Source of the DNA: Sphingopyxis indica
Lineage (GTDB): Bacteria > Pseudomonadota > Alphaproteobacteria > Sphingomonadales > Sphingomonadaceae
Assembly (NCBI RefSeq): GCF_900188185.1
Contig: NZ_FZPA01000003.1
Span: 186,001-250,000 of the forward strand
Direction of reading: 5' to 3'
Length of the DNA: 64,000 bases
Part shown: piece after piece, positions 1 to 64,000 of the stretch
Numbering within the stretch: the stretch's first letter is position 1
Layout of the letters: the number at the start of each line of letters is the position of its first letter
Made by a program: the position numbers and the translations under genes
The notes under the pieces: model-generated
Told to the model about the DNA's origin: nothing
Databases searched by the model: none
Seen by the model: the letters and a program-made list of their open reading frames with translations, nothing else

Positions 1-891
1 CGCCGGGAAGGCCCCGTTCAGCTTGATGATGTCCATCGTCGCCATCGCAAGGCCGGCGCCGTTGACCATGCAGCCGATATTGCCGTCGAGCTTGATGTAG
101 GCGAGGTCATATTCGCTCGCCTCGACCTCGGCCGGATCTTCCTCGGTCAGGTCGCGCAGGTCCGCGAGATCCTTGTGGCGGAACATCGCGTTCGAATCGA
201 AGCCGACCTTGGCGTCGAGGACGTAGAGCTTGTCGCCCTCGGCGGTCGGGCAGATCGCGAGCGGGTTGATCTCGATCTGCGACGCGTCGGTGGCGAGGAA
301 GGTCCTGTAGAGGCCTTCAAGGATCTTCGCCGCCTGCTTGGCGAGGTCGCCGGAAAGGTCGAGCGCCTTGGCGACCGCGCGGCCATGGTGCGGCATCAGG
401 CCGGTGGCGGGGTCGATCGTGATCGTGTGGATCTTTTCGGGGGTCGAGTGCGCGACCTCCTCGATGTCCATGCCGCCCTCGGTCGAGGCGACCACCGCGA
501 TGCGGCTCGTCGCGCGGTCGACGAGCAGCGCGAGGTAGAATTCCTTGCCGATGTCGACGCCGTCGGTGATGTAGAGGCGGTTGACCTGCTTGCCGGCTTC
601 GCCGGTCTGAACGGTCACCAGCGTGTTCCCGAGCATTTCTTTCGCATGAGCTTCGACTTCATCGAGCGTCTTGGCGAGGCGGACGCCGCCCTTGGCATCG
701 GGGCCGAGTTCCTTGAACTTGCCCTTGCCGCGGCCGCCGGCGTGGATCTGTGCCTTGACGACATAGAGCGGCCCGGGAAGCTGCTTCGCGGCGGCAACCG
801 CCTCTTCGACGCTCATCGCGGCAATGCCCTTGGGCACCGCGACGCCATATTTCGCGAGCAATTCTTTCGCCTGATATTCGTGGATGTTCAT
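1..891 (-). CDS. sucC: Succinyl-CoA ligase (ADP-forming) beta subunit, 3' end beyond the window
   Basis: ATP-grasp subunit of succinyl-CoA synthetase, the TCA-cycle step that turns succinyl-CoA plus ADP into succinate, CoA and ATP. The 297 residues present begin [17 protein letters not shown], the standard SucC opening. They include the Gly/Lys-rich nucleotide loop [13 protein letters not shown] (about residues 47-60) and an EINPLAICP segment, and end near NGAFPA just before the edge. The family is about 390-400 residues, so roughly 100 C-terminal residues are missing, along with any downstream sucD. The ATG at 891 matches the conserved N-terminus. Only a weak AAAGG lies upstream. Confidence 0.95.
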
Positions 892-1017
892 GAGGTCTGC
901 CGGGCCTTTCGACTCTGGAGCGGGAGAGTATCGGCGCCGCCTAAGCACAAAGAAGCGCGGATTGCCACCCCTTCGGAAGTCGCGGGGCGCCGCGGGAGGC
1001 GATAGAAATTCTTTCGC

Positions 1018-1335
1018 TCAGCCGAGCGCGCAAATGGCGGCGGAACTCGTTGATACCGCCAATATCTCCGGGTCCTTGAGCGCGCGGACCTTATGAAGGA
1101 ACTGATCGAGCGTCAGATCGGCGACGCGCCCGTTCTTGAGGCTGCCGAGCGAGGCGAGCCGGCGAAGCTGCGTCAGCGACAGCCGGTCGACCATGCGATC
1201 GGCCATGCATGCCGCCATCGGTTCGGAAAGCCCCGCTTCGGCGAGCCCGCTCCGCAGCCGCGTCTCGGGCGTCGCGCAGCCCGCGAGCGCGAGCGGCAGC
1301 AGCAGGAGCGGCCACGCCGCGCGCTTGCGTCGCAC
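1018..1335 (-). CDS. Small putative lipoprotein, 105 residues
   Basis: Function unknown. The N-terminus MRRKRAAWPLLLLPLALAGC is a lipoprotein signal with lipobox LAGC (Cys at residue 20). The mature part is a compact helical-looking domain with SLTQLRRLASL and ALKDPEILAVS. The likely start is a GTG at 1335, two bases after the stop of the preceding beta-lactamase-family gene, so the two are probably co-transcribed. Similar small lipoproteins are common in sphingomonads, but I cannot name a family. Confidence 0.7.
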   Translation of the reverse strand: MRRKRAAWPLLLLPLALAGCATPETRLRSGLAEAGLSEPMAACMADRMVDRLSLTQLRRLASLGSLKNGRVADLTLDQFLHKVRALKDPEILAVSTSSAAICALG

Positions 1336-1337
1336 GC

Positions 1338-2480
1338 CTATCGCCCGTGATAGTCCGCGACGGCGCCCGACACCGCCTGCATCAGTGCCATCCGCGCCGG
1401 GACCGACGAGGTCGTCGTGCCGAGCAGCACGACGATCGCATAGCGGGTGCCGTCGGGCGCGGTCGCGATGCCGATGTCGTTATAGCCCGCGGTCATGCCC
1501 TTGTAATCCTGGCCGGTGCCGGTCTTGTGCATGAACTCCCAGCCCGCGGGTAGCCCCGCCTTGAGCCGCTTCGGGCCGCTGCGCGTGCGGCTCATCACCC
1601 CGAGCACATATTTGGTCGATTCGGGCGAGAGCAACTCCCCGCGCGCGAGACGCGTCAGCGCGCGCGCGATCGCCGACGGGCTCGCGCCGTCGGGCGGGTC
1701 GGCGAGATAGGAGTCCATCGCCTTTTGCCGCACCCAGTCCGGCAGCTCGGCGCGCGCCTTTTGAAAGGCATAGCCCGACGAATAGGCCTGCTGCCATTTG
1801 AGTCCCGCGGTGCCGCTTTGCAGCAGGCGCTCGCCGGGTCCGAAGCGGATCGCGCCCAGATCCTTGCGCGCGATGAAGCCGTTCACCGCCTTGGGGCCGC
1901 CGACGGTGCGCAGCAGGCTATCGTTCGCGGTATTGTCGCTGTGCGTGATCGCGGTTTCGATGAGGTCGCGGATCGTCATCGTCACCGACCCTTCGCTGCG
2001 CACCCGTGCCGCGAGCGGCTGGTGGAACAGGGTCAGGTCTTCGGGACCGATCCGCACCTTCTGGTCAAAGCTCAATTCGCCGCGGTCGATCGCGTCGAGC
2101 ACGGTCAGCGTCACCCACAGCTTCGATACGCTCTGCTGCGGGAAGAGGTCGTCGCCGCGCTCCGCAAACGCCCAGTCGCCGTCGATGCGCTGGACCGCAA
2201 TTCCGGTCTTGCCGGGAAAGCTCTGCCACAGGCTGTGGATGCGCGCCTCGAGGCCCGCCGGGGGACGCTGGAAGCCCGGATCGACCACGCCCGCAGGCGC
2301 CGGCGGCGGCGCCGTGCGCACCGGGGTTCCGACCGGCACCGCAGCCGCCCCGTTTGCAGCACGCGGCGCGGGGGTCGCCGCCCGCGGCGCCGGGATCACG
2401 CTGCTTCCGACACATCCCGCCAGCACCACCGCGCTCGACACGACCGCGAGCAGGCGCCTGCCCGAAAATTCAACCTTCAT
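1338..2480 (-). CDS. Class A beta-lactamase-related serine hydrolase, lipoprotein
   Basis: A predicted envelope serine hydrolase of the class A beta-lactamase fold, 380 residues. A lipoprotein signal ends in VLAGC (Cys about 23), followed by a Pro/Ala-rich linker to about residue 75. Catalytic motifs seen are SVSK (Ser117, Lys120), SDN in THSDNTAND, and KTG in HKTGTGQ. The Glu166 equivalent is unclear: the omega-loop region reads GPGERLLQS rather than ExxLN and is followed by a long insertion before KTG. It may therefore be a weak lactamase, a PBP-like hydrolase or another serine hydrolase. The start at 2480 gives a clean signal peptide; the open frame extends upstream only into non-signal sequence. 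Confidence 0.85.
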   Translation of the reverse strand: MKVEFSGRRLLAVVSSAVVLAGCVGSSVIPAPRAATPAPRAANGAAAVPVGTPVRTAPPPAPAGVVDPGFQRPPAGLEARIHSLWQSFPGKTGIAVQRIDGDWAFAERGDDLFPQQSVSKLWVTLTVLDAIDRGELSFDQKVRIGPEDLTLFHQPLAARVRSEGSVTMTIRDLIETAITHSDNTANDSLLRTVGGPKAVNGFIARKDLGAIRFGPGERLLQSGTAGLKWQQAYSSGYAFQKARAELPDWVRQKAMDSYLADPPDGASPSAIARALTRLARGELLSPESTKYVLGVMSRTRSGPKRLKAGLPAGWEFMHKTGTGQDYKGMTAGYNDIGIATAPDGTRYAIVVLLGTTTSSVPARMALMQAVSGAVADYHGR

Positions 2481-2616
2481 TGCAACCCCGAATGCGAACC
2501 AAAACTCTCCCCGGCCCTGGCGGCCGGGGATCATCGTTCTGCAGCGCCGCCACTCCGGCCAGCCATTTGCGACGAACGATTCTTCGCGCACGATAAGCGG
2601 GGGAACCCCGGGCGCG

Positions 2617-3288
2617 TCAAGGGGCGGGCTTCGCGCGCACCATAGCGGGGTAGAGGCGCTTGAGCGCCGCAAGCTTCGGCGCGTCCCACCGGACGATATA
2701 GGCGTTCGAGGGGTGCCGCCGCATGAAATCCTGATGATAGGCCTCGGCCGGATAGAAGGCCTTATAAGGCTCGACGCGCGCGACGATCGGCTTCGCAAAA
2801 TAACCGCCCTTGCCGATCTGCGCGAGATAGGCGGCCGCAACCTTGCGTTGCGCGGCGTCGAGCGGGACGATCGCAGCGCGATATTGGGGGCCGCTGTCGG
2901 GCCCCTGCCGGTTCTTGAGCGTCGAGTCTGCGACGACCGAGAACAGGATGCGCAGCAGGTCGCCATAGCTGATGACGCGCGGGTCATAGGTGATGCGCAC
3001 CGATTCGGCGTGGCCGGTCGTGCCGGTCGAGGTGCGATCGTAGCTGGCGTTCGCCTTGCTGCCGCCATGATAGCCCGATTCGACCGCGATCACGCCCTTG
3101 ACGTTCGAAAAGACGCCCTCGACGCCCCAGAAACAGCCGCCCGCGAAAATCGCGGTCGCGCGGCTCGCCTTGACGGCCGGATCGAATGTGGCGGCGGGCA
3201 GCCTGACGACGCTCTCCGCCTGGGCGGGCGTGCAGCCCGCGAGGGCCACCGCTGCCACCAGCGCGGCGAGCCCGGCGCGCCCGATCAC
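2617..3288 (-). CDS. msrA: Peptide methionine sulfoxide reductase MsrA, lipoprotein form
   Basis: Reduces methionine-S-sulfoxide in proteins, here in the envelope. The predicted product has 223 residues. A lipoprotein signal (VAAVALAGC) precedes the catalytic domain. The active-site motif GGCFWG and the family signatures ESGYHGG, GHAESVRI and EAYHQDFM are present. The only cysteines visible are the lipobox one and the catalytic one, so this looks like a single-Cys enzyme with no resolving Cys. The proposed GTG start at 3288 overlaps the TGA of an upstream 35-codon reading frame (GTGA), which suggests translational coupling. An alternative ATG start farther upstream would add about 80 residues of low-complexity sequence and is unlikely. 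Confidence 0.9.
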   Translation of the reverse strand: MIGRAGLAALVAAVALAGCTPAQAESVVRLPAATFDPAVKASRATAIFAGGCFWGVEGVFSNVKGVIAVESGYHGGSKANASYDRTSTGTTGHAESVRITYDPRVISYGDLLRILFSVVADSTLKNRQGPDSGPQYRAAIVPLDAAQRKVAAAYLAQIGKGGYFAKPIVARVEPYKAFYPAEAYHQDFMRRHPSNAYIVRWDAPKLAALKRLYPAMVRAKPAP

Positions 3289-3392
3289 AGCGGCAGCGCG
3301 ATGTCGTGCGTCTTGAGCACCACGAGCAGGGTGCCGATCGCGAAGCCGGCGAGCATGGTCGGAAGCCAATCGGAGCGAAGCAGGGCGAGCAT
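3285..3392 (-). CDS. Small membrane peptide upstream of msrA, 35 residues
   Basis: Not a recognised family. The peptide begins MLALLRSDWLPTMLAGF and has one hydrophobic segment (about residues 12-26, LAGFAIGTLLVVL) followed by KTHDIALPL. Support for it being real is the ATG at 3392 with a purine-rich GAAAGAGA at good spacing, a single membrane span, and a stop that overlaps the msrA GTG start by four bases. It may be a membrane micro-protein or simply a coupling leader peptide for msrA. Confidence 0.5.
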   Translation of the reverse strand: MLALLRSDWLPTMLAGFAIGTLLVVLKTHDIALPL

Positions 3393-3865
3393 GGCGGTCT
3401 CTTTCGGTCATGGTCTGATATTCGGGGACGATGCCGTCCCGGTTACACCCAACCGGTGGCGCGCCCCGGCCGCCGTTGCAGTGATGCGGGTCACTTTTAG
3501 CCGCGCCGGCTGACTTTGCGCTGAACCGGCCGGTTGTCTGGCATTCATTAGCATCGACCGCGCGGAGGCCCCCGATACAGGGGGGGTAGCGTTGGGGCGG
3601 GAAGCGGACGTTGCGGTCGTCGGTTATCGCGGGCCGGGTCCGCGCCATCGTTTCAAAGTTCAGCAAAGTTCAGCCTTGTGCAGCCGCCGATCGGGCGCGG
3701 TTGCCGAACATACTGCGCCGGTTCCCGCCCGCATCCGCAAGCCGGGCCGTGATCGCTTTTATCCACCTATCGAAAGAGCCGAGACGAAGGCTGGCACAGC
3801 CGAATGATGTAGGACAGCGTTTTTTTTGCGGCGGATGTCCGCATTGGGGTGGGGAGCAGACGTTT
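3393..3865. other. Intergenic stretch with no convincing gene
   Basis: This lies between the msrA leader peptide and the palindromic element at 3866. It contains short inverted GC-rich patches around 3430-3530, a direct repeat of AAGTTCAGC near 3655-3675, and a run of eight T at about 3822-3829. Short reading frames here have no start context or recognisable product. An unrecognised small RNA ending at the T run is possible, but I see no stem strong enough to call one. Confidence 0.3.
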
Positions 3866-4005
3866 CAAATCCTCCCCGCTTGCGGGGAGGTGGCAGCGCG
3901 AAGCGCTGACGGAGGGGGGTAGCGTCCTTCGGCGGCGCGTCAGGCCGACAGCCCCCTCCACCACCGCCTTCGGCGGCGGTCCCCCTCCCCGCAAGCGGGG
4001 AGGAT
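3866..4005. repeat. Palindromic element, family B (intergenic copy)
   Basis: About 140 bp. Both ends carry a CCTCCCCGCTTGCGGGGAGG-type hairpin. Inside are GCGCGAAGCGC and CCGCCTTCGGCGG stems and two polypurine/polypyrimidine arms (GGAGGGGGG and CCCCCTCC). A clearly related copy lies inside truB at about 39595-39738. It sits downstream of the aspartate aminotransferase gene (minus strand) and could also act as a transcript-end structure. Confidence 0.85.
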
Positions 4006-4056
4006 TTCGATGTCCGCCTTCGGTCGATTCCGCACCCCGCCGTCCCGGCTTATCTC

Positions 4057-5268
4057 TCAGCTCAGCGCCGCGCAGGCCTGCTGGATGCGCACGCACGCTT
4101 CCTTGAGCACCGCTTCCGACGTCGCATAGGAGACGCGGAACGCCGGCGACAGGCCGAAGGCCCCGCCGTGAACCGCCGCGACGCGCGCCGAATCGAGGAA
4201 ATAGTCGATCAGCGCTTCGTCGCTGTCGATCACATGACCGGCCGGGGTGCGCTTGCCGATGCAGCCGCTCGCGTCGGGATAGACATAAAAGGCGCCGTCG
4301 GGGACGGGGCAGCTCAGCCCCGGCGCGTCGTTGAGCATCGCGACGACCATGTCGCGGCGCTTCCTGAAGGCGGCGTTGCGCTCTTCGAGGAACTGCTGCG
4401 GTCCGCCGAGCGCCGCCGCCGCCGCCGCCTGCGCCACCGAGCAGGGGTTCGACGTCGATTGCGATTGCAGCTTGCCGATCGCCTTGATCAGCCACGCGGG
4501 GCCGCCGGCAAAACCGATGCGCCAGCCGGTCATCGCATAGGCCTTCGAACAGCCGTTCACCGTCAGGATGCGATCGACCAGGTCGGGGCAGCGCTGCGCG
4601 AGCGTGGTGAAGGCGAAATCGGCGTACCAGACATGCTCGTACATATCGTCGGTCATCACCATCACATGGCTGTGCCGGCGGATGACCTCGCCGAGCGCGT
4701 CCATCTCCGCCGGCGAATAAGCCGCGCCCGACGGATTCGACGGCGAGTTGAAGATGACCCAGCGCGTCTTCGGCGTGATCGCCTTGTCGAGCTGTTCGGG
4801 GGTGATCTTGTAGAGCTGCGCCGCCGACGCCTCGATCACCACGGGCGTGCCGCCGGCGAAATGGACGATGTCGGGATAGCTCACCCAATAGGGCGCCGGA
4901 ATGATCACCTCGTCGCCCGGATCGACCGTCGCGACGAGCGCATTGAACAGCGTGTGCTTGCCGCCGACATTCACCGTGATCTGGTCGAGCCCATAGTCGA
5001 GCCCGTTGTCGCGGCGGAACTTGCCGCGGATCGCTTCCTTGAGCGCCATCGTGCCGTCGACGAGCGTATATTTGGTCTGCCCGGCGCGGATCGCCTCGAT
5101 CGCCGCCTCCTTGACGAAATCGGGCGTGTCGAAGTCGGGCTCGCCCGCCGACAGGCCGATCACGTCGACCCCGTCGGCTTTCAGCGCCGACACGCGCGCG
5201 GTCATCGCGAGCGTCGCGGAGGGCTGGATGCGGTTGAGGGCAGCGGACGTGTGCGGCTTGAGCGTCAT
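4057..5268 (-). CDS. aatA: Aspartate aminotransferase (class I/II PLP enzyme)
   Basis: Transfers the amino group between aspartate and 2-oxoglutarate in the cytoplasm; 403 residues, usual for the subgroup. Seen are LSAGEPDFDTP near the N-terminus, the cofactor-binding segment NVGGKHTLFNAL, NSPSNPSG, and the PLP lysine in NGCSKAYAMTGWRIGF. The C-terminal FRVSYATS carries the substrate-carboxylate arginine. The start at 5268 (MTLKPHTSAALNRIQPS) matches the family; the reading frame extends 24 codons further without family similarity. A palindromic element follows the gene. Confidence 0.93.
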   Translation of the reverse strand: MTLKPHTSAALNRIQPSATLAMTARVSALKADGVDVIGLSAGEPDFDTPDFVKEAAIEAIRAGQTKYTLVDGTMALKEAIRGKFRRDNGLDYGLDQITVNVGGKHTLFNALVATVDPGDEVIIPAPYWVSYPDIVHFAGGTPVVIEASAAQLYKITPEQLDKAITPKTRWVIFNSPSNPSGAAYSPAEMDALGEVIRRHSHVMVMTDDMYEHVWYADFAFTTLAQRCPDLVDRILTVNGCSKAYAMTGWRIGFAGGPAWLIKAIGKLQSQSTSNPCSVAQAAAAAALGGPQQFLEERNAAFRKRRDMVVAMLNDAPGLSCPVPDGAFYVYPDASGCIGKRTPAGHVIDSDEALIDYFLDSARVAAVHGGAFGLSPAFRVSYATSEAVLKEACVRIQQACAALS

Positions 5269-5384
5269 GGAAGAGGCTTTCCGTGGCAGCGGGTTCGACA
5301 GAAAATTGCGCGCGGCAGCGCCTATCGCCTCCGCCCGCAAATCGCAAGGCGGGCGGCGGAAAATTTACCTATGCAGCGGCGAGG

Positions 5385-7220
5385 TCAGCCTATCGCGTCC
5401 GCCGCGCCGCCGGCAAGCCGCGCCGGCACCAGGCCGCGCAGCGAATTGCCGATGAAGAAGCCGTCCGCAAGGTCGGCGACGCGCAGGTGCGATTCGACGG
5501 CCCTCCCCTTTTCGATCAGTTCGGCGCGCAGCACGCCGGGGAGCAGCCCGAGCGCGAGCGGCGGGGTCAGCAGCAGCCCCTCGCGCTCGACGAAGATATT
5601 GCTCCAGCTTCCTTCGGTGACAAAGCCCGGTTCGTCGACGAAGACGACTTCGGGCGTGCCCCGCTCTTCGCGCGCGGCGTCATAGACGGCGCGCAGGCTC
5701 GTCTTGTGGGTCAGGCGGAAATCATCCGCCGCCATCGGTGCCGGGCACACCGCGACCGGCACCGGCAGTTCGGCGAGGCGCGGCAGCGGCGACACTTCGA
5801 CCGCGAGCGCGCCCGAGGGTGCGAGCCGCATCCGCACCCGCGCCGCGTGGCGCAGGCGGAAGGTCGCCGATTGCAGGCTGTTGCGCGCGCCGTGCCGGTC
5901 GAAGGCGAAGCCGAGCGCGGCGGCGCTCGCCTTCATCCGCGCCAGATGCCCTTCCAGTCGCTGAATGCCCTCGACCGGATCGAACTGCATCGTTTCGATG
6001 AGGTCGAAGCTTTCCCCCGCTGCGCCCACAAATTCCCCCTTGGCCAGACATTCGCGCCACTCTTCGCTCGCACGGCTGTCGGCGACGATTCCCGAACCCA
6101 GACCCAGCGTGGCGCAAGCCGGCGCATCGTGCAACCCGCTCGGTGGAAAGATCAATGTGCGGATCGCAACGTTGAACGCCGCCTCGCCGTCCGGCGCGAT
6201 GAAGCCGATCGACCCGGTGTAGAGCCCGCGCGCATCCGTCTCGAGCGCGTCGATGATTTCCATCGCGCGCACCTTGGGCGCGCCGGTGATCGACCCGCAG
6301 GGAAAGGCGGCGCGCAGCACGTCGGTGGCTCCCGCCCCATCGGGCAGCGTCGCGACGACGTCGGAAACGAGCTGATGGATCGTCGGAAAGCTCTCGACCC
6401 GGAACAGGTCGGGCACCGCGACCGACCCCGCCACCGCGACCCGCGACAGGTCGTTGCGGATCAGATCGACGATCATCAGATTTTCGGCGCGCTGCTTGGG
6501 GTCCCTCGCGAGCGCGGCGGCGGCGGCGGCGTCGGCGTCGCGGTCGGCGAGCCGCGCCGCGGTTCCCTTCATCGGGCGCGCGACCACCCGCCCGCCGCGC
6601 AGCGCGAAGAAAAGTTCGGGCGACAGCGAAGCGATCGCCTGCGTCCCCGTCCAGACGAAGCCGCCATAGCCCGCGCGCGCGGTGCGCCGCAGCCGCGCAT
6701 AGACGGCGAGCGGGTTGCCGGCAAAGGGGACGCCGGCGCGAAAGGTCAGGTTCGCCTGATAGATGTCGCCCGCCGCGATCAGGTCGAGCACCGCCGCGAC
6801 CGCCGCTTCATAATCGGCGCGCGCGACGCGCGGTTCGACCTCGCCGATCCAGGCGCCCGCCGGGTCGGGCAGCCAGTCCGCGACCGCTTCGGCGTCGATC
6901 CGCTCGACCTGTTCGAACAAGCCGAACCAGCCGAGCGGTCCGTCCGCCCGCGATGCGCCACGGTCGGCGCCGCGCCATGCGGAGGAAAGCCCCTTTCCGG
7001 CTTCGTAGGAGAGGTAACCCGCGACATACAGACCCCGCGCCCGCGCCGCATCAAGTGCCTCCAGCAAGGCGGGCACGTCGGCGGGGGATTTGGCCGTCAG
7101 CGTGTCGACGGGGCCGCGAAACAGCCGCGCCGCCGCGGCCCCCTCGCACCGCGCATCGTCGAGCAGGACGAAGGGCTGAGCCTTTGCATCGACCGCCAAC
7201 TTGCTGTCCCCCAATATCAC
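5385..7220 (-). CDS. pabBC: Fused aminodeoxychorismate synthase component I / aminodeoxychorismate lyase
   Basis: Bifunctional folate-pathway enzyme of 611 residues. The N-terminal chorismate-binding domain (to about residue 370) has RPMKGTAAR, whose lysine distinguishes PabB from anthranilate synthase, and the CGSITGAPK signature. The C-terminal class IV aminotransferase-like domain (from about residue 400) carries the PLP lysine in LTHKTSLRAVYD and EGSWSNIFVE, and would release pyruvate to give 4-aminobenzoate. The glutaminase partner PabA is not in the window. The start is a GTG at 7220, in frame with the first conserved residues. The secreted-protein gene upstream is 39 bp away. Confidence 0.9.
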   Translation of the reverse strand: MILGDSKLAVDAKAQPFVLLDDARCEGAAAARLFRGPVDTLTAKSPADVPALLEALDAARARGLYVAGYLSYEAGKGLSSAWRGADRGASRADGPLGWFGLFEQVERIDAEAVADWLPDPAGAWIGEVEPRVARADYEAAVAAVLDLIAAGDIYQANLTFRAGVPFAGNPLAVYARLRRTARAGYGGFVWTGTQAIASLSPELFFALRGGRVVARPMKGTAARLADRDADAAAAAALARDPKQRAENLMIVDLIRNDLSRVAVAGSVAVPDLFRVESFPTIHQLVSDVVATLPDGAGATDVLRAAFPCGSITGAPKVRAMEIIDALETDARGLYTGSIGFIAPDGEAAFNVAIRTLIFPPSGLHDAPACATLGLGSGIVADSRASEEWRECLAKGEFVGAAGESFDLIETMQFDPVEGIQRLEGHLARMKASAAALGFAFDRHGARNSLQSATFRLRHAARVRMRLAPSGALAVEVSPLPRLAELPVPVAVCPAPMAADDFRLTHKTSLRAVYDAAREERGTPEVVFVDEPGFVTEGSWSNIFVEREGLLLTPPLALGLLPGVLRAELIEKGRAVESHLRVADLADGFFIGNSLRGLVPARLAGGAADAIG

Positions 7221-7259
7221 GGGGTCCTTCTCCCGCGGCGGCTCGTCCGAATCCCGTCC

Positions 7260-7796
7260 CTATTGCTCGCGGCGGACGCGAATCGAGGGGCGGCCTTCGA
7301 GGCTGAGGAAATAGGTGCCCAGCGCCGCGGACTTGATCTCGATCTTCTGACCCGGACGCGGCCGCAGCGGCATGATGTCGTTGTCGGTCTGAACCCACAC
7401 CGATCCGTCGGCCATCTCGATCCGGTAGCGACCATAGCCGGCATCGGACGCCGACACGACGGTCGTCTCGATATGATCGATCTTGTCGGCATCGCCGCCG
7501 CCGAACAGGCCGAGGTCGGGCAGCGAAAAGCCGAACAGTCCGCGCCGCGTCTTTTTCACCGTTTCCTTGTCGGCAAAGCTGATCTCGCGCGCCTCGTCGG
7601 CGCTCGACAGGGCGCCGACGGTGCGATCGAAGCAGGCGAGCCGCTCGGTCGGATCGGCGATATCGCGGCAGGCGTAAAGCGCTTCGATCTCAGCCGGACG
7701 CGGCGGCGGCTCCTTGTCCTTCGCGGTGGCAGGAACGGCCATCACCGCGACGATGGCGGCGAACGGCGCAGCAAGACGCGGTAACGGATGCGGCAT
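7260..7796 (-). CDS. Secreted conserved hypothetical protein, 178 residues
   Basis: Function unknown. A signal peptide of about 25 residues (PLPRLAAPFAAIVAVMAVPATA) precedes a short domain with the pattern ACRDIADPTERLACFDRTV. This two-Cys C..I.D...RLACFD motif recurs in many alphaproteobacterial periplasmic proteins. The remainder is beta-rich (YRIEMADGSVWVQTDND), ending in RPSIRVRREQ. It is divergent from the acyl-CoA ligase gene and upstream of pabBC, and nothing in its context gives a function. Confidence 0.75.
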   Translation of the reverse strand: MPHPLPRLAAPFAAIVAVMAVPATAKDKEPPPRPAEIEALYACRDIADPTERLACFDRTVGALSSADEAREISFADKETVKKTRRGLFGFSLPDLGLFGGGDADKIDHIETTVVSASDAGYGRYRIEMADGSVWVQTDNDIMPLRPRPGQKIEIKSAALGTYFLSLEGRPSIRVRREQ

Positions 7797-7943
7797 GGCG
7801 ACCCCCTGACGGCAATGACGGCCTTCTGCCTAGCCGCCGCCCGGCCGCGCTGCAAGCGCCGCCCCTGCCTTTGCGGTACGGATTGCGGCGCGCGGTTCCG
7901 GTGCCTAGGGTTGGCGCAAGCCCCTGCCGCCGCAGGCGAAGGC

Positions 7944-9626
7944 ATGAAGGAAGCGCCCGTGAACAGCCCCTTTTCCTGGTCGACCAACTATCGCCATCCG
8001 GCCGAATGGGATCAGATCTTCGCGCCGCTGTCGCTTCCCGACATGCTGGCGGCGAGCGTCGCGAGAAAGGGCGATGCGCCGATGCTCGACTTCATGGGCC
8101 GTCATTTCTCCTACGCCGAGGTCGCCGGCGGCGCGGAGCGCGTCGCGCGCGGGCTCCAGAGCCTCGGCATCGGCAAGGGAAGCCGCGTCGGGCTGTTCCT
8201 TCCCAACGTTCCGCATTATGTCGCGGCCTATTATGGCGCGCTCGCCGCGGGCGCCACCGTGGTCAATTTCTCGCCGCTCTACACTGTCGCCGAGCTCGAA
8301 GCGCAGGTCGAGGATTCGGGAACCGAAATCCTGTTCACGATGAGCGCCTCTGCGCTGCTGCCGACCGCGCTGGAAGTGCTCGACGGGTCGAGCCTCGAGC
8401 GGCTGGTCGTCGGATCGGTCGCGGGCGCCCTGCCCGCCGCCAAGTCGGTGCTCTATCGCCTGTTCCGGCGCCGCGAGGTCACGGCGCTGCCCGACGATCC
8501 GCGCGTGATCCGCTTCTCGGCGCTCACCGACAATGACGGCGCGCCGATACCCGTCGCAATCGACCCGGAACAGGATGTCGCGCTGATCCAATATACGGGC
8601 GGCACGACGGGCACGCCCAAGGGGGCGATGCTGACGCACCAGAATCTGACGGCGAATGCGCGGCAGGTGAACATCATCGACCCCGACCATGACGCCCCCG
8701 ACCGCATCCTCGGCGTGTTGCCCTTCTTCCACGTCTTCGCCAACACCTGCGTGCTCAACCGCACGATCCTGAACGGCGGGACGATCGCGATGCTGCCGCG
8801 CTTCGATGCGAAACAGGCGCTGCAGACGATCACGCGGACCAGGGCGACGGCGCTTCCTGGCGTGCCGACCATGTATCAGGCGCTGCTCGACCATCCCGAT
8901 CTTGCGAGCACCGATTTTTCCAGCCTGCGCGTCTGCATCTCGGGCGGCGCGCCGATGCCCGCCGAGCTGCGCGAGAAATTCGTCGCGGCAACCGGCGCCT
9001 CGCTCGTCGAGGGCTATGGCCTTACCGAAAGCGCGGGGGTCGTCGCGACCAACCCCTATGACGGCCCGGTCAAGGCGGGGACGATCGGCCAGCCGATCCC
9101 CGCGACGCACATCCGGCTGCTCGACAAGGAAGACCCGTCGAAGGACGCGCCCGCCGGCGAGCCCGGCGAACTCGCGGTCAAGGGGCCGCAGGTGATGCGC
9201 GGCTATTGGAACCGGCCCGAGGCCGATAAGGACAGCTTCACCGCCGACGGCTGGCTGCGCACCGGCGACGTCGCGACGATCGACGGCGACGGCTATATCG
9301 CGATCGTCGACCGGCTTAAGGATATGATCGCGGTCGGCGGCTTCAAAGTCTATCCGAGCGTGATCGAGGCGCGGCTGCACCAGCATCCCGCGGTCAAGGA
9401 AGCGATCGTTCTCGGCGTCCCCGATGCCTATCATGGCGAAATGCCGAAGGCCTTCGTGACGCTCGAGGACGGGTTCGAGGTTTCGGGCGAGGCGCTTGCC
9501 GCATGGCTCAACCCCCAGCTCGGCAAGCATGAGCGCGTCGTCGGGGTCGAAGTGCGAGGGGCGCTGCCCAAGACAATGATCGGCAAGCTCGACCGCAAGG
9601 CGCTGCGGGCCGAAGCGAGCGGCTGA
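7944..9626 (+). CDS. Long-chain fatty acid-CoA ligase (AMP-forming)
   Basis: Activates fatty acids to acyl-CoA through an acyl-adenylate; 560 residues, close to FadD. Motifs visible are the P-loop-like IQYTGGTTGTPKGAMLTH, the GYGLTES adenylate motif, DGWLRTGDVATIDGDGY, the hinge VDRLKDMIAVGGFKVYP, and the C-terminal catalytic lysine region PKTMIGKLDRKAL. The ATG at 7944 follows GAAGGC; a GTG five codons later is the alternative. Substrate chain length cannot be told from sequence. No beta-oxidation genes adjoin it. Confidence 0.9.
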   Translation: MKEAPVNSPFSWSTNYRHPAEWDQIFAPLSLPDMLAASVARKGDAPMLDFMGRHFSYAEVAGGAERVARGLQSLGIGKGSRVGLFLPNVPHYVAAYYGALAAGATVVNFSPLYTVAELEAQVEDSGTEILFTMSASALLPTALEVLDGSSLERLVVGSVAGALPAAKSVLYRLFRRREVTALPDDPRVIRFSALTDNDGAPIPVAIDPEQDVALIQYTGGTTGTPKGAMLTHQNLTANARQVNIIDPDHDAPDRILGVLPFFHVFANTCVLNRTILNGGTIAMLPRFDAKQALQTITRTRATALPGVPTMYQALLDHPDLASTDFSSLRVCISGGAPMPAELREKFVAATGASLVEGYGLTESAGVVATNPYDGPVKAGTIGQPIPATHIRLLDKEDPSKDAPAGEPGELAVKGPQVMRGYWNRPEADKDSFTADGWLRTGDVATIDGDGYIAIVDRLKDMIAVGGFKVYPSVIEARLHQHPAVKEAIVLGVPDAYHGEMPKAFVTLEDGFEVSGEALAAWLNPQLGKHERVVGVEVRGALPKTMIGKLDRKALRAEASG

Positions 9627-9654
9627 GGCCTTTTGCCCATTCGATGGCAGCTGC

Positions 9655-9673
9655 AATGTTATGTTGTAACCTC
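9655..9673. promoter_or_regulatory. Probable Zur operator before merC-zur
   Basis: The 19-bp stretch AATGTTATGTTGTAACCTC is an imperfect palindrome containing GTTA-N5-TAAC. It resembles the alphaproteobacterial Zur consensus (AATGTTAT-N2-TATAACATT as I recall it), with three mismatches in 17 informative positions. A second partial half-site, CATGTTATGCC, follows at about 9677-9688. It lies about 50 bp ahead of merC and one gene ahead of the Fur-family gene, which fits zinc-dependent autoregulation. Confidence 0.65.
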
Positions 9674-9723
9674 TGTCATGTTATGCCATATCGCTGCCCG
9701 TCCCACCGGCCACGGAGAATCGG

Positions 9724-10155
9724 GTGACCCACGTCGCCAGCCAGACCCCTGCCCTGACGCGCCTTGGCGCGATTGTGCGGGCTGCGCGCGATTCGCGGCC
9801 GCTCACCGCCTTGTCGGGCGACCAGCTCGCGATGGGCCTGTCGGGCCTGTGCCTCGTCCACTGCCTCGCGACGACGATTATCTTCGCCTCGATCGCATCG
9901 GTCGGCGGCGTGCTGCACAACCCGCTGTTTCACGAGATCGGGCTGATCATCGCGATCGGCTTCGCGCTGGTGACCCTGCTCGCGGGGGTGCTCAGCCACG
10001 GCTATATGATGCCTTTCGCGGTCGGCAGCTTCGGGCTCGGCATCATGGCGGGGGCGCTCGCCAGGCCGCACGACGGCAGCGAGGTGCTGGCGACGATGAT
10101 CGGCGTCGCCGTCGTGGCGCTCGGCCACGATCTTAACAGACGCGCAACGCACTGA
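9724..10155 (+). CDS. MerC-family membrane protein
   Basis: Small inner-membrane protein of 143 residues with about four transmembrane segments. The first carries the metal-binding-type motif GLSGLCLVHCLAT typical of the MerC domain. MerC was described as a mercury transporter, but here it adjoins a Zur-like gene and a Zur-type palindrome with no other mer genes, so a zinc-related role is more likely (inference). The start is a GTG at 9724 preceded by GGAGA at suitable distance. It is probably co-transcribed with the Fur-family gene 91 bp downstream. Confidence 0.85.
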   Translation: MTHVASQTPALTRLGAIVRAARDSRPLTALSGDQLAMGLSGLCLVHCLATTIIFASIASVGGVLHNPLFHEIGLIIAIGFALVTLLAGVLSHGYMMPFAVGSFGLGIMAGALARPHDGSEVLATMIGVAVVALGHDLNRRATH

Positions 10156-10246
10156 TCCGCAATCGCCACAGCTTGCGAGGCCCTGCCGGAAGGCTTACAT
10201 TGTCCGGGCACGGGGCATTTCTCCCCCCGCGCGCAGAGGATCGGCC

Positions 10247-10711
10247 ATGGGCAAGCATGAGCATAAGCATATCGAAGCCAGCGGCGCCTCGCTCGCGAAA
10301 GCGGCGCGCGACACGCTGGAGAAGGGCGGCGAAGCCTGGACCGATATGCGCGCCGCCATCTTCGACGCGGTCGCCCAAATCGGCAAGCCCGCGAGCGCCT
10401 ATGAAATCGCCGACATCGTTTCGCAAAATCGCGGAAAGCGCGTCGCGCCGAACAGCGTTTACCGGATCCTCGACCTGTTCGTCGCGAACAATCTGGTGCG
10501 CCGGGTCGAGAGCGCGAATGCCTTCGTCGCGAACAGCCACCCGGGCTGCCTGCACGACTGCATCTTCCTGATCTGCGACAGCTGCGGCGCCGCGGTGCAT
10601 GTCGACGACGACAAGATAGCAGGCGGCGTCCGCGCCGCGGCCGAGGCGACGGGCTTTTCAGCCGAACGTCCGGTGATCGAAGTGCGCGGCAAATGCGCCG
10701 AGTGTCAGTGA
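10247..10711 (+). CDS. zur: Fur-family regulator, probably Zur
   Basis: Metal-sensing repressor of 154 residues. A winged-helix N-terminal part (AAIFDAVAQIGKPASAYEIADI to about residue 85) is followed by a metal-binding dimerisation part. That part has SHPGCLHDCIFLICDSCGAAVHV, whose CDSC pair is a structural zinc site, and it ends KCAEC with a second Cys pair. The His-rich start (MGKHEHKHIE) and linkage to merC behind a Zur-type operator favour Zur over Fur or PerR. The stop is five bases from the next gene, so a three-gene operon is likely. Confidence 0.85.
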   Translation: MGKHEHKHIEASGASLAKAARDTLEKGGEAWTDMRAAIFDAVAQIGKPASAYEIADIVSQNRGKRVAPNSVYRILDLFVANNLVRRVESANAFVANSHPGCLHDCIFLICDSCGAAVHVDDDKIAGGVRAAAEATGFSAERPVIEVRGKCAECQ

Positions 10712-10715
10712 GGCG

Positions 10716-11597
10716 ATGATGCGCGCCGCGTCCGACGGCACGCGGCTCCAGCAATGGTTCGAGGCGCAGCGGCTTCGCGCACCCGCGCCCGCACGCGCCT
10801 GGTATGCGGCGCTGGCCTTTGGAATCGCGGTGCTGCTTTTCGGCATCAAACTCGCGCAGATCTTCCCGGCGACGGGCGCGGGGTTCGCCGACGGCTATGG
10901 CTCGCCGGTGCTCGCCTTCGAATTCGCGCGCGGCCAAGCCGACCTGCTCGCCGTCTTCGGCCGCGAAAGCGACCCGCTGCAGGTCGCGCGGCTCGCCGCG
11001 ATGCGCGCGGGGAATGAGGGCGACTGTCTCTTCCTGCTCTTCTACGCCGGCTTTCTGGCGTGCGGCATCTATGCCCTGTGGCGCGAGCTGCGGTCGCGCG
11101 TGCTGTTCGCGGCCATTGCGCTGCCCTTGGCGGCCGCGCTGTGCGACGCCTGGGAAAATGCGCTGCTCTTCGAGATTCAATCGGCCTTCACCCTCGGCGA
11201 CTATTCGCCTTCGATGGCGAGCCTGCCGGGGCCGGCCGGCGCGAAGTTCGTGCTGCTCGGCCTCGCCAATCTGGTCATCGCCTATGGCATGACCGAGCTT
11301 GGCCCCCGCTGGCAGCTTCCCGCTTCGCTCGTCATGGCGCCGACGATCACGATTCCGATGGCGCTGGTTTCGCCGCCGGCGTTCGGCTGGACGCTGCCCG
11401 CAGCGGTCGGCGCCGGCTGGATCGGCCTGTTCGCGCTCGCCGCGATCGGCAGCTGGCGCGCACTCGCGCACGGACGTCCGCTCGCCGATTTCGAACCGGC
11501 ACCGCCGCCACGGCGCACTGCCCCGCCCCGCGAGCTTGCCCCGATCACGTCCGCCAGCCGTTTCGGCCGCAAGCGTTTAAGACATGATCATCTTTGA
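10716..11597 (+). CDS. Multi-pass membrane protein of unknown function
   Basis: 293 residues with about six to seven hydrophobic segments (for example AALAFGIAVLLFGIKLAQIF, LFAAIALPLAAALCDAW and PTITIPMALVSPPAF) and a Pro/Arg-rich C-terminal tail. No family recognised. The start ATG at 10716 follows the zur stop with a 4-base gap, so it belongs to the merC-zur transcript. It may be a further zinc-responsive gene or an unrelated passenger. Confidence 0.65.
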   Translation: MMRAASDGTRLQQWFEAQRLRAPAPARAWYAALAFGIAVLLFGIKLAQIFPATGAGFADGYGSPVLAFEFARGQADLLAVFGRESDPLQVARLAAMRAGNEGDCLFLLFYAGFLACGIYALWRELRSRVLFAAIALPLAAALCDAWENALLFEIQSAFTLGDYSPSMASLPGPAGAKFVLLGLANLVIAYGMTELGPRWQLPASLVMAPTITIPMALVSPPAFGWTLPAAVGAGWIGLFALAAIGSWRALAHGRPLADFEPAPPPRRTAPPRELAPITSASRFGRKRLRHDHL

Positions 11598-11618
11598 CTG
11601 AAACGCCTGTGAACATTC

Positions 11619-11711
11619 GTGTGTCCCCGCGAAGGCGGGGATCCATCTCCGACCGGTGCAAGATTGGGCCGTCGGGAGATGGGCTCCCGCCTTCGCGGGA
11701 GCACACGGTTT
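11619..11711. repeat. Palindromic element, family C (intergenic copy)
   Basis: About 92 bp with a branched layout. The outer stem is CGTGTG/CACACG. Inside are three hairpins: CCCCGC-GAAG-GCGGGG, CCATCTCC/GGAGATGG, and CTCCCGC-CTTC-GCGGGAG. A homologous copy with compensating base changes is inserted in frame in mtaB (61138-61227), and a short degenerate form lies at 23836-23876. It separates the zur operon from the fumarase gene. Confidence 0.85.
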
Positions 11712-11787
11712 ATACCCCCCTTTTCGTGGCCGGACGCCGGGTCTAGGGAAACCCGCGAATCCGAACAACGGACGAAGGACTGCCTGC

Positions 11788-13311
11788 ATGAATAGCGTCA
11801 TCATCCGCGAAGACGATCTGGTCGAGACGATCGCCGACGCACTCCAGTATATCAGCTATTTCCACCCGATGGACTATATCCGCGCGCTCGGGGCTGCTTA
11901 CGAGCGCGAAGTGTCGCCCGCCGCGAAGGACGCGATGGCGCAGATATTGTCGAACAGCCGCCTATGCGCCGAGGGTCATCGCCCGATCTGCCAGGATACC
12001 GGCATCGTCACCGTCTTCATCAAATGGGGCATGGACTGCCGCCTCGACTCCCCGCGCAGCCTGCAACAGGTCGTCGACGAGGGCGTGCGCCGCGCCTATC
12101 TCCACCCCGACAACAAGCTGCGCGCCTCGATCCTCGCCGATCCGGCCTTCAGCCGCGTCAACACAAAGGACAACACCCCGTCGGTGCTCAACGTCGAGAT
12201 GGTGCCCGGCGACAAGGTGCATATCGACGTCGCGGCGAAAGGCGGCGGCAGCGAGAACAAGTCGAAGTTCAAGATGCTGAACCCGAGCGACAGCATCGTC
12301 GACTGGGTGCTCGACATGGTGCCGCAGATGGGCGCCGGCTGGTGTCCGCCGGGAATGCTCGGCATCGGCATCGGCGGCACCGCCGAAAAGGCGATGCTGC
12401 TCGCCAAGCAATCGCTGATGGACCCGATCGACATGACCGAGTTGCTCGCGCGCGGCCCCGCCTCGCCGCTCGAGGAGCTGCGCATCGAGCTGTATGAAAA
12501 GGTCAATGCGCTCGGCATCGGCGCGCAGGGGCTCGGCGGCCTTTCGACCGTGCTCGACGTCAAGATCAGGGACTGGCCGACCCACGCCGCGTCGAAGCCC
12601 GTCGCGATGATCCCCAATTGCGCCGCGACGCGCCACGCCCATGTCACGCTCGACGGCAGCGGCCCTGCCTTCCTCGAACCGCCGGTGCTCGCCGACTATC
12701 CTGAGATCGAATGGGCGCCCGACAGCGCTGCGAAGCGCGTCGACCTCGACACGCTGACGCCCGAGGTGGTCGCGAACTGGAAGCAGGGCGACCGCCTGCT
12801 CCTCAATGGCAAGATGCTCACCGGCCGCGATGCCGCGCACAAGCGCATCGCCGACATGCTGGCAAAGGGCGAGGAGCTGCCCGTCGAATTCAGGGGCCGC
12901 GTCATCTATTATGTCGGCCCGGTCGATCCGGTGGGCGAGGAAATCGTCGGGCCGGCGGGTCCGACGACCGCGACGCGCATGGACAAGTTCATGGATATGA
13001 TGCTCGAACAGGGCCTGCTCGCCTGCGTCGGCAAGGCCGAACGCGGCCCCGCCGCGACCCAGGCGATCGCGAAGCACAAGAGCGCCTATCTGATGGCCGT
13101 CGGCGGCGCCGCCTATCTGGTCGCGCGCGCGATCAAGGGCAGCAAGGTCGTCGGTTTTGCCGACCTCGGCATGGAGGCGATCTACGAATTCGAGGTCAAG
13201 GACTTCCCCGTCACCGTCGCGGTCGACAGCGAAGGCCAGAATGTCCACGTCAACGCGCCGCTGGTGTGGCAGAAGCGGATCAGGGACGAGGGGTTATTGG
13301 AGGGAGCGTAA
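11788..13311 (+). CDS. fumA: Class I (4Fe-4S) fumarate hydratase
   Basis: Interconverts fumarate and L-malate in the TCA cycle using an oxygen-sensitive iron-sulfur cluster; 507 residues, both halves of class I fumarase in one chain. Seen are GHRPICQDTGIVTVF with a cluster Cys, NVEMVPGDKVHIDVAAKGGGSENK, GTAEKAMLLAKQSLMD, a second Cys in PNCAATRHAH, and GPAGPTTATRMDKFMD in the beta part. The ATG at 11788 is preceded by GAAGGA. The VOC gene begins five bases after the stop. Confidence 0.95.
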   Translation: MNSVIIREDDLVETIADALQYISYFHPMDYIRALGAAYEREVSPAAKDAMAQILSNSRLCAEGHRPICQDTGIVTVFIKWGMDCRLDSPRSLQQVVDEGVRRAYLHPDNKLRASILADPAFSRVNTKDNTPSVLNVEMVPGDKVHIDVAAKGGGSENKSKFKMLNPSDSIVDWVLDMVPQMGAGWCPPGMLGIGIGGTAEKAMLLAKQSLMDPIDMTELLARGPASPLEELRIELYEKVNALGIGAQGLGGLSTVLDVKIRDWPTHAASKPVAMIPNCAATRHAHVTLDGSGPAFLEPPVLADYPEIEWAPDSAAKRVDLDTLTPEVVANWKQGDRLLLNGKMLTGRDAAHKRIADMLAKGEELPVEFRGRVIYYVGPVDPVGEEIVGPAGPTTATRMDKFMDMMLEQGLLACVGKAERGPAATQAIAKHKSAYLMAVGGAAYLVARAIKGSKVVGFADLGMEAIYEFEVKDFPVTVAVDSEGQNVHVNAPLVWQKRIRDEGLLEGA

Positions 13312-13315
13312 GGCC

Positions 13316-13771
13316 ATGTCCGACCTCAACGGCGTCGCGCACGTCATCCTGACCGCGGGCGATTTCGAACGTTCGACCGCTTTCTGGCGCGACGTCATCC
13401 GCTATCTCGAGCTCAAGCTGGTGCTCGACAATGACGCGATGCTCTATGGCGTCGGCGGGCGCACCGCGATCGGCATCCGCACCGGCAGCCCCGGAAATGC
13501 CGGCAAGCGCTTCGACCAGGGCGCACCGGGGCTGCACCATGCCTGCTTCCGGATGCGCGACCGCGACGCGGTCGACCGCCTCTATGCCTTCCTGAAGGAC
13601 CGCAGCGACATCGTCTTCGTCCATGGGCCACAGGAAGAGCCGTGGGCGCCCGGCTATTATTCGATCCTGTTCGAGGACCCCGACGGCATCCGCATCGAAT
13701 TCAACCACGTCCCCGGCGCCGGCCTGCTTGCCGAAGGGCAACGGATCGGCGGCGCCGAAGTGTTCGATTAG
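13316..13771 (+). CDS. Glyoxalase/VOC-family protein
   Basis: 151 residues of the vicinal-oxygen-chelate fold with two beta-alpha-beta-beta-beta modules. Metal-ligand-like residues are His in GVAHVILTAGDF, His in GLHHACFRM, and Glu in DPDGIRIEFNHV. It starts five bases after fumarase, so the two are co-transcribed. The reaction is unknown; small dioxygenases, glyoxalases and resistance proteins share the fold. Its TAG stop coincides with the first three bases of a palindromic element. Confidence 0.8.
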   Translation: MSDLNGVAHVILTAGDFERSTAFWRDVIRYLELKLVLDNDAMLYGVGGRTAIGIRTGSPGNAGKRFDQGAPGLHHACFRMRDRDAVDRLYAFLKDRSDIVFVHGPQEEPWAPGYYSILFEDPDGIRIEFNHVPGAGLLAEGQRIGGAEVFD

Positions 13772-13931
13772 AGCAAATTGCAGGAAATCTGAATCGACCC
13801 GTCTCCCCGAGCGAAGACGAGGGGCTCTGCCGAGCGAAGTCGAGGCTGCGACGCTGCGGTTCTCGCTCCGCTCGAACGAGCCCCTCGTCTTCGCTCGGGG
13901 AGACGGTGCAGATTTCCGGCACGATGCTCTA
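13769..13931. repeat. Palindromic element with TAGAGCA termini, supplying both convergent stop codons
   Basis: 163 bp. The outermost 7 bp (TAGAGCA/TGCTCTA) are a perfect inverted repeat. Inside them lie imperfect arms (GCAGGAAATCTG/CAGATTTCCGG) and a long near-perfect stem, starting CGTCTCCCCGAGCGAAGA on the left, that closes on GAGGGGCTC/GAGCCCCTC. The left TAG is the stop of the VOC gene (plus) and the right CTA is the stop of the DUF481 gene (minus). The TAGAGCA terminus is shared with the 272-bp element at 35293. It probably also ends both convergent transcripts. Confidence 0.85.
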
Positions 13932-15098
13932 GAAGCCGTAGACCAGTGTGAAGCGCGTCAGCGTGTCGAGCTTTTCGACGCCCGGCGCCGGATGCGTGTC
14001 ATAGGCGGCCGAATAGGCGATGCGCGCGGTCAGCGCGCCCGACAGTTTTGCATTGAGCGCGGTCAGCGAACTGGTCGAGGTCGTCGTTTCGCCGACGATC
14101 GTCGAGGCGGTCGAGGTAAGCTTCAGCGCCGGCGACAATTGCCATCCGAAATCGACCCCGGCGAGGCCCGTGATTTCGCTGTCGTCGGGCTCGTCGATGA
14201 AGTCGGTCTGGCGCCACGCCGGCCCCGCCTTCAGGTTGAGCGTCATCGCCTTGCCGTCGATCACCTTGTAGCCGAGGCCGCCCGACACGTTCCAGCGCGC
14301 GTCGAAGCCCTGCATATGGTCGCGTTCCCAGCGGCCGAGACCAAAGACGAAGGTGCGGTCGTTGAGCCGGTATTGCGGTTCATATTCGGCTATGAACTTC
14401 TCGACCGTCGTCTTGCCATTGGTGCGCTGATAATCGGCCTGCGCCATCACGCGATTGTTCCAGTCGAGCCCCTTGCGCGTCAGCGCGACGCCAAGGCTGA
14501 GGCCCTTCGAATCGGTGTTGCCGCTGCTCAGCGAGGCGCCGATCTGTCCCTCGCCCTTCCAGTTTTCCCAGATCTTCGCGTTCGCAAGCCGCTCGCGTTC
14601 GGCAGCGGCGGCGGCCTCCTTTTCCTGCGTGCGTTTCGCGCGATAATCGGCGAGCATCGCGTCGATCTCCGCCGCCTTGTCGGGCCGCGCTTTCTTTGCA
14701 AGTTTGCCGACCGCTTCGACGTCGCCGTCCTTCTTGCTCGCCATCGCCGCGGCGAGCATGTCGCCGACCGGATCGGGATCGGCCGCGAGGTCGCCCTGAC
14801 GCCGCGCCTCGAAGGCGGCGAGGATCGCGTCGATGTCGTCGATCGAGCGCGGATTGGTCGCTTTGGCGAGCGACACCACGGTGTCGACCTCGCTCTTCTT
14901 GCCGCCATCGAGCGCGGCCTCGATCATCGCGCGCACGGCGTCGGGCAGCGGCTTGGGTGCGGTTTCGAGCACCAGGCCCGTCACCGCTGGCGGGATGAGC
15001 AGCGGCGACACCGTCGGGTCAGCCATCTGTGCGCGCACTGGCGAGGCGCCCGAAGCGAGCAGCAGGGCAAATGCCGACAGCGGTGCAAATTTCTTCAT
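13929..15098 (-). CDS. DUF481 outer-membrane beta-barrel protein
   Basis: 389 residues, exported. A signal peptide (FAPLSAFALLLASGASPVRA, cleavage about residue 24) is followed by an alpha-helical charged region to about residue 175 (AAMASKKDGDVEAVGKL, RTQEKEAAAAAERER). From WKGEGQIGASLSSGNTDSKG onward comes a DUF481 barrel of about 12-14 amphipathic strands, ending in an aromatic residue (TLVYGF), as outer-membrane barrels do. The function of DUF481 proteins is unknown. The gene ends exactly at a palindromic element. Confidence 0.85.
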   Translation of the reverse strand: MKKFAPLSAFALLLASGASPVRAQMADPTVSPLLIPPAVTGLVLETAPKPLPDAVRAMIEAALDGGKKSEVDTVVSLAKATNPRSIDDIDAILAAFEARRQGDLAADPDPVGDMLAAAMASKKDGDVEAVGKLAKKARPDKAAEIDAMLADYRAKRTQEKEAAAAAERERLANAKIWENWKGEGQIGASLSSGNTDSKGLSLGVALTRKGLDWNNRVMAQADYQRTNGKTTVEKFIAEYEPQYRLNDRTFVFGLGRWERDHMQGFDARWNVSGGLGYKVIDGKAMTLNLKAGPAWRQTDFIDEPDDSEITGLAGVDFGWQLSPALKLTSTASTIVGETTTSTSSLTALNAKLSGALTARIAYSAAYDTHPAPGVEKLDTLTRFTLVYGF

Positions 15099-15207
15099 CG
15101 AACGGGTCCTTCGCCGGGGAGGAGGTGAGGATCTCTCGATCGGATCGAGGGGCTTCGCCTCCCCCCGGCCCGCTCATAAGCGCAAAGCGACTGGCATTTC
15201 CACCCCT

Positions 15208-15472
15208 ATACCAAGATGCAATGATCGCAACCTATGAGGATTTCCAGTCCCGTTTGCTGGCGAGGAGCAGCGGAAGCGGCGATGTGGTTCATCGTCGCGA
15301 CGCTGCGACGACGTCCAGCGGACGGGACTGGCAACCCTGCGGGCGGTCTTCTGGCGCCCCCCGGACAGCGTCACGCCCTCGGCACGATGCACCGCATCGC
15401 CCCTTCGGGCGCTCCTCGCCGGGAACCGCCAGAAGACCGTCCTCATAGGTTGCGATCATTGCATCTTGGTAT
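15208..15472. repeat. 265-bp element, family E copy 1: 33-bp perfect terminal inverted repeats and two internal arms
   Basis: The termini 15208-15240 and 15440-15472 are perfect 33-bp inverted repeats beginning ATACCAAGATGCAATGAT. Internally, CCAGTCCCG/CGGGACTGG (15246-15333) and GGTCTTCTGGCG/CGCCAGAAGACC form two further stems, predicting a three-way junction. The core GCACGATGCACCGCATCGC recurs with few changes in the element at 35293. There is no coding capacity. It fills most of the gap between DUF481 and the next gene, ending eight bases before that gene's ATG. No target duplication is obvious. Confidence 0.9.
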
Positions 15473-15480
15473 TACCCCCC

Positions 15481-15768
15481 ATGTGCAATCCTATGCTGAT
15501 CGCATTTTTCGCCATCTTTTGCGCCGGAGTCGGTAATTTCGCGATGCACCGTGCTTTTATGGAGAGCGACGATCCGCTGGTGCAACAGATGGTGAAGCCG
15601 CTCGCCGACAAGGTCGGGCCGCACGTCACCTATGTCTTCGAATTCCTGCTGCTCGTCGGCGCGATGGGAATCGCGACGCGGAACTGGTTCACCGCCCTGA
15701 TGCTCTATGGCCTCTATACCATCTTCAACGCGATGGCGTTCAGCTGGGTGATGCATCGCGGCGATTGA
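15481..15768 (+). CDS. Small membrane protein, 95 residues, start next to a repeat
   Basis: Unknown function. It has three to four hydrophobic segments (PMLIAFFAIFCAGVGNF, YVFEFLLLVGAMGIA, FTALMLYGLYTIFNAM). The ATG at 15481 is only eight bases from the end of the 265-bp element, and no Shine-Dalgarno is visible. An internal ATG at 15493 (MLIAFF) is an alternative. It resembles small four-helix membrane proteins of sphingomonads. Either the element has displaced the original upstream region, or the element drives expression. Confidence 0.65.
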   Translation: MCNPMLIAFFAIFCAGVGNFAMHRAFMESDDPLVQQMVKPLADKVGPHVTYVFEFLLLVGAMGIATRNWFTALMLYGLYTIFNAMAFSWVMHRGD

Positions 15769-15784
15769 TGCCGCACGGCATTGC

Positions 15785-17038
15785 TCAGAAAGGGCTTTTC
15801 GGCGCGGTTCCGGGGCGGGTGAAGAGCTTGCCGCCTTCGGCCCACAGCACGAGCGCCAGGCCGACCGCCGCGCAGAGCATGAAGGCATAGGCGAGCGGCA
15901 GGGTCGTGCCGTCATATTGCTGGCCGATCGCAGCACCGACGACCGCGGCGAGCAGCGTCTTGGCAAAGCTCTGATAGGAGGATGCGACGCCCGCCATATG
16001 ACCGAAATCCTCCATCGCGATCGAACCGAAATTGCTGCCGATGAAGCCGATCAGGCCGACGTTGACCATCATCAGCACCGTGAACATCACCAGCGTCTCG
16101 GCGCCGCTCAATGCCGCGACGATCTGCATCGCCGCGGTCGCCATGAAGGCGAAGACCGCCGTCTGCGACACGCGGCGCGCGCCGAAGCGCTCGACGATGC
16201 GCGCGTTCGAGAAATTGGCGATCGCGATGCCGATCGCGACGCAGGCGAAGATCAGCGGGAACAATGTGCGCGCGTCGAACACTTCGGCGATGATCTGTTC
16301 GCTGCTGTTGAGATAGCCGAACAGCGCCCCCTGCATCAGCCCCGAAGCGATCATATAGCCCGCGGCGCGGCGGTGCCGCGTGACCGTCACCCAGCCCGCG
16401 ACCATCGTGCGCCAGTCGAGCTTGCGCACGTCGTGCGGCTCGAGCGTTTCGGGGAGGCGGCGAAGCCAGAGGAGCATCAGCAGCGCCATCGCGGCGAAGA
16501 GGAAGAAGATGGCACGCCACCCCGCGATCGCGGCGACGCCGGCGCCGATCGACGGCGCGATGATCGGCACGATCATGAAGACGAGGAAGATCAGCGACAT
16601 GCGCTTCGCCATCGCATCGCCGACGAACAGGTCGCGGATCACCGCAACGACGATCACGCCGAGTGCGGCGCTGGTGAGGCCGTGGCCGAAGCGCAGCGCG
16701 AGCAGCATCGGATAGCTCGTCGCGAGCCCGCAGCCGATCGCGAACAAGGTATAGGCGACGAGCGCGGGAACGAGGACGCCCTTGCGCCCGAAACGGTCGG
16801 CGAGCGGCCCGTAGACGAGCGAGCCGAAGCCGACGCCGAGCAGATAGACCGAGATCACATATTGCCGGTCGTTGGGCACGGTTACGCCAAGCGCCTGGCC
16901 GATCGCCGGCAGGGTGGGCAGCATCGAGTCGATGGCGAGCGCGTTGAGCGCCATCACCATCGCCATCATCAGCACCATCTCGCGGTCGCCGGGAAGCCGG
17001 GCCGTCGGGGCGGACGAGGGACGAGTCGAATTGTGCAT
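15785..17038 (-). CDS. MFS multidrug efflux transporter, Bcr/CflA type
   Basis: 417-residue inner-membrane proton-driven exporter with 12 predicted helices. The Bcr/CflA signature is clear: ALAIDSMLPTLPAIGQALGV in helix 1, motif A GPLADRFGRKGVLVPALV, and the motif C-like FMIVPIIAPSIGAGVAAIAGW. Drug or metabolite substrate cannot be deduced. The start at 17038 (MHNSTRPSS) puts about 20 hydrophilic residues before helix 1; the frame stays open further upstream. It converges on the small membrane protein gene. Confidence 0.87.
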   Translation of the reverse strand: MHNSTRPSSAPTARLPGDREMVLMMAMVMALNALAIDSMLPTLPAIGQALGVTVPNDRQYVISVYLLGVGFGSLVYGPLADRFGRKGVLVPALVAYTLFAIGCGLATSYPMLLALRFGHGLTSAALGVIVVAVIRDLFVGDAMAKRMSLIFLVFMIVPIIAPSIGAGVAAIAGWRAIFFLFAAMALLMLLWLRRLPETLEPHDVRKLDWRTMVAGWVTVTRHRRAAGYMIASGLMQGALFGYLNSSEQIIAEVFDARTLFPLIFACVAIGIAIANFSNARIVERFGARRVSQTAVFAFMATAAMQIVAALSGAETLVMFTVLMMVNVGLIGFIGSNFGSIAMEDFGHMAGVASSYQSFAKTLLAAVVGAAIGQQYDGTTLPLAYAFMLCAAVGLALVLWAEGGKLFTRPGTAPKSPF

Positions 17039-17130
17039 TGCGGCAACGCTATGAACAGGATCGGCTCTTTTGGCCAGAGCCGACCGGCGCTTCATAGCTA
17101 TTCGCCTACGGTCGGTGGGGTTTACGCCGA

Positions 17131-18258
17131 CTATGCGACGCCGTGATACCACCAGACGCCGTCGCGATCCTCCCTGGTCACGCGCCCCTCGACCTCGAGC
17201 CGCTTCAGATGCGCGAGCGCCTCGCCGGTCGCGAGCCCCTGATTATGCTCGCCGATCGGGCGGTTGAAGAGCAGCGGGAAGGTGTCGACCGCGCGCATCG
17301 GCGCCTCGGCCGCCGCCTCGGCGAGCTTGTAGAGGCGCATGCGATGCTCGTCGCGCAGCGCGGTCAGGCGGACGTGCAGCCCCTTGAACGGCTCGCCGTG
17401 CGCGGGGCAGGTGAGCACGTCGGCGGGGACGGTCGCGAGCAGCTTGTCGATCGACGCGAGCCATTCGCCCAGGGGATCGGCGTCGGGTTCGGTGATGTTC
17501 ACCGACACGTTCGAGCTGATCCGCGGCAGCACCTGATCGCCCGAAACGAGCACGCCCTCGCGCTCGTTCCACAGGCACGCATGTTCGGGGCTGTGGCCCG
17601 ATCCGGTGACGACGCGCCATTTGTGCGCGCCCATGTCGAGCGAATCGCCGTCCTTGATCCGCACATAGCTGCGCGGCAGCGGAAAGATCATCGCGGCGAA
17701 GCGGCCCCAGCCCTCGCCGCGCTGGCGTTCGATCGCCGCCTCGCTCCAGCCGGCGGCGCGCGACTGGACGAGCACCTCTTCGGGCACAGTGTCGCTCGTG
17801 TCGCCGACGATCGTGCGCGCGGTGAGCATTTCGCCGCGCGTCATCCACAGCTTGACCCCGCGTTTCTTCGCGATCCAGCCGGCGAGCCCGATATGGTCGG
17901 GGTGGAGGTGGGTGCCGATCACCCGCGTGATGCGCGCATCCGACAGCGCGCCGGCATAGAGCGCCTTCCACGCATCCGAACAGAGCGTCAGGCAGATGCC
18001 GGTATCGACGACCGCGATCCCGTCATCATCGTCGAGCAGCCAGCTGTTGATATGGCCAAGCGAGCCCGGCATCGGAATGCGCGCCCAGCTGATCCCGTTC
18101 GCAACGCGGATCGTCTCGCCCGCGCCGGGCGCGGCCTCACCCCACGGATAGGTGAGGCCCGCGTGGCTCGTCGCAGTGAAGCTGTCGTCCTGCGTCAGCG
18201 AGGCGTCGGGCGAGCCGGTGCCCGTCGGGATGCCGTCGTCGTCGCCGCGCCCCGCCAT
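17131..18258 (-). CDS. MBL-fold metallo-hydrolase
   Basis: 375 residues. The metallo-beta-lactamase core has the di-zinc motif THLHPDHIG (about residue 115), a second ligand region in GSGHSPEHACLW, and CPAHGEPF. The C-terminal part looks like a winged-helix extension (ALAHLKRLEVEGRVTREDRDGVWWYHGV). Such proteins often hydrolyse thioesters or lactones; the substrate here is unknown. The start at 18258 lies seven bases after the trcR stop, so it is co-transcribed with trcR. Confidence 0.85.
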   Translation of the reverse strand: MAGRGDDDGIPTGTGSPDASLTQDDSFTATSHAGLTYPWGEAAPGAGETIRVANGISWARIPMPGSLGHINSWLLDDDDGIAVVDTGICLTLCSDAWKALYAGALSDARITRVIGTHLHPDHIGLAGWIAKKRGVKLWMTRGEMLTARTIVGDTSDTVPEEVLVQSRAAGWSEAAIERQRGEGWGRFAAMIFPLPRSYVRIKDGDSLDMGAHKWRVVTGSGHSPEHACLWNEREGVLVSGDQVLPRISSNVSVNITEPDADPLGEWLASIDKLLATVPADVLTCPAHGEPFKGLHVRLTALRDEHRMRLYKLAEAAAEAPMRAVDTFPLLFNRPIGEHNQGLATGEALAHLKRLEVEGRVTREDRDGVWWYHGVA

Positions 18259-18265
18259 GCCGCGA

Positions 18266-18925
18266 TCAATCCCGCTCTTCGTGGATTTCCTCGGCTTCGA
18301 GCGCTTCGGCGGCCGCGGCGCGTTCGGCGCGCAGCTCCTCGAGCAGCGCTTCGCGGTCGCCTTCGAGGCGGCTGTCCTCGGGCGCCTTGATCCCCGCCTT
18401 TTTCGCCGCCTTGGCGACGATCGCATCGAGTTCGCGCTGCGAGCAGAGGCCGAGCGTCACCGGATCCTTGGGGACGATATTCGCGCTGTTCCAGTGGCTG
18501 CGGTCGCGGATCGCGCCGATCGTGTTGCGCGTCGTGCCGATCAGCTTGCCGATCGCGCCGTCGGACACTTCGGGATGGTTCTTCAGGATCCAGGCGATGC
18601 CGTCGGGCTTGTCCTGGCGCTTGCTGACCGGCGTGTAGCGCGGCCCGCGGGTGCGGCGGATCGTGTCCTGCGCCTGCACGCTCATCTTGAGCTTGTAATT
18701 GGGGTCCTTCTGGCCCTTTTCGATCTCTTCGAGCGACAGCTCGTGCGCGCGGACCGGGTCGCGGCCGGTATATTTGGTCGCCGCGGTCTCGTCGGCGATC
18801 GCCTGCACCTCGAGGATGTGGATGCCGCAATAATCGGCGATCTGGGCGAAGGTGAGGCCGGTGTTGTCGACCAGCCAGGCGGCGGTCGCGTGCGGCATCA
18901 GCGGGGTCGGATTGGCATTGGCCAT
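18266..18925 (-). CDS. trcR: TrcR / DUF1013 cell-cycle transcription factor
   Basis: 219-residue protein of the DUF1013 family, conserved across alphaproteobacteria. In Caulobacter the family member TrcR tracks with RNA polymerase and affects the cell cycle. Seen are the opening LMPHATAAWLVDNTGLTFAQIADYCG with a helix-turn-helix look, a second one in GAIGKLIGTTRNTIGAIRDRSHWN, and a coiled acidic C-terminus. The ATG at 18925 is preceded by GGAG. A terminator-like hairpin lies in its leader. Confidence 0.88.
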   Translation of the reverse strand: MANANPTPLMPHATAAWLVDNTGLTFAQIADYCGIHILEVQAIADETAATKYTGRDPVRAHELSLEEIEKGQKDPNYKLKMSVQAQDTIRRTRGPRYTPVSKRQDKPDGIAWILKNHPEVSDGAIGKLIGTTRNTIGAIRDRSHWNSANIVPKDPVTLGLCSQRELDAIVAKAAKKAGIKAPEDSRLEGDREALLEELRAERAAAAEALEAEEIHEERD

Positions 18926-18939
18926 GACTAGTCTCCACG

Positions 18940-18976
18940 GGCGGAAATAATAAGGGCCGCCCCTCGCGGGGCGGCC
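18940..18976 (-). terminator. Terminator-like hairpin in the trcR leader
   Basis: On the minus strand, GGCCGCCCC-GCGA-GGGGCGGCC (18955-18976) forms a 9-bp GC stem followed by CTTATTATTT. A candidate promoter (TTGCCG at 19019-19014, TATAAA at 18998-18993) lies upstream, which would put the hairpin inside a roughly 60-nt trcR leader, ending 15 bases before the ATG. It could instead simply terminate phhA, which ends 108 bp upstream. Confidence 0.55.
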
Positions 18977-19083
18977 GGACATTGGCGGCGGCTTTATACC
19001 GGTTTGGCCAAAGCGGCAAGCCCTGCGGATTCGACGGGTTCGGCGCCGACCCTATCGCAATCGCCGGAAAAAGTCGTCCGTGC

Positions 19084-19956
19084 TTACCCGCTCTTTGCCA
19101 GCGCATATTCCTGCGTGCCGCGCGTGATTACCGCGTCGCCGGGCAGGATGTCGGCGATCGGAATCGGCGGCAGCGCGGCGTTGGCGGCATAGAGCGGCGC
19201 GAAATCGGTGTTCACCGTCACGTCGAGCAACTGTTCGAGGCTGTCGATGACGAAATAATTCTGCTGGAAATCGTCGATCCGGTAATCGGTGCGCATCACG
19301 CGCGCCAAATCGAAGCCGATGCGGTTCGGGCTGTCCGAATCGAGCGCGAAGACGCTTTCGGCATAGGAAGAGACGATGCCCGCGCCATAGATGCGAAGGC
19401 CCCCGCCCTCACGGATCAGACCGAACTCGACCGTATACCAATAGAGCCGCGCGAGCTGCTTCAGCGCGTCATATTTCAGGCTGCGCAGCCCGCCCTCGCC
19501 ATAGGCCACCATATAGTCGGCGAACACCGGATCGGCGAGCATCGGAACATGGCCGAAGACGTCGTGGAAGACGTCGGGTTCCTTCAGATAATCGAGCTGC
19601 TGCGGCGTGCGGATGAAATTGCCCGCGGGAAAGCGCCGGTTCGCGAGATGGTCGAAGAAGACGTCGTCGGGGACGAGCCCAGGCACCGCGACGACTTGCC
19701 AGCCGGTCGCGTCCGTCAGCCGCGCATTGAGCTCGCGATAATCGGGAATGCCCGGCTTTTCGAGCTTGAGCACGTCGATCCCGCGCAGGAACGCCTCCGA
19801 CGCGCGGCCGGGCAGCATCGCCGACTGTCGCGCGAACAGCCGGTCCCACATCGCATGTTCGTCGGCGGTGAACGCCCCCCAATCCTGCGCAATCGTCCAG
19901 TCGGGCGCGGCGCCCGGCGGCGGGGTTTCGTGGACGTGGGTAAAGTCGCTCTCCAT
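19084..19956 (-). CDS. phhA: Phenylalanine 4-monooxygenase
   Basis: Iron- and pterin-dependent hydroxylase making tyrosine from phenylalanine; 290 residues, the bacterial single-domain length. The two iron histidines are in PDVFHDVFGHVPML and the third ligand in YWYTVEFGL. The RNRRF-like ANRRFPAGNFIR and GAGIVSSYAE are also typical. No pterin dehydratase (phhB) is nearby. The start at 19956 is consistent with family length. It is transcribed away from modC, ending before the trcR promoter region. Confidence 0.93.
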   Translation of the reverse strand: MESDFTHVHETPPPGAAPDWTIAQDWGAFTADEHAMWDRLFARQSAMLPGRASEAFLRGIDVLKLEKPGIPDYRELNARLTDATGWQVVAVPGLVPDDVFFDHLANRRFPAGNFIRTPQQLDYLKEPDVFHDVFGHVPMLADPVFADYMVAYGEGGLRSLKYDALKQLARLYWYTVEFGLIREGGGLRIYGAGIVSSYAESVFALDSDSPNRIGFDLARVMRTDYRIDDFQQNYFVIDSLEQLLDVTVNTDFAPLYAANAALPPIPIADILPGDAVITRGTQEYALAKSG

Positions 19957-19995
19957 GGCGTCACTTCTATCACGAAATTGGTTTCAAGTGAAACT

Positions 19996-20616
19996 TTATT
20001 CTCCGATGGCCACCACCTGCGTCGCGAGCCGGTCGACCTCGGCGCGGTCGTGGCTGACATAGAGGATCGGCAGCGCGAGTTCGTCGCGGATGCGCTCGAT
20101 CACCGCCATGATGCCGCCGCGCCGCGCCGCGTCAAGCGACGACAAGGGCTCGTCCATCAGCAATATCTCCGGCCCGCGCAGCAGCGCGCGGCCGATCGCG
20201 ACGCGCTGCGCCTCGCCCCCCGACAGGCTGCGCGGCCAGCGGTCGAGCAGATGCGCGATACCCAGGAAGGCGGCGGCTTCGTCGAGGCTCATCCAGCGCT
20301 CGGCGGGCGCGGCGAGATCGTGGCCATAGAGCAGGTTGGCGCGCACGCGGCGATGCGGAAAGAGCCGCCCGTCCTGAAACACATAACCGATGCGCCGCGC
20401 TTCGGGCGGCAGGTCGATGCCGGCGCCGAACAGCGTCCGCTCGCCGATGCGGATATGCCCGCGGTCGGGGCGGAGCAGCCCCGCGACCATGTTGAGCAGG
20501 CTCGTCTTCCCCGCCCCCGACGGGCCGAACAGCGCGGTCAGGCCGGGACCGGCGGTAAAGGCCGCGGCGATCGTGCGATCGCCGAGCCGTTTCGCGACGT
20601 CGATCTCAATCGCCAT
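19996..20616 (-). CDS. modC: Molybdate ABC transporter ATP-binding protein (short form)
   Basis: 206-residue ABC ATPase energising molybdate uptake. Walker A is GPSGAGKTSLLN, the signature is LSGGEAQRVAIGRALL, Walker B is ILLMDEPLSSLD, and the switch His is in VSHDRAEV. Full ModC proteins are about 350 residues with a C-terminal TOBE/MOP molybdate-binding domain, which is absent here; the gene simply stops after the ATPase core. The start overlaps the end of modB by 11 bp. Confidence 0.9.
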   Translation of the reverse strand: MAIEIDVAKRLGDRTIAAAFTAGPGLTALFGPSGAGKTSLLNMVAGLLRPDRGHIRIGERTLFGAGIDLPPEARRIGYVFQDGRLFPHRRVRANLLYGHDLAAPAERWMSLDEAAAFLGIAHLLDRWPRSLSGGEAQRVAIGRALLRGPEILLMDEPLSSLDAARRGGIMAVIERIRDELALPILYVSHDRAEVDRLATQVVAIGE

Positions 20617-21301
20617 GCCGGACCCTTCCGGCGTGAGTGCGGCGCACGAGCCATTCGGAAAGGATCAGCGCCGCGAGCGACAGCGCGACCGAAAAGAGCG
20701 CGAGCCGCGTCGCCATCGCCTCGGCCCCCGGCACCTGCAACGCCGAATAGATGGCGAGCGGCAGGGTGCGCGTCTCGCCCGGGATGTTCGAAACGAAGGT
20801 GATCGTCGCGCCGAACTCGCCGATCGAGCGCGCGAAGCCGAGCACCAGCGCCGCGAGCACGCCGGGCAGCGCGAGCGGCAGGCTGATCGTCCGGAAGGCG
20901 TGCCAGCGCCCGGCACCGAGCGTGCGCGCCGCGCCCTCGTAGCGCCGGTCGATCCCCTCGATCGACAGCCGCATCGCGCGCACCATCAGCGGCAGCGCCA
21001 TGATCGCCGCAGCGAGCGCCGCGCCGGTCCAGCGGAACATCACGCTGACCCCGAACCAGCTTTCGAGCCAGCGGCCGGCGGGGCCGAGCGGACCGAAGGC
21101 GATGAGCAGGAGCCAGCCGGTGACGACCGGCGGCAGCACCAGCGGCAAATGGACGAGGCCATCGACCAGCAGCCGCCCGGGAAAGCGATAGCGCGCGAGA
21201 ACCCACGCCAGCGCAAAGGCGATCGGCAGCGTCGCGAGCACCGCGACCCCGCCGACCTTCAGCGACAGGACGACGATCCCCCATTCTTCCGCCGACAGCA
21301 T
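20606..21301 (-). CDS. modB: Molybdate ABC transporter permease
   Basis: 231-residue inner-membrane permease with five to six helices. The cytoplasmic coupling motif EGAARTLGAGRWHAFRTISLPLALPGV is the family EAA loop. It is followed by FARSIGEFGATITFVSNIPGETRTLPLAIY, which is strongly conserved in ModB. It lies between modA and modC; a palindromic element occupies the space between modA and this gene, ending 22 bases before the start codon, and the ribosome-binding site looks weak. Confidence 0.93.
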   Translation of the reverse strand: MLSAEEWGIVVLSLKVGGVAVLATLPIAFALAWVLARYRFPGRLLVDGLVHLPLVLPPVVTGWLLLIAFGPLGPAGRWLESWFGVSVMFRWTGAALAAAIMALPLMVRAMRLSIEGIDRRYEGAARTLGAGRWHAFRTISLPLALPGVLAALVLGFARSIGEFGATITFVSNIPGETRTLPLAIYSALQVPGAEAMATRLALFSVALSLAALILSEWLVRRTHAGRVRHGD

Positions 21302-21322
21302 CAGGGCGCGATCATTTTCTGG

Positions 21323-21401
21323 CCGTCATTGCGAGCGCAGCGAAGCAATCCAGAGCGGTTTACGCACACTCTGGATTGCTTCGCTGCGCTCGCAATGACG
21401 G
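21323..21401. repeat. Palindromic element, family D copy 1 (between modA and modB)
   Basis: A perfect 33-bp inverted repeat (outer ends CCGTCATTGCGAGCG/CGCTCGCAATGACGG) around a 13-nt loop CGGTTTACGCACA. The same loop and almost the same arms occur at 26570-26644. In the modABC message it would form a very stable hairpin, which could lower modBC expression relative to modA. Confidence 0.9.
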
Positions 21402-21424
21402 GGTCGGTTTGCATCCACATGCGT

Positions 21425-22195
21425 TCAGGGCGCCGAAAAGCCATAGCGCGCAAAGATTGCGCGGCCCGCCTTCGATACGAGGAAGGCGCGAAAAGCCGCC
21501 GCGTCGGGATGGCGCGAGGTTTTCAGCTGCGCTACCGGATAGCGGATCGGCGGATGGCTCGATGCCGGAAAGACGCCGACCACCCTCACCCGCTTCGATG
21601 CCTTCGCGTCGGTCGCATAGACGATGCCGAGCGGCGCCGCGCCGCGCTCGACGAGCGCCATCGCGGCGCGGACATTTTCAGCGGGCGCGAGCTTGCCCGC
21701 GACGCCGTTCCACACGCCGAGCGCGGTCAGCGCCGCCTTCGCATATTTGCCCGCGGGCACCGCGTCGGGATTCGCCACCGCGAGCCGTCCGCCGCCGAGC
21801 GCGTGCGCGAGCGGAAAGCCGCGCGCCGGGGCGAGCCTTAGCGTGCCCGACGCCGGGCCGATCAGCACCAGCCGGTTGCCGAGCAGCGTCGTGCGCGTGC
21901 CCGCCTCGATCCGCCCCGCCTTCTCGGCCGCATCCATCCACGGCTCGTCGGCCGACAGGAAGAGATCGGCGGGTGCGCCGGCGATGATCTGCCGCGCGAG
22001 CGCCGACGATCCGGCGAAGGAGAGGATCGGCCGCACATGCCCCTTCGCCGCCCAGGCGTCGGCGGCGGCGGTGAGCGATTCCTGAAGGCTCGCCGCCGCG
22101 AGGACGAGCGGGCCGCGCTCGGCGGCGTGCGCGGCGGGCGCGAGCAGGATGGCGGCGAGGAAGAGCATGAACCGGCGGCGAAGAAGGGCGGGCAT
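21425..22195 (-). CDS. modA: Molybdate ABC transporter substrate-binding protein
   Basis: 256-residue periplasmic protein. A signal peptide (RRFMLFLAAILLAPAAHAA, about residues 7-25) is followed by LVLAAASLQESLTAAADAWAAKG, the ModA N-terminal pattern with oxyanion-binding serines, then SFAGSSALARQI, GAPADLFLSAD and GIVYATDA. It binds molybdate or tungstate for ModB. The start is 18 bp after the Crp/Fnr-type regulator stop, suggesting one transcript. Confidence 0.92.
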   Translation of the reverse strand: MPALLRRRFMLFLAAILLAPAAHAAERGPLVLAAASLQESLTAAADAWAAKGHVRPILSFAGSSALARQIIAGAPADLFLSADEPWMDAAEKAGRIEAGTRTTLLGNRLVLIGPASGTLRLAPARGFPLAHALGGGRLAVANPDAVPAGKYAKAALTALGVWNGVAGKLAPAENVRAAMALVERGAAPLGIVYATDAKASKRVRVVGVFPASSHPPIRYPVAQLKTSRHPDAAAFRAFLVSKAGRAIFARYGFSAP

Positions 22196-22213
22196 GTCCC
22201 GGCTATAGCCGCC

Positions 22214-22864
22214 TCACCCCGCAGGCGAAAGCGGCGCCTTGAGCGCGATGCGGCCATAGCCCGGCTCGACGAGGCCCCGCGCGGCGAGTTCGCGCAGTGC
22301 CGCGCCGAGCGTCACGCGCGACACGCCGAGCAGGTCGGCGAGCTGCTGCTGCGTCGCGCGGACGCTTGCACCGTCGGATCCGTCGGCCGCCATCGCGCGC
22401 AGCAGCCGCAGCAGCCGTTCGGCGACCGGCAGCCGCCGCTCGGCGTCGATGATGTCGAGCGAGACGGCGAGCTGGCGGCCCAGGCTGCGCAACAGCAGCT
22501 CGGCCCAGCCGACATCCTCCTGCATCAGCCGGCGCAGCAGCGGCCGGTCGATGGCGACGAGCCGCGCCGGCCCGCTCGCCACCGCGTCGGCCTGTCGCGG
22601 GATGCCGGTGAAGAAGGCGAGCTCGCCGAACATGTCGCCGGGGCCGATGACCCCGAAAGCCGTGAAGCCGCCATCCTCCGCATAGCGCCCGACGAGCACA
22701 TGTCCTTCCATCACCGCCCAGAAGGCATCGCCGGGGTCGCCCTGATGCTGGACGAACTGCCCGTCGGCGAAGCTGCGCGCGGGTGCCAGCCCGAGCAGGC
22801 GCGCGCGCTCGTCGGCGGACAGCCGCGTGCGCTCGGCAAGGGTCAACTGATAACTTCTTTGCAT
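22214..22864 (-). CDS. Crp/Fnr-family transcription regulator
   Basis: 216 residues: an N-terminal cyclic-nucleotide-type sensor domain (FVQHQGDPGDAFWAVMEGHVLVGRY, GDMFGELAFF to about residue 120), a dimer helix, and a C-terminal winged helix (QQQLADLLGVSRVTLGAALRELAARGLVE). No Cys cluster like that of Fnr is present, so it is not an iron-sulfur oxygen sensor. It is first in a row with modABC (18-bp gap), hinting that molybdate uptake belongs to its regulon or is merely co-transcribed. It is divergent from a fatty acid hydroxylase gene. Confidence 0.85.
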   Translation of the reverse strand: MQRSYQLTLAERTRLSADERARLLGLAPARSFADGQFVQHQGDPGDAFWAVMEGHVLVGRYAEDGGFTAFGVIGPGDMFGELAFFTGIPRQADAVASGPARLVAIDRPLLRRLMQEDVGWAELLLRSLGRQLAVSLDIIDAERRLPVAERLLRLLRAMAADGSDGASVRATQQQLADLLGVSRVTLGAALRELAARGLVEPGYGRIALKAPLSPAG

Positions 22865-22933
22865 TCTTGTCCGCCCTCTTGTGACAGCTGCCGGCAAAAG
22901 ACAAGTGGCGCGCATCGCAGCGGGAGATACGGG

Positions 22934-23818
22934 ATGCATCTGACTTCGGCCCAATCGAGCCTGATTGTCGCGGGAATCTACCTGGTCTTTTGCCTGATCG
23001 AGATCCTGCGCACGCAATTTTTCGCCAAGCCCGAACAGTCGCGCCACGACGCGATCGTCGAGATCGTCAGCATGTTCGCGTTGTTGGCGGTGACCCAGCC
23101 CGCGATCCTTCTCGCGGTCGGTGCGCTGGGCCACGCCTTCTTCCCCGCCTGGGAAGGCGCGCTGGTCGATACCCCCTGGTATGCCGCGCTCGCGCTGTTC
23201 CTCGTCTGCGAGGATATGGCGCAATATTGGTGGCACCGCGCATCGCACAGCACGCCATGGCTCTACAACCTGCACCGCGCGCACCATAATGCGCGCTATA
23301 TGAGCGTGCGGCTCGTCTATCGGAACAACATCATCTATTATGCGATGATGCCGAACCTCTGGACTGCCGGGGTGCTCGTCTATCTGGGGCTCGGCTGGTT
23401 CTACGCCTTTTACCTGATCGTGAAGATGGCGGTGATCATCGGCGCGCACAGTGATGTCGCGTGGGACGCGCCGCTCTATCGGATCAAGGCGCTCGCGCCG
23501 GTGATGTGGGTGGTCGAACGCACGATCAGCACCCCCGCGACGCACCATGCGCACCACGGCCGCCACGCGAGCGACCCCGCCGTGAACTACAAGGGCAATT
23601 ACGGGAATCTGCTCTTCTTCTGGGACGTGCTGTTCGGAACCGCCAAGATCACGCGGCGCTTCCCCGAAAGCTACGGCGTCGAGGATCTGCCGCCCGCGAC
23701 GCTGGGCCAGCAACTGCTGTGGCCGATCTTTCCCGAGAACAAGGATGTGAATGCGGTGATCCCCGGCGCCGCGCCGGTCGCGTCCGCATCACAGCGGGCG
23801 GCGGCCGAACCGGCGTAG
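22934..23818 (+). CDS. Sterol desaturase / fatty acid hydroxylase family protein
   Basis: 294-residue integral membrane di-iron enzyme. The histidine clusters are WWHRASHS (HxxxH), NLHRAHHNAR (HxxHH) and THHAHHGRH. Four hydrophobic stretches anchor it (for example SLIVAGIYLVFCLIEIL, EIVSMFALLAVTQPAILLAV). Relatives hydroxylate or desaturate lipids or carotenoids; substrate unknown. The ATG at 22934 has GGAGATACGGG ahead of it. A second member of the superfamily is at 26738-27907. Confidence 0.88.
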   Translation: MHLTSAQSSLIVAGIYLVFCLIEILRTQFFAKPEQSRHDAIVEIVSMFALLAVTQPAILLAVGALGHAFFPAWEGALVDTPWYAALALFLVCEDMAQYWWHRASHSTPWLYNLHRAHHNARYMSVRLVYRNNIIYYAMMPNLWTAGVLVYLGLGWFYAFYLIVKMAVIIGAHSDVAWDAPLYRIKALAPVMWVVERTISTPATHHAHHGRHASDPAVNYKGNYGNLLFFWDVLFGTAKITRRFPESYGVEDLPPATLGQQLLWPIFPENKDVNAVIPGAAPVASASQRAAAEPA

Positions 23819-23835
23819 CTTCGAGTATAAGGGCG

Positions 23836-23876
23836 TGTGTCCCCGCGGAGCCGAAGGCGGCGCGGGAGCACACAGC
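23836..23876. repeat. Short degenerate family C palindrome
   Basis: The outer arms GTGTGTCCCCGC and GCGGGAGCACACA match the ends of the family C element at 11619-11711, but the middle is reduced to about 15 bp. It lies between the convergent hydroxylase and TonB-receptor genes and may serve as their shared terminator. Confidence 0.65.
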
Positions 23877-23883
23877 ATTTCTT

Positions 23884-25881
23884 CTAGAACCGCGCGCGAA
23901 GGCCGGCAGCGACCGCGCGGCGTTCGACCGGGTAATAGATTGCCGAAGCGTCGGTCGCGGCGATCACCGCGCCGATGTCACCGATCGCCTTCTTGCCGGT
24001 CAGGTTGCGCACATCGAGGAAGGCGTCGATGCTGCGGGTCACGCGCGCACCGGCGGTGAAGCCGAGCAGCACATAGCCCGGCGTGCGCACGGTGTTGCTG
24101 TAGTCGGCATAAGGCCCCTTCGGCACCCATTCGAAATTCGGCGCGATATGCAGCGCGTCGGTTCCGAGGCGCAGTTCGGCGCGGTAGACGTGGCGGGGCA
24201 CGACCGGAAGGCGGTTGTCGCCGAACTCGACGTCGCCCCGGAAACGGAAATTGCTGTAGCTATAGACCTGCCGCAGCCGCAGCCAATCGGTCGGCGCGAT
24301 TTCGACCGCAGCCTCGATCCCCTCGTGCCGCGTCTTGCCCGCGTTGAAGGTCGAGGCGGGAATGTCGGCGCTCACCGTATATTGCAGCAGCTCGTTCTTC
24401 ACATCGGCGCGATAGAGCGAGAGGTCCCAGCTCAGCATCCCCGCCTGCCCGCGCGTCCCGATCTCCGCCGTCCAGGCGGACTGCGCGTCGAGCGGCACGA
24501 AGGTCGATACCTGCGCAAGCTCGATGAAGCCGGGGAATTCGGCCGAGCGGCTGTAATTGCCATAGACTTGCACGCCCGCCACGGGCTCGAACAACAGCCC
24601 GAACTTCGGCGAGAAGCTGTCGAAATCGGCGCGGCCATAGTTGTCCACTACGCCGCCCGCGAAGCCGTTGAACGTCTCGTGCTGCTCGCGCATCCCGTCG
24701 GCATAGATGCCGCCTGCGATCAGCGAGAGTGTCTCGACCGGCTTGAAGCGCAGCTCGCCATAGAGGGTCGCGGTGCGCGCATCCTGCTTCGCGTCGAAGG
24801 TCCTGGCGCCGCGCTTTCCGGCATTGTTGACGAAACGCTTCGAATTGACGTCGCCGACGCGCAGCTCGCCACCCAGCGTCGCCTCGACCGGTCCGCCTGC
24901 ATAGTCGAGGCGGACATAGCCGCCGCGGTCGACGCTCTTTTGATCGACGAGCTGGAAGATCGGGTGATAGAGCGACTTGGCGTTCAGAAAGACCCCGACG
25001 TCGAGCTTCGCCCGCCCGAAATCGAAGCTGGTGCGGTTCTGGAGCCGCAGCGATTCGATGTCGCGCGCCTGATCGCCCGCGGCGCTGCCCGCATTGGCCT
25101 GACGCGGCGTGGTCAACGCCTCGTCATAGGTCAGCGCACCGGGAAGCTGCTGATCGATATTATTGTAGCTCGCATAGAGGCGCGTCGTGATCCGGTCGGT
25201 CAGCTGCATCCCGACATTGCCGTGGAAGCGCAGGCTGTGGCGCTGCGCATGGTCGCGGTCGCCGTCCGACGTGTCGGCGCTGACGGCGCCCCACGCATCG
25301 ACGCGATCGCTCGCGACGCCCGCCGACACGAGGCCGCGAACACTGTCGAAGCTGCCGGCGTCGCCGCGCAGATAGACGCCCCCGGCGGTGCGTCCGGTCG
25401 GCGTCACGCCATTGATCGCGCCGCCGAGCGTCCCCGAACCGAAGCGGAGCGCATTGGCGCCGCGATAGACTTCGAGATGGTCGAAGAAGATCGGTTCGAG
25501 TTCCTGAAAATCGCCATTGTCGTCGGCGAGGTTGATCGGCACGCCGTCCTGGAGCAGCGTGATCCCGCGCATATGATAGCCGCGCGAGAGGCCCGAGCCG
25601 CGGATCGCGATGCGCACCTCCTGCCCGAAGCGCGGCTGGAGATAGACGCCGGGCGAGAAAGCGAGCGTGTCGCGCAGCGAGACGATCGACTTGTCGGCAT
25701 AATCTTCATGGGCGACGACGTCGGTGCCGCCGGGGGTCTTGTCGGCACGCGCTTCGGCGGCGTCGGTTTCGCCGGGCGCGGTGACGATGATCGTGCGGTC
25801 GGCGTCTGCGGCATCGGCCGCCGCGGGCATGGCAAGGGCGAGCGCCAGCAGGGGCGCCGCGCGGGTCACTTCGGTTTTCAT
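23884..25881 (-). CDS. TonB-dependent outer-membrane receptor
   Basis: 665 residues. A signal peptide (APLLALALAMPAAADA) is followed by a plug domain with RIAIRGSGLSRGYHMRGITLLQDGVPIN and RGANALRFGSGTLGGAINGVTP, then a 22-strand-type barrel ending in AAGLRARF with the terminal Phe. A canonical TonB box is not obvious; RTIIVTAPGE at about residue 30 is the candidate. It follows a DUF2946 gene, as in some copper-receptor loci (OprC/NosA type), so copper is a plausible ligand, but this is inferred. Confidence 0.88.
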   Translation of the reverse strand: MKTEVTRAAPLLALALAMPAAADAADADRTIIVTAPGETDAAEARADKTPGGTDVVAHEDYADKSIVSLRDTLAFSPGVYLQPRFGQEVRIAIRGSGLSRGYHMRGITLLQDGVPINLADDNGDFQELEPIFFDHLEVYRGANALRFGSGTLGGAINGVTPTGRTAGGVYLRGDAGSFDSVRGLVSAGVASDRVDAWGAVSADTSDGDRDHAQRHSLRFHGNVGMQLTDRITTRLYASYNNIDQQLPGALTYDEALTTPRQANAGSAAGDQARDIESLRLQNRTSFDFGRAKLDVGVFLNAKSLYHPIFQLVDQKSVDRGGYVRLDYAGGPVEATLGGELRVGDVNSKRFVNNAGKRGARTFDAKQDARTATLYGELRFKPVETLSLIAGGIYADGMREQHETFNGFAGGVVDNYGRADFDSFSPKFGLLFEPVAGVQVYGNYSRSAEFPGFIELAQVSTFVPLDAQSAWTAEIGTRGQAGMLSWDLSLYRADVKNELLQYTVSADIPASTFNAGKTRHEGIEAAVEIAPTDWLRLRQVYSYSNFRFRGDVEFGDNRLPVVPRHVYRAELRLGTDALHIAPNFEWVPKGPYADYSNTVRTPGYVLLGFTAGARVTRSIDAFLDVRNLTGKKAIGDIGAVIAATDASAIYYPVERRAVAAGLRARF

Positions 25882-25955
25882 ATTTAATCCTTCGCATGGA
25901 ATACAGGTGCGGACCGGCGCACGCGGGACTGCGTGGCCGGCCGGTCAGGCTGGAT

Positions 25956-26345
25956 TCAGGCGAAGGCGGGTGGTCCGGTGCTCGGCGGCAGCGGCGACGC
26001 GGCGCCCGGCGCGAAGCCGAACAGCGCCGCCGGCGCCGGCGCGGGCATCGCGAGCGCGAGCATCGGCGGCAGGACCGGCGTGCCGGGCACGATCGGCGCC
26101 ACCGCCAGCGCGCCCCATGGGCAATGCTGGGTCTTCGACGCCTCGTGATCGCCGCTCTTTTCGAGCGGGATGGTCAAGGTGGCGCCGGGGTTCGCCGGGT
26201 CCGAACAGACGCGCACGGTGATCGACCCGCTCGCATCGCTCTCGATCATCCAGCCCGGCGCGACGAAGGTGCGCGCCGCGAGCGCCAGCAGCACGGGAAG
26301 CAGCAGCAGGATGCCGGGACGGCGCAAGGCGGCGAGGATGCCCAC
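25956..26345 (-). CDS. DUF2946-like secreted protein
   Basis: About 129 residues. The N-terminal hydrophobic stretch (RRPGILLLLPVLLALAARTF) is a signal or anchor. The middle has RVCSDPANPGATLTIPLEK and THCPWG-like KTQHCPWGALA, the pattern of DUF2946, a family often next to copper genes. The C-terminus is Ala/Pro-rich. The GTG at 26345, nine bases after AAGGGG, is the preferred start; a TTG at MRRPG is the alternative. It lies 74 bp upstream of the TonB receptor on the same strand. Confidence 0.65.
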   Translation of the reverse strand: MGILAALRRPGILLLLPVLLALAARTFVAPGWMIESDASGSITVRVCSDPANPGATLTIPLEKSGDHEASKTQHCPWGALAVAPIVPGTPVLPPMLALAMPAPAPAALFGFAPGAASPLPPSTGPPAFA

Positions 26346-26440
26346 GGAAGCGCCCCTTATGGCGCACGCTACCGCCTGACAAGCGGACAAATCGTCCCAT
26401 TCAGAGCAATCGTATAAGGCTTTGCTCCTTCCCAGCCCTT

Positions 26441-26695
26441 CGTCATGCTGAACTTGTTTCAGCATCCATGGCCCATCCTTTGAACAAGCGCCGCGAAGCT
26501 AGAAAGGGCAGACCATGGACCCTGAAACAAGTTGGCGAATAATCCCTTCGCATCCGTATTCTGGATATCGTCATTGCGAGCGAAGCGAAGCAATCCAGAG
26601 CGGTTTACGCACACTCTGGATTGCTTCGCTTCGCTCGCAATGACAGGGCATATGGATGCAATAGGGATAATCGCCAGACAAGTTCAGGGTGACGA
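26441..26695. repeat. Family F palindrome interrupted by another element
   Basis: The left arm, CGTCATGCTGAACTTGTTTC followed by AGCATCCATGG (26441-26471), pairs with a right arm starting ATGGACCCTGAAACAAGTT, which is broken at 26533 and resumes at 26685 with CAGGGTGACG. Joined, the right arm is the expected complement of the left, with compensating changes in each small hairpin. The interrupting DNA is the 142-bp segment 26534-26675. This fills the gap between the DUF2946 gene and the following hydroxylase gene. Confidence 0.85.
26534..26675. mobile_element. 142-bp non-coding insertion with terminal inverted repeats and near-perfect 9-bp flanking duplication
   Basis: The ends GGCGAATAATCCC and GGGATAATCGCC are imperfect inverted repeats extending about 26 bp. 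The inserted DNA is flanked by AAACAAGTT (26525-26533) and AGACAAGTT (26676-26684), 8 of 9 identical, as expected for a target-site duplication. Its core 26570-26644 is the family D palindrome (31-bp perfect arms, loop CGGTTTACGCACA) also found between modA and modB. It has no coding capacity, so any movement would need a transposase from elsewhere. Confidence 0.75.
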
Positions 26696-26737
26696 GACAG
26701 GGGGTGCGGCGAGATCCTATGCGATTGCCCTGGCGCC

Positions 26738-27907
26738 CTATTCGGCCGGCGCCCCGTCGGTCTTCTTTCCCGTGCGCGTCCACGGATAGAGGAATTGGCC
26801 GGCATAGTTTTTCGGAACATCTTCGGGGATGCCGTAATTTTCGGGCCAGCGATCCTTGGGCAGATGAAAGGTGCCGAACAGCTTGTCGAGGAAGGGGAAG
26901 TGGATCGCGAAATTGACGTCGAACGCCTCGCGTTCGAGCCCGTGGTGCCAATGGTGGAAGCGCGGGGTCGCGAGCCAGTGGCCGAGCCGGTTGAAATTGC
27001 CCCCGACATTGGCGTGGAGCAGCGACGACCAGACATAGACGAAGCCGATATAGGCCTGCATCACCGACGGGCTGAACCCGAGCGTGAACAGCGGCAGCGA
27101 GGTGATCGAGCGCAAGAGGATGATTTCGACAAAATGCATCCGCGACCCCGCGAGCCAGTCCATCGACTTCGCGCTGTGATGGATCGCGTGGAAGCCCCAA
27201 AGGAAAGGGAAGCGGTGGAAGCTGCGGTGGAACCAATATTGCACGAAATCCGACGCGACGAGCACGATCGCGAACTGCACCACCCACGGCAGCGACGCGA
27301 CCCCGGCGCGGAACGCCGCCCAGCTACTCGTATGGTCGTTGACGAACGCCTGCGGCGCGAGCGCGAGGAAGCCCAGCACCTGCACGAACATCGTGCTGAC
27401 GAGATAGTAGAACAGGTCCTCGCGCCATTCGGTGCGGAAGAGCCGCTGCGCGCGGCGATGCGGAAAAGCGCGTTCCAATGGCGCGAACATGAAGCCGGTG
27501 ACGAGCAGGTTCACGACGAAGAAGTCGAGCCCGAAGAAAATCCCCCAGTCGCGCGTCTCGGCGGGCTGGACGTTCGCCCCGCCCATCAGCGCGGCGGCGA
27601 GACCGATCATCAGCGCGGTGAGCCCGAGTATCTTGCGCGGACGCAGCAGCAGGCTGAGCAGCGACAGGCCGTAACTCGCGAGCAGGACGAGATGCACCGC
27701 GCCGCGAAAGCCGGTCCAGCCCTTGACCACTTCGAGCTCGGGGGTCGCGAACCAGTCGGGAAAGCGCAGCGCGACGACCATGAAGAAACCGCTGATCGCG
27801 AACAGCAGCGCGAAGAAGCCCGACAGCCACCCGCTCCCGAACCGCCGCACCTCGGTGTGCGATTCGAGGTCGCGCATCAGATTTTGCAGATAGTCGCGTT
27901 TCGCCAT
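26738..27907 (-). CDS. Sterol desaturase / fatty acid hydroxylase family protein, larger form
   Basis: 389-residue membrane protein. The di-iron His motifs are YWFHRSFHRF, GFHAIHHSAK and RFHHWHHGLE. There are about seven hydrophobic segments, including an extra N-terminal block (residues 25-110) absent from the shorter paralogue at 22934. The C-terminus (PKNYAGQFLYPWTRTGKK) is soluble. Substrate unknown; relatives act on fatty acids, sterols or carotenoids. It is not closely similar to its neighbour, so recent duplication is unlikely. Confidence 0.87.
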   Translation of the reverse strand: MAKRDYLQNLMRDLESHTEVRRFGSGWLSGFFALLFAISGFFMVVALRFPDWFATPELEVVKGWTGFRGAVHLVLLASYGLSLLSLLLRPRKILGLTALMIGLAAALMGGANVQPAETRDWGIFFGLDFFVVNLLVTGFMFAPLERAFPHRRAQRLFRTEWREDLFYYLVSTMFVQVLGFLALAPQAFVNDHTSSWAAFRAGVASLPWVVQFAIVLVASDFVQYWFHRSFHRFPFLWGFHAIHHSAKSMDWLAGSRMHFVEIILLRSITSLPLFTLGFSPSVMQAYIGFVYVWSSLLHANVGGNFNRLGHWLATPRFHHWHHGLEREAFDVNFAIHFPFLDKLFGTFHLPKDRWPENYGIPEDVPKNYAGQFLYPWTRTGKKTDGAPAE

Positions 27908-27925
27908 TTGCGCCGTCCCTCACCA

Positions 27926-28002
27926 TCGTCATGCCGGACTTGATCCGGCATCCATTTCCGCCCCCCGCGCCGTGGACCCCGGATCAAGTCCGGGGTGACG
28001 AG
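27926..28002. repeat. Family F palindrome between hydroxylase gene and ligA
   Basis: About 77 bp: CGTCATGCCGGACTTGATCC on the left and GGATCAAGTCCGGGGTGACGA on the right, each containing its own small hairpin. It is homologous to the split copy at 26441-26695, with paired substitutions that keep both hairpins. It lies just before the ligA stop on the downstream side and can act as its terminator. Confidence 0.87.
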
Positions 28003-28009
28003 CTAAAAT

Positions 28010-30977
<2,968 letters not shown>

Positions 30978-30981
<4 letters not shown>

Positions 30982-31340
30982 GTTCCGTCGTCGGGATAAA
31001 ATTCGCTTGTCACGACGATCTCGCCGACAATGGCGGCGTTGAAATTATCCAGATCCTCTGCGGGGATCCAATATTCCTGATGCGCGCGTCCGCCCGCTGT
31101 CTCGACCGCATAGCCATCCAGATAGGACTTCAGAACCTCGAACCGAGTGACATAGCCGCTGCCGCTCGCGCGGACGTTCCAATCGCGCGCGATTTTGATC
31201 GCATATTCTTCGGTCGTCACGGGGTAGAAAATTGGCTGCTCGGGCAATCGGGGCGGAAAGGCTCGCATGCCGCTATCGCGGATCAGGGCAAGTTCCTCAG
31301 GACCGACCGGCCGCCACAACGTGATGGTCGCCTCGCTCAC
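30978..31340 (-). CDS. Small conserved protein annotated elsewhere as 'ADP-ribosylation/crystallin J1'
   Basis: 120 residues. The pattern ITLWRPVGPEELALI, FPPRLPEQPIFYPVTTEEYAIKIARDWN, GYVTRFEV and EYWIPAEDLDNFNAAIVGEI matches a widespread uncharacterised bacterial family carrying that label. The protein is far too short for a full ADP-ribosyl-hydrolase domain, so the label should not be read as a function. It starts with GTG at 31340, overlapping the recN TGA (GTGA), and ends overlapping the acetyltransferase start. Confidence 0.7.
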
Positions 31341-33007
31341 CCCACGACCTCCAGCAACCGCTCCGCCTGCGCGCGAGCCTCCTCGGTGACCTCCGTCCCC
31401 GAGAGCATCCGCGCGATTTCCTCGCGCCGCCCCGCATCGTCGAGCGCGCGGACGCCGGTGCGGGTGACGGTGCCCTCGCTCGACTTGGCGATGACGAAAT
31501 GCGCCGCGCCCTTCGCCGCGACCTGCGGGCTGTGGGTCACGGCGAGCAATTGCTTGCCCGCGCCGGCGAGCCGCGCCAACCGTTCGCCGATCGCGCTCGC
31601 GACCGCGCCGCCGACACCGCGGTCGATTTCGTCGAAGATGATCGTGTCGGCCCCGCCCTCTTCGGCGAGCGCGACCTTGAGCGCGAGGATGAAGCGCGAC
31701 AGTTCGCCGCCGCTCGCGATCCTGGCGAGCGGCGCGAAGGGCGCGCCGGGGTTGGTCGAAATCAGGAACTCAACGCGGTCCATCCCGTCGGGACCCCAGC
31801 GCTCGGCGGGCAGCGGCTCCACGAGTGTCTGGAAGCGCGCCGCATCGAGCTTCAGCGGCGCCAGTTCGCCCGCGACCGCGGCGTCGAGCCGCGCTGCCGC
31901 CTTCGTGCGCTGGTTCGACAGCGCGGTCGCGGCGTGGGTATAGGCCGCCGCGGTGTCGCGCACCGCCGCCTCAAGCTTCGCGAGCCCCGCGCTGCCGCCC
32001 TCGATCGCGTCGAGCCGCGCGGCAAGGTCGCCGGCGAGCTGCGGCAGTTCGTCGGGCTGGACGCCGTGCTTGCGCGCCAGCGCACGCAGTTCGAACAATC
32101 GCGTCTCGGCCGCTTCGAGCCGTTCGGGGTCATATTCCATCGCGCGCGCCGCTTCGTTGAGCTTCGCCTCGGCCTCGTCGGCGTCGATGATCGCGCGGTC
32201 GAGGTTCGCGAGCGCTTCGGCGAGCAGCGGATGATCGCCTGCGAGCCGGTCGAGCCGCCGCGCCGCGCCGCGCAATAACGCCGGGCCGCCTTCGCTGCCG
32301 TCGAAGGCTTCAAGGATCGTCGCAAGGTCGCCGGCGATCCGCTCGCCCTTCTGCATCGACGCGCGCGCCTCGGCGAGTTCGGCTTCCTCGCCCGGCTGGG
32401 GGGCGAGCGCCTGCAATTCGGCGACGCAATGTTCGAGCCATTCGCGGTCGCGCTCGGCTTCGTCGAGCGCAGCCCTTGCCGCGGCGAGCCTTTCCTCGGC
32501 GGCGCGCCACGCGCCATGCGCCGCCGCGACCGCGCCGGTGTCGGCGCGCGCATAGGCGTCGAGGAGCGCGCGGTGCCCCGCGGGCGCGAGCAGGCCGCGA
32601 TCGTCGTGCTGGCCATGGATTTCGACCAGATGCCCGCCGACCTCGCGCAGCAGCGCCGCCGAGCAGGGCTGATCGTTCAGAAAGGCGCGGCTGCCGCCAT
32701 CGGCCTTGAGCGTGCGGCGGATCAGCAGCGGTTCGCCCGCTTCGAGCGAAATATCGTTGTCGGCGAGCAGCGCCGCGAGCGGGGTGCCGGGCGCGGGCGC
32801 CGCAAAGCTCGCCGTCACCTGCGCCTTGTCGGCCCCCTGCCGCACCAGCCCGGTGTCGGCGCGCATCCCGAGCGCGAGGCCGAGCGCGTCGAGCAGGATC
32901 GACTTGCCCGCCCCCGTCTCACCGGTGAGCACGCCGAGCCCTGCCTCGAAATCGAGGTCGAGCCGTTCGATCAGCACGATATTGGCGATGGACAGGGCGG
33001 TCAGCAC
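31337..33007 (-). CDS. recN: DNA repair protein RecN
   Basis: SMC-like ATPase of 556 residues acting early in double-strand-break repair. The N-terminal Walker A is GVLTGETGAGKSILLDALGLALG. A long coiled-coil spans about residues 150-370 (rich in Ala/Glu/Arg). The C-terminal ABC signature is IASGGELSRFILALKVAL and Walker B is TIIFDEIDRGVGG, followed by LAVTHSPQVAA. The start is a GTG at 33007 (MLTALSIANIVLIERLDL). It is the first gene of a recN-GTGA-ATGA-ligA operon. Confidence 0.94.
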   Translation of the reverse strand: MLTALSIANIVLIERLDLDFEAGLGVLTGETGAGKSILLDALGLALGMRADTGLVRQGADKAQVTASFAAPAPGTPLAALLADNDISLEAGEPLLIRRTLKADGGSRAFLNDQPCSAALLREVGGHLVEIHGQHDDRGLLAPAGHRALLDAYARADTGAVAAAHGAWRAAEERLAAARAALDEAERDREWLEHCVAELQALAPQPGEEAELAEARASMQKGERIAGDLATILEAFDGSEGGPALLRGAARRLDRLAGDHPLLAEALANLDRAIIDADEAEAKLNEAARAMEYDPERLEAAETRLFELRALARKHGVQPDELPQLAGDLAARLDAIEGGSAGLAKLEAAVRDTAAAYTHAATALSNQRTKAAARLDAAVAGELAPLKLDAARFQTLVEPLPAERWGPDGMDRVEFLISTNPGAPFAPLARIASGGELSRFILALKVALAEEGGADTIIFDEIDRGVGGAVASAIGERLARLAGAGKQLLAVTHSPQVAAKGAAHFVIAKSSEGTVTRTGVRALDDAGRREEIARMLSGTEVTEEARAQAERLLEVVG

Positions 33008-33079
33008 GATTCGACCCTTACATTAGAACAAAGCGCGAATCTATTCGGGAGTGAAACTGTCAAGGCAGGATTTGGGACT

Positions 33080-33291
33080 GGCGCAGAGCTCGCAGAGACG
33101 TAGGGAAACAAGTTCACGCGGAGACGCGGAGACGCCGAGAGATGGCGCTTGCCGCGAAGCGGCTCTTCTCCTGCTGCGATGGCGACGAGGCTTGATTGGA
33201 AAAGATGGAGGGGCCTATCGGCCCTGATTCTCCGCGCCTCCGCGCCTCCGCGTGAACAAAAATCGCGGCGGCCTCTGCGAGCTCTGCGCGA
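33080..33291. repeat. About 210-bp imperfect palindromic element, family H
   Basis: The left part reads GCGCAGAGCTCGCAGAG and then TTCACGCGGAGACGCGGAGA. The right end carries CGCCTCCGCGTGAAC and CTCTGCGAGCTCTGCGCG, the imperfect complement over about 60 bp. The middle (33150-33235) is unpaired or weakly paired. It occupies nearly all of the gap between bamD (downstream) and recN. No coding capacity. Confidence 0.75.
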
Positions 33292-33314
33292 ATCTCCATT
33301 CCCGGCTGTCCGCC

Positions 33315-34109
33315 TCAGGCCGCGGGCGCGTGCTTCTGCATCAGCTCATAGGCGCGCTTGTACCATTTGCTGCCCGGATAGTTGGCGCCGAGCACGGCGG
33401 CCGACTTCTTCGCCTCCGACGGCACGCCGAGCGCGAGATAGCATTCGACGAGGCGATACAGCGCTTCGGGCGCGTGGCTCGTCGTCTGATATTTGTCGGT
33501 GACCTCGCGGAAGCGGATCGAGGCGGCGAGCCAGTTCGAACTGCGCTCGTAGAACCGGCCGATCTCCATCTCCTTGCCCGCGAGATGGTCGCGCACAAGG
33601 TCCATCTTGAGCCGCGCGTCGGCGGCGTAGCGCGTGTCGGGATAGCGGCGAATCACTTCGCCGAGCGCGGCTTGCGCCTGCAGCGTGATCTTCTGGTCGC
33701 GGGTGACGTCGCTGATCTGCTCATAATAGCTGAGCCCGATCAGATAATAGGCATAGGGCGCATCCTTGTTGCCCGGATGGATCGCAAGGAAGCGCTGCGC
33801 GGCTGCGATCGCCGGCGTATATTCGCGGTCCATATAATAGGAAAAGGCGCTCATCAGCTGCGCGCGGCGCGCCCAGGGCGAATAGGGATGCTGGCGCTCG
33901 ACCTCGTCGAACAGCGCGGCGGCGAGCTTGTACTGGCCGCGGTCGAGCCGGTCCTGCGCCGCGCGATAGAGGGTGCTGACGTCGCGCGCGACATAGCGCG
34001 TGTCCTTTTTCACCCCGCCGCCCCCGGCACAGGCCGCAAGCATGGGCGTCATCACAAGGGCTGCGGCGAGCAGGCGCACGGCGGCGCGCGGGTTAGTCCG
34101 GTCAGTCAT
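33315..34109 (-). CDS. bamD: Outer membrane assembly lipoprotein BamD
   Basis: Essential lipoprotein of the BAM complex that inserts beta-barrel proteins. 264 residues: signal ending MLAACAGGGG (lipobox Cys about 27), then tandem TPR repeats such as LYRAAQDRLDRGQYKLAAALFDEVERQHPYSPWARRAQL and ALYRLVECYLALGVPSEAKKSAAVLGANYPGSKWY. Length and repeat layout match alphaproteobacterial BamD/ComL. It is followed by a family H palindrome and preceded by no close co-directional gene except the cyclophilin 68 bp upstream. Confidence 0.93.
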   Translation of the reverse strand: MTDRTNPRAAVRLLAAALVMTPMLAACAGGGGVKKDTRYVARDVSTLYRAAQDRLDRGQYKLAAALFDEVERQHPYSPWARRAQLMSAFSYYMDREYTPAIAAAQRFLAIHPGNKDAPYAYYLIGLSYYEQISDVTRDQKITLQAQAALGEVIRRYPDTRYAADARLKMDLVRDHLAGKEMEIGRFYERSSNWLAASIRFREVTDKYQTTSHAPEALYRLVECYLALGVPSEAKKSAAVLGANYPGSKWYKRAYELMQKHAPAA

Positions 34110-34177
34110 GCGGGCGGTATAGCCACAGCGCGGATGAACGCAAAATAAATGATGGGCTGTTTCGGCGCTCTACCCTG

Positions 34178-34852
34178 CTATTGCGCCGGTGCGGCGGGCG
34201 ATGCCGCCTTGACCACGCAGCCCTGCGGCGGATTGGCGGGCGCGGGGACGCGGCGCGCGGTCCTGATCGTCACCATCGGATCGAGAATCTGCCCCTGCAT
34301 CGGCCCGTCGCCCGCGGTCGGCGATACGGGAGCGGCATAGATTTTCTCCGCCACCTCGCGGCCGCCGACGATCTCGCCGAACACCGCGAAGCCCGCCCCG
34401 TCGCCGCCCTGCGCATCGGCGTCGAAGCCCTTGATGTCGGAGAGCAGCAGAAAGAAGTCGGTCGTCGCATCGCCGGGGTTGAGCCGCGCCATCGACAGCG
34501 CGCCGTCGCAATTGGTGAGCCCCGTTTCGGTCGTCGGCTCGTGCGCGATCGGCGGAAAATTATTCGCCGCATTGCCGCGATTGCCCGCCTGGATCAGCTT
34601 GCTCGCGGGTCCCCAGCTGCGCGTCGAACGATAAAATACAAAGCCGTCCATGCGCTTGCTGTCGACATAGCGGAGGAAATTCTTCGCGGTGATCGGCGCG
34701 CGCTTGTCCTCGAGCCGCAGCGTGATCGTGCCGAGATCGGTATCGAGCGCGACATAGGGCCGCGTGTCGGGAGCGGCGGAGGGCGGCGGATCGGCCGCTG
34801 CGGCTGCGGGCTGGGCGGCGAGGGCGAGGAGCGGGAGAAGCATCGTGAACAT
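34178..34852 (-). CDS. Exported cyclophilin-type peptidyl-prolyl isomerase
   Basis: 224 residues. A signal peptide (MLLPLLALAAQPAAAAA) precedes a cyclophilin core: VALDTDLGTITLRLEDKRAPITAKNFLRYVD, then FYRSTRSW, IQAGNRGN, ARLNPGDATTDFFLLLSD and FAVFGEIVGG. The canonical catalytic FHR is replaced by VFYRSTRSW, which retains the arginine. Probably a periplasmic folding factor. The ATG at 34852 gives the signal peptide; an upstream TTG is possible but less natural. It is divergent from arsR. Confidence 0.85.
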   Translation of the reverse strand: MFTMLLPLLALAAQPAAAAADPPPSAAPDTRPYVALDTDLGTITLRLEDKRAPITAKNFLRYVDSKRMDGFVFYRSTRSWGPASKLIQAGNRGNAANNFPPIAHEPTTETGLTNCDGALSMARLNPGDATTDFFLLLSDIKGFDADAQGGDGAGFAVFGEIVGGREVAEKIYAAPVSPTAGDGPMQGQILDPMVTIRTARRVPAPANPPQGCVVKAASPAAPAQ

Positions 34853-34903
34853 GGGCAAGGCATAACCCAAAGGCGGCGGCGATGGCGACCCCTCTCCTTA
34901 TAT

Positions 34904-34959
34904 TCAACCTTTCGGTTGACAATAAGGCGCGAATCGCGAATATTAAACCTCATGGTTGA
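34904..34959. promoter_or_regulatory. arsR promoter with two ArsR-type operators
   Basis: Operator 1 is TCAACC-TTTC-GGTTGA (34904-34919). Operator 2 is TAAACC-TCAT-GGTTGA (34944-34959), with the same 6-4-6 spacing, centred 40 bp away. Operator 1 runs into a TTGACA at 34916-34921 that can serve as -35; an AATATT at 34939-34944 is the matching -10 with 17-bp spacing. Transcription would start at or next to the ATG at 34952, giving a leaderless mRNA. Operator 2 covers the start codon. Autorepression is inferred. Confidence 0.7.
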
Positions 34960-35326
34960 ACATGATTCGCTCCCCCTCGACACGATCTTCCACGCGCTCG
35001 GCGACGCGACGCGGCGCGCGATGCTCGGCGAGCTCGCCGCCGCACCGCGCAGCGTCGGCGAGCTCGCCGAGCCCTTCGCCATGTCGCTCGCGGCGGCGTC
35101 GAAGCATATCAAGGTGCTCGAAAAGGCGGGCCTCGTGCGCCGCGAGGTGCGCGGCCGCACGCATATGTGCAGCCTCGATCCGGCGCCCCTGATGACCGCA
35201 GACCAGTGGCTCGGCGTCTATCGCCGCTTCTGGACCGGCCGCCTCGACACCCTCGAGCAGCTGCTGCGCGCCGAGGATGCTCCGCGTCCCCCTAGAGCAG
35301 TTTTCGACCAATCTGGGTCGTCGTGA
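34952..35326 (+). CDS. ArsR-family repressor, C-terminus encoded by a repeat element
   Basis: 124-residue winged-helix protein of the ArsR subgroup that pairs with SRPBCC/AHSA1 genes: LDTIFHALGDATRRAMLGELAAAPRSVGELAEPFAMSLAAASKHIKVLEKAGLVRREVRGRTHMCSLDPAPL. No Cys pair for metal binding is present, so an organic ligand or the partner protein may be the signal. The last nine or so codons (AVFDQSGSS) and the TGA stop lie in the 272-bp element at 35293. The partner gene follows at 35603. Twin operators over its own promoter predict autoregulation. Confidence 0.88.
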   Translation: MVEHDSLPLDTIFHALGDATRRAMLGELAAAPRSVGELAEPFAMSLAAASKHIKVLEKAGLVRREVRGRTHMCSLDPAPLMTADQWLGVYRRFWTGRLDTLEQLLRAEDAPRPPRAVFDQSGSS

Positions 35327-35564
35327 TTGCGCCAGACAGCCCGCTGGCGAGGCGTCGGCGTGCGGCAGGGGCTGGTTGCCCCTGCAAGCGACGCAACGCT
35401 GTCCAGCGGGCTGTCTGGCGCAACCGCCCGGCGGCGGGCCGATTTTGGCCCATCGCAGCGTCGCTCGTCGCGCACGATGTCCCGCATCGCACGGCTCCTC
35501 GCTTCTCGCGCCGGGCCAAAATCGGCTCCGTCCCGGCGACCCAGATTGGTCGAAAACTGCTCTA
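35293..35564. repeat. 272-bp element, family E copy 2, between arsR and its partner
   Basis: The termini 35293-35320 and 35537-35564 are perfect 28-bp inverted repeats beginning TAGAGCAGTTTTCGACCA. Two inner arms are GCCAGACAGCCCGCTGG/CCAGCGGGCTGTCTGGC and GCCGATTTTGGCCC/GGGCCAAAATCGGC. The conserved core GCACGATG..CCGCATCGC matches the 265-bp element at 15208. It splits the usual arsR-SRPBCC operon, replaces the end of arsR, and carries no gene. Confidence 0.9.
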
Positions 35565-35602
35565 AGACACCCCTCCCCCCCGAAAGACGAAGGAGAATGA
35601 CG

Positions 35603-36136
35603 ATGACTGCCATGCTGACTGAAGACGATTATGGCGTGCTCGCCGAGCCTGCGACGCTGAAGATCGAGCGCCTGCTGCCCGGCCCGATCGACCGCGTCTG
35701 GACCTATCTGGTCGACGGCGAGCTTCGCCGCCAGTGGCTCGCCGCGGGCGCGATGGAGCAGCAGGTCGGCGCGCCGGTCGAACTCGTCTGGCGCAACGAC
35801 GAGCTCACCGACCCGCCGGGCCAGCGTCCCGACGAGATGGCCGAAGAGCATCGGATGACCTGCGAAGTCATCGAGATCGACCCGCCGCACAAGCTCGCGA
35901 TCAGCTGGGGCAGCACCGGCGGCGTGACCTTCACCCTGGCCGAGAAAGGCGACGAGGTGCTGCTGACGCTGGTCCACAAGCGCGTCGAGGACAGCGCGGT
36001 GCTGCTCAACGTCAGCGCCGGCTGGCACGCCCATATCGACGTCCTCGAAGCGCGGCTGCGCGGCACGGCGCCGGCGCCGCACTGGGACAATTGGGCGCAG
36101 CTGCGCAGCGATTATGCCGAACGCTTTTTCGGCTGA
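35603..36136 (+). CDS. SRPBCC / AHSA1-domain protein
   Basis: 177 residues of the START/Bet v1-like fold: LKIERLLPGPIDRVWTYLVDGELRRQWLAAG at the N-terminus, PPHKLAISWGSTGGVTFTLAEKGDEVLLTLVHKRV, and a C-terminal helix GWHAHIDVLEARLRG. Such proteins bind small hydrophobic ligands and are commonly paired with ArsR regulators. AGGAG at 35591-35595 favours the ATG at 35603 (7-nt spacing) over the ATG at 35597. Normally co-transcribed with arsR; here a 272-bp palindrome lies between. Confidence 0.85.
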   Translation: MTAMLTEDDYGVLAEPATLKIERLLPGPIDRVWTYLVDGELRRQWLAAGAMEQQVGAPVELVWRNDELTDPPGQRPDEMAEEHRMTCEVIEIDPPHKLAISWGSTGGVTFTLAEKGDEVLLTLVHKRVEDSAVLLNVSAGWHAHIDVLEARLRGTAPAPHWDNWAQLRSDYAERFFG

Positions 36137-36177
36137 GGCGCGATACGAAGGACCGCTTGCGGGCGGTTGCGGAGGTT

Positions 36178-36303
36178 CTTAAGCCCCTCCTCTTCAGAGG
36201 AGGGGTTTGGGGTGGTGGGCACCGGTGAAGGCGCACCACCCCGCTGCGACTAACGCGCAAAGCGCGTAAGTCTCGCTGCCCCTCCTCTGAAGAGGAGGGG
36301 TTT
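36178..36303. repeat. Palindromic element, family A variant
   Basis: CCCCTCCTCTTCAGAGGAGG at the left and CCCCTCCTCTGAAGAGGAGG at the right are hairpins. The spacer contains GGTGGTG/CACCACC and ACGCGC-AAA-GCGCGT stems, and the segment CGCTGCGACTAACGCGC matches, in reverse, the spacer of the copy at 63736-63854. It lies between the SRPBCC gene and the pnp terminator. Confidence 0.87.
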
Positions 36304-36344
36304 GGTCAAACGGCCGTTTCCCACCCCAAGGCCGACGCTCGCAG

Positions 36345-36376
36345 CACAAAAAAGGGGCCGCTTTCGCGGCCCCTTT
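36345..36376 (-). terminator. Rho-independent terminator of pnp
   Basis: The hairpin AAAGGGGCCGC-TTTC-GCGGCCCCTTT (36351-36376) is followed on the minus strand by a run of T (36353-36348), 20 bases past the pnp stop. It is nearly symmetric, so it can also stop transcripts arriving from the SRPBCC gene on the other strand. Confidence 0.88.
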
Positions 36377-36396
36377 GCTTTTCGATCCCGAAGCGA

Positions 36397-38706
<2,310 letters not shown>

Positions 38707-38864
38707 TTGGTTTCCTTCGCCCGCCGGGCCCTATGCCGGGCGGGGCCTCTGTTTTCCGGGCAGTCCGGCCCGGACGGTGTGGGGCGTCTGTCTGCCCCGA
38801 TGGCGGACCCGCCGGATGCGGGAAAGCCCCTTATGGCATGCACATTTCGCGCAGACCAATATGA

Positions 38865-38891
38865 CAGCGGCCCCGGATGCCGGGGCCGCTG
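38865..38891. promoter_or_regulatory. 12-bp GC hairpin between rpsO and pnp
   Basis: CAGCGGCCCCGG-ATG-CCGGGGCCGCTG, seven bases after the rpsO stop on the minus strand. No T run follows on that strand, so it is a weak terminator. By analogy with the RNase III-processed rpsO-pnp hairpin of enteric bacteria, it may be a processing or protective stem (inference). Confidence 0.6.
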
Positions 38892-38898
38892 AAAATTC

Positions 38899-39168
38899 TT
38901 ATTTGCGAAGTCCGAGCTTCGCGATGAGGTCGGTGTAGCGGCCCTCATCCTTCTTTTTCAGATAGTCGAGCAGGCTGCGGCGCTTGTTGACCATCATCAG
39001 CAGCCCGCGGCGGCTGTGATTGTCCTTGTGGTGCGACTTGAAATGCTCGGTCAGCGTGTTGATGCGGTCGGTCAGAATCGCGACCTGCACCTCGGGCGAA
39101 CCCGTATCGCCCTTTTCGCGGGCATGTTCCTTGATGAGCTCGGCCTTGCGCTCGGCGGTAATCGACAT
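38899..39168 (-). CDS. rpsO: 30S ribosomal protein uS15
   Basis: 89 residues, the standard length. It begins [36 protein letters not shown] and has the conserved [33 protein letters not shown] motif that contacts 16S rRNA helix 22. It is 24 bp downstream of truB and 192 bp upstream of pnp, part of the leftward superoperon starting at rimP. Confidence 0.97.
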
Positions 39169-39192
39169 GTGCTTCTTCCTTCGAACATCGCT

Positions 39193-40194
39193 TTAGAGAT
39201 TGAAGCCCCGCACGACCTTCAGCGTTCCCGCCGAAACCTCTATCAGCGCGACGGGCCGCTTTTCGCTGTCCCGTCCCCAATAGAGCCCGTCTTGCGTGCT
39301 TCCCCCGGTCCAGACGCGACCCTGACGGATCGCCCCTGCCGCTTCCGGGGAGAGGTCCAGAGCCGGGATGTCGACCAGCCCTGCCTCGAGCGGCAGAATC
39401 ACATCTGATTGCGCGGCGCCTTGGCCGAACGCGTTCAATTTGTCCAGCGAAATCGCCTGATCGAGCGCGAATGGCCCCGCTTTCGTGCGGCGAAGCATCG
39501 TCACATGGCCGACGGTTCCGAGCGCCCGGGCGATGTCGCGCGCGAGGCTGCGGATATAGGTGCCCTTCGATACATGGGCAGTGAGGGTGATGCTCTCCAA
39601 TTCCTCCCCGGTACGGGGAGGGGGACCGCCCGAAGGGTGGTGGAGGGGGGGCGCAGCATCAACCGAAGCCTCAGGCCGCCAACCCCCTCCGTCAGCGCTT
39701 CGCGCCGCCACCTCCCCACAAGTGGGGAGGATTTGAAGCGAATGGATCGTCACCCCCCGCGCCTTCATCGCGACCGCCTCGCCCTTGCGCGCGCGGTCAT
39801 AGGCGCGCTGTCCGTCGACCTTGATCGCCGAAAAGGCCGGCGGCACCTGTTCGATCGCACCGGTGAAGCGCGGCAGCACCGCCTCGACCTCGGCCAGCGT
39901 CGGCCGGACCTCGCTGGTCGCCACCACCTCGCCCTCGGCATCGAGCCCCGCGGTTTCGGTCCCGAACGCGACGGTGAAATCATAGACTTTGCTCGCATCG
40001 AGCATCCGCCCGGTGAGCTTGGTCGCCTCGCCCAGGGCGATCGGCAGCACGCCCGACGCGAGCGGGTCGAGCGTCCCGCCGTGGCCGACTTTGACCTTGC
40101 CGAGCCCCGCCTCGCGGCACACGCGCTTGACCGCGCCCACCGCCTGCGTCGAGCCGAGGCCCACCGGTTTGTCGAGAATGACCCAGCCGTTCAT
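39193..40194 (-). CDS. truB: tRNA pseudouridine(55) synthase with an in-frame palindromic-element insertion
   Basis: Converts U55 of the tRNA T-loop to pseudouridine. The catalytic Asp is in HGGTLDPLASGVLPIALG (Asp43); also DKPVGLGSTQAVGAVKR, KVYDFTVAFGTET, PPAFSAIKVDGQRAYDRARKG and VSKGTYIRSLARDI. At 333 residues it is about 30-45 longer than typical. Residues about 155-200 (ILPTCGEVAARS ... PPPRTGEELE) come from a family B palindrome placed between the strands TIHSLQ and SITLTAHVSKG. The catalytic core on both sides is intact, so it is probably functional. Confidence 0.95.
   Translation of the reverse strand: MNGWVILDKPVGLGSTQAVGAVKRVCREAGLGKVKVGHGGTLDPLASGVLPIALGEATKLTGRMLDASKVYDFTVAFGTETAGLDAEGEVVATSEVRPTLAEVEAVLPRFTGAIEQVPPAFSAIKVDGQRAYDRARKGEAVAMKARGVTIHSLQILPTCGEVAARSADGGGWRPEASVDAAPPLHHPSGGPPPRTGEELESITLTAHVSKGTYIRSLARDIARALGTVGHVTMLRRTKAGPFALDQAISLDKLNAFGQGAAQSDVILPLEAGLVDIPALDLSPEAAGAIRQGRVWTGGSTQDGLYWGRDSEKRPVALIEVSAGTLKVVRGFNL
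39595..39738. repeat. Palindromic element, family B, inside truB
   Basis: In reverse orientation it reads CCTCCCCACTTGTGGGGAGG, GGCGCGAAGCGCTGACGGAG, then CCCCTCCACCACCCTTCGGG and CCTCCCCGTACCGGGGAGG. It matches the intergenic element at 3866-4005 block for block, with paired changes in the terminal hairpins (GCTTGC versus ACTTGT and GTAC). It adds 46 codons to truB without a stop. Confidence 0.9.
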
Positions 40195-40226
40195 GCGCCG
40201 CGGCTAGGGCGCATGGGCCGGGCTTG

Positions 40227-40643
40227 TCAATTTGCCTTCGATTTTTCGGCCTTGTCGCCCGCGATGTCCTTGCTCTTGTCGCGCTTCGACGGCGGCGGTG
40301 CGGAGTTGACGAACGAGACGAGCGGGCAGCGCTCGCCGCGCACGATCAGCGTCGCGAACCGGTCGAGCCGCGACGCGCCGCGCGTTTCGAAGCCGATCGC
40401 ATGGGCAAAATCGAGGTCGCGGCAAAGCCCCGCGAACTGGCCGTAATACCAATCGCCGTGACGGTCCTGAATCCACACGCCGCGATCGTCGTCGCCTTCC
40501 CAGTTGCGGATCGTCGAATCGCTCGGGAAGACGATGCTCGCCTCAGCACCGATTTCGCGCACGGGCTTGCCGGGCTCGTCGGCCGCCGCTGCCGAAAGGG
40601 GAAGCAGACCGGCGGCCAGGGAGAGTGCGAGATTCCGTATCAT
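40227..40643 (-). CDS. Exported conserved protein (DUF6491-like), 138 residues
   Basis: Signal peptide about residues 1-21 (LALSLAAGLLPLSAAAA). The mature part has FPSDSTIRNWEGDDDRGVWIQDRHGDWYYGQFAGLCRDLDFAHAIGFETRG and ERCPLVSF, with two cysteines that could pair, the pattern of a small periplasmic family common in sphingomonads. The tail is Lys/Ser-rich. Function unknown. It lies between an acetyltransferase gene and truB in the superoperon. Confidence 0.7.
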   Translation of the reverse strand: MIRNLALSLAAGLLPLSAAAADEPGKPVREIGAEASIVFPSDSTIRNWEGDDDRGVWIQDRHGDWYYGQFAGLCRDLDFAHAIGFETRGASRLDRFATLIVRGERCPLVSFVNSAPPPSKRDKSKDIAGDKAEKSKAN

Positions 40644-40689
40644 GCGGGCGCGTCTAGCAGGGCGCGGCTGAACAAAGGCTGACCCAGCC

Positions 40690-40716
40690 TTCCCCCTCCT
40701 CTTCAGAGGAGGGGCT
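40690..40716. repeat. Single family A hairpin overlapping an acetyltransferase stop codon
   Basis: CCCCTCCTCTTCAGAGGAGG followed by GGCTTAAGCG: the same hairpin and TTAAGC edge as the element at 36178-36303, but with only one of its two hairpins. The TAA stop of the acetyltransferase gene falls in the TTAAGC edge. Confidence 0.75.
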
Positions 40717-41258
40717 TAAGCGCCCGTTACCCACTCCTCCGCCAGCAACGACCAGAGCCCGGTGTCGCGCACATGCCCGGTCCAGGTGATCCGCTCGGCG
40801 CGCAGCACAGCTTCCTTCGTGCAGCCGAGCTTCGCGACGGCGGCCTGGCTTCGCGCATTACGCTCGTCGATGCGGAATTCGACGCGGCGGATGCCCACCG
40901 CGAAGGCGTGATCCAGCATCAGCGCCTTCACGCGGCCATTGAACCCGGTGCCGCGCGCATCGGGGTGGATATAGCTGTTGCCGAGCTCGATCGTCTGCGC
41001 CGACACGTCGGGACGCAGCCAGGCGGTCATGCCGACGACCCGGTCGCCGTCGAGGATCGCATAGGGCATACGGCTTTCGTGCCCGACCAGCGCATCGAAG
41101 CTCGCGTCGAAATGATCGGGGTCGAAGCTCGACGAATAGATCGGCCAGATGTCGGCATCGGCGGCGCACGCCGCACGCAGTCCCTCGCGGTGCGGCTCGG
41201 CGAGCTTGACGAGACGAAGATCGCCGTCGGCGAGTTCGACATAGAGGCGGTCAAGCAT
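40716..41258 (-). CDS. GNAT N-acetyltransferase (RimJ/RimL-like)
   Basis: 180 residues. The acetyl-CoA fold is typical of the RimJ/RimL/YdaF branch: LRLVKLAEPHREGLRAACAADADIWPIY, NSYIHPDARGTGFNGRVKALMLDHAF (motif A) and RRVEFRIDERNARSQAAVAKLGCTKEAVLR. The acceptor may be a protein N-terminus or a small amine; unknown. The start overlaps the tdk stop by eight bases. The stop lies at the edge of a palindromic hairpin. Confidence 0.85.
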   Translation of the reverse strand: MLDRLYVELADGDLRLVKLAEPHREGLRAACAADADIWPIYSSSFDPDHFDASFDALVGHESRMPYAILDGDRVVGMTAWLRPDVSAQTIELGNSYIHPDARGTGFNGRVKALMLDHAFAVGIRRVEFRIDERNARSQAAVAKLGCTKEAVLRAERITWTGHVRDTGLWSLLAEEWVTGA

Positions 41259-41853
41259 CGGCGGGCGCCTTTGCGGCGGCGCGCCGCTTTTCCATGAAGT
41301 GCCGCCGGCACATCGCGACATAGCGGTCGTTGCCGCCGATCTCGGTCTGCGCGCCCTCGACCACCGCATGCCCATCGCCGTCGACGCGCAAGTTCATCGT
41401 CGCCTTGCGCCCGCATTCGCACACGGCCTTGAGTTCGACGAGCGCGTCGGCAAGGCCGAGCAGCGCCGCCGAACCCGGAAACAGGTTCGCGGCAAAATCG
41501 GTGCGCAGGCCATAGCAGAGCACCGGAATATCGGCCTCGTCGGCAAGCCGCGCGAGGTCGAGCACCTGATCGCGCGTCAGGAATTGCGCTTCATCGACGA
41601 GCACGCAGGCGAGCGGGCGCTGCCGGTTCTCGGCGCTCACCGCTTCCCACAAATCGCTTTCGGGATCGAATTTATGCGCCTCGGCGAGCAGGCCGATCCG
41701 GCTCGTGATCTGGCCCGCACCATAGCGATCGTCGAGCGCCGCGGTCCACAGCATCGTTTCCATACCGCGCTCGCGATAGTTGAAATCCGCCTGCAACAGC
41801 GTCGTCGATTTGCCGGCGTTCATGCTGGCATAATAGAAATAGAGCTTGGCCAT
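41251..41853 (-). CDS. tdk: Thymidine kinase
   Basis: Salvage enzyme phosphorylating thymidine with ATP; 200 residues. The P-loop is ASMNAGKSTTLLQ, Walker B-like ACVLVDEAQFLT, and the lid segment has CECGRKATMNLR plus a C-terminal CRRHF. The zinc-type CxxC spacing is partly kept (CECG, C.RRHF). The ATG at 41853 gives the family start (MAKLYFYYASMNAGKS). It sits between rbfA and an acetyltransferase gene inside the translation superoperon. Confidence 0.93.
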   Translation of the reverse strand: MAKLYFYYASMNAGKSTTLLQADFNYRERGMETMLWTAALDDRYGAGQITSRIGLLAEAHKFDPESDLWEAVSAENRQRPLACVLVDEAQFLTRDQVLDLARLADEADIPVLCYGLRTDFAANLFPGSAALLGLADALVELKAVCECGRKATMNLRVDGDGHAVVEGAQTEIGGNDRYVAMCRRHFMEKRRAAAKAPADA

Positions 41854-41903
41854 GGGCGCGCCATAGCGCGGCCGCACAGCCCGCGCCAGCCAGCCCGGGA
41901 ACC

Positions 41904-42302
41904 TCAGCCCTCGCCGCCCTCCAGATCGCGCGCGACCTTCGGGTCGCGCAACAGCTTGTCGATGTGGCTCGCCTCGTCGAAGCTTTCGTCGGGCAGGAAT
42001 TTCAGCTTCGCGGCATATTTCATGCGGATGCGATGCGCGACCTCGCGCTGGAGATAGGCGGTGTTGGTTCTGAGCGCCTTGATCACCGCATCCTCATCCT
42101 TGCCGAGCAGCGGCTTCACGAACACCGTCGCATGGCGCAGGTCGGGCGACATGCGCACTTCGGTGATGCTCACCGGATGCTTGGCGAGCACCTCGTCGTG
42201 GACGTCGCCGCGCTGGAGGATTTCGGACAGGACGTGGCGCACCTGCTCGCCGACGCGAAGCACGCGGACCGAGGGACCTTGGTTCTGATCATTATGACGC
42301 AT
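41904..42302 (-). CDS. rbfA: Ribosome-binding factor A
   Basis: Small KH-fold factor needed for late 30S maturation at low temperature; 132 residues. Seen are [26 protein letters not shown], the signature [20 protein letters not shown], and [39 protein letters not shown] lies nine bases before the ATG at 42302. It follows infB as usual. Confidence 0.95.
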
Positions 42303-42316
42303 CGGTTATGTCCTGC

Positions 42317-42343
42317 TGCACCCCCGCGCCGGGCGGGGGTGCA
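42317..42343. promoter_or_regulatory. 11-bp GC hairpin between infB and rbfA
   Basis: TGCACCCCCGC-GCCGG-GCGGGGGTGCA, ten bases past the infB stop and just ahead of the rbfA ribosome-binding site. There is no T run, so it is more likely a message-stabilising or partial-termination stem than a full terminator. Confidence 0.5.
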
Positions 42344-42353
42344 GGGATAGCTT

Positions 42354-44891
42354 TTACAACGTCCGTTCGCGTTCCTCGACCTCGAACACCTCGAGATGGT
42401 CGCCCGGCTTGATGTCGTTGGTGTCGGCCAGCACGACGCCGCATTCGAGGCCCGCGCGCACTTCGGCGACGTCGTCCTTGAAGCGGCGCAGCGAGGCGAT
42501 CGTCGTCGCCGAGACGATGACGTCCTCGCGCGTGAGGCGCGCGTGGAGCCCCTTGCGGATGACGCCTTCGAGCACCAGCAGGCCCGCCGCCTTGTCGCGC
42601 TTTCCGGCCGGGAAGACTTCCTTGACCTCGGCGCGGCCGACGACGGTTTCGACGCGTTCCGGACCCAGTTCGCCCGCCATCTCCTTCGCGATTTCCTCGG
42701 TCAGGTGATAGATGACGTCATAATAGAGGAAGCGCACCTTCTCGCGGTTCGCGATCTCGCGCGCCTTGGCGTTCGGGCGGACGTTGAAGCCGATGATCGG
42801 CGCCCCCGTCGAGGCCGCGAGCGTCACGTCGCTTTCGGTGATCGCGCCGGCACCCGAATGGAGCACGCGCACGCGGATCTCGTCGGTCGAGAGCTTGCCC
42901 AGCGCGTTGACGATCGCCTCGACCGAGCCCTGCACGTCGGCCTTGATGACCACCGGAAACTCGATGACATTGGCCTTGTCGGCGAGCGCCGAGAACATGC
43001 CTTCGAGGCTGACCGGCGCCTGCGCCGTCCGCTTCTTCAATGCCTGTTCCTGGCGATAGGCGGCGACTTCGCGGGCGCGCGCCTCATTCTCGACGACGGT
43101 CAGCGTGTCGCCCGCCATCGGCACGCCGCCGAGCCCGAGCACCTCGACCGGCATCGACGGACCCGCCGATTTCACCTGCTTGCCCTGATCGTCGATCAGC
43201 GCACGGACGCGGCCGCTTTCGGCGCCGCAGACGAAGACGTCGCCGACCTTCAGCGTCCCGCGGCGGACGAGGATCGTCGCCACCGGGCCGCGGCCCTTGT
43301 CGAGCTTCGCCTCGACCACCGTGCCCTCGGCATTGCGGTCGGGGTTCGCTTTCAGCTCCATGATCTCGGCCTGCAGCGCGATCGCGTCGAGCAGCTTGTC
43401 GAGGTTCAGCTTCTTGAGCGCCGAAACCTCGACGTCCTGCACGTCGCCGCCCATGGCTTCGACGATGATCTCGTGCTCGAGCAGGCGCTCGCGCACCCGC
43501 TGCGGGTTGGCGCCGTCCTTGTCGATCTTGTTGATCGCGACGATGATCGGGACTCCCGCCGCCTTGGCGTGGTTGATCGATTCGATCGTCTGCGGCTTGA
43601 TGCCATCGTCGGCCGCGACCACCAGGATCGCGATGTCGGTGACGTTCGCACCGCGCGCACGCATCTCGGTGAAGGCTTCGTGGCCCGGCGTGTCGAGGAA
43701 GGTGATGACGCTGCCGTCCTTTGCTTTCACCTGATAGGCGCCGATATGCTGGGTGATGCCGCCGGCCTCGCCCGCCTGCACGTTCGCGCCGCGCAGCGCG
43801 TCGAGCAGGCTGGTCTTGCCATGGTCGACATGGCCCATGATCGTGACCACCGGCGCCCGCGGCTTCAGCGCCTCGGGCGCATCGACGTCCTCGTCGTGGC
43901 GGATGTCGACGTCGGCTTCGCTGACGCGCTTGATCTCGTGCCCGAACTCGGTGACGAGCAGCTCGGCGGTGTCCTGGTCGATCGTCTGGTTGACGGTGAC
44001 CATCATGCCCATCTTGAACAGCGCCTTGACCAGATCGGCGCCCTTTTCGGCCATGCGGTTGGCGAGTTCCTGCACCGTGATCGTGTCGGGCACCACCACT
44101 TCGCGGACCTGCTTTTCGCGCGGACCCGACGACGGGGTCATATGCGCACGCTTTTCCTTCTCGCGGGCGCGCTTGAGCGCCGCGAGGCTGCGCGCACGCG
44201 CGCCCTCATCCTCGTTCAGCGCACGCGTGACGGTCAGCTTGCCCGACTGGCGGCGATGATCGCCGCGATGTTCCTTTTTCGGCTCGGGGCGCTTGGGCTC
44301 GGGACGCTTGGGCGGCTCGACCGGCGTGAAGCGGCGCGGCGCGGGGGCTGCGGTCGCGGCACGCGGCGCGGCCTCTTCCTTCTTCGCCTCGGCGGGCGCG
44401 GGGGCCTCGGCGGCCGGCGCGGCTTCGGGCGCGGCCTTGGCCTCTTCTTCCGGCTTGGCCTCTTCCTGCTTCGCTTCGGCGGCGCGCGCCTTTTCCTCTT
44501 CGATCGCCTTCGCACGCTCGGCCTCTTCGCGGCGGCGCGCGTCCTCGAGCGCCGCGAGGCGTGCTTCCTCGGCCTCGCGCAGCAGCTGCGCCTGGCGCTC
44601 CTGGCGCGACATCAGGCTGTCGGCCTCGCTCTTGCGCGGCGCGGCGGGCTTCGGCGCCGCGGGCTTGGGCGCAGCGGCGGGCGCGGGTGCGGGCGCTTCC
44701 TTCGCCTCTTCGGCCTCGGGCGCGCTCGGAGTTTCGCCGGGACGGCCGATGACGCGGCGGCGCTTCACCTCGACCACCACCGTGTTGCGGCGGCCGTGGC
44801 TGAATTGCTGCTGTACCTGGCCGGCCTCGACCGTCCGCTTGAGCCCCAGCGGCTTGCGGGTCAGAGTCGGCTTGTCCTGTTCGTCACTCAT
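42354..44891 (-). CDS. infB: Translation initiation factor IF-2
   Basis: GTPase that positions initiator tRNA on the 30S subunit; 845 residues. Residues 1-250 are a low-complexity Ala/Glu/Pro/Lys-rich N-terminal region with the IF2_N-like [23 protein letters not shown]. The G domain has [15 protein letters not shown] (G1), [15 protein letters not shown] (G3) and [12 protein letters not shown] (G4), followed by domains II-IV ending [16 protein letters not shown]. The start overlaps nothing; it lies 18 bp after ylxR. Confidence 0.96.
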
Positions 44892-44909
44892 CGAAAACCA
44901 AATATCCTT

Positions 44910-45665
44910 CTACGCGTCCGAAACGGCGGAGTCCGTGGACGCCGCCCCATTACCCGCCGTGCGGGAATCCGTATCGGGACCGCGGTTCGCCGCGTCCCTA
45001 AACCATCCGGTGAAAAACTGCCAGCGGGAGAGATGCGCCAGCACCCGGTCCGCGGCGCGGGCGTCGACAAGCGCCAGATGCACCGCATTTTCACGCCCCA
45101 ATGCCATAGATAGGGTGCTTCGGTCCACCGGCAAGACCGTGCCTTCGCGCCCCGAGCCCTCTTCATCCTCGCCGACGCGCCACGCCTGCGCCAGTTTCCG
45201 CCGCCCATCCTCGCCCGCATCGCGCGCGTGGAGAAGCAGGCGAACCTGTCCGCGCCGCGCCGCTTCCTCGATCCGCTCGCTGCCCGTGAGCAACGTCCCG
45301 GCGCGCGCCTCGAGCCCGAGCCGGCTCAGCGTCGCGCGTTCGAGCTGCGCGTCGATCCGCGCGCCGAGATCGTCGGGAATGACGAAAGCGCCCTCGTGCA
45401 GCGCGCGCGCGAGCCCGCCCTTGAGCTTGCCCTTCGCCTGCGCCGCCTCGAGCGTCGCACGGTCGACGCCGATCCATGCGCCGCGCCCCGGCGCCTTTGC
45501 CAGCACGTCGGGCGCAATCACGCCGTCGGGCCCGAGCGCGAGGCGCACGAGCCTTTCGGCCGGCGCCACGTCGCCGGTCACCACACAACGCCGCTCGGGC
45601 GCATGTTGGCCGCGCCCCTTTGCGCGGTCGGTGTCGCCTAGCTGATCATTGCGCGGGGTCCGCAT
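44910..45665 (-). CDS. YlxR/DUF448 RNA-binding protein with a C-terminal L7Ae-like part
   Basis: 251 residues. The N-terminal YlxR motif HAPERRCVVTGDVAPAERLVRLALGPDG and GRGAWIGVDRATLEAA (RGA[WY]) is followed from about residue 120 by an L7Ae/YlxQ-like domain (AGTLLTGSERIEEAARRGQVRLLLHARDAGEDGRRKL). In Firmicutes YlxR and YlxQ are separate genes in this operon, so this is a fusion. The ATG at 45665 overlaps the nusA 3' end by 20 bp. The C-terminal 40 residues are low complexity. Confidence 0.87.
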   Translation of the reverse strand: MRTPRNDQLGDTDRAKGRGQHAPERRCVVTGDVAPAERLVRLALGPDGVIAPDVLAKAPGRGAWIGVDRATLEAAQAKGKLKGGLARALHEGAFVIPDDLGARIDAQLERATLSRLGLEARAGTLLTGSERIEEAARRGQVRLLLHARDAGEDGRRKLAQAWRVGEDEEGSGREGTVLPVDRSTLSMALGRENAVHLALVDARAADRVLAHLSRWQFFTGWFRDAANRGPDTDSRTAGNGAASTDSAVSDA

Positions 45666-47313
45666 CGGCGGCCTCCCCGTCTTGCGGCTCCGCCGCGGGC
45701 CCGTCTTGCGGTTCCGCCGCGGGCCCGTCTTGCGGCTCTGCCGCCGGTTCGTCGTCGAACCAGTGCGCGCGCGCCGCCATGATGATCTCGTTGCCCTGCT
45801 CTTCCGACAGGCCATATTCGCCGAGCACGCCGCCCTTGTCCTCGGCGCGATCGCGCGACGGACCGCGGCGATTCTCGCTGCGCTTCTTGGCGATCAGCTC
45901 GTCGGTCGCGAGGTCGGCAAGGTCGTCGAGCGTCTTGATCCCCGCCTTGCCGAGCGTGACGAGCATCGCTTCGGTCAGGTGCGGAATGTCGGCGAGCGCA
46001 TCCTCGACGCCCAGTTCGCGGCGTTCGGCGCGCGCGGCTTCCTCGCGGCGTTCGAGCGCTTCGGTCGCGCGGCTTTGCAGTTCCTCGGCGAGTTCCTCAT
46101 CGAAGCCCTCGATCCCCGCCAGTTCCTCGACCGGAACATAGGCGACTTCCTCGAGTTCGCCGAAACCCTCGGCGACGAGCAGCTGCGCGAGCGTCTCGTC
46201 GACGTCGAGTTCTTCCTGGAACATCGTCGAACGTTCGACGAATTCGCGCTGGCGCTTCTCGCTCGCATCGGCCTCGGTCATGATGTCGATCTGCTTGCCC
46301 GTAAGCTGGCTCGCAAGGCGGACATTCTGGCCGCGGCGGCCGATGGCGAGGCTGAGCTGATCGTCGGGAACGACGACCTCGATGCGCCCGTCGTCCTCGT
46401 CGATCACGACGCGCTGCACCGTCGCGGGCTGGAGCGCGTTGACGACGAAGGTCGCGGTATCCTCCGACCAGGGGATGATGTCGATCTTTTCGCCCTGCAT
46501 TTCCTGCACGACCGCCTGGACGCGGCTGCCCTTCATGCCGACGCAGGCGCCGACGGGGTCGATCGAGCCGTCATAGCTGATCACGCCGATCTTCGCGCGG
46601 CTGCCCGGATCGCGCGCCGCGGCCTTGATCTCGATGATGCCGTCATAGATTTCGGGCACTTCCTGCGCGAACAGCTTCTTCATGAAATCGGGGTGCGCGC
46701 GGGACAGGAAAATCTGCGGCCCGCGATTCTCGCGGCGCACCGACAGGATGATCGCGCGAACGCGGTCGCCGACGCGCATCAGTTCGCGCGGGATCTGCTG
46801 GTCGCGGCGGATCACGCCCTCGGCGCGGCCCAGATTGACGACGATGTGGCCGAATTCGACCGACTTGACGACGCCGGTGATGATCTCGCCCGCGCGGTCC
46901 TTATATTCCTCATATTGGCGCTCGCGGTCGGCTTCGCGCACCTTCTGGAAGATGACCTGCTTCGCCGACTGCGCGTCGATGCGGCCGAGATCGACCGCGG
47001 GAAGCGGATCGACGATGAAGTCACCGACCTTCGCATCCTTCTGCAGCTTCTGCCCCGCGGCAAGATCGACCTGCTTGAAATAATCGTCGACCTGCTCGAC
47101 GACCTCGACGACGCGCCACAGGCGCAGGTCGCCGGTCTGCGGGTCGAGCTTGGCGCGGATGTCGTTCTCGGCGCCGTAACGCGCGCGCGCGGCGCGCTGG
47201 ATCGCTTCCTCGATGGCCTCGATGACGATGCCCTTGTCGATCATCTTCTCGCTGGCGACCGAATTGGCGATCGCGAGCAGCTCGGCCTTGTTGGCGGAAA
47301 TGGCTGTGGCCAT
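45646..47313 (-). CDS. nusA: Transcription termination/antitermination factor NusA
   Basis: RNA polymerase-binding factor, 555 residues. The N-terminal polymerase-binding domain (MATAISANKAELLAIANSVASEKMIDKGIVIEAIEEAIQRAARARYG) is followed by S1 (GVVKSVEFGHIVVNLGRAEGVI), two KH domains (GVISYDGSIDPVGACVGMKGSRVQAVVQEM; LAIGRRGQNVRLASQLTGKQIDI), and acidic helix-hairpin-helix repeats. The last 30 residues are a triplicated AAEPQDGP tandem. The start shares one base with the rimP stop (TGATG). Confidence 0.96.
   Translation of the reverse strand: MATAISANKAELLAIANSVASEKMIDKGIVIEAIEEAIQRAARARYGAENDIRAKLDPQTGDLRLWRVVEVVEQVDDYFKQVDLAAGQKLQKDAKVGDFIVDPLPAVDLGRIDAQSAKQVIFQKVREADRERQYEEYKDRAGEIITGVVKSVEFGHIVVNLGRAEGVIRRDQQIPRELMRVGDRVRAIILSVRRENRGPQIFLSRAHPDFMKKLFAQEVPEIYDGIIEIKAAARDPGSRAKIGVISYDGSIDPVGACVGMKGSRVQAVVQEMQGEKIDIIPWSEDTATFVVNALQPATVQRVVIDEDDGRIEVVVPDDQLSLAIGRRGQNVRLASQLTGKQIDIMTEADASEKRQREFVERSTMFQEELDVDETLAQLLVAEGFGELEEVAYVPVEELAGIEGFDEELAEELQSRATEALERREEAARAERRELGVEDALADIPHLTEAMLVTLGKAGIKTLDDLADLATDELIAKKRSENRRGPSRDRAEDKGGVLGEYGLSEEQGNEIIMAARAHWFDDEPAAEPQDGPAAEPQDGPAAEPQDGEAADADPAQ
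45681..45752. repeat. 24-bp tandem repeat in the 3' end of nusA
   Basis: Three head-to-tail copies (45681-45704, 45705-45728, 45729-45752) beginning CTTGCGG and ending CCCGT or TTCGT. The first two differ at one base; the third has a few changes. They encode AAEPQDGP-type units in the disordered NusA tail. Copy number may vary between strains through slippage. Confidence 0.9.
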
Positions 47314-47891
47314 CAGTCCTGTCCTTCTTCTTCCATATCGTCGGCGCCTTCCATCGAAAGCGGGACGGTTGCAGCTATCAATCGGTCGGTGAGCACCAGC
47401 TTCGCTGTGTCGATCGCGTCGAACGGCAGCTTGTGCTCCACCCCCTCCTTGTCCGAAATCGTGACGGTATCGCCGTCGATGCCGACGAGCGTGCCATTGA
47501 AACGCTGGCGTCCCTCGCGCTTTTCCTTGAGCGCGATCTTCGCCTCATGCCCCGCCCAGTCGGCAAAGTCGGCAGGGCGCGTCAGCGGCCGGTCGATGCC
47601 GGGCGACGAGACTTCGAGCCGATAGGCGCCCTCGATCGGGTCCTTTCCCGCTTCCTCGAGCGCGTCGAGCCGGTCCGAAATGCGGCGCGACAGGTCGGCG
47701 CAATCGTCGATCGTCAGCTGGCGCGTGTCGGGCCGCTCGGCCATCACCTGCAGGGTCGGGTCGCTGTCGCCGCCAAAGAAGGCGACGCGCACGAGCGCAA
47801 GGCCCATCGCCTCGGCTTCGGGCGCGATGATCGCGTTGAGGGCGTCGAAATCGACCAATGCTCGTCCCAAGGTTGCAGACCGGAAAGCCAT
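47313..47891 (-). CDS. rimP: Ribosome maturation factor RimP
   Basis: Needed for 30S assembly; 192 residues. Family signatures: EAEAMGLALVRVAFFGGDSDPTLQVMAERPD, TIDDCADLSRRISDRLDALEEAGKDPIEGAYRLEVSSPGIDRPLTRPADFADWAGHEAKIAL, and the C-terminal SH3-like VGIDGDTVTISDKEGVEHKLPFDAIDTAKLVL. It starts at 47891; a TTG before VDFDALNA is another possibility. It is first in the leftward operon with nusA. Confidence 0.94.
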   Translation of the reverse strand: MAFRSATLGRALVDFDALNAIIAPEAEAMGLALVRVAFFGGDSDPTLQVMAERPDTRQLTIDDCADLSRRISDRLDALEEAGKDPIEGAYRLEVSSPGIDRPLTRPADFADWAGHEAKIALKEKREGRQRFNGTLVGIDGDTVTISDKEGVEHKLPFDAIDTAKLVLTDRLIAATVPLSMEGADDMEEEGQD

Positions 47892-48013
47892 GCGTTTCTG
47901 GCCGCCGCGGCCCGCGGCCCCGACGTCCTATCTGGCTATCCATGTCTAGGAGTGAGCGTGCATATAGGCCGCTCGCAGGAAATCGGCAAGGGGAGATTGG
48001 GCGCCGCCCGAAG

Positions 48014-48739
48014 CTATTTCGTGGCGCCCGGCATCTCTCCGCTGGTCGCGCCGGTGCGCACGATATTCTCGGTCCCCGGCAGCGGCGGCAGCACCGGCTG
48101 CGGCGGCGGTGCGCTCAGCCTGTCGGCATAGAGCAGCCGCCCCGGGCCGAGTTTATACAGGATCTGCGGCAGCAATTCCTCGCCGAACACGAAACAGCCC
48201 TCGCTGCGCCCGAGCTTGCCCTGCGTCGCGATCAGCGACGGTTCGGCGTACCAGGCGCCGTGGATGACGATCGCGCGCATGTCGGCGTTGCTGTTGTCGG
48301 GATCGAGCCCGGCGAGCCGCATCGACGAGCCGTTCGAGCCCCAATAATAGTCACTGGTGCGATAGGCCCCGCGCGAGCTGGCGAGCGAGCCCGGCAGGTT
48401 CGAAAAGCTCTTGAGCCAGCCGTCGTGCTGCGGGTCGGACCCGCGCCCGTGCGTCACCGGGAACATGTCGATCGTGCCCGCGACCATGTCGACCAGCGCG
48501 AAGCGCGGACGATAGGAGGGCAATCCATAATCGACGATGCCGACGCGGTCGGCCAGCTTGATGCGGCTTCCCTCGCGCGCCAGCTGTGCGCGCGCGACCG
48601 CCAGATAGTCGACCGGCGGCGCCGCGGGCGCCCTGGCGGTGATCCAGTCGGGCAATTGCGCACGCGCCGGCAGCGCGGCAAGGGCGCCCGCCCCTGCCAT
48701 TGTCGCCAGCATCGCCCTGCGATCGATAAACCTGTTCAC
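48014..48739 (-). CDS. Exported murein L,D-transpeptidase catalytic-domain protein
   Basis: About 241 residues. The N-terminus has a twin-arginine-like signal (RFIDRRAMLATMAGAGALAALPARA). The catalytic domain has DYGLPSYRPRFALVDMVAG, HGRGSDPQHDG and the Cys motif region VIHGAWYAEPSLIATQGKLGRSEGCFVF with catalytic His and Cys, matching the L,D-transpeptidase family YkuD-like/PF13645. It would cross-link peptidoglycan or attach proteins to it. The start is taken as the GTG at 48739 (a TTG three codons upstream is also possible). Confidence 0.82.
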   Translation of the reverse strand: MNRFIDRRAMLATMAGAGALAALPARAQLPDWITARAPAAPPVDYLAVARAQLAREGSRIKLADRVGIVDYGLPSYRPRFALVDMVAGTIDMFPVTHGRGSDPQHDGWLKSFSNLPGSLASSRGAYRTSDYYWGSNGSSMRLAGLDPDNSNADMRAIVIHGAWYAEPSLIATQGKLGRSEGCFVFGEELLPQILYKLGPGRLLYADRLSAPPPQPVLPPLPGTENIVRTGATSGEMPGATK

Positions 48740-48924
48740 GTCTTGCAACCCAACCCCGCATGCCGCCTTCGGCGATCCCTCGTGCGGCCATAAACGGCAG
48801 CTCGCCCATCAAAAGCAAGCAGCCTGTGTCCAATCATGCGGGCAATTGTGCCATATTTACCATGAACAGCGAGTTTACACCCCGCATATTGCGTCGGCCG
48901 GTCCCGGGCGATAGGCAAGCGCGC

Positions 48925-49269
48925 ATGAAAGCGACCATCTGGCACAACCCCGCCTGCGGCACCTCGCGCAAGACCCTCGCGATTCTTCAGGAAGCGCCCG
49001 GAGTCGAACTGACCGTCATCGAATATCTGAAACAGCCCTATGGCGAAGCGAAGCTGCGCCAGCTCTTCGCCGACGCCGGGCTCGCGGCAAAGGACGCGCT
49101 GCGCCTGCGCGGGACCGACGCCGCCGAACGCGGCCTGCCCGATGCGGACGAGGATGCGATCATCGCCGCGATGGCCGCGAACCCCGCCTATGTCGAACGC
49201 CCCTTCGTCGAAACCGACAAGGGCGTGCGCCTGTGCCGGCCGCAGGATCGGGTTCACGAGATTTTGTAG
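48925..49269 (+). CDS. ArsC-family arsenate reductase-like protein
   Basis: 114 residues. The thioredoxin-like start TIWHNPACGTSRKTLAIL carries the active-site Cys in NPACGTSR as in glutaredoxin-dependent ArsC. VIEYLKQPYGEAKLRQLFADAG and NPAYVERPFVETDKGVRLCRPQDRV follow the family. No other ars genes are nearby, so its role may be in general redox or arsenate detoxification. It is convergent with the DUF4336 gene, three bases from stop to stop. Confidence 0.87.
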   Translation: MKATIWHNPACGTSRKTLAILQEAPGVELTVIEYLKQPYGEAKLRQLFADAGLAAKDALRLRGTDAAERGLPDADEDAIIAAMAANPAYVERPFVETDKGVRLCRPQDRVHEIL

Positions 49270-49272
49270 CGC

Positions 49273-50007
49273 CTACACGGCCCAGTCGAACGCGCGACGC
49301 AATTCGGCTGCGCCGTCCGCGGCATAGGGCAGCCCATGCGCCATCACGACACGCTCGCAATCCCAGCCGAGAATCGTCGCCACCGCTTCGCGGACGCGGC
49401 GGCGCCTGGGCCAGAAGGTCAGCCGCAGGTCGATCGGCGCCTTGCCGTTCGGGTGCGCCGCGCCCGACAGGCGGACGAGCCAGCGATAGAAGCGGCCTCG
49501 CACCCGCTGCGGCTCGAAATTCTCGATGAGGTCGGTCAGAATCACGGTGCGCGATGCGCGGTGAAAGAAGACCGCCTCGCTGACCGCGGTGCCCGGAACC
49601 AGCACGGCTTCGAGTCCTTCGGGGAGCGGGGTTGCGCCCTCTCCGACCACCGCGTCGATGCGAAACGCGCGCTTCGCCTTGTCGGCAAGCCCGGGCACCG
49701 CGAGCGTCCGCGCCGCGGGATAGCGCCGCTGCCAGTCGGCGACATACCAATAGTGAAGGCTGTTCGGCGCGACGAGCCACGCGACGCGGCCGAGCCGGTC
49801 GATCGCGGCGAGCAACGTCTCTTCGGGGGCGACCGGCGAGTGCAGCCACAGCCCGCCGCCGGCGAGCCGCACCACGGTCATCCGCGTCGGAAAAGGAATC
49901 GAGCTCGGCCCGTAATCCATGCGGATTTCGGGACCGTCGACCGTCCAGATGTCGGGGCCGAACGGCTTGAGCGTGTTGAGCGGCGCGTAGGGGATGAAAG
50001 CCGTCAT
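49273..50007 (-). CDS. DUF4336 domain protein
   Basis: 244 residues. Family hallmarks: IPYAPLNTLKPFGPDIWTVDGPEIRMDYG at the N-terminus, VAPEETLLAAIDRLGRVAWLVAPNSLHYWYV, and RTVILTDLIENFEPQRV. DUF4336 proteins have an MBL-like fold but keep only part of the metal ligands (here a single His in SLHYWY and Asp in LTDLIENF). Function unknown. No signal peptide. Confidence 0.85.
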   Translation of the reverse strand: MTAFIPYAPLNTLKPFGPDIWTVDGPEIRMDYGPSSIPFPTRMTVVRLAGGGLWLHSPVAPEETLLAAIDRLGRVAWLVAPNSLHYWYVADWQRRYPAARTLAVPGLADKAKRAFRIDAVVGEGATPLPEGLEAVLVPGTAVSEAVFFHRASRTVILTDLIENFEPQRVRGRFYRWLVRLSGAAHPNGKAPIDLRLTFWPRRRRVREAVATILGWDCERVVMAHGLPYAADGAAELRRAFDWAV

Positions 50008-50067
50008 CGGCGCGCAGCCTAGCAGAGCCGGTGCTTGCTCGCCAAATTTCGTCGAACTTCGGCCGCG

Positions 50068-50679
50068 TCAGCGAAAGAAGCAATTGGCCCCCGCGAACAG
50101 CGCGTCGATCTTCGCCGTATCGCCCGGCGCCGCGAACATGCCGCCGATCGCGCTATCGCCGCTGCCGATCGTGAATTCCTCGCCGATCGTGCTGTCCTCG
50201 ACGTCGACGATGCTCACCGATTGCTTTGCCTTGGCGCGCGTCGTGCCGATGCCGATGCCGCTCATCGTCGAATAGCGGCCGGCGCCGGGCTCGTTGCCGA
50301 GAAACCAGCCGACGAATTTGCCGTCCTGGAAGTTGAGCGTCATCGCATCGAAACGCGTGAACTCCATCGAACCGGCGCCGCATTCGACATTGGTGCTGCG
50401 ATCCTCCGCAGCGCCGGCAACGCGCGCGAGCGCGGCTTCGGCCTGGTCGCGCGGGGCGCCGAACGCGAGGAGGCTCGCCTTGCCGCTCGCCTTGTCGACG
50501 AAGCGCAGCCCTTCGCCGTCGAGGCTGATCGCGGTCGTTGCCGCGGCCGGCCCGCCGGCCTTCGCCGCTGGCATTTCGGGCGCGGTGGGGACAATCGCCT
50601 CGTCGGGCTCTTCAGGCGCGGCAACGGGCTTGCAGGCACCCAGGAGCGCCAGCACCAGAATCGTCGTCAGTCTGCGCAT
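50068..50679 (-). CDS. Putative lipoprotein, 203 residues
   Basis: Lipoprotein signal MRRLTTILVLALLGAC (Cys 16), a Pro/Glu-rich linker (KPVAAPEEPDEAIVPTAPEMP), then a folded domain with SLDGEGLRFVDKASGKASLLAFGAPRDQAEAALARV and GAGRYSTMSGIGIGTTRAKAKQS. A Cys at the mature end (ANCFF) and one in VECGAG could pair. No family recognised with confidence. It stands alone between the DUF4336 and asd genes. Confidence 0.72.
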   Translation of the reverse strand: MRRLTTILVLALLGACKPVAAPEEPDEAIVPTAPEMPAAKAGGPAAATTAISLDGEGLRFVDKASGKASLLAFGAPRDQAEAALARVAGAAEDRSTNVECGAGSMEFTRFDAMTLNFQDGKFVGWFLGNEPGAGRYSTMSGIGIGTTRAKAKQSVSIVDVEDSTIGEEFTIGSGDSAIGGMFAAPGDTAKIDALFAGANCFFR

Positions 50680-50777
50680 CGCCCGCCCTTCAGCTTATAT
50701 GACCGGAACGGCATCCTACCGCACCCGCCGCCGCAAGGGCTACAGGCTTTTGCACCACGCGCGGCCGGGCGACGCCG

Positions 50778-50800
50778 GCGCCCCCGCGCGAACGGGGGCG
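50778..50800 (-). terminator. GC hairpin after asd
   Basis: CGCCCCCG-CGCGAA-CGGGGGCG, eight bases past the asd stop. There is no U run, so it is a weak intrinsic terminator candidate, or a stabilising 3' stem. Confidence 0.45.
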
Positions 50801-50807
50801 CGGCGCC

Positions 50808-51833
50808 TCAGCCCTTTTTCAGATGCCGGCGGCCCAGCAGTTCGGCGATCTGCACCGCGTTGAGCGCCGCGCCCTTGCGCAGATTGTCGCTGACGCACCA
50901 GAGGTTCAGGCCGTTGTCGACCGTCGGATCGTCGCGCACGCGGCTGACGAAGGTCGCGAAATCGCCGACGCATTCGACGGGGGTGATATAGCCGCCGTCC
51001 TCGCGCTTGTCGTGGAGCACGACGCCGGGGGCTTCGCGCAGGATGCGCTGCGCTTCCTCGGCCGACAGCTCGTCCTTGGTCTCGATATTGATCGCCTCGC
51101 TATGGCCGACGAACACGGGGACTCGCACGCAGGTCGCGGTGACCTTGATCTTGGGATCGAGGATCTTCTTCGTCTCGACGACCATCTTCCATTCCTCCTT
51201 GGTCGAGCCGTCGTCGAGGAATTTGTCGATGTGCGGGATGACGTTGAAGGCGATCTGCTTGGTGAATTTCTGCACATCCTTTTCGTCGCCGACGAAGATC
51301 TGGCGCGTCTGGTTCCACAGCTCGTCCATCCCCGCCTTGCCGGCGCCCGACACCGACTGATAGGTCGAGACGACGACGCGTTCGATCGTCGCGGCGTCGT
51401 GCAGCGGCTTCAGCGCGACGACCATCTGCGCGGTCGAGCAATTGGGGTTCGCGATGATGTTCCGGGCCGTGTAGCCGTCGATCGCCTCCGGGTTCACTTC
51501 CGGCACGATCAGCGGCACGTCGGGGTCCATGCGGTAGAGCGAGCTGTTGTCGATGACGATGCAGCCCGCCGCCGCAGCCTTCGGCGCGTGGATCGCGGTT
51601 GCGTCGCTGCCGATGGCAAAGATCGCCATGTCCCAGCCCGACCAGTCGAAATTGTCGATATTCTGGCACTTCACGGTCCTGCCCGTGTCGCCGATTTCCA
51701 CTTCGGTACCCTGGCTGCGCGACGAGGCGACAGCGGCGAGCGCGTCGATGGGGAATTCGCGCTCGGCGAGAATGGCGAGCACTTCGCGCCCGACATTGCC
51801 CGTCGCGCCCGCGACGACGATACGATAACCCAT
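50808..51833 (-). CDS. asd: Aspartate-semialdehyde dehydrogenase
   Basis: Makes aspartate semialdehyde for lysine/diaminopimelate, threonine and methionine synthesis; 341 residues. NADP-binding start YRIVVAGATGNVGREVLAIL, catalytic Cys in IIANPNCSTAQMVVAL, ISVGSGAGK-like TYQSVSGAGKAGMDEL, and the His motif RVPVFVGHSEAINIE. The start at 51833 is standard. A family G palindrome occupies the upstream region. Confidence 0.96.
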   Translation of the reverse strand: MGYRIVVAGATGNVGREVLAILAEREFPIDALAAVASSRSQGTEVEIGDTGRTVKCQNIDNFDWSGWDMAIFAIGSDATAIHAPKAAAAGCIVIDNSSLYRMDPDVPLIVPEVNPEAIDGYTARNIIANPNCSTAQMVVALKPLHDAATIERVVVSTYQSVSGAGKAGMDELWNQTRQIFVGDEKDVQKFTKQIAFNVIPHIDKFLDDGSTKEEWKMVVETKKILDPKIKVTATCVRVPVFVGHSEAINIETKDELSAEEAQRILREAPGVVLHDKREDGGYITPVECVGDFATFVSRVRDDPTVDNGLNLWCVSDNLRKGAALNAVQIAELLGRRHLKKG

Positions 51834-51857
51834 GATGTTTCTGCCTTTCCGGTATTT

Positions 51858-51967
51858 CCGTTCGCCCTGAGGAGGGACTGAGCCTTGGCGAAGTCCCGTC
51901 TCGAAGGGCCGCGACGGTGCGCTACTGTCCTTCGAGACGGGACTGCGTCCCTCCTCAGGACGAACGG
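51858..51967. repeat. Palindromic element, family G, between rplS and asd
   Basis: The outer arms CCGTTCG/CGAACGG enclose GAGGAGGGACTGAG/CGTCCCTCCTC and GTCCCGTCTCGAAGG/CCTTCGAGACGGGAC with a loop of about 20 bp. The total is about 110 bp, one long imperfect stem. It resembles the common CTTCGAGACGG-type repeats of sphingomonad genomes. Confidence 0.8.
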
Positions 51968-52006
51968 CGGTGATGGTTGGTTCGCGTTTTTCGTCTTCCG
52001 ATATGC

Positions 52007-52044
52007 AAACGGCCGGTTCTGCCTGTTGGCGGAACCGGCCGTTT
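52007..52044 (-). terminator. Terminator after rplS
   Basis: AAACGGCCGGTTC and GAACCGGCCGTTT form a 13-bp stem around a 12-nt loop, 38 bases past the rplS stop. The T tract on the minus strand is short (GTTTGC), so termination strength is uncertain. It is symmetric and can serve both strands. Confidence 0.65.
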
Positions 52045-52082
52045 TGGAAAGCTGTTTCGGCTTTGGGTGAGAGAAGCTCTCC

Positions 52083-52457
52083 TTAGCCTTCGGTTCCGGG
52101 CCGGTTGTCGCGGCGCTCCGCAATACGCGCCGATTTGCCGGTGCGGCCGCGCAGATAGTAAAGTTTCGCGCGGCGGACGGCGCCCTTGCGGACGACGGTA
52201 ATCGAATCGATGTTCGGCGAATAGAGCGGGAAGACGCGCTCGACGCCCTCACCGAACGACAGCTTGCGCACGGTGAAGTTCGATCCCATGCCCTTGTTCG
52301 AACGCGCGATGCACACGCCTTCGAAATTCTGGACGCGGGTGCGTTCGCCTTCGACGACGCGCACGCCGACACGCAGCGTGTCGCCCGGGCGGAATGTCGG
52401 AATTTCTTTGCCAGCCTTGGCGATTTCTTCGGCTTCGATCGTCTGGATGAGGTTCAT
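52083..52457 (-). CDS. rplS: 50S ribosomal protein bL19
   Basis: 124 residues, typical length. [81 protein letters not shown] and the C-terminal [18 protein letters not shown] are diagnostic. The start is four bases after the trmD stop. The frame extends upstream through trmD antisense-like sequence but without similarity, so the ATG at 52457 is preferred. Confidence 0.97.
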
Positions 52458-52461
52458 GCCT

Positions 52462-53199
52462 CTAGTCCTTCTTCTTTTGCCGCGCGCCAGAGGCAGGTCG
52501 GTCCCGAGCGCCCTCATGGCGCTCCCAAAGGTCCGGCCTGCGTAACCGTGTGTCCTCTTCCGCCTTTTGTTTCCGCCAGGCGGCGATCTTCGCATGATCC
52601 CCCGATCGCAGCACTTCGGGGATCGTGCGCCCTTCCCACGTCGCGGGCCGGGTATAATGCGGATATTCGAGCAAACCGTCCTCGAACGATTCGTCGTCGC
52701 CGCTTGAAGCCGCGCCCATTACGCCGGGAAGCAGCCGAATGCAAGCGTCGAGCAGCATCAGCGCGCCCATCTCTCCGCCCGACAGGATGATGTCGCCCAT
52801 CGACACCTCTTCGATCGCGCGCGCCTCGAAAATCCGCTCGTCGAAACCTTCGAAGCGGCCGCAGAGGATGATGGCGCCGGGGCCGGCCGCGAGCGCGCGC
52901 ACGCGGGCCTGGGTGATCGGGGCGCCGCGCGGGGTCATCGCCAGCAGCGGCAGGCCCAGATGCGCGGCGCTCGCATGGTCGATCGCCGCGGCGAGCACGT
53001 CGGCGCGAAGCACCATCCCCGCCCCGCCGCCCGCCGGCGTATCGTCGACCGTGCGGTGCCGATCGGTCGCAAAATCGCGAATCTGCACGGGCGCGCAATT
53101 CCACGTCCCGCTTTCGAGCGCGCGCCCCGCCATGCTGTGCCCCAGCGGACCGGGGAACATGTCGGGATAGAGCGTGAGCGGGACGGCGGTGAAGGGCAT
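52462..53199 (-). CDS. trmD: tRNA (guanine37-N1)-methyltransferase
   Basis: SPOUT methyltransferase modifying G37 next to the anticodon; 245 residues. Seen are [66 protein letters not shown], and the deep-knot SAM site [25 protein letters not shown]. It lies just upstream of rplS, but rimM, normally its neighbour, is 2.2 kb away beyond vapBC and a lysR gene. Confidence 0.96.
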
Positions 53200-53206
53200 C
53201 GGCCGC

Positions 53207-53596
53207 CTATAGCGTCCAATTCTCGACCGTCAGCCCCGGCACATCGGCGAAATCGGCTGCGTTGCGGGTGATCAGCGTCAGACCGAGACTGACCGCATGC
53301 GCAGCGATCAAGCGATCGAAATTGCGCCGCCGGATTCCGATCTGGCGCGCAATTCGCCCATAGGCGTCTGCCGCCGCATCGTCATAAGAGTGGACGTCGA
53401 TCAATCGGATCAGCGTGTCGAGCAATTCGTCGTCGCGCGTATCGTCGCCGCTCTCGCGCGCGCCGACGCGCAGTTCGGACAGGGTGATGGCGGAGATCGC
53501 AAGGCCGCTCGCAAAATTCTCTCGCATCTTGTCGCGCAGATTCTCGCTTCGCGCCCGCGCGAAGTCGATGCAGACGTTGGTGTCGAGCATATACAT
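53207..53596 (-). CDS. vapC: VapC-type PIN-domain toxin
   Basis: 129-residue ribonuclease toxin. PIN acidic residues: Asp in [11 protein letters not shown], Glu in [10 protein letters not shown], Asp in [16 protein letters not shown] and [12 protein letters not shown]. Its ATG at 53596 is four bases from the vapB stop. It ends eight bases before the trmD start, so read-through into trmD is possible. Substrate RNA unknown (many VapC cut initiator tRNA or rRNA). Confidence 0.92.
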
Positions 53597-53600
53597 GGGG

Positions 53601-53873
53601 TCAGGCGGCACGCCCGCCGGCGTCACCATCACCCCAATCATAATCCTCCTGATCGGTGTCACGACGTCCACGCCCCATAAAGCCGGGCGAGAAGGCGCCA
53701 TAGAGCCCCATCAGCACCGACAGGCTATCGCTTTCCTTCCACAGCGAAAAGCTGCCATCCTTGTGCGGAGCAATCACGACATCATCTCCTTCCGTGATCC
53801 CCAATGCCTTTGGCAAGCGCAGCGCGAGTGAATTGCCCGACTTGAAGACTTTGGCGCGATATTCCTTGGTCAT
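53601..53873 (-). CDS. vapB: AbrB/SpoVT-type antitoxin VapB
   Basis: 90 residues. The DNA-binding swapped-hairpin motif RAKVFKSGNSLALRLPKALGITEGDDVVI is followed by a toxin-binding acidic tail (RRDTDQEDYDWGDGDAGG). GGAG lies 6-7 bases before the ATG at 53873. Tandem palindromes ahead of it predict conditional cooperativity with VapC, as is known for the family. Confidence 0.92.
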   Translation of the reverse strand: MTKEYRAKVFKSGNSLALRLPKALGITEGDDVVIAPHKDGSFSLWKESDSLSVLMGLYGAFSPGFMGRGRRDTDQEDYDWGDGDAGGRAA

Positions 53874-53883
53874 AGGAAACTCC

Positions 53884-53908
53884 GTATATACATGATGTAT
53901 ATACATCA
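53884..53908. promoter_or_regulatory. vapBC operator
   Basis: A perfect 16-bp palindrome TGATGTATATACATCA (53893-53908) plus an adjacent GTATATAC (53884-53891), 10-35 bases upstream of the vapB start on the minus strand. The AT-rich palindrome is unlike the surrounding GC-rich DNA. It is the likely VapBC autorepression site. Confidence 0.78.
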
Positions 53909-53927
53909 GCGATCATTTCAAGCAATG

Positions 53928-54845
53928 CTAATCGAGCGGCTGCCATAGCGCCTCTGGCAGCAAAGGACGATCCGCTTCGAATTCCTCGCGCAGCCATTCG
54001 CGGAAGCGCTCGATCTTGCGCACCCGGCTGCGGCCTTCGCGATAGACGAGCCAGTTCGCGCCGCCGGGCTGGTAGAGCGTCTCGAACGGCTGGACCATCC
54101 GCCCGCTGTCGAGTTCGGCGCGCCAGAGCAGCGGGGTCATCAGGGCGATGCCGTAGCCGCCCTGCACCGCGCTCGCCTCCTGAAGCTGGCTGTCGAGTTC
54201 GACCCCGCGGCGCGGGGGCGGTTTGACGTCGACGCCCGCCTCGGCAAGCCAGCCCGCCCACCAGGGGTCGTTGGGCGCGAGCCGTTCGACATTGAGCAGA
54301 TCGGCAGGCGCGGTGATGCGATTCGCCTCGAGGAAAGCCGGCGCGCAGATCGGCGTCACATGGCTGCGGAACAGGAAATCGGCGCGCAGTCCGGGCCAGC
54401 CGCCCGGTCCGATGCGGATCGCGACGTCGACGTCCGACGCGTCAAAATCGACATAGGCGTTCGACATCGACAGCCGCACCGCGAGGTCGGGATAGCGCAG
54501 CTGGAAGCGCCCGATGCGCGCGCTGAGCCAGGTGCCGCCAAAGGTCGTCGCGGCGCTGATCGTCAAAATATCGGCCTCGTCATTGCCGAGCGCCGCGAAA
54601 GCATCGCCCATCGACGCGAAGGCGGTGCTGATCGCGGGGAGCAACCGCTGCCCCGTCTCCGACAGGCGCACGCGCCCCTTTTCGCGCACGAACAGCGCGC
54701 GGCCGAGCCGATCCTCCAATTGGCGGACCTGATAGCTGACGGCCGCCTGCGTCATCCCGAGCTCTTCGGCGGCGCGCGAGAAATTCTCCAGTCTTCCGGC
54801 GGATTCGAAAGCGCGGATCGCGGCGAGCGGCGGCAGGCGGGACAT
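53928..54845 (-). CDS. LysR-family regulator (GcvA-like)
   Basis: 305 residues. The N-terminal helix-turn-helix LAAIRAFESAGRLENFSRAAEELGMTQAAVSYQVRQLEDRLGRALFVREKGRVRLSETG is close to GcvA-type LysR proteins, followed by a periplasmic-binding-like effector domain (LTISAATTFGGTWLSARIGRFQLRYPDLAVRLSMSN). Ligand unknown. It is divergent from a 53-codon gene, with an inverted repeat between them. With vapBC it separates rimM from trmD. Confidence 0.9.
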   Translation of the reverse strand: MSRLPPLAAIRAFESAGRLENFSRAAEELGMTQAAVSYQVRQLEDRLGRALFVREKGRVRLSETGQRLLPAISTAFASMGDAFAALGNDEADILTISAATTFGGTWLSARIGRFQLRYPDLAVRLSMSNAYVDFDASDVDVAIRIGPGGWPGLRADFLFRSHVTPICAPAFLEANRITAPADLLNVERLAPNDPWWAGWLAEAGVDVKPPPRRGVELDSQLQEASAVQGGYGIALMTPLLWRAELDSGRMVQPFETLYQPGGANWLVYREGRSRVRKIERFREWLREEFEADRPLLPEALWQPLD

Positions 54846-54853
54846 GCCATCTT

Positions 54854-54868
54854 ATAAGGTGAACTTAT
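54854..54868. promoter_or_regulatory. Candidate LysR operator
   Basis: ATAAG-GTGAA-CTTAT is a perfect inverted repeat, 8 bases upstream of the lysR start and about 80 bases ahead of the divergent small gene. It has the T-N11-A shape usual for LysR sites. Confidence 0.6.
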
Positions 54869-54947
54869 GCTGCACCGCAAAGCTTTTGTTGGCGCCGGAG
54901 CCAGGGAAGGCGCATTTAAGATGCACCCACCCAGCAGGAGACGACCG

Positions 54948-55109
54948 ATGATCGACGAGATGTGGATGCGCGGCTGGGCCGAAAATCACGGCCGCTTCAG
55001 CGCCGATCTCGACCGCGGCCTTTCGCAGATTGCGCAAGCCTGGCGGTCGTGGCGCCGCCGCGGCCCGGGCGCCGGCGGGAGCGCAAAGCCCCGCGCCGGC
55101 GCGCACTGA
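54948..55109 (+). CDS. Small protein divergent from lysR, 53 residues
   Basis: Unknown. It begins MIDEMWMRGWAENHGRFSADLDRGLSQIAQAWRSWRRR; the second half is Gly/Ala/Arg-rich. CAGGAG lies seven bases before the ATG, a strong site. Position opposite a LysR gene with a shared inverted repeat suggests it is the regulated target. It recalls small Arg-rich DUF1127-type proteins but does not clearly match. It may not be a real gene. Confidence 0.45.
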   Translation: MIDEMWMRGWAENHGRFSADLDRGLSQIAQAWRSWRRRGPGAGGSAKPRAGAH

Positions 55110-55381
55110 GACGGGCGGGAATAGCGTCGACCGTGCCGACGCGCCACCGGCGCCGCGGCCGCTCCCCCCTTGCGGCGCTATTCCCGTCCAACCTTTTCCC
55201 TGATCGGATACCGCTCAATTTAGGTTGAACCGTAGCCCTGAGCCTGTCGAAGGGCGGCTATCGACGAGAGGCGCCCTTCGACAGGCTCAGGGCTTCGGTG
55301 AGAAACGATTCCGTGGCGAGAAACGATTCCATCTGAAATGGGCACGCCGCTCGGTGACCGCCGGGTGCCCGGCCCGCCGCT
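55110..55381. other. Intergenic stretch between the small gene and rimM
   Basis: A palindrome is present at 55229-55299. The rest (55110-55228) is GC-rich with an imperfect inverted repeat around GGGCGGGAATAGCGTC and GCGCTATTCCCGTCC (55113-55190), which could terminate the small gene. I see no further coding region. Confidence 0.5.
55229..55299. repeat. Palindromic element of the CCTGAGCCTGTCGAAGGG type
   Basis: ACCGTAGCCCTGAGCCTGTC and its partner, ending AGGCTCAGGGCTTCGGT, pair over about 28 bp with a loop of about 16 bases (CTATCGACGAGAGG). The CCCTTCGACAGGCTCAGG unit is a widespread short repeat in alphaproteobacteria. Confidence 0.8.
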
Positions 55382-55945
55382 TTATTCGGCGAAAGCCGCG
55401 TTGACGGTCACACCGTCGTCGCTCCACGCCGGCACCGCCTGCGCATTCATCGGCACCATGAAGCGCTTCGCCTTCTTGCCGCCTTCGCTCGGCCGCTCGA
55501 TTTCGAGGATGTCGCCCGCGCCGAAATTCTCGACCGCGATGACGGTGCCGAGCGCGGTGCCGTCGGTCGAGGTGCAGGCGAGCCCGATCAGGTCGTGATG
55601 ATAATATTCGCCCTCGCCCAGCGGCGGCAGCGCCGACCGCGGGACCGTCAGGACGGTGCCGCGGAGCGCCTCGGCGGCGCTGCGGTCGGTGATTTCGGCG
55701 AATTGCGCGACCGCGCCCTGATTGGCGGGGCGCAGCGATTTCAGCGTGAGCTTGCGCCCGCCGGCATCGAATGCGGAAAAGGCGCGCAAGCCTTGCACGC
55801 CTTCGCCGAATAATTTGAGCCGCACCTCGCCCCGCACCCCGTGCGCGCCGGCGATGGCGGCAAGGGTGACGGGGCGGTCGGCCTTGTCCCCCTCCCGCTT
55901 GCGGGAGGGGTTAGGGGTGGGGCGAGCCGAAGGCGAGCTATCCAT
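55382..55945 (-). CDS. rimM: 16S rRNA-processing protein RimM, start supplied by a repeat element
   Basis: 30S maturation factor that binds S19; 187 residues. RimM core: RPVTLAAIAGAHGVRGEVRLKLFGEGV, FAEITDRSAAEALRGTVLTVPRSALP, and PRC-barrel LGEGEYYHHDLIGLACTSTDGTALGTVIAVENFGAGDILEI. Residues 1-19 (MDSSPSARPTPNPSRKREG) have no family match and are encoded by one half of a family A palindrome. No other ATG, GTG or TTG exists between there and the conserved core, so the start at 55945 seems to be required. AAGGA sits eight bases upstream, also inside the element. Confidence 0.94.
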   Translation of the reverse strand: MDSSPSARPTPNPSRKREGDKADRPVTLAAIAGAHGVRGEVRLKLFGEGVQGLRAFSAFDAGGRKLTLKSLRPANQGAVAQFAEITDRSAAEALRGTVLTVPRSALPPLGEGEYYHHDLIGLACTSTDGTALGTVIAVENFGAGDILEIERPSEGGKKAKRFMVPMNAQAVPAWSDDGVTVNAAFAE

Positions 55946-55993
55946 ATCCCGCGTCCTTGCCCACCCCCGGCCCCTCCCGCAAGCGGGAGGGGA
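55887..55993. repeat. Palindromic element, family A, covering the rimM start
   Basis: Hairpin 1 is CCCCTCCCGC-TT-GCGGGAGGGG (55889-55910) and hairpin 2 is CCCCTCCCGC-AA-GCGGGAGGGG (55971-55992). The spacer holds GAGCCGAAGGCGAGC and, on the minus strand, AAGGACGCGGGATATG, which is the rimM ribosome-binding site and start codon. It fills the rpsP-rimM gap. Confidence 0.92.
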
Positions 55994-55999
55994 GAAGAA

Positions 56000-56578
56000 T
56001 CAACCCTCGGCCTTTTCTTCGCCTTCGGCCGGCGCCGGGCCGCCCTCGGCGACTTCCTCGGCGATCGCGGCGGCGTCTTCGGCCGTCGTTTCGGCGGGCA
56101 CTTCGTCAGCCACCGCGTCGGCAACGGCTTCGGCGGTCTCTTCGCTCTTCACCGAGCCGGTCGCATCCGATTCGGCTTCCTCGGCGACGGGCGCCTCTTC
56201 AGCCGGAGCCGCAGCGGCTTCCTTGGCGGCCTCTTCGGCCTCGGCCAGCTTGGCGGCGCGCTCTTCGGCGCGTTCCTTGGCCTTCTCGCCCGGCTCGGCC
56301 TTCTTGGGGTTGTTGCGCGCGGCGCGTTCCTTGAGACCGGCGGCGTCGAGGAAGCGGGCGACACGGTCGGTCGGCTGCGCGCCGACGCTCAGCCAATGCT
56401 TCGCGCGATCGGCATCGAGCTTGATGCGTTCGGGGTTATCCTTGGCGAGCAGCGGGTTGTAGCTGCCGATGCGCTCGATGAAGCGGCCGTCGCGCGGGGA
56501 GCGCGAATCGGCGACGACGATCTTGTAATAGGGGCGCTTTTTCGAACCGCCGCGCGAGAGGCGAATGGAAGTAGCCAT
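56000..56578 (-). CDS. rpsP: 30S ribosomal protein bS16 with a long acidic tail
   Basis: 192 residues. The ribosomal domain is the first 80 or so ([44 protein letters not shown] ... [22 protein letters not shown]). It is followed by about 110 residues of Ala/Glu-rich, mostly helical or disordered sequence ([43 protein letters not shown]). Many bacteria have only 80-90 residues; sphingomonads carry longer tails. It is first of the rpsP-rimM pair, downstream of ffh. Confidence 0.95.
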
Positions 56579-56614
56579 GATATTGTCCTTCTGAGTCTAA
56601 ACTGGTTGTCCGGG

Positions 56615-58063
56615 TTATTTCTTTTTATTCATCAAATTGGCCAGGTCGGGCGGGATCGCGCCGCCGCCGAGGCCGGGAAGGCCGCCGGCGCCGCCGCCCA
56701 TGCCGCCCATCCCGGGGATGCCGCCGCCGCGGCCGAGCAGCGCGCCGAGCCCCTTGAGCCCGCCCATCTTGCGGATCTTCTTCATCGCGGTGGACATTTC
56801 CTGGTGCATCTTGAGCAGCTTGTTCACCTGCTGAACACTCGTCCCCGATCCGTTCGCGATGCGGATCTTGCGCTTGGCGTTGATGATCGCCGGGGCCGCG
56901 CGCTCCTTGGGGGTCATCGACCCCATGATCGCATCGAAATGGATCAGCATCTTGTCGTCGGCGCCGCTCTGCGCCATCGCCGCCTGCGCCTTCTTGAGAC
57001 CGGGGATCATCCCCGCGAGCGCGCCGATGCCGCCCATGCGGCGCATCTGATTGAGTTGGGTGCGAAGATCGTCGAGGTCGAACTGACCTTTGGCCATCTT
57101 CTTCGCCATCGCCTCGGCCTCTTCGGCCTGGATCGTCTCGGCGGCGCGCTCGACGAGGCTAACGACGTCGCCCATGCCGAGGATGCGGCCGGCGATACGC
57201 GACGGCTGGAAGAGTTCGAGTCCGTCGAGCTTTTCGCCCGTGCCCGCGAATTTGATCGGCTTGCCGGTGACCGCGCGCATCGACAGCGCGGCACCGCCGC
57301 GCGCATCGCCGTCCATGCGGGTCAGCACGACGCCGGTGAGCGGCACCTGCTCGGTGAAGCGCTGCGCGACCTGAACCGCGTCCTGGCCGGTCAGGCTGTC
57401 GACGACGAGCAGGGTTTCGGCGGGGTTCGCGGTGCGCGCCACCGCCTGCATCTCGTCCATCAGCTGCTGGTCGACGTGGAGGCGGCCTGCGGTGTCGAGC
57501 ATGAGGACGTCATAGCCCTGCAGCTTCGCCGCCTGCATCGCACGGCTCGCGATTTCGGTGGGCTGCTGACCCGCAACGATCGGCAGGGTCGCGACGTCGA
57601 TCTGCGTGCCAAGCACAGCAAGCTGTTCCTGCGCGGCGGGGCGATTGACGTCGAGCGACGCCATCAGCACCTTCTTGCGCTCCTTGTCCTTCAGCCGCTT
57701 GGCGATCTTCGCGGTCGTGGTCGTCTTACCCGAGCCTTGCAGGCCGACCATCATGATCACTGCGGGCGGGGTGACATTGAGGTCGAGCTCGGCGGCTTCG
57801 GAGCCGAGCATCTCGGTCAGCGCGTCGCTGACGATCTTGACCACCTGTTGCCCCGGCGTGACCGAACGCAGGACATTCCGGCCGATCGCCAGTTCGGTGA
57901 CCTGATCGACGAAGCTGCGCACGACGGGCAGCGCGACGTCGGCTTCGAGCAGCGCGATTCGCACCTCGCGCATCGCGGCGCGCACGTCGGCCTCGGTCAG
58001 CGCACCGCGGCCGCGGAGCTTCCCGAAAACATCGCCAAGCCGAGTGCTCAGACTGTCGAACAT
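56615..58063 (-). CDS. ffh: Signal recognition particle protein Ffh
   Basis: SRP GTPase delivering membrane proteins; 482 residues. NG domain: GLQGSGKTTTTAKIAKRLK (G1), DTAGRLHVDQQLMDEM (G3), DSLTGQDAV, TRMDGDARGGAAL (G4). The M domain is Met/Gly-rich with RIANGSGTSVQQVNKLLKMHQEMSTAMKKIRKM (RNA-binding) and a GMGGMGGGAGGLPGLGGG tail. The start at 58063 (MFDSLSTRLGDVFGKLRG) is standard. The receptor gene ftsY is 4 kb away. Confidence 0.96.
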   Translation of the reverse strand: MFDSLSTRLGDVFGKLRGRGALTEADVRAAMREVRIALLEADVALPVVRSFVDQVTELAIGRNVLRSVTPGQQVVKIVSDALTEMLGSEAAELDLNVTPPAVIMMVGLQGSGKTTTTAKIAKRLKDKERKKVLMASLDVNRPAAQEQLAVLGTQIDVATLPIVAGQQPTEIASRAMQAAKLQGYDVLMLDTAGRLHVDQQLMDEMQAVARTANPAETLLVVDSLTGQDAVQVAQRFTEQVPLTGVVLTRMDGDARGGAALSMRAVTGKPIKFAGTGEKLDGLELFQPSRIAGRILGMGDVVSLVERAAETIQAEEAEAMAKKMAKGQFDLDDLRTQLNQMRRMGGIGALAGMIPGLKKAQAAMAQSGADDKMLIHFDAIMGSMTPKERAAPAIINAKRKIRIANGSGTSVQQVNKLLKMHQEMSTAMKKIRKMGGLKGLGALLGRGGGIPGMGGMGGGAGGLPGLGGGAIPPDLANLMNKKK

Positions 58064-58306
58064 GCGTCCTTTTACCCTTCTGACGACCCGCAACGCAAAA
58101 GACGCCGGTGAGCGAAACCTCGCCAACCAGCGGCTATCCGTGGACAGATTTTCCGTCGCGGATGTCTTGTGCGCCCCTCCGCATGATGCGGACGGACGCG
58201 GCGCCCTTACGCCAATGCGCGCGCAAAGGCAAGCGCGGGCCGCGGCGCACTTAACGCAAATTTCACCGCTTGCGGCGCAAACAGACCGCGACTGTGGGGA
58301 AATTCA

Positions 58307-59935
58307 ATGACCGTCGAACCGGCTGTGCCGAAGGAATGGAATCGTAGCGAAGGCGCCAAGCGCGACGTCCTCGCAGGGGGAATCGTCGTCGCGGCGATCC
58401 TGCTGTTCGTGGGCACGGGCAGCAGCGTGATGCAATCGGTCGTGCGGACGATCGCCGGTTTCGGCGGCGGCACCGACCGCGTGCTCGCGACGATGCTGAT
58501 CCTCAACATCGCGCTGATCCTGTTCGGCTGGCGCCGCTACGACGACCTCAACCGCGAGATTCGCGAGCGCACCGCAGCCGAAAAGCGCGCGCGCTACCTG
58601 GCCGATACCGACCCGCTGACCGGCTATCTCAACCGCCGCGCGCTGCTCGCGCAGGGCCAGGCGCTGATCGCACGCGCCGCGTCGGAGCATCGGCACGTCG
58701 CGCTCTTTCTGCTCGACCTCGACCATTTCAAGACCGTCAACGACATCCACGGCCATGTCGCGGGCGACCGCGTGCTGCAGATCGCCGCCGAGCGCATCTC
58801 CGCGATCCTGCCGCCGAGCGCGACCAAGGCACGCCTCGGCGGCGACGAATTCGTCGCGATGCTGGTGTTCGAACCCGCGGCACGCCCCGATATCGAGGCG
58901 CTGGCCGGCCAGCTCGTCACCGCGCTCGAGGAACCCGTGCCCTATGACGCGCGGCGCATCCGCATCGGCTGCTCGCTCGGCATCGCGCTCGCGACCGAGG
59001 CGAGCGCGACGATGGAGACGCTCGTCCGTCAGGCCGACATCGCCATGTATCATTGCAAGGACGAAGGGCGGAACCGCTATATCTGGTTCCAGACGGGCAT
59101 GGAAATGGCGGTCCAGGTGCGCAACCAGATCGAAAACGGCATTCGCGAAGGCATGCCGCGCGGCGAGTTCATCCCCTATTTCGAGCCGCAGGTCGACATT
59201 GCGAGCGGGCGCCTGATCGGCTTCGAGATGCTGATGCGCTGGGACTCGCCCGAATATGGCATGATCCTGCCCGAACGCTTCATCCCCGTCGCCGAGGAAA
59301 GCGGGCTGATCGGCGAATTGTCGCTGCACGTCATCCGCGAGGCGATGGAAAGCGCGAAGGCATGGGACCCGGCGGTGTCGCTGGCGGTCAATATTTCGCC
59401 GCAGCAACTCAAAGACCCGTGGTTCAGCCAGAAGCTGACCAAGCTGCTCGTCGAAACCGGCTTTCCGGCGAGCCAGCTCGAGGTCGAGATCACCGAAAGC
59501 TCGCTGTTCGAAAATCTGCCGCTCGTTCGCTCGATCGTCACCAGCCTCAAGAATCAGGGCGTATCGCTCGCCCTCGACGATTTCGGCACGGGCTACAGCT
59601 CGCTCTCGCACCTGCGCGCGCTGCCCTTCGACCGCATCAAGATCGACCGCAGCTTCATCACCGCGATGCGCGGCAGCGCCGACGCGCAGGCGATCGTCGT
59701 CGCGATCATGCGCCTCGGCGAAAGCCTCGCCATGCCGATCACTGCCGAGGGGGTAGAGGACGAGGCGACCGCGATCGAGCTGACGCGGCTCGGCTGCACC
59801 AAGGGCCAGGGCTGGCACTATGGCCGCGCGATGTCGGCGGACGACACCGCGGCGATGCTCGCCGAGCGCGGGCTTCTGCGCGCGCCGATGCTGCCCGCGG
59901 GCGGCACGGAAGAACCGCTCCGCAAGACGGCATAG
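58307..59935 (+). CDS. Membrane-anchored GGDEF-EAL protein
   Basis: 542 residues. Two N-terminal membrane helices (DVLAGGIVVAAILLFVG; ATMLILNIALILFGW) with a short loop between. The GGDEF domain has ADTDPLTGYLNRRAL and RLGGDEFVAML (active-site motif intact, no RxxD inhibitory site at the usual place). The EAL domain has GFEMLMRW (EML in place of EAL), LAVNISPQQLK, LEVEITESSLFE, LALDDFGTGYSSLSHL, DRIKIDRSFI and ITAEGVEDE. Metal and catalytic residues look complete, so both synthesis and breakdown of cyclic-di-GMP are possible. Confidence 0.93.
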   Translation: MTVEPAVPKEWNRSEGAKRDVLAGGIVVAAILLFVGTGSSVMQSVVRTIAGFGGGTDRVLATMLILNIALILFGWRRYDDLNREIRERTAAEKRARYLADTDPLTGYLNRRALLAQGQALIARAASEHRHVALFLLDLDHFKTVNDIHGHVAGDRVLQIAAERISAILPPSATKARLGGDEFVAMLVFEPAARPDIEALAGQLVTALEEPVPYDARRIRIGCSLGIALATEASATMETLVRQADIAMYHCKDEGRNRYIWFQTGMEMAVQVRNQIENGIREGMPRGEFIPYFEPQVDIASGRLIGFEMLMRWDSPEYGMILPERFIPVAEESGLIGELSLHVIREAMESAKAWDPAVSLAVNISPQQLKDPWFSQKLTKLLVETGFPASQLEVEITESSLFENLPLVRSIVTSLKNQGVSLALDDFGTGYSSLSHLRALPFDRIKIDRSFITAMRGSADAQAIVVAIMRLGESLAMPITAEGVEDEATAIELTRLGCTKGQGWHYGRAMSADDTAAMLAERGLLRAPMLPAGGTEEPLRKTA

Positions 59936-60024
59936 TTTCCCCTCCCTTCCAGGGAGAGGAGAATGAGAAGGCCGCACCCGCGTCGCTAGACTTCGCGCCC
60001 GCGCGCTCCTAAATGCGCGACACT

Positions 60025-60831
60025 ATGGCGGATCGCTTCACCAAGATGCATGGCCTCGGCAACGACTTCGTCGTGATCGACGCGCGCGAAGACGCGGTCG
60101 AGATGACCGCGGCGCGCGCGCACGCGATCGCCGACCGGCGCCATGGCATCGGCTGCGACCAGCTGATCCTGCTCGAACCGTCCGAAAAGGCCGATGTGAA
60201 GATGCGCATCTTCAACGCCGACGGCGGCGAGGTCGAGGCGTGCGGCAATGCGACCCGCTGCGTCGCGACGCTGATCGGCAAGCCCGCGGTGATCGAGACG
60301 CTGGGCGGGATGCTGCGCGTCAGCCCCGCCGACGGCGGCGCCGAGGTGACCTTGGGCGAGCCCGCCTTCGACTGGGAGCAGATCCCGCTCGCGATGCCGA
60401 TGGACACGCGCGACATGCCCGTCGCGTGGGACGAGCTCGAACATGGCGCGGCGGTCAATGTCGGCAATCCGCACATCATCTTCTTCGTCCCCGAAGCCGA
60501 TGCGGTGGCGCTGACCGACCTCGGACCGCGGATCGAGACCGACCCGCTGTTCCCCGAGCGCGTCAACGTCAATGTCGCGAGCCTCGACGGCCCCGACCGG
60601 CTGCAATTGCGCGTCTGGGAGCGCGGCGTCGGGCTGACGCAGGCGTGCGGCACCGGCGCCTGCGCGACCGCGGTCGCCGCGATCCGTGCGGGGCTCGCAA
60701 AATCGCCGGTCACCATCTCGCTGCCCGGCGGCGACCTCGTCATTCGATGGCGCGATGGCGAGCCGATCGTGATGAGCGGCGCGGCGACGCGCGTGTTCGA
60801 GGGTGAGACCGACTGGGCGCGCTTCGGATGA
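60025..60831 (+). CDS. dapF: Diaminopimelate epimerase
   Basis: Interconverts LL- and meso-diaminopimelate for lysine and peptidoglycan; 268 residues. The catalytic Cys pair is in VEACGNATRCVA and QACGTGACATAVAA; also FTKMHGLGNDFVVID and GNPHIIFFV. The ATG at 60025 (MADRFTKMHGLGND) is preferred; one at 60013 adds four residues. No clear Shine-Dalgarno for either. It overlaps mtaB by four bases (ATGA). Confidence 0.95.
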   Translation: MADRFTKMHGLGNDFVVIDAREDAVEMTAARAHAIADRRHGIGCDQLILLEPSEKADVKMRIFNADGGEVEACGNATRCVATLIGKPAVIETLGGMLRVSPADGGAEVTLGEPAFDWEQIPLAMPMDTRDMPVAWDELEHGAAVNVGNPHIIFFVPEADAVALTDLGPRIETDPLFPERVNVNVASLDGPDRLQLRVWERGVGLTQACGTGACATAVAAIRAGLAKSPVTISLPGGDLVIRWRDGEPIVMSGAATRVFEGETDWARFG

Positions 60832-62144
60832 GCGCTCGCGCCGGGGTCGAGGTCGTCAATTTCGGATGCCGGCTGAACATCGCCGAGGGCGAAGCCGTGC
60901 GCGCGGCGGCGATCGCGGCCGGCGCGGCGGACACGATCGTCTTCAACAGCTGCGCGGTGACCGACGAAGCGGTGCGGCAGGCGCGGCAGGCGGTGCGGCG
61001 GGCCTTGCGCGAACGGCCGGGCGCCGAAGTGGTAGTGACGGGGTGCGCCGCGGAACTCGAACGCAGCGCCTTCGAAGCGATGGGCGCGCGGGTGGTCGGA
61101 AACGACGCCAAGGGTCTGGCGGAGAGCTATCAGGCAAGCGTGTCCCCGCGCAGGCGGGGACCCATCTCCGGCCGGTTCGACATCGCACCGGCGGGTGATG
61201 GGCTCCCGCCTCCGCGGGAGCACACGGATTTATTCAAGGCCGTGGGTCCCTACGCCCCCGCCCTTTCGGGCGCCGACCATGCGCGCGCATTTCTGGGCGT
61301 CCAGACCGGCTGCTCGCACAGCTGCACCTTCTGCGCGACCGTGCTCGCGCGCGGCGCCGCGCGGTCGGCCACCGTCGAAGCGGTCGTCGAGGCCGCGCGG
61401 ATTGCGCTCGACCGCGGACAGCGCGAGATCGTGCTCACCGGGGTCGATCTTGCGAGCTATGGCGATGACAGCGGCACCAGCCTCGCCGCGCTGGTCGAGG
61501 CGCTGCTCGCGCTGCCGGTCGAGCGGTTGCGCCTCTCGTCGCTCGACCCCGACCGGATCGACGATGCGCTGTTCGCGCTGCTCACCGGAGAAGCGCGGGT
61601 GATGCCGCACGTCCATCTGTCGCTGCAGGCGGGCGACGACATGATCCTGACGCGCATGAAACGGCGCCATCGCCGCACCGATGCGGTGCGGCTCGTCGAA
61701 CGGCTGAAGGCCGCGCGCGGCGAGATTGCGATCGGCGCCGACCTGATCGCCGGATTTCCGACCGAGGATGACACCATGTTTGCCAATACGCTGGCGCTGA
61801 TCGACGATGCCGACATCGTCTTTGGCCATATCTTTCCCTACAGCCCGCGCGCCGGCACCGCCGCCGCGCGGATGCCGCAGGTCGGCCGCGCGGCGGCGCG
61901 CGAACGCGCCGCGCGGCTGCGCGAGGCTAATGCCCGGCGCCGTCACCGCTGGATGGACGCGCAGCGCGGGCGCGAAACCGCGATGCTCGTCGAGCGCGAC
62001 GGGCGGAGCGGTCATGCGGAGAATTTCGCGCCGCTGACCCTCGCGGCGCCCGCTGCGCCGAACAGCATCGTCCGCGTGCGGATCGACGCCCGCGACGACG
62101 ACCGGATGCACGCGACGATGGTGGCGACGGGGATCGCGGCATGA
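60828..62144 (+). CDS. mtaB: tRNA t6A37 methylthiotransferase MtaB with in-frame palindromic element
   Basis: Radical SAM enzyme adding a methylthio group to t6A37 of tRNA; 438 residues. The N-terminal MTTase domain has three cluster cysteines (NFGCRLN, FNSCAVTDEAVRQAR, VTGCAAE). The radical SAM motif is TGCSHSCTFC (CxxxCxxC), and a C-terminal TRAM-like domain ends VRIDARDDDRMHATMV. Residues about 104-134 (SVSPRRRGPIS ... PPPREHTDL) are a family C palindrome inserted in the linker between the two domains. dapF overlaps by 4 bp and ftsY by 4 bp. Confidence 0.93.
   Translation: MSARAGVEVVNFGCRLNIAEGEAVRAAAIAAGAADTIVFNSCAVTDEAVRQARQAVRRALRERPGAEVVVTGCAAELERSAFEAMGARVVGNDAKGLAESYQASVSPRRRGPISGRFDIAPAGDGLPPPREHTDLFKAVGPYAPALSGADHARAFLGVQTGCSHSCTFCATVLARGAARSATVEAVVEAARIALDRGQREIVLTGVDLASYGDDSGTSLAALVEALLALPVERLRLSSLDPDRIDDALFALLTGEARVMPHVHLSLQAGDDMILTRMKRRHRRTDAVRLVERLKAARGEIAIGADLIAGFPTEDDTMFANTLALIDDADIVFGHIFPYSPRAGTAAARMPQVGRAAARERAARLREANARRRHRWMDAQRGRETAMLVERDGRSGHAENFAPLTLAAPAAPNSIVRVRIDARDDDRMHATMVATGIAA
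61138..61227. repeat. Palindromic element, family C, inside mtaB
   Basis: 90 bp (30 codons). Outer arms GCGTGT/ACACGG, hairpins CCCCGC-GCAG-GCGGGG and CTCCCGC-CTCC-GCGGGAG, and inner CCATC/GATGG with CCGGCCGGT/ACCGGCGG. It aligns along its length with the intergenic copy at 11619-11711, stems conserved through paired changes. Confidence 0.92.
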
Positions 62145-63067
62145 GCGGCGCAAGCTGGAGCGAGCGGCTGTTCGGCGGCCTCCGCCGCACGTCGGAGCGC
62201 CTCGGCGAAAATCTGTCGGGCCTTACGGGCAAGTCGCGCCTCGACGACGAGGATCTCGACCGGATCGAAGAAGCGCTGATCACCGCCGACCTCGGCCCCG
62301 CGATGGCGGCGCGTATCCGCGAGCGGCTCGCGGCGCGGCGCGACGCGGTCGCGGGCAATGTCGAGGAACTGAGGAAAATCGTCGCCGACGAGATTGCCGC
62401 GGTGCTGCGCCCGGTCGCCGAACCGCTCGAAATCGACGCCTTTCCGCGTCCGCAGGTGATTTTGGTGATCGGCGTCAACGGATCGGGCAAGACAACCACC
62501 ATCGCCAAGCTAGCGCATCTGTTCCAGGAACAGGATTATGGCGTGATGCTCGTCGCGGGCGACACGTTCCGCGCCGCCGCGATCGGGCAATTGAAGGTCT
62601 GGGCCGAACGGCTCGGGGTGCCGATCATGGCGGGGCCAGAGGGGGGCGACGCCGCGGGGATCGTCTTCGACGCGGTCAAACAGGCGACCGCGACGGGCAT
62701 CGACGTGCTGATCGTCGACACCGCCGGGCGGCTTCAGAACAAGCGCGAGCTGATGGACGAACTCGCCAAGATCAAGCGCGTCCTCGGCCGCCTCAACCCC
62801 GCCGCGCCGCACGATGTCGTGCTCGTGCTCGACGCGACGACAGGGCAGAATGCACTGTCGCAGATCGACGTGTTCCGCGAGGTCGCGGGGGTCACCGGCC
62901 TGGTGATGACCAAGCTCGACGGCACCGCGCGCGGCGGCGTCCTCGTCGCCGCGGCCGAGCGCCACGGCCTTCCCATCCACGCGATCGGCATCGGCGAGAC
63001 GTTGGGCGATTTGCGTCCCTTCGACGCCGACGAGATCGCCGGCATCATTGCAGGAAATATCCGATGA
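62141..63067 (+). CDS. ftsY: SRP receptor FtsY
   Basis: GTPase docking partner of Ffh at the inner membrane; 308 residues, the short form without the long acidic A domain. G motifs: GVNGSGKTTTIAKLA, AGDTFRAAAIGQLKVWAERLGVPIM, DTAGRLQNKRELMDELAKI, DATTGQNALSQI, TKLDGTARGGVLV. The start ATG overlaps the mtaB stop (ATGA). Membrane targeting is probably through the N-terminal amphipathic stretch. Confidence 0.96.
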   Translation: MSGASWSERLFGGLRRTSERLGENLSGLTGKSRLDDEDLDRIEEALITADLGPAMAARIRERLAARRDAVAGNVEELRKIVADEIAAVLRPVAEPLEIDAFPRPQVILVIGVNGSGKTTTIAKLAHLFQEQDYGVMLVAGDTFRAAAIGQLKVWAERLGVPIMAGPEGGDAAGIVFDAVKQATATGIDVLIVDTAGRLQNKRELMDELAKIKRVLGRLNPAAPHDVVLVLDATTGQNALSQIDVFREVAGVTGLVMTKLDGTARGGVLVAAAERHGLPIHAIGIGETLGDLRPFDADEIAGIIAGNIR

Positions 63068-63735
63068 GCGAGCCGCTCGAACAGCTGCCGGGCGGCCCCG
63101 AGCCGATCCCCGCTCCGCCGCCCGCCAGGCATGGCTGGCTCAATTTCGCGATCGACTTCGGGCCTTTGCTCGTCTTTTTCCTGACCTATAAATTCACCTC
63201 CGGCGGCGAGGGCTCCTTCGCCGCGACCACCGGCGCGATCAAGGGCACCGTCGCCTTCATGGCCGCGATCGTCGTCGCGATGATCGTGTCGAAATGGAAG
63301 CTCGGCAAAATTTCGCCGATGCTGTGGATGTCGGGCATCCTCGTCCTCGGCTTCGGCGCGCTGACCGTATGGTTCCACGACGAGCGCTTCATCGTGATGA
63401 AGCCGACGATCATCTATGCCGCGTTCGCTGCCCTGCTGCTCGGCGGCTGGCTGATGAAGCGGCCGATGCTCAAATATCTGCTGCAATCGGCGCTCGAAGG
63501 CGTGACCGAAACGGGCTGGCTGACCCTGTCGCGCAATTGGGGGATCTTCTTCGCCGCGCTCGGCATCGCCAACCACATCATGTACGAGCTGATCGAGACG
63601 GGGCGGATGAGCTTCGATCTGTGGCTGACGATCAAGGTGTGGGGCGTCACCGCCCTCTCCTTCCTCTTCGCGCTGACCCAGCTTCCGGTGATGATGAGGA
63701 ACGGGCTGGCGGCGACGGAAGAGAGCGACGGCTAA
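63064..63735 (+). CDS. yciB: Inner-membrane septation protein A (YciB/IspZ family)
   Basis: 223 residues with five to six helices: WLNFAIDFGPLLVFFLTYKF, GTVAFMAAIVVAMIVSKWKLGKISPMLW, FGALTVWFHDERFIVMKPTIIYAAFAALLLGG, and C-terminal WLTIKVWGVTALSFLFALTQLPVMM. This is the YciB/IspZ intracellular septation family, with the characteristic HDERFIVMKPT. The start overlaps the ftsY stop (ATGA), completing a dapF-mtaB-ftsY-yciB operon. Confidence 0.93.
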   Translation: MSEPLEQLPGGPEPIPAPPPARHGWLNFAIDFGPLLVFFLTYKFTSGGEGSFAATTGAIKGTVAFMAAIVVAMIVSKWKLGKISPMLWMSGILVLGFGALTVWFHDERFIVMKPTIIYAAFAALLLGGWLMKRPMLKYLLQSALEGVTETGWLTLSRNWGIFFAALGIANHIMYELIETGRMSFDLWLTIKVWGVTALSFLFALTQLPVMMRNGLAATEESDG

Positions 63736-63854
63736 TCTCCTCTCCCGCTTGCGGGAGGGGCAGCGAGACTTGCGAGCTTGCTCGCTAGTCGCAGCGGGGT
63801 GGGCCATTGCGACGTCGCTGCCCACCCCCGCCCCCTCCCGCAAGCGGGAGGGGA
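63736..63854. repeat. Palindromic element, family A, after yciB
   Basis: Hairpin CTCCCGC-TT-GCGGGAG at the left and CCCCTCCCGC-AA-GCGGGAGGGG at the right. The spacer has CGAGACTTGCGAGCTTGCTC and CCCACCCCCG, sharing parts with the copies at 36178 and 55887. It lies between convergent yciB and the carbonic-anhydrase-type gene and may end both transcripts. Confidence 0.9.
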
Positions 63855-63857
63855 GAT

Positions 63858-64000
63858 TTATTCCTCCACCGCTTGCCTGTGCATCCGGCCGTTGAGCACA
63901 TAATGGGCGACGCCCGCCTGCATCCCCGCCGCCTGCGCGTCGTCGATCGCGCGGATACGCCGCGCGGGCGCCCCGGCCCATAGTTCGCGATCGGGAATCT
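63858..64000 (-). CDS. Gamma-carbonic-anhydrase-family protein, 3' end only
   Basis: The last 47 codons read IPDRELWAGAPARRIRAIDDAQAAGMQAGVAHYVLNGRMHRQAVEE then TAA. RELWAGAPARRIR is the typical end of the left-handed beta-helix of gamma-carbonic-anhydrase/PaaY-type hexapeptide proteins. The catalytic His residues lie beyond the right edge, so activity cannot be judged. Confidence 0.75.
   Translation of the reverse strand, partial: IPDRELWAGAPARRIRAIDDAQAAGMQAGVAHYVLNGRMHRQAVEE

Follow-up and report, generated by a model that had tools for sequence, protein, structure and literature searches.

REP-like palindromic elements in the inter-domain linker of the tRNA methylthiotransferase MtaB in Sphingopyxis and other Sphingomonadaceae

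How does a palindromic repeat come to lie in frame inside a tRNA-modifying enzyme, and why at one point between its two domains? The question is raised by mtaB of Sphingopyxis indica, located at 60828..62144 on the forward strand of the 64,000-nucleotide stretch of genomic DNA analysed here (the window). As judged by its sequence, the 438-aa product is MtaB, a tRNA (t6A37-C2)-methylthiotransferase with an MTTase domain and a radical SAM domain. It scores 343.7 bits against NCBIfam TIGR01579, which is slightly below the equivalog threshold (curated cut-off 357.05) although this is the top-scoring model, and 272.9 bits against TIGR00089, above the cut-off of 251. The Pfam domains present are UPF0004 and Radical_SAM. 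The top fold matches of the protein are MtaB, MiaB and RimO, the closest being 9a6d, titled MTAB-YVFG, which we take to be MtaB of B. subtilis. Cysteines C14, C42, C73, C162, C166 and C169, presumably the cluster cysteines, show no variation in 51 sequences. The gene is flanked on the same strand by dapF on its 5' side (60013..60831, TIGR00652) and ftsY on its 3' side (62141..63067, TIGR00064). The two domains are joined by a linker of 40 codons (61131..61250, forward strand), bounded by two conserved Tyr codons and delimited by orthologue comparison and pLDDT.

Within this linker lies an 86-bp palindromic element (61140..61225), in forward orientation and in frame with mtaB, translated as VSPRRRGPISGRFDIAPAGDGLPPPREH. 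A search of the same genome with positions 61128-61237 as query, in which 40 of 112 candidates were scored, returned 53 rows, 13 of which were opposite-strand duplicates, leaving at least 40 distinct places. The best other copies are 93% identical, and the weakest of the 40 places has an E value of 3.6e-22. Thirty aligned genomic copies share a sharp 86-bp unit, which corresponds to 61140-61225 in the window and is a non-integral number of codons; all of them start with GTGTCC or GTATCC. Folding their consensus gives a single, nearly perfect hairpin (-74.7 kcal/mol) with two smaller hairpins inside; the consensus carries the hairpin TCCCCGC GAAG GCGGGGA followed by CCCA. In the mtaB copy, sub-hairpin 1 (TCCCCGC GCAG GCGGGGA, forward strand) is read from the sequence at 61143..61160, and sub-hairpin 2 (CTCCCGC CTCC GCGGGAG, forward strand), at 61203..61220, is identified from sequence and from covariation across genomes. 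A REPIN consists of two REP units that stand in inverted order and pair into a long hairpin. The reading frames of the element are mostly open, with 146 of 180 copy-frames lacking a stop versus 57% in base-shuffled copies. The 20 nt on the 3' side of the mtaB element (61226..61245, forward strand) are like the flanks of other genomic copies (position-weight score 4.5 versus -5.9 +/- 4.6 for shuffles, p 0.012); the 20-nt 5' flank shows no such likeness (p 0.305). At three loci (L019, L020 and L302) the copies are bracketed by a further inverted repeat, with sequence like TCTTTGA.. on one side and ..TCAAAG(A/G)TGATC on the other, so that the 86-bp unit looks nested inside another palindrome.

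A sequence-only reading of the window had reported a palindrome family in the MtaB linker, homologous to an intergenic element at 11619-11711. That observation is confirmed, and its interpretation is partly supported. The two stretches are 86% identical over 91 bases without a gap, and the second contains a copy of the 86-bp element (11621..11706, forward strand) that lies outside mtaB and is not intragenic by a frame test. A similarity confined to these two loci is excluded by the 40 places found in the genome survey, with best other copies at 93%. The insert had been put at exactly 30 codons, which holds approximately: the net gain is 28-30 codons, but the repeat unit measures 86 bp, and the linker has 40 codons versus the usual 10-12. 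It had further been said that the stems differ in sequence but stay paired. The overall hairpin does survive, the mtaB copy (-67.7 kcal/mol) and the copy at 11621-11706 (-67.0 kcal/mol) each forming one long hairpin, but the 12 differences between the two window copies change no pair in a compensatory way; at pair 12-73 one copy has A-T and the other C-C, and pair 28-57 is T-A versus T-T. Among 29 own-genome copies, upkeep of an RNA structure by compensation was not borne out either, with 6 double-change cells versus 4.3 +/- 1.7 in shuffles.

The structural permissiveness of the site, also proposed from the sequence, agrees with the AlphaFold model of the window protein. Mean pLDDT is 89.4, and insert residues 106-123 and 125-138 fall below 50, so that the insert is predicted to be a disordered stretch linking two confident domains.

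We sought mtaB in 80 genomes of the genus Sphingopyxis, including that of the window, and obtained 76 usable orthologues; one genome whose contig ends at the linker (G021) and three with partial or distant matches (G065, G067, G075) were left out. Classed by eye, the linker holds repeat-derived sequence in 46 of the 76 and is empty in 30, one of which (L101) may hold a hairpin fragment. The occupied linkers comprise 16 with the element in forward orientation, 7 in reverse orientation, 5 with a longer mixed form, 2 with a single hairpin, 12 with K, a CTTCGACAAGCTCAG family unrelated to the 86-bp element, and 4 with K variants or remnants. Linker length is 10-12 codons in 25 of the unoccupied orthologues and 16-21 in the other five, and ranges from 16 to 49 codons in the occupied ones. 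The reverse orientation was seen by BLAST in L051, which matches the element on the opposite strand (86% over 80 nt). Among the 120 closest database proteins, sorted by regular expression, 41 carry the forward form, 32 K, 10 the reverse form and 6 the mixed form, while 4 are empty, 16 other and 11 could not be parsed. Within a class the element starts at a nearly constant distance from the Tyr codon, 9 nt for 11 of the 16 forward inserts and 18 nt for the reverse and mixed ones. Those forward inserts that are recognisable share one reading frame. Some shorter forms resemble in-frame deletions (P0003, P0005, L069 and L095). In the linker of genome G070 (L041), an extra hairpin-like stretch, GTGTCGGGAGTCACGTGCCTCCCGACAC, breaks into the first hairpin of the insert, perhaps as an element within an element. 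None of the occupied/empty sister pairs among the orthologues is resolved to the base, and target duplications are not demonstrable because the sequence within the linkers is too divergent.

The same point of MtaB holds other palindromes in 10 of 40 other Sphingomonadaceae, a proportion that is not a random-sample frequency because the 40 are the best-scoring of 107 matching genomes. Two of these inserts are of the CGTCATCCC type (L207, L216) and six of the GAGCGAAGTCGAG type (L206, L209, L210, L214, L221, L242); L208 is a CCCCTCCC dimer and L226 a relative of K. Extra copies of the insert were searched for in four of the ten genomes (G107, G100, G149 and G188) and in one K genome (G012). Among the matches listed, G107 has several near-full-length extra copies (94%, 90% and lower), G100 many (about 81-92%) and G149 one (79%), and G188 and G012 have half-length matches of 94-100%. 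Sixteen more distant MtaB loci (L160-L163, L165-L176), judged by eye, show no such insert peptide.

Mid-gene insertions were screened for by requiring a single open frame in which the GC3 signal is coding-like over at least 25 codons on each side of the element, a definition under which insertions within about 25 codons of a gene end are uncounted. By this GC3 frame test and by reading, mtaB is the sole clear mid-gene insertion among the 30 best own-genome copies, and in genome G062 none of 20 other copies (from the 21 best other places) is a clear one. Five candidates passed the screen and were rejected by eye, namely L010 and L013 in the window's genome and L263, L267 and L273 in G062; four of them resemble spurious open frames, and the L267 copy is located 5' of the probable start codon.

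The sequence-only reading had also held that three palindrome families each invade a tRNA- or DNA-modifying enzyme. This stands for MtaB and for LigA, the NAD-dependent DNA ligase, whose open frame (28010..30349, reverse strand) was used as a comparison gene and contains, in frame, a dimer of another family, CCCCTCCC..GGGAGGGG (29645..29740, reverse strand). For a third enzyme it is not supported. The near-identical long palindromes with CATTGCGAGCG ends lie at 21323-21401 and 26570-26644 (arms of 33 and 31 bases), and the first was rejected as an enzyme insert since the open frame around it, 20387-21841, matches no NCBIfam or Pfam family. A LigA match runs through the insert site in 6 of 77 genus genomes (G000, G073, G016, G071, G040 and G036). 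A readable site was obtained for 18 of the 30 LigA loci fetched, including that of the window: 15 are without insert, the window and L305 share one family, and L308 has a different repeat peptide, of the PAFAGTT type, at the same point. LigA is therefore a second, weaker trap, with few loci occupied and one site shared by two different repeat peptides. The window also has a CCCCTCCC dimer at 55889-55992, near the 5' end of the open frame 55814-58111, and more strong inverted repeats, their arms 13-29 bases long, at 13799-13906, 35327-35423, 51866-51959, 55234-55294 and 63742-63850. A gathering-level Rfam search of the window gave no match.

We consider it probable that REP-like palindromes have been inserted recurrently into a permissive MtaB linker, with later decay, in-frame loss of segments or replacement. 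According to this reading, the window carries a REP-like element of two inverted hairpin units, forming a hairpin of about 86 bp, that would have been inserted in frame between the MTTase and radical SAM domains, and several unrelated palindromic families would have entered the same linker repeatedly, in either orientation, during the evolution of the Sphingomonadaceae. REP-like dimers would insert, or be retained, at a disordered linker that may take up 28-30 additional residues with little harm, and would be translated through in an open, hydrophilic frame. The linker would act as a trap because it tolerates added residues. The inserts would later decay, lose segments in frame, as P0003, P0005, L069 and L095 suggest, or be replaced.

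The distribution over the genus bears on this reading and on its strongest rival. Linker state has little phylogenetic inertia. Nine states mapped on a tree of about 4 kb of flanking sequence, with the linker removed, need 36 changes versus 41.6 +/- 1.9 after label shuffling, where one or more of the 500 shuffles also reached 36, the lowest value. Occupied versus empty needs 15 changes on the same tree versus 23.9 +/- 2.1 shuffled (lowest 17). With four classes, 30 changes are needed on a tree of mtaB alone, versus 38.3 +/- 2.1 shuffled, 33 on a tree of the flanking genes and 33 on one of the nearest 150 columns on each side, these three trees being built from 71 of the 76 rows (L102-L106 left out). 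All are quick trees with weak branches, which raise the number of changes (23 of 73 inner branches are open on the flank tree), so that the figures are not counts of events.

The rival holds that there were only a few old insertions, one forward, one reverse and one of K, and that the mosaic arose through exchange of mtaB alleles or short tracts between species together with uneven decay. The near-constant Tyr-codon spacing within each class and the single frame of the forward inserts speak for it, although such spacing fits either a preferred insertion point or a few insertions that later spread. Same-class pairs also show slightly greater likeness over the first 100 columns upstream of the linker (+1.6%, a value that none of 200 shuffles reached) and, on the downstream side, over columns 200-900 (p 0.01 and 0.005). 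There is no excess likeness between 100 and 200 columns upstream (p 0.495), nor within the first 200 downstream (p 0.31 and 0.14). One transfer of mtaB between Sphingopyxis species is probable, as the mtaB cores of L053 and L047 are 94.8% identical yet stand apart on the flank tree. Whole-gene transfer as the sole cause is rejected, since the tree of mtaB alone still needs its 30 changes and movement of whole alleles leaves most of the mosaic unexplained. Unrelated families at the same point in other genera also argue against a few old insertions, as does the likeness of the window insert to repeats of its own genome. Over 86 bp it is 86-93% identical to all 29 other aligned own-genome copies, versus 70-87% to the 15 other forward mtaB inserts, which belong to other species; this closeness would result equally from a recent insertion and from conversion by copies in the same genome. 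The insert of G071 (L278), for its part, has a hairpin-2 subtype unlike that of the 7 other G071 copies compared.

Matches to the 86-bp element elsewhere in the genome have a median of at least 10 in occupied genomes (n=46) versus at least 2 in empty ones (n=30; Mann-Whitney p 8e-6), an association that is not significant after phylogenetic pairing (median p 0.125, the counts being lower bounds). Seven inserts of the 86-bp family are kept by genomes where no more than 0-2 further matches were scored, which favours old insertions, and two unoccupied genomes hold at least 8 matches. Taken together, we regard a few old insertions as unlikely and infer that new insertion, or conversion by genomic copies, is the main source of turnover, over allele exchange between species.

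A second rival is that the insert is kept for a function, as an inter-domain hairpin in mRNA or DNA (co-translational pausing, or control of the dapF-mtaB-ftsY transcript) or as a useful linker peptide. The peptide itself is nearly unconstrained and its amino acids evolve almost neutrally. Over five insert-sharing pairs, pooled by hand with L053/L076 and the identical linkers of L067/L073 left out, linker pN/pS is 0.81 (nonsynonymous 25/432.5, synonymous 12/167.5), versus 0.16 in the 840 nt downstream (nonsynonymous 82.2/3065, synonymous 187.8/1134.8). Synonymous change, which is lower in the insert than in the downstream stretch (rounded counts, Fisher p 8.5e-4), is in favour of a function, but structure, conversion by other copies and a later arrival are all conceivable causes. 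Folding is better than that of mono-shuffled sequence for most occupied linkers; seven (L044, L064, L072, L049, L058, L067 and L073) fold no better than shuffles (z > -0.5). Hairpin 2 covaries across genomes, pair 65-80 being C-G in 18 copies and T-A in 10, and pair 68-77 C-G in 23, T-A in 3 and G-G in 2. Five genomes contributed to this count, which uses 28 of the 30 cross-genome copies and includes mtaB copies and an apparently duplicated locus (L274/L279). The repeat family by itself would be expected to show such covariation too; it is not seen among the own-genome copies of the element. The persistence of inserts where the element family is nearly absent would suit a function. The 30 of 76 orthologues classed as empty, L101 perhaps with its fragment, would not, and neither would the variation of the inserts in sequence, length, family and orientation. 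A retained function thus appears improbable to us. That the similarity arose by chance, or as a coincidence of coding in GC-rich DNA, has a negligible probability in view of the 40 genomic places and the E value of the weakest, nothing having been found in its favour.

Among known systems, REPIN/RAYT (PMC3116915, PMC2817692) is one of the closest. REPINs likewise have two inverted units, one long hairpin and a high dispersed copy number. An intact RAYT or Y1 transposase was not found in the window's genome, which has one IS200-like Y1_Tnp fragment with a stop, and the 1.4 kb around this fragment contain no 86-bp element, unlike a RAYT flanked by its repeats. RAYT was rejected as the mobiliser because only 15 of 80 genus genomes have a Y1_Tnp match, the other 65 being without one.

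The closest precedent is found in the intragenic GTAG and CGTC REPs of Di Nocera et al. 2013 (PMC3733652), of which, according to the text of that paper, over half are dimers or grouped repeats coding for 20-30 aa. They are frequent there in genes of DNA-repair and RNA enzymes, among them tRNA synthetases and tRNA pseudouridine synthase B of S. alaskensis and the DNA ligase of O. terrae, and different REPs lie at about the same recB site in two Xanthomonas species. According to the text no transposase is known for CGTC REPs, and it leaves open whether REPs of this type still move, and by what. The palindromes described here are likewise short and in frame in genes, and the element shares with CGTC REPs a hairpin with a loop of 4-5 nt and a CCA-like tail (GAAG loop, CCCA after it). 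Unlike them, the window element starts with GTGTCC and is without an unpaired terminal CGTC, while the other-genus inserts L207 and L216 do carry CGTCATCCC. The recurrence in MtaB, in contrast to the cases in the text of PMC3733652, concerns a single linker occupied by several families in tens of species, and MtaB is not named in that text among the genes with intragenic REPs.

The palindromic elements of Rickettsia and Wolbachia, by their published description, are also dispersed palindromes in frame in conserved genes. RPEs of 100-150 bp are inserted in frame without loss of the ORF, in solvent-exposed regions (PMC3767692, PMC4224334), which resembles the flexible position predicted for the MtaB insert from its pLDDT below 50. 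Insertion hotspots for RPE-4, -6 and -7 are discussed in PMC3767692, and Rickettsia orthologues that each have an insert at the same locus are explained, in the sections of these papers drawn on here, mainly by common descent. The present case concerns another lineage and differs in that sister species vary in presence, family and orientation. Nematomorpha mitochondria have perfect inverted repeats inside protein-coding genes, with both arms coding (PMC6649704); those repeats resemble the MtaB element in this respect, but are mitochondrial and, as described there, are not a dispersed family recurring at one site. The literature search found no paper on a palindromic insert in MtaB or a methylthiotransferase; Additional file 3 of PMC3733652 could list one.

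The kind of phenomenon is already known, since intragenic REPs (PMC3733652) and the Rickettsia/Wolbachia elements do likewise, as far as those descriptions go, and the MtaB linker is best read as an extreme case of it. What is new, as far as our searches show, is that several palindrome families have struck a single linker throughout a bacterial family, and that sister species differ. The linker probably stands out because insertions at other places in genes are removed by purifying selection. More tentatively, the linker may be an insertion hotspot as well as a trap, recording moves of transposase-less REP dimers, many of them within one genus and to one preferred point, with a hairpin that is transiently selected in the gene, as the slow synonymous change would suggest; we hold this to be possible but doubtful.

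As the linker is empty in 30 of 76 genomes and variously filled in the others, it offers presence/absence polymorphisms for the question of whether CGTC-type REPs are still mobile. It shows repeat DNA turning into new protein sequence within an otherwise conserved enzyme, and it allows a clean test of whether a disordered insert of 28-30 residues matters to a radical SAM tRNA modifier.
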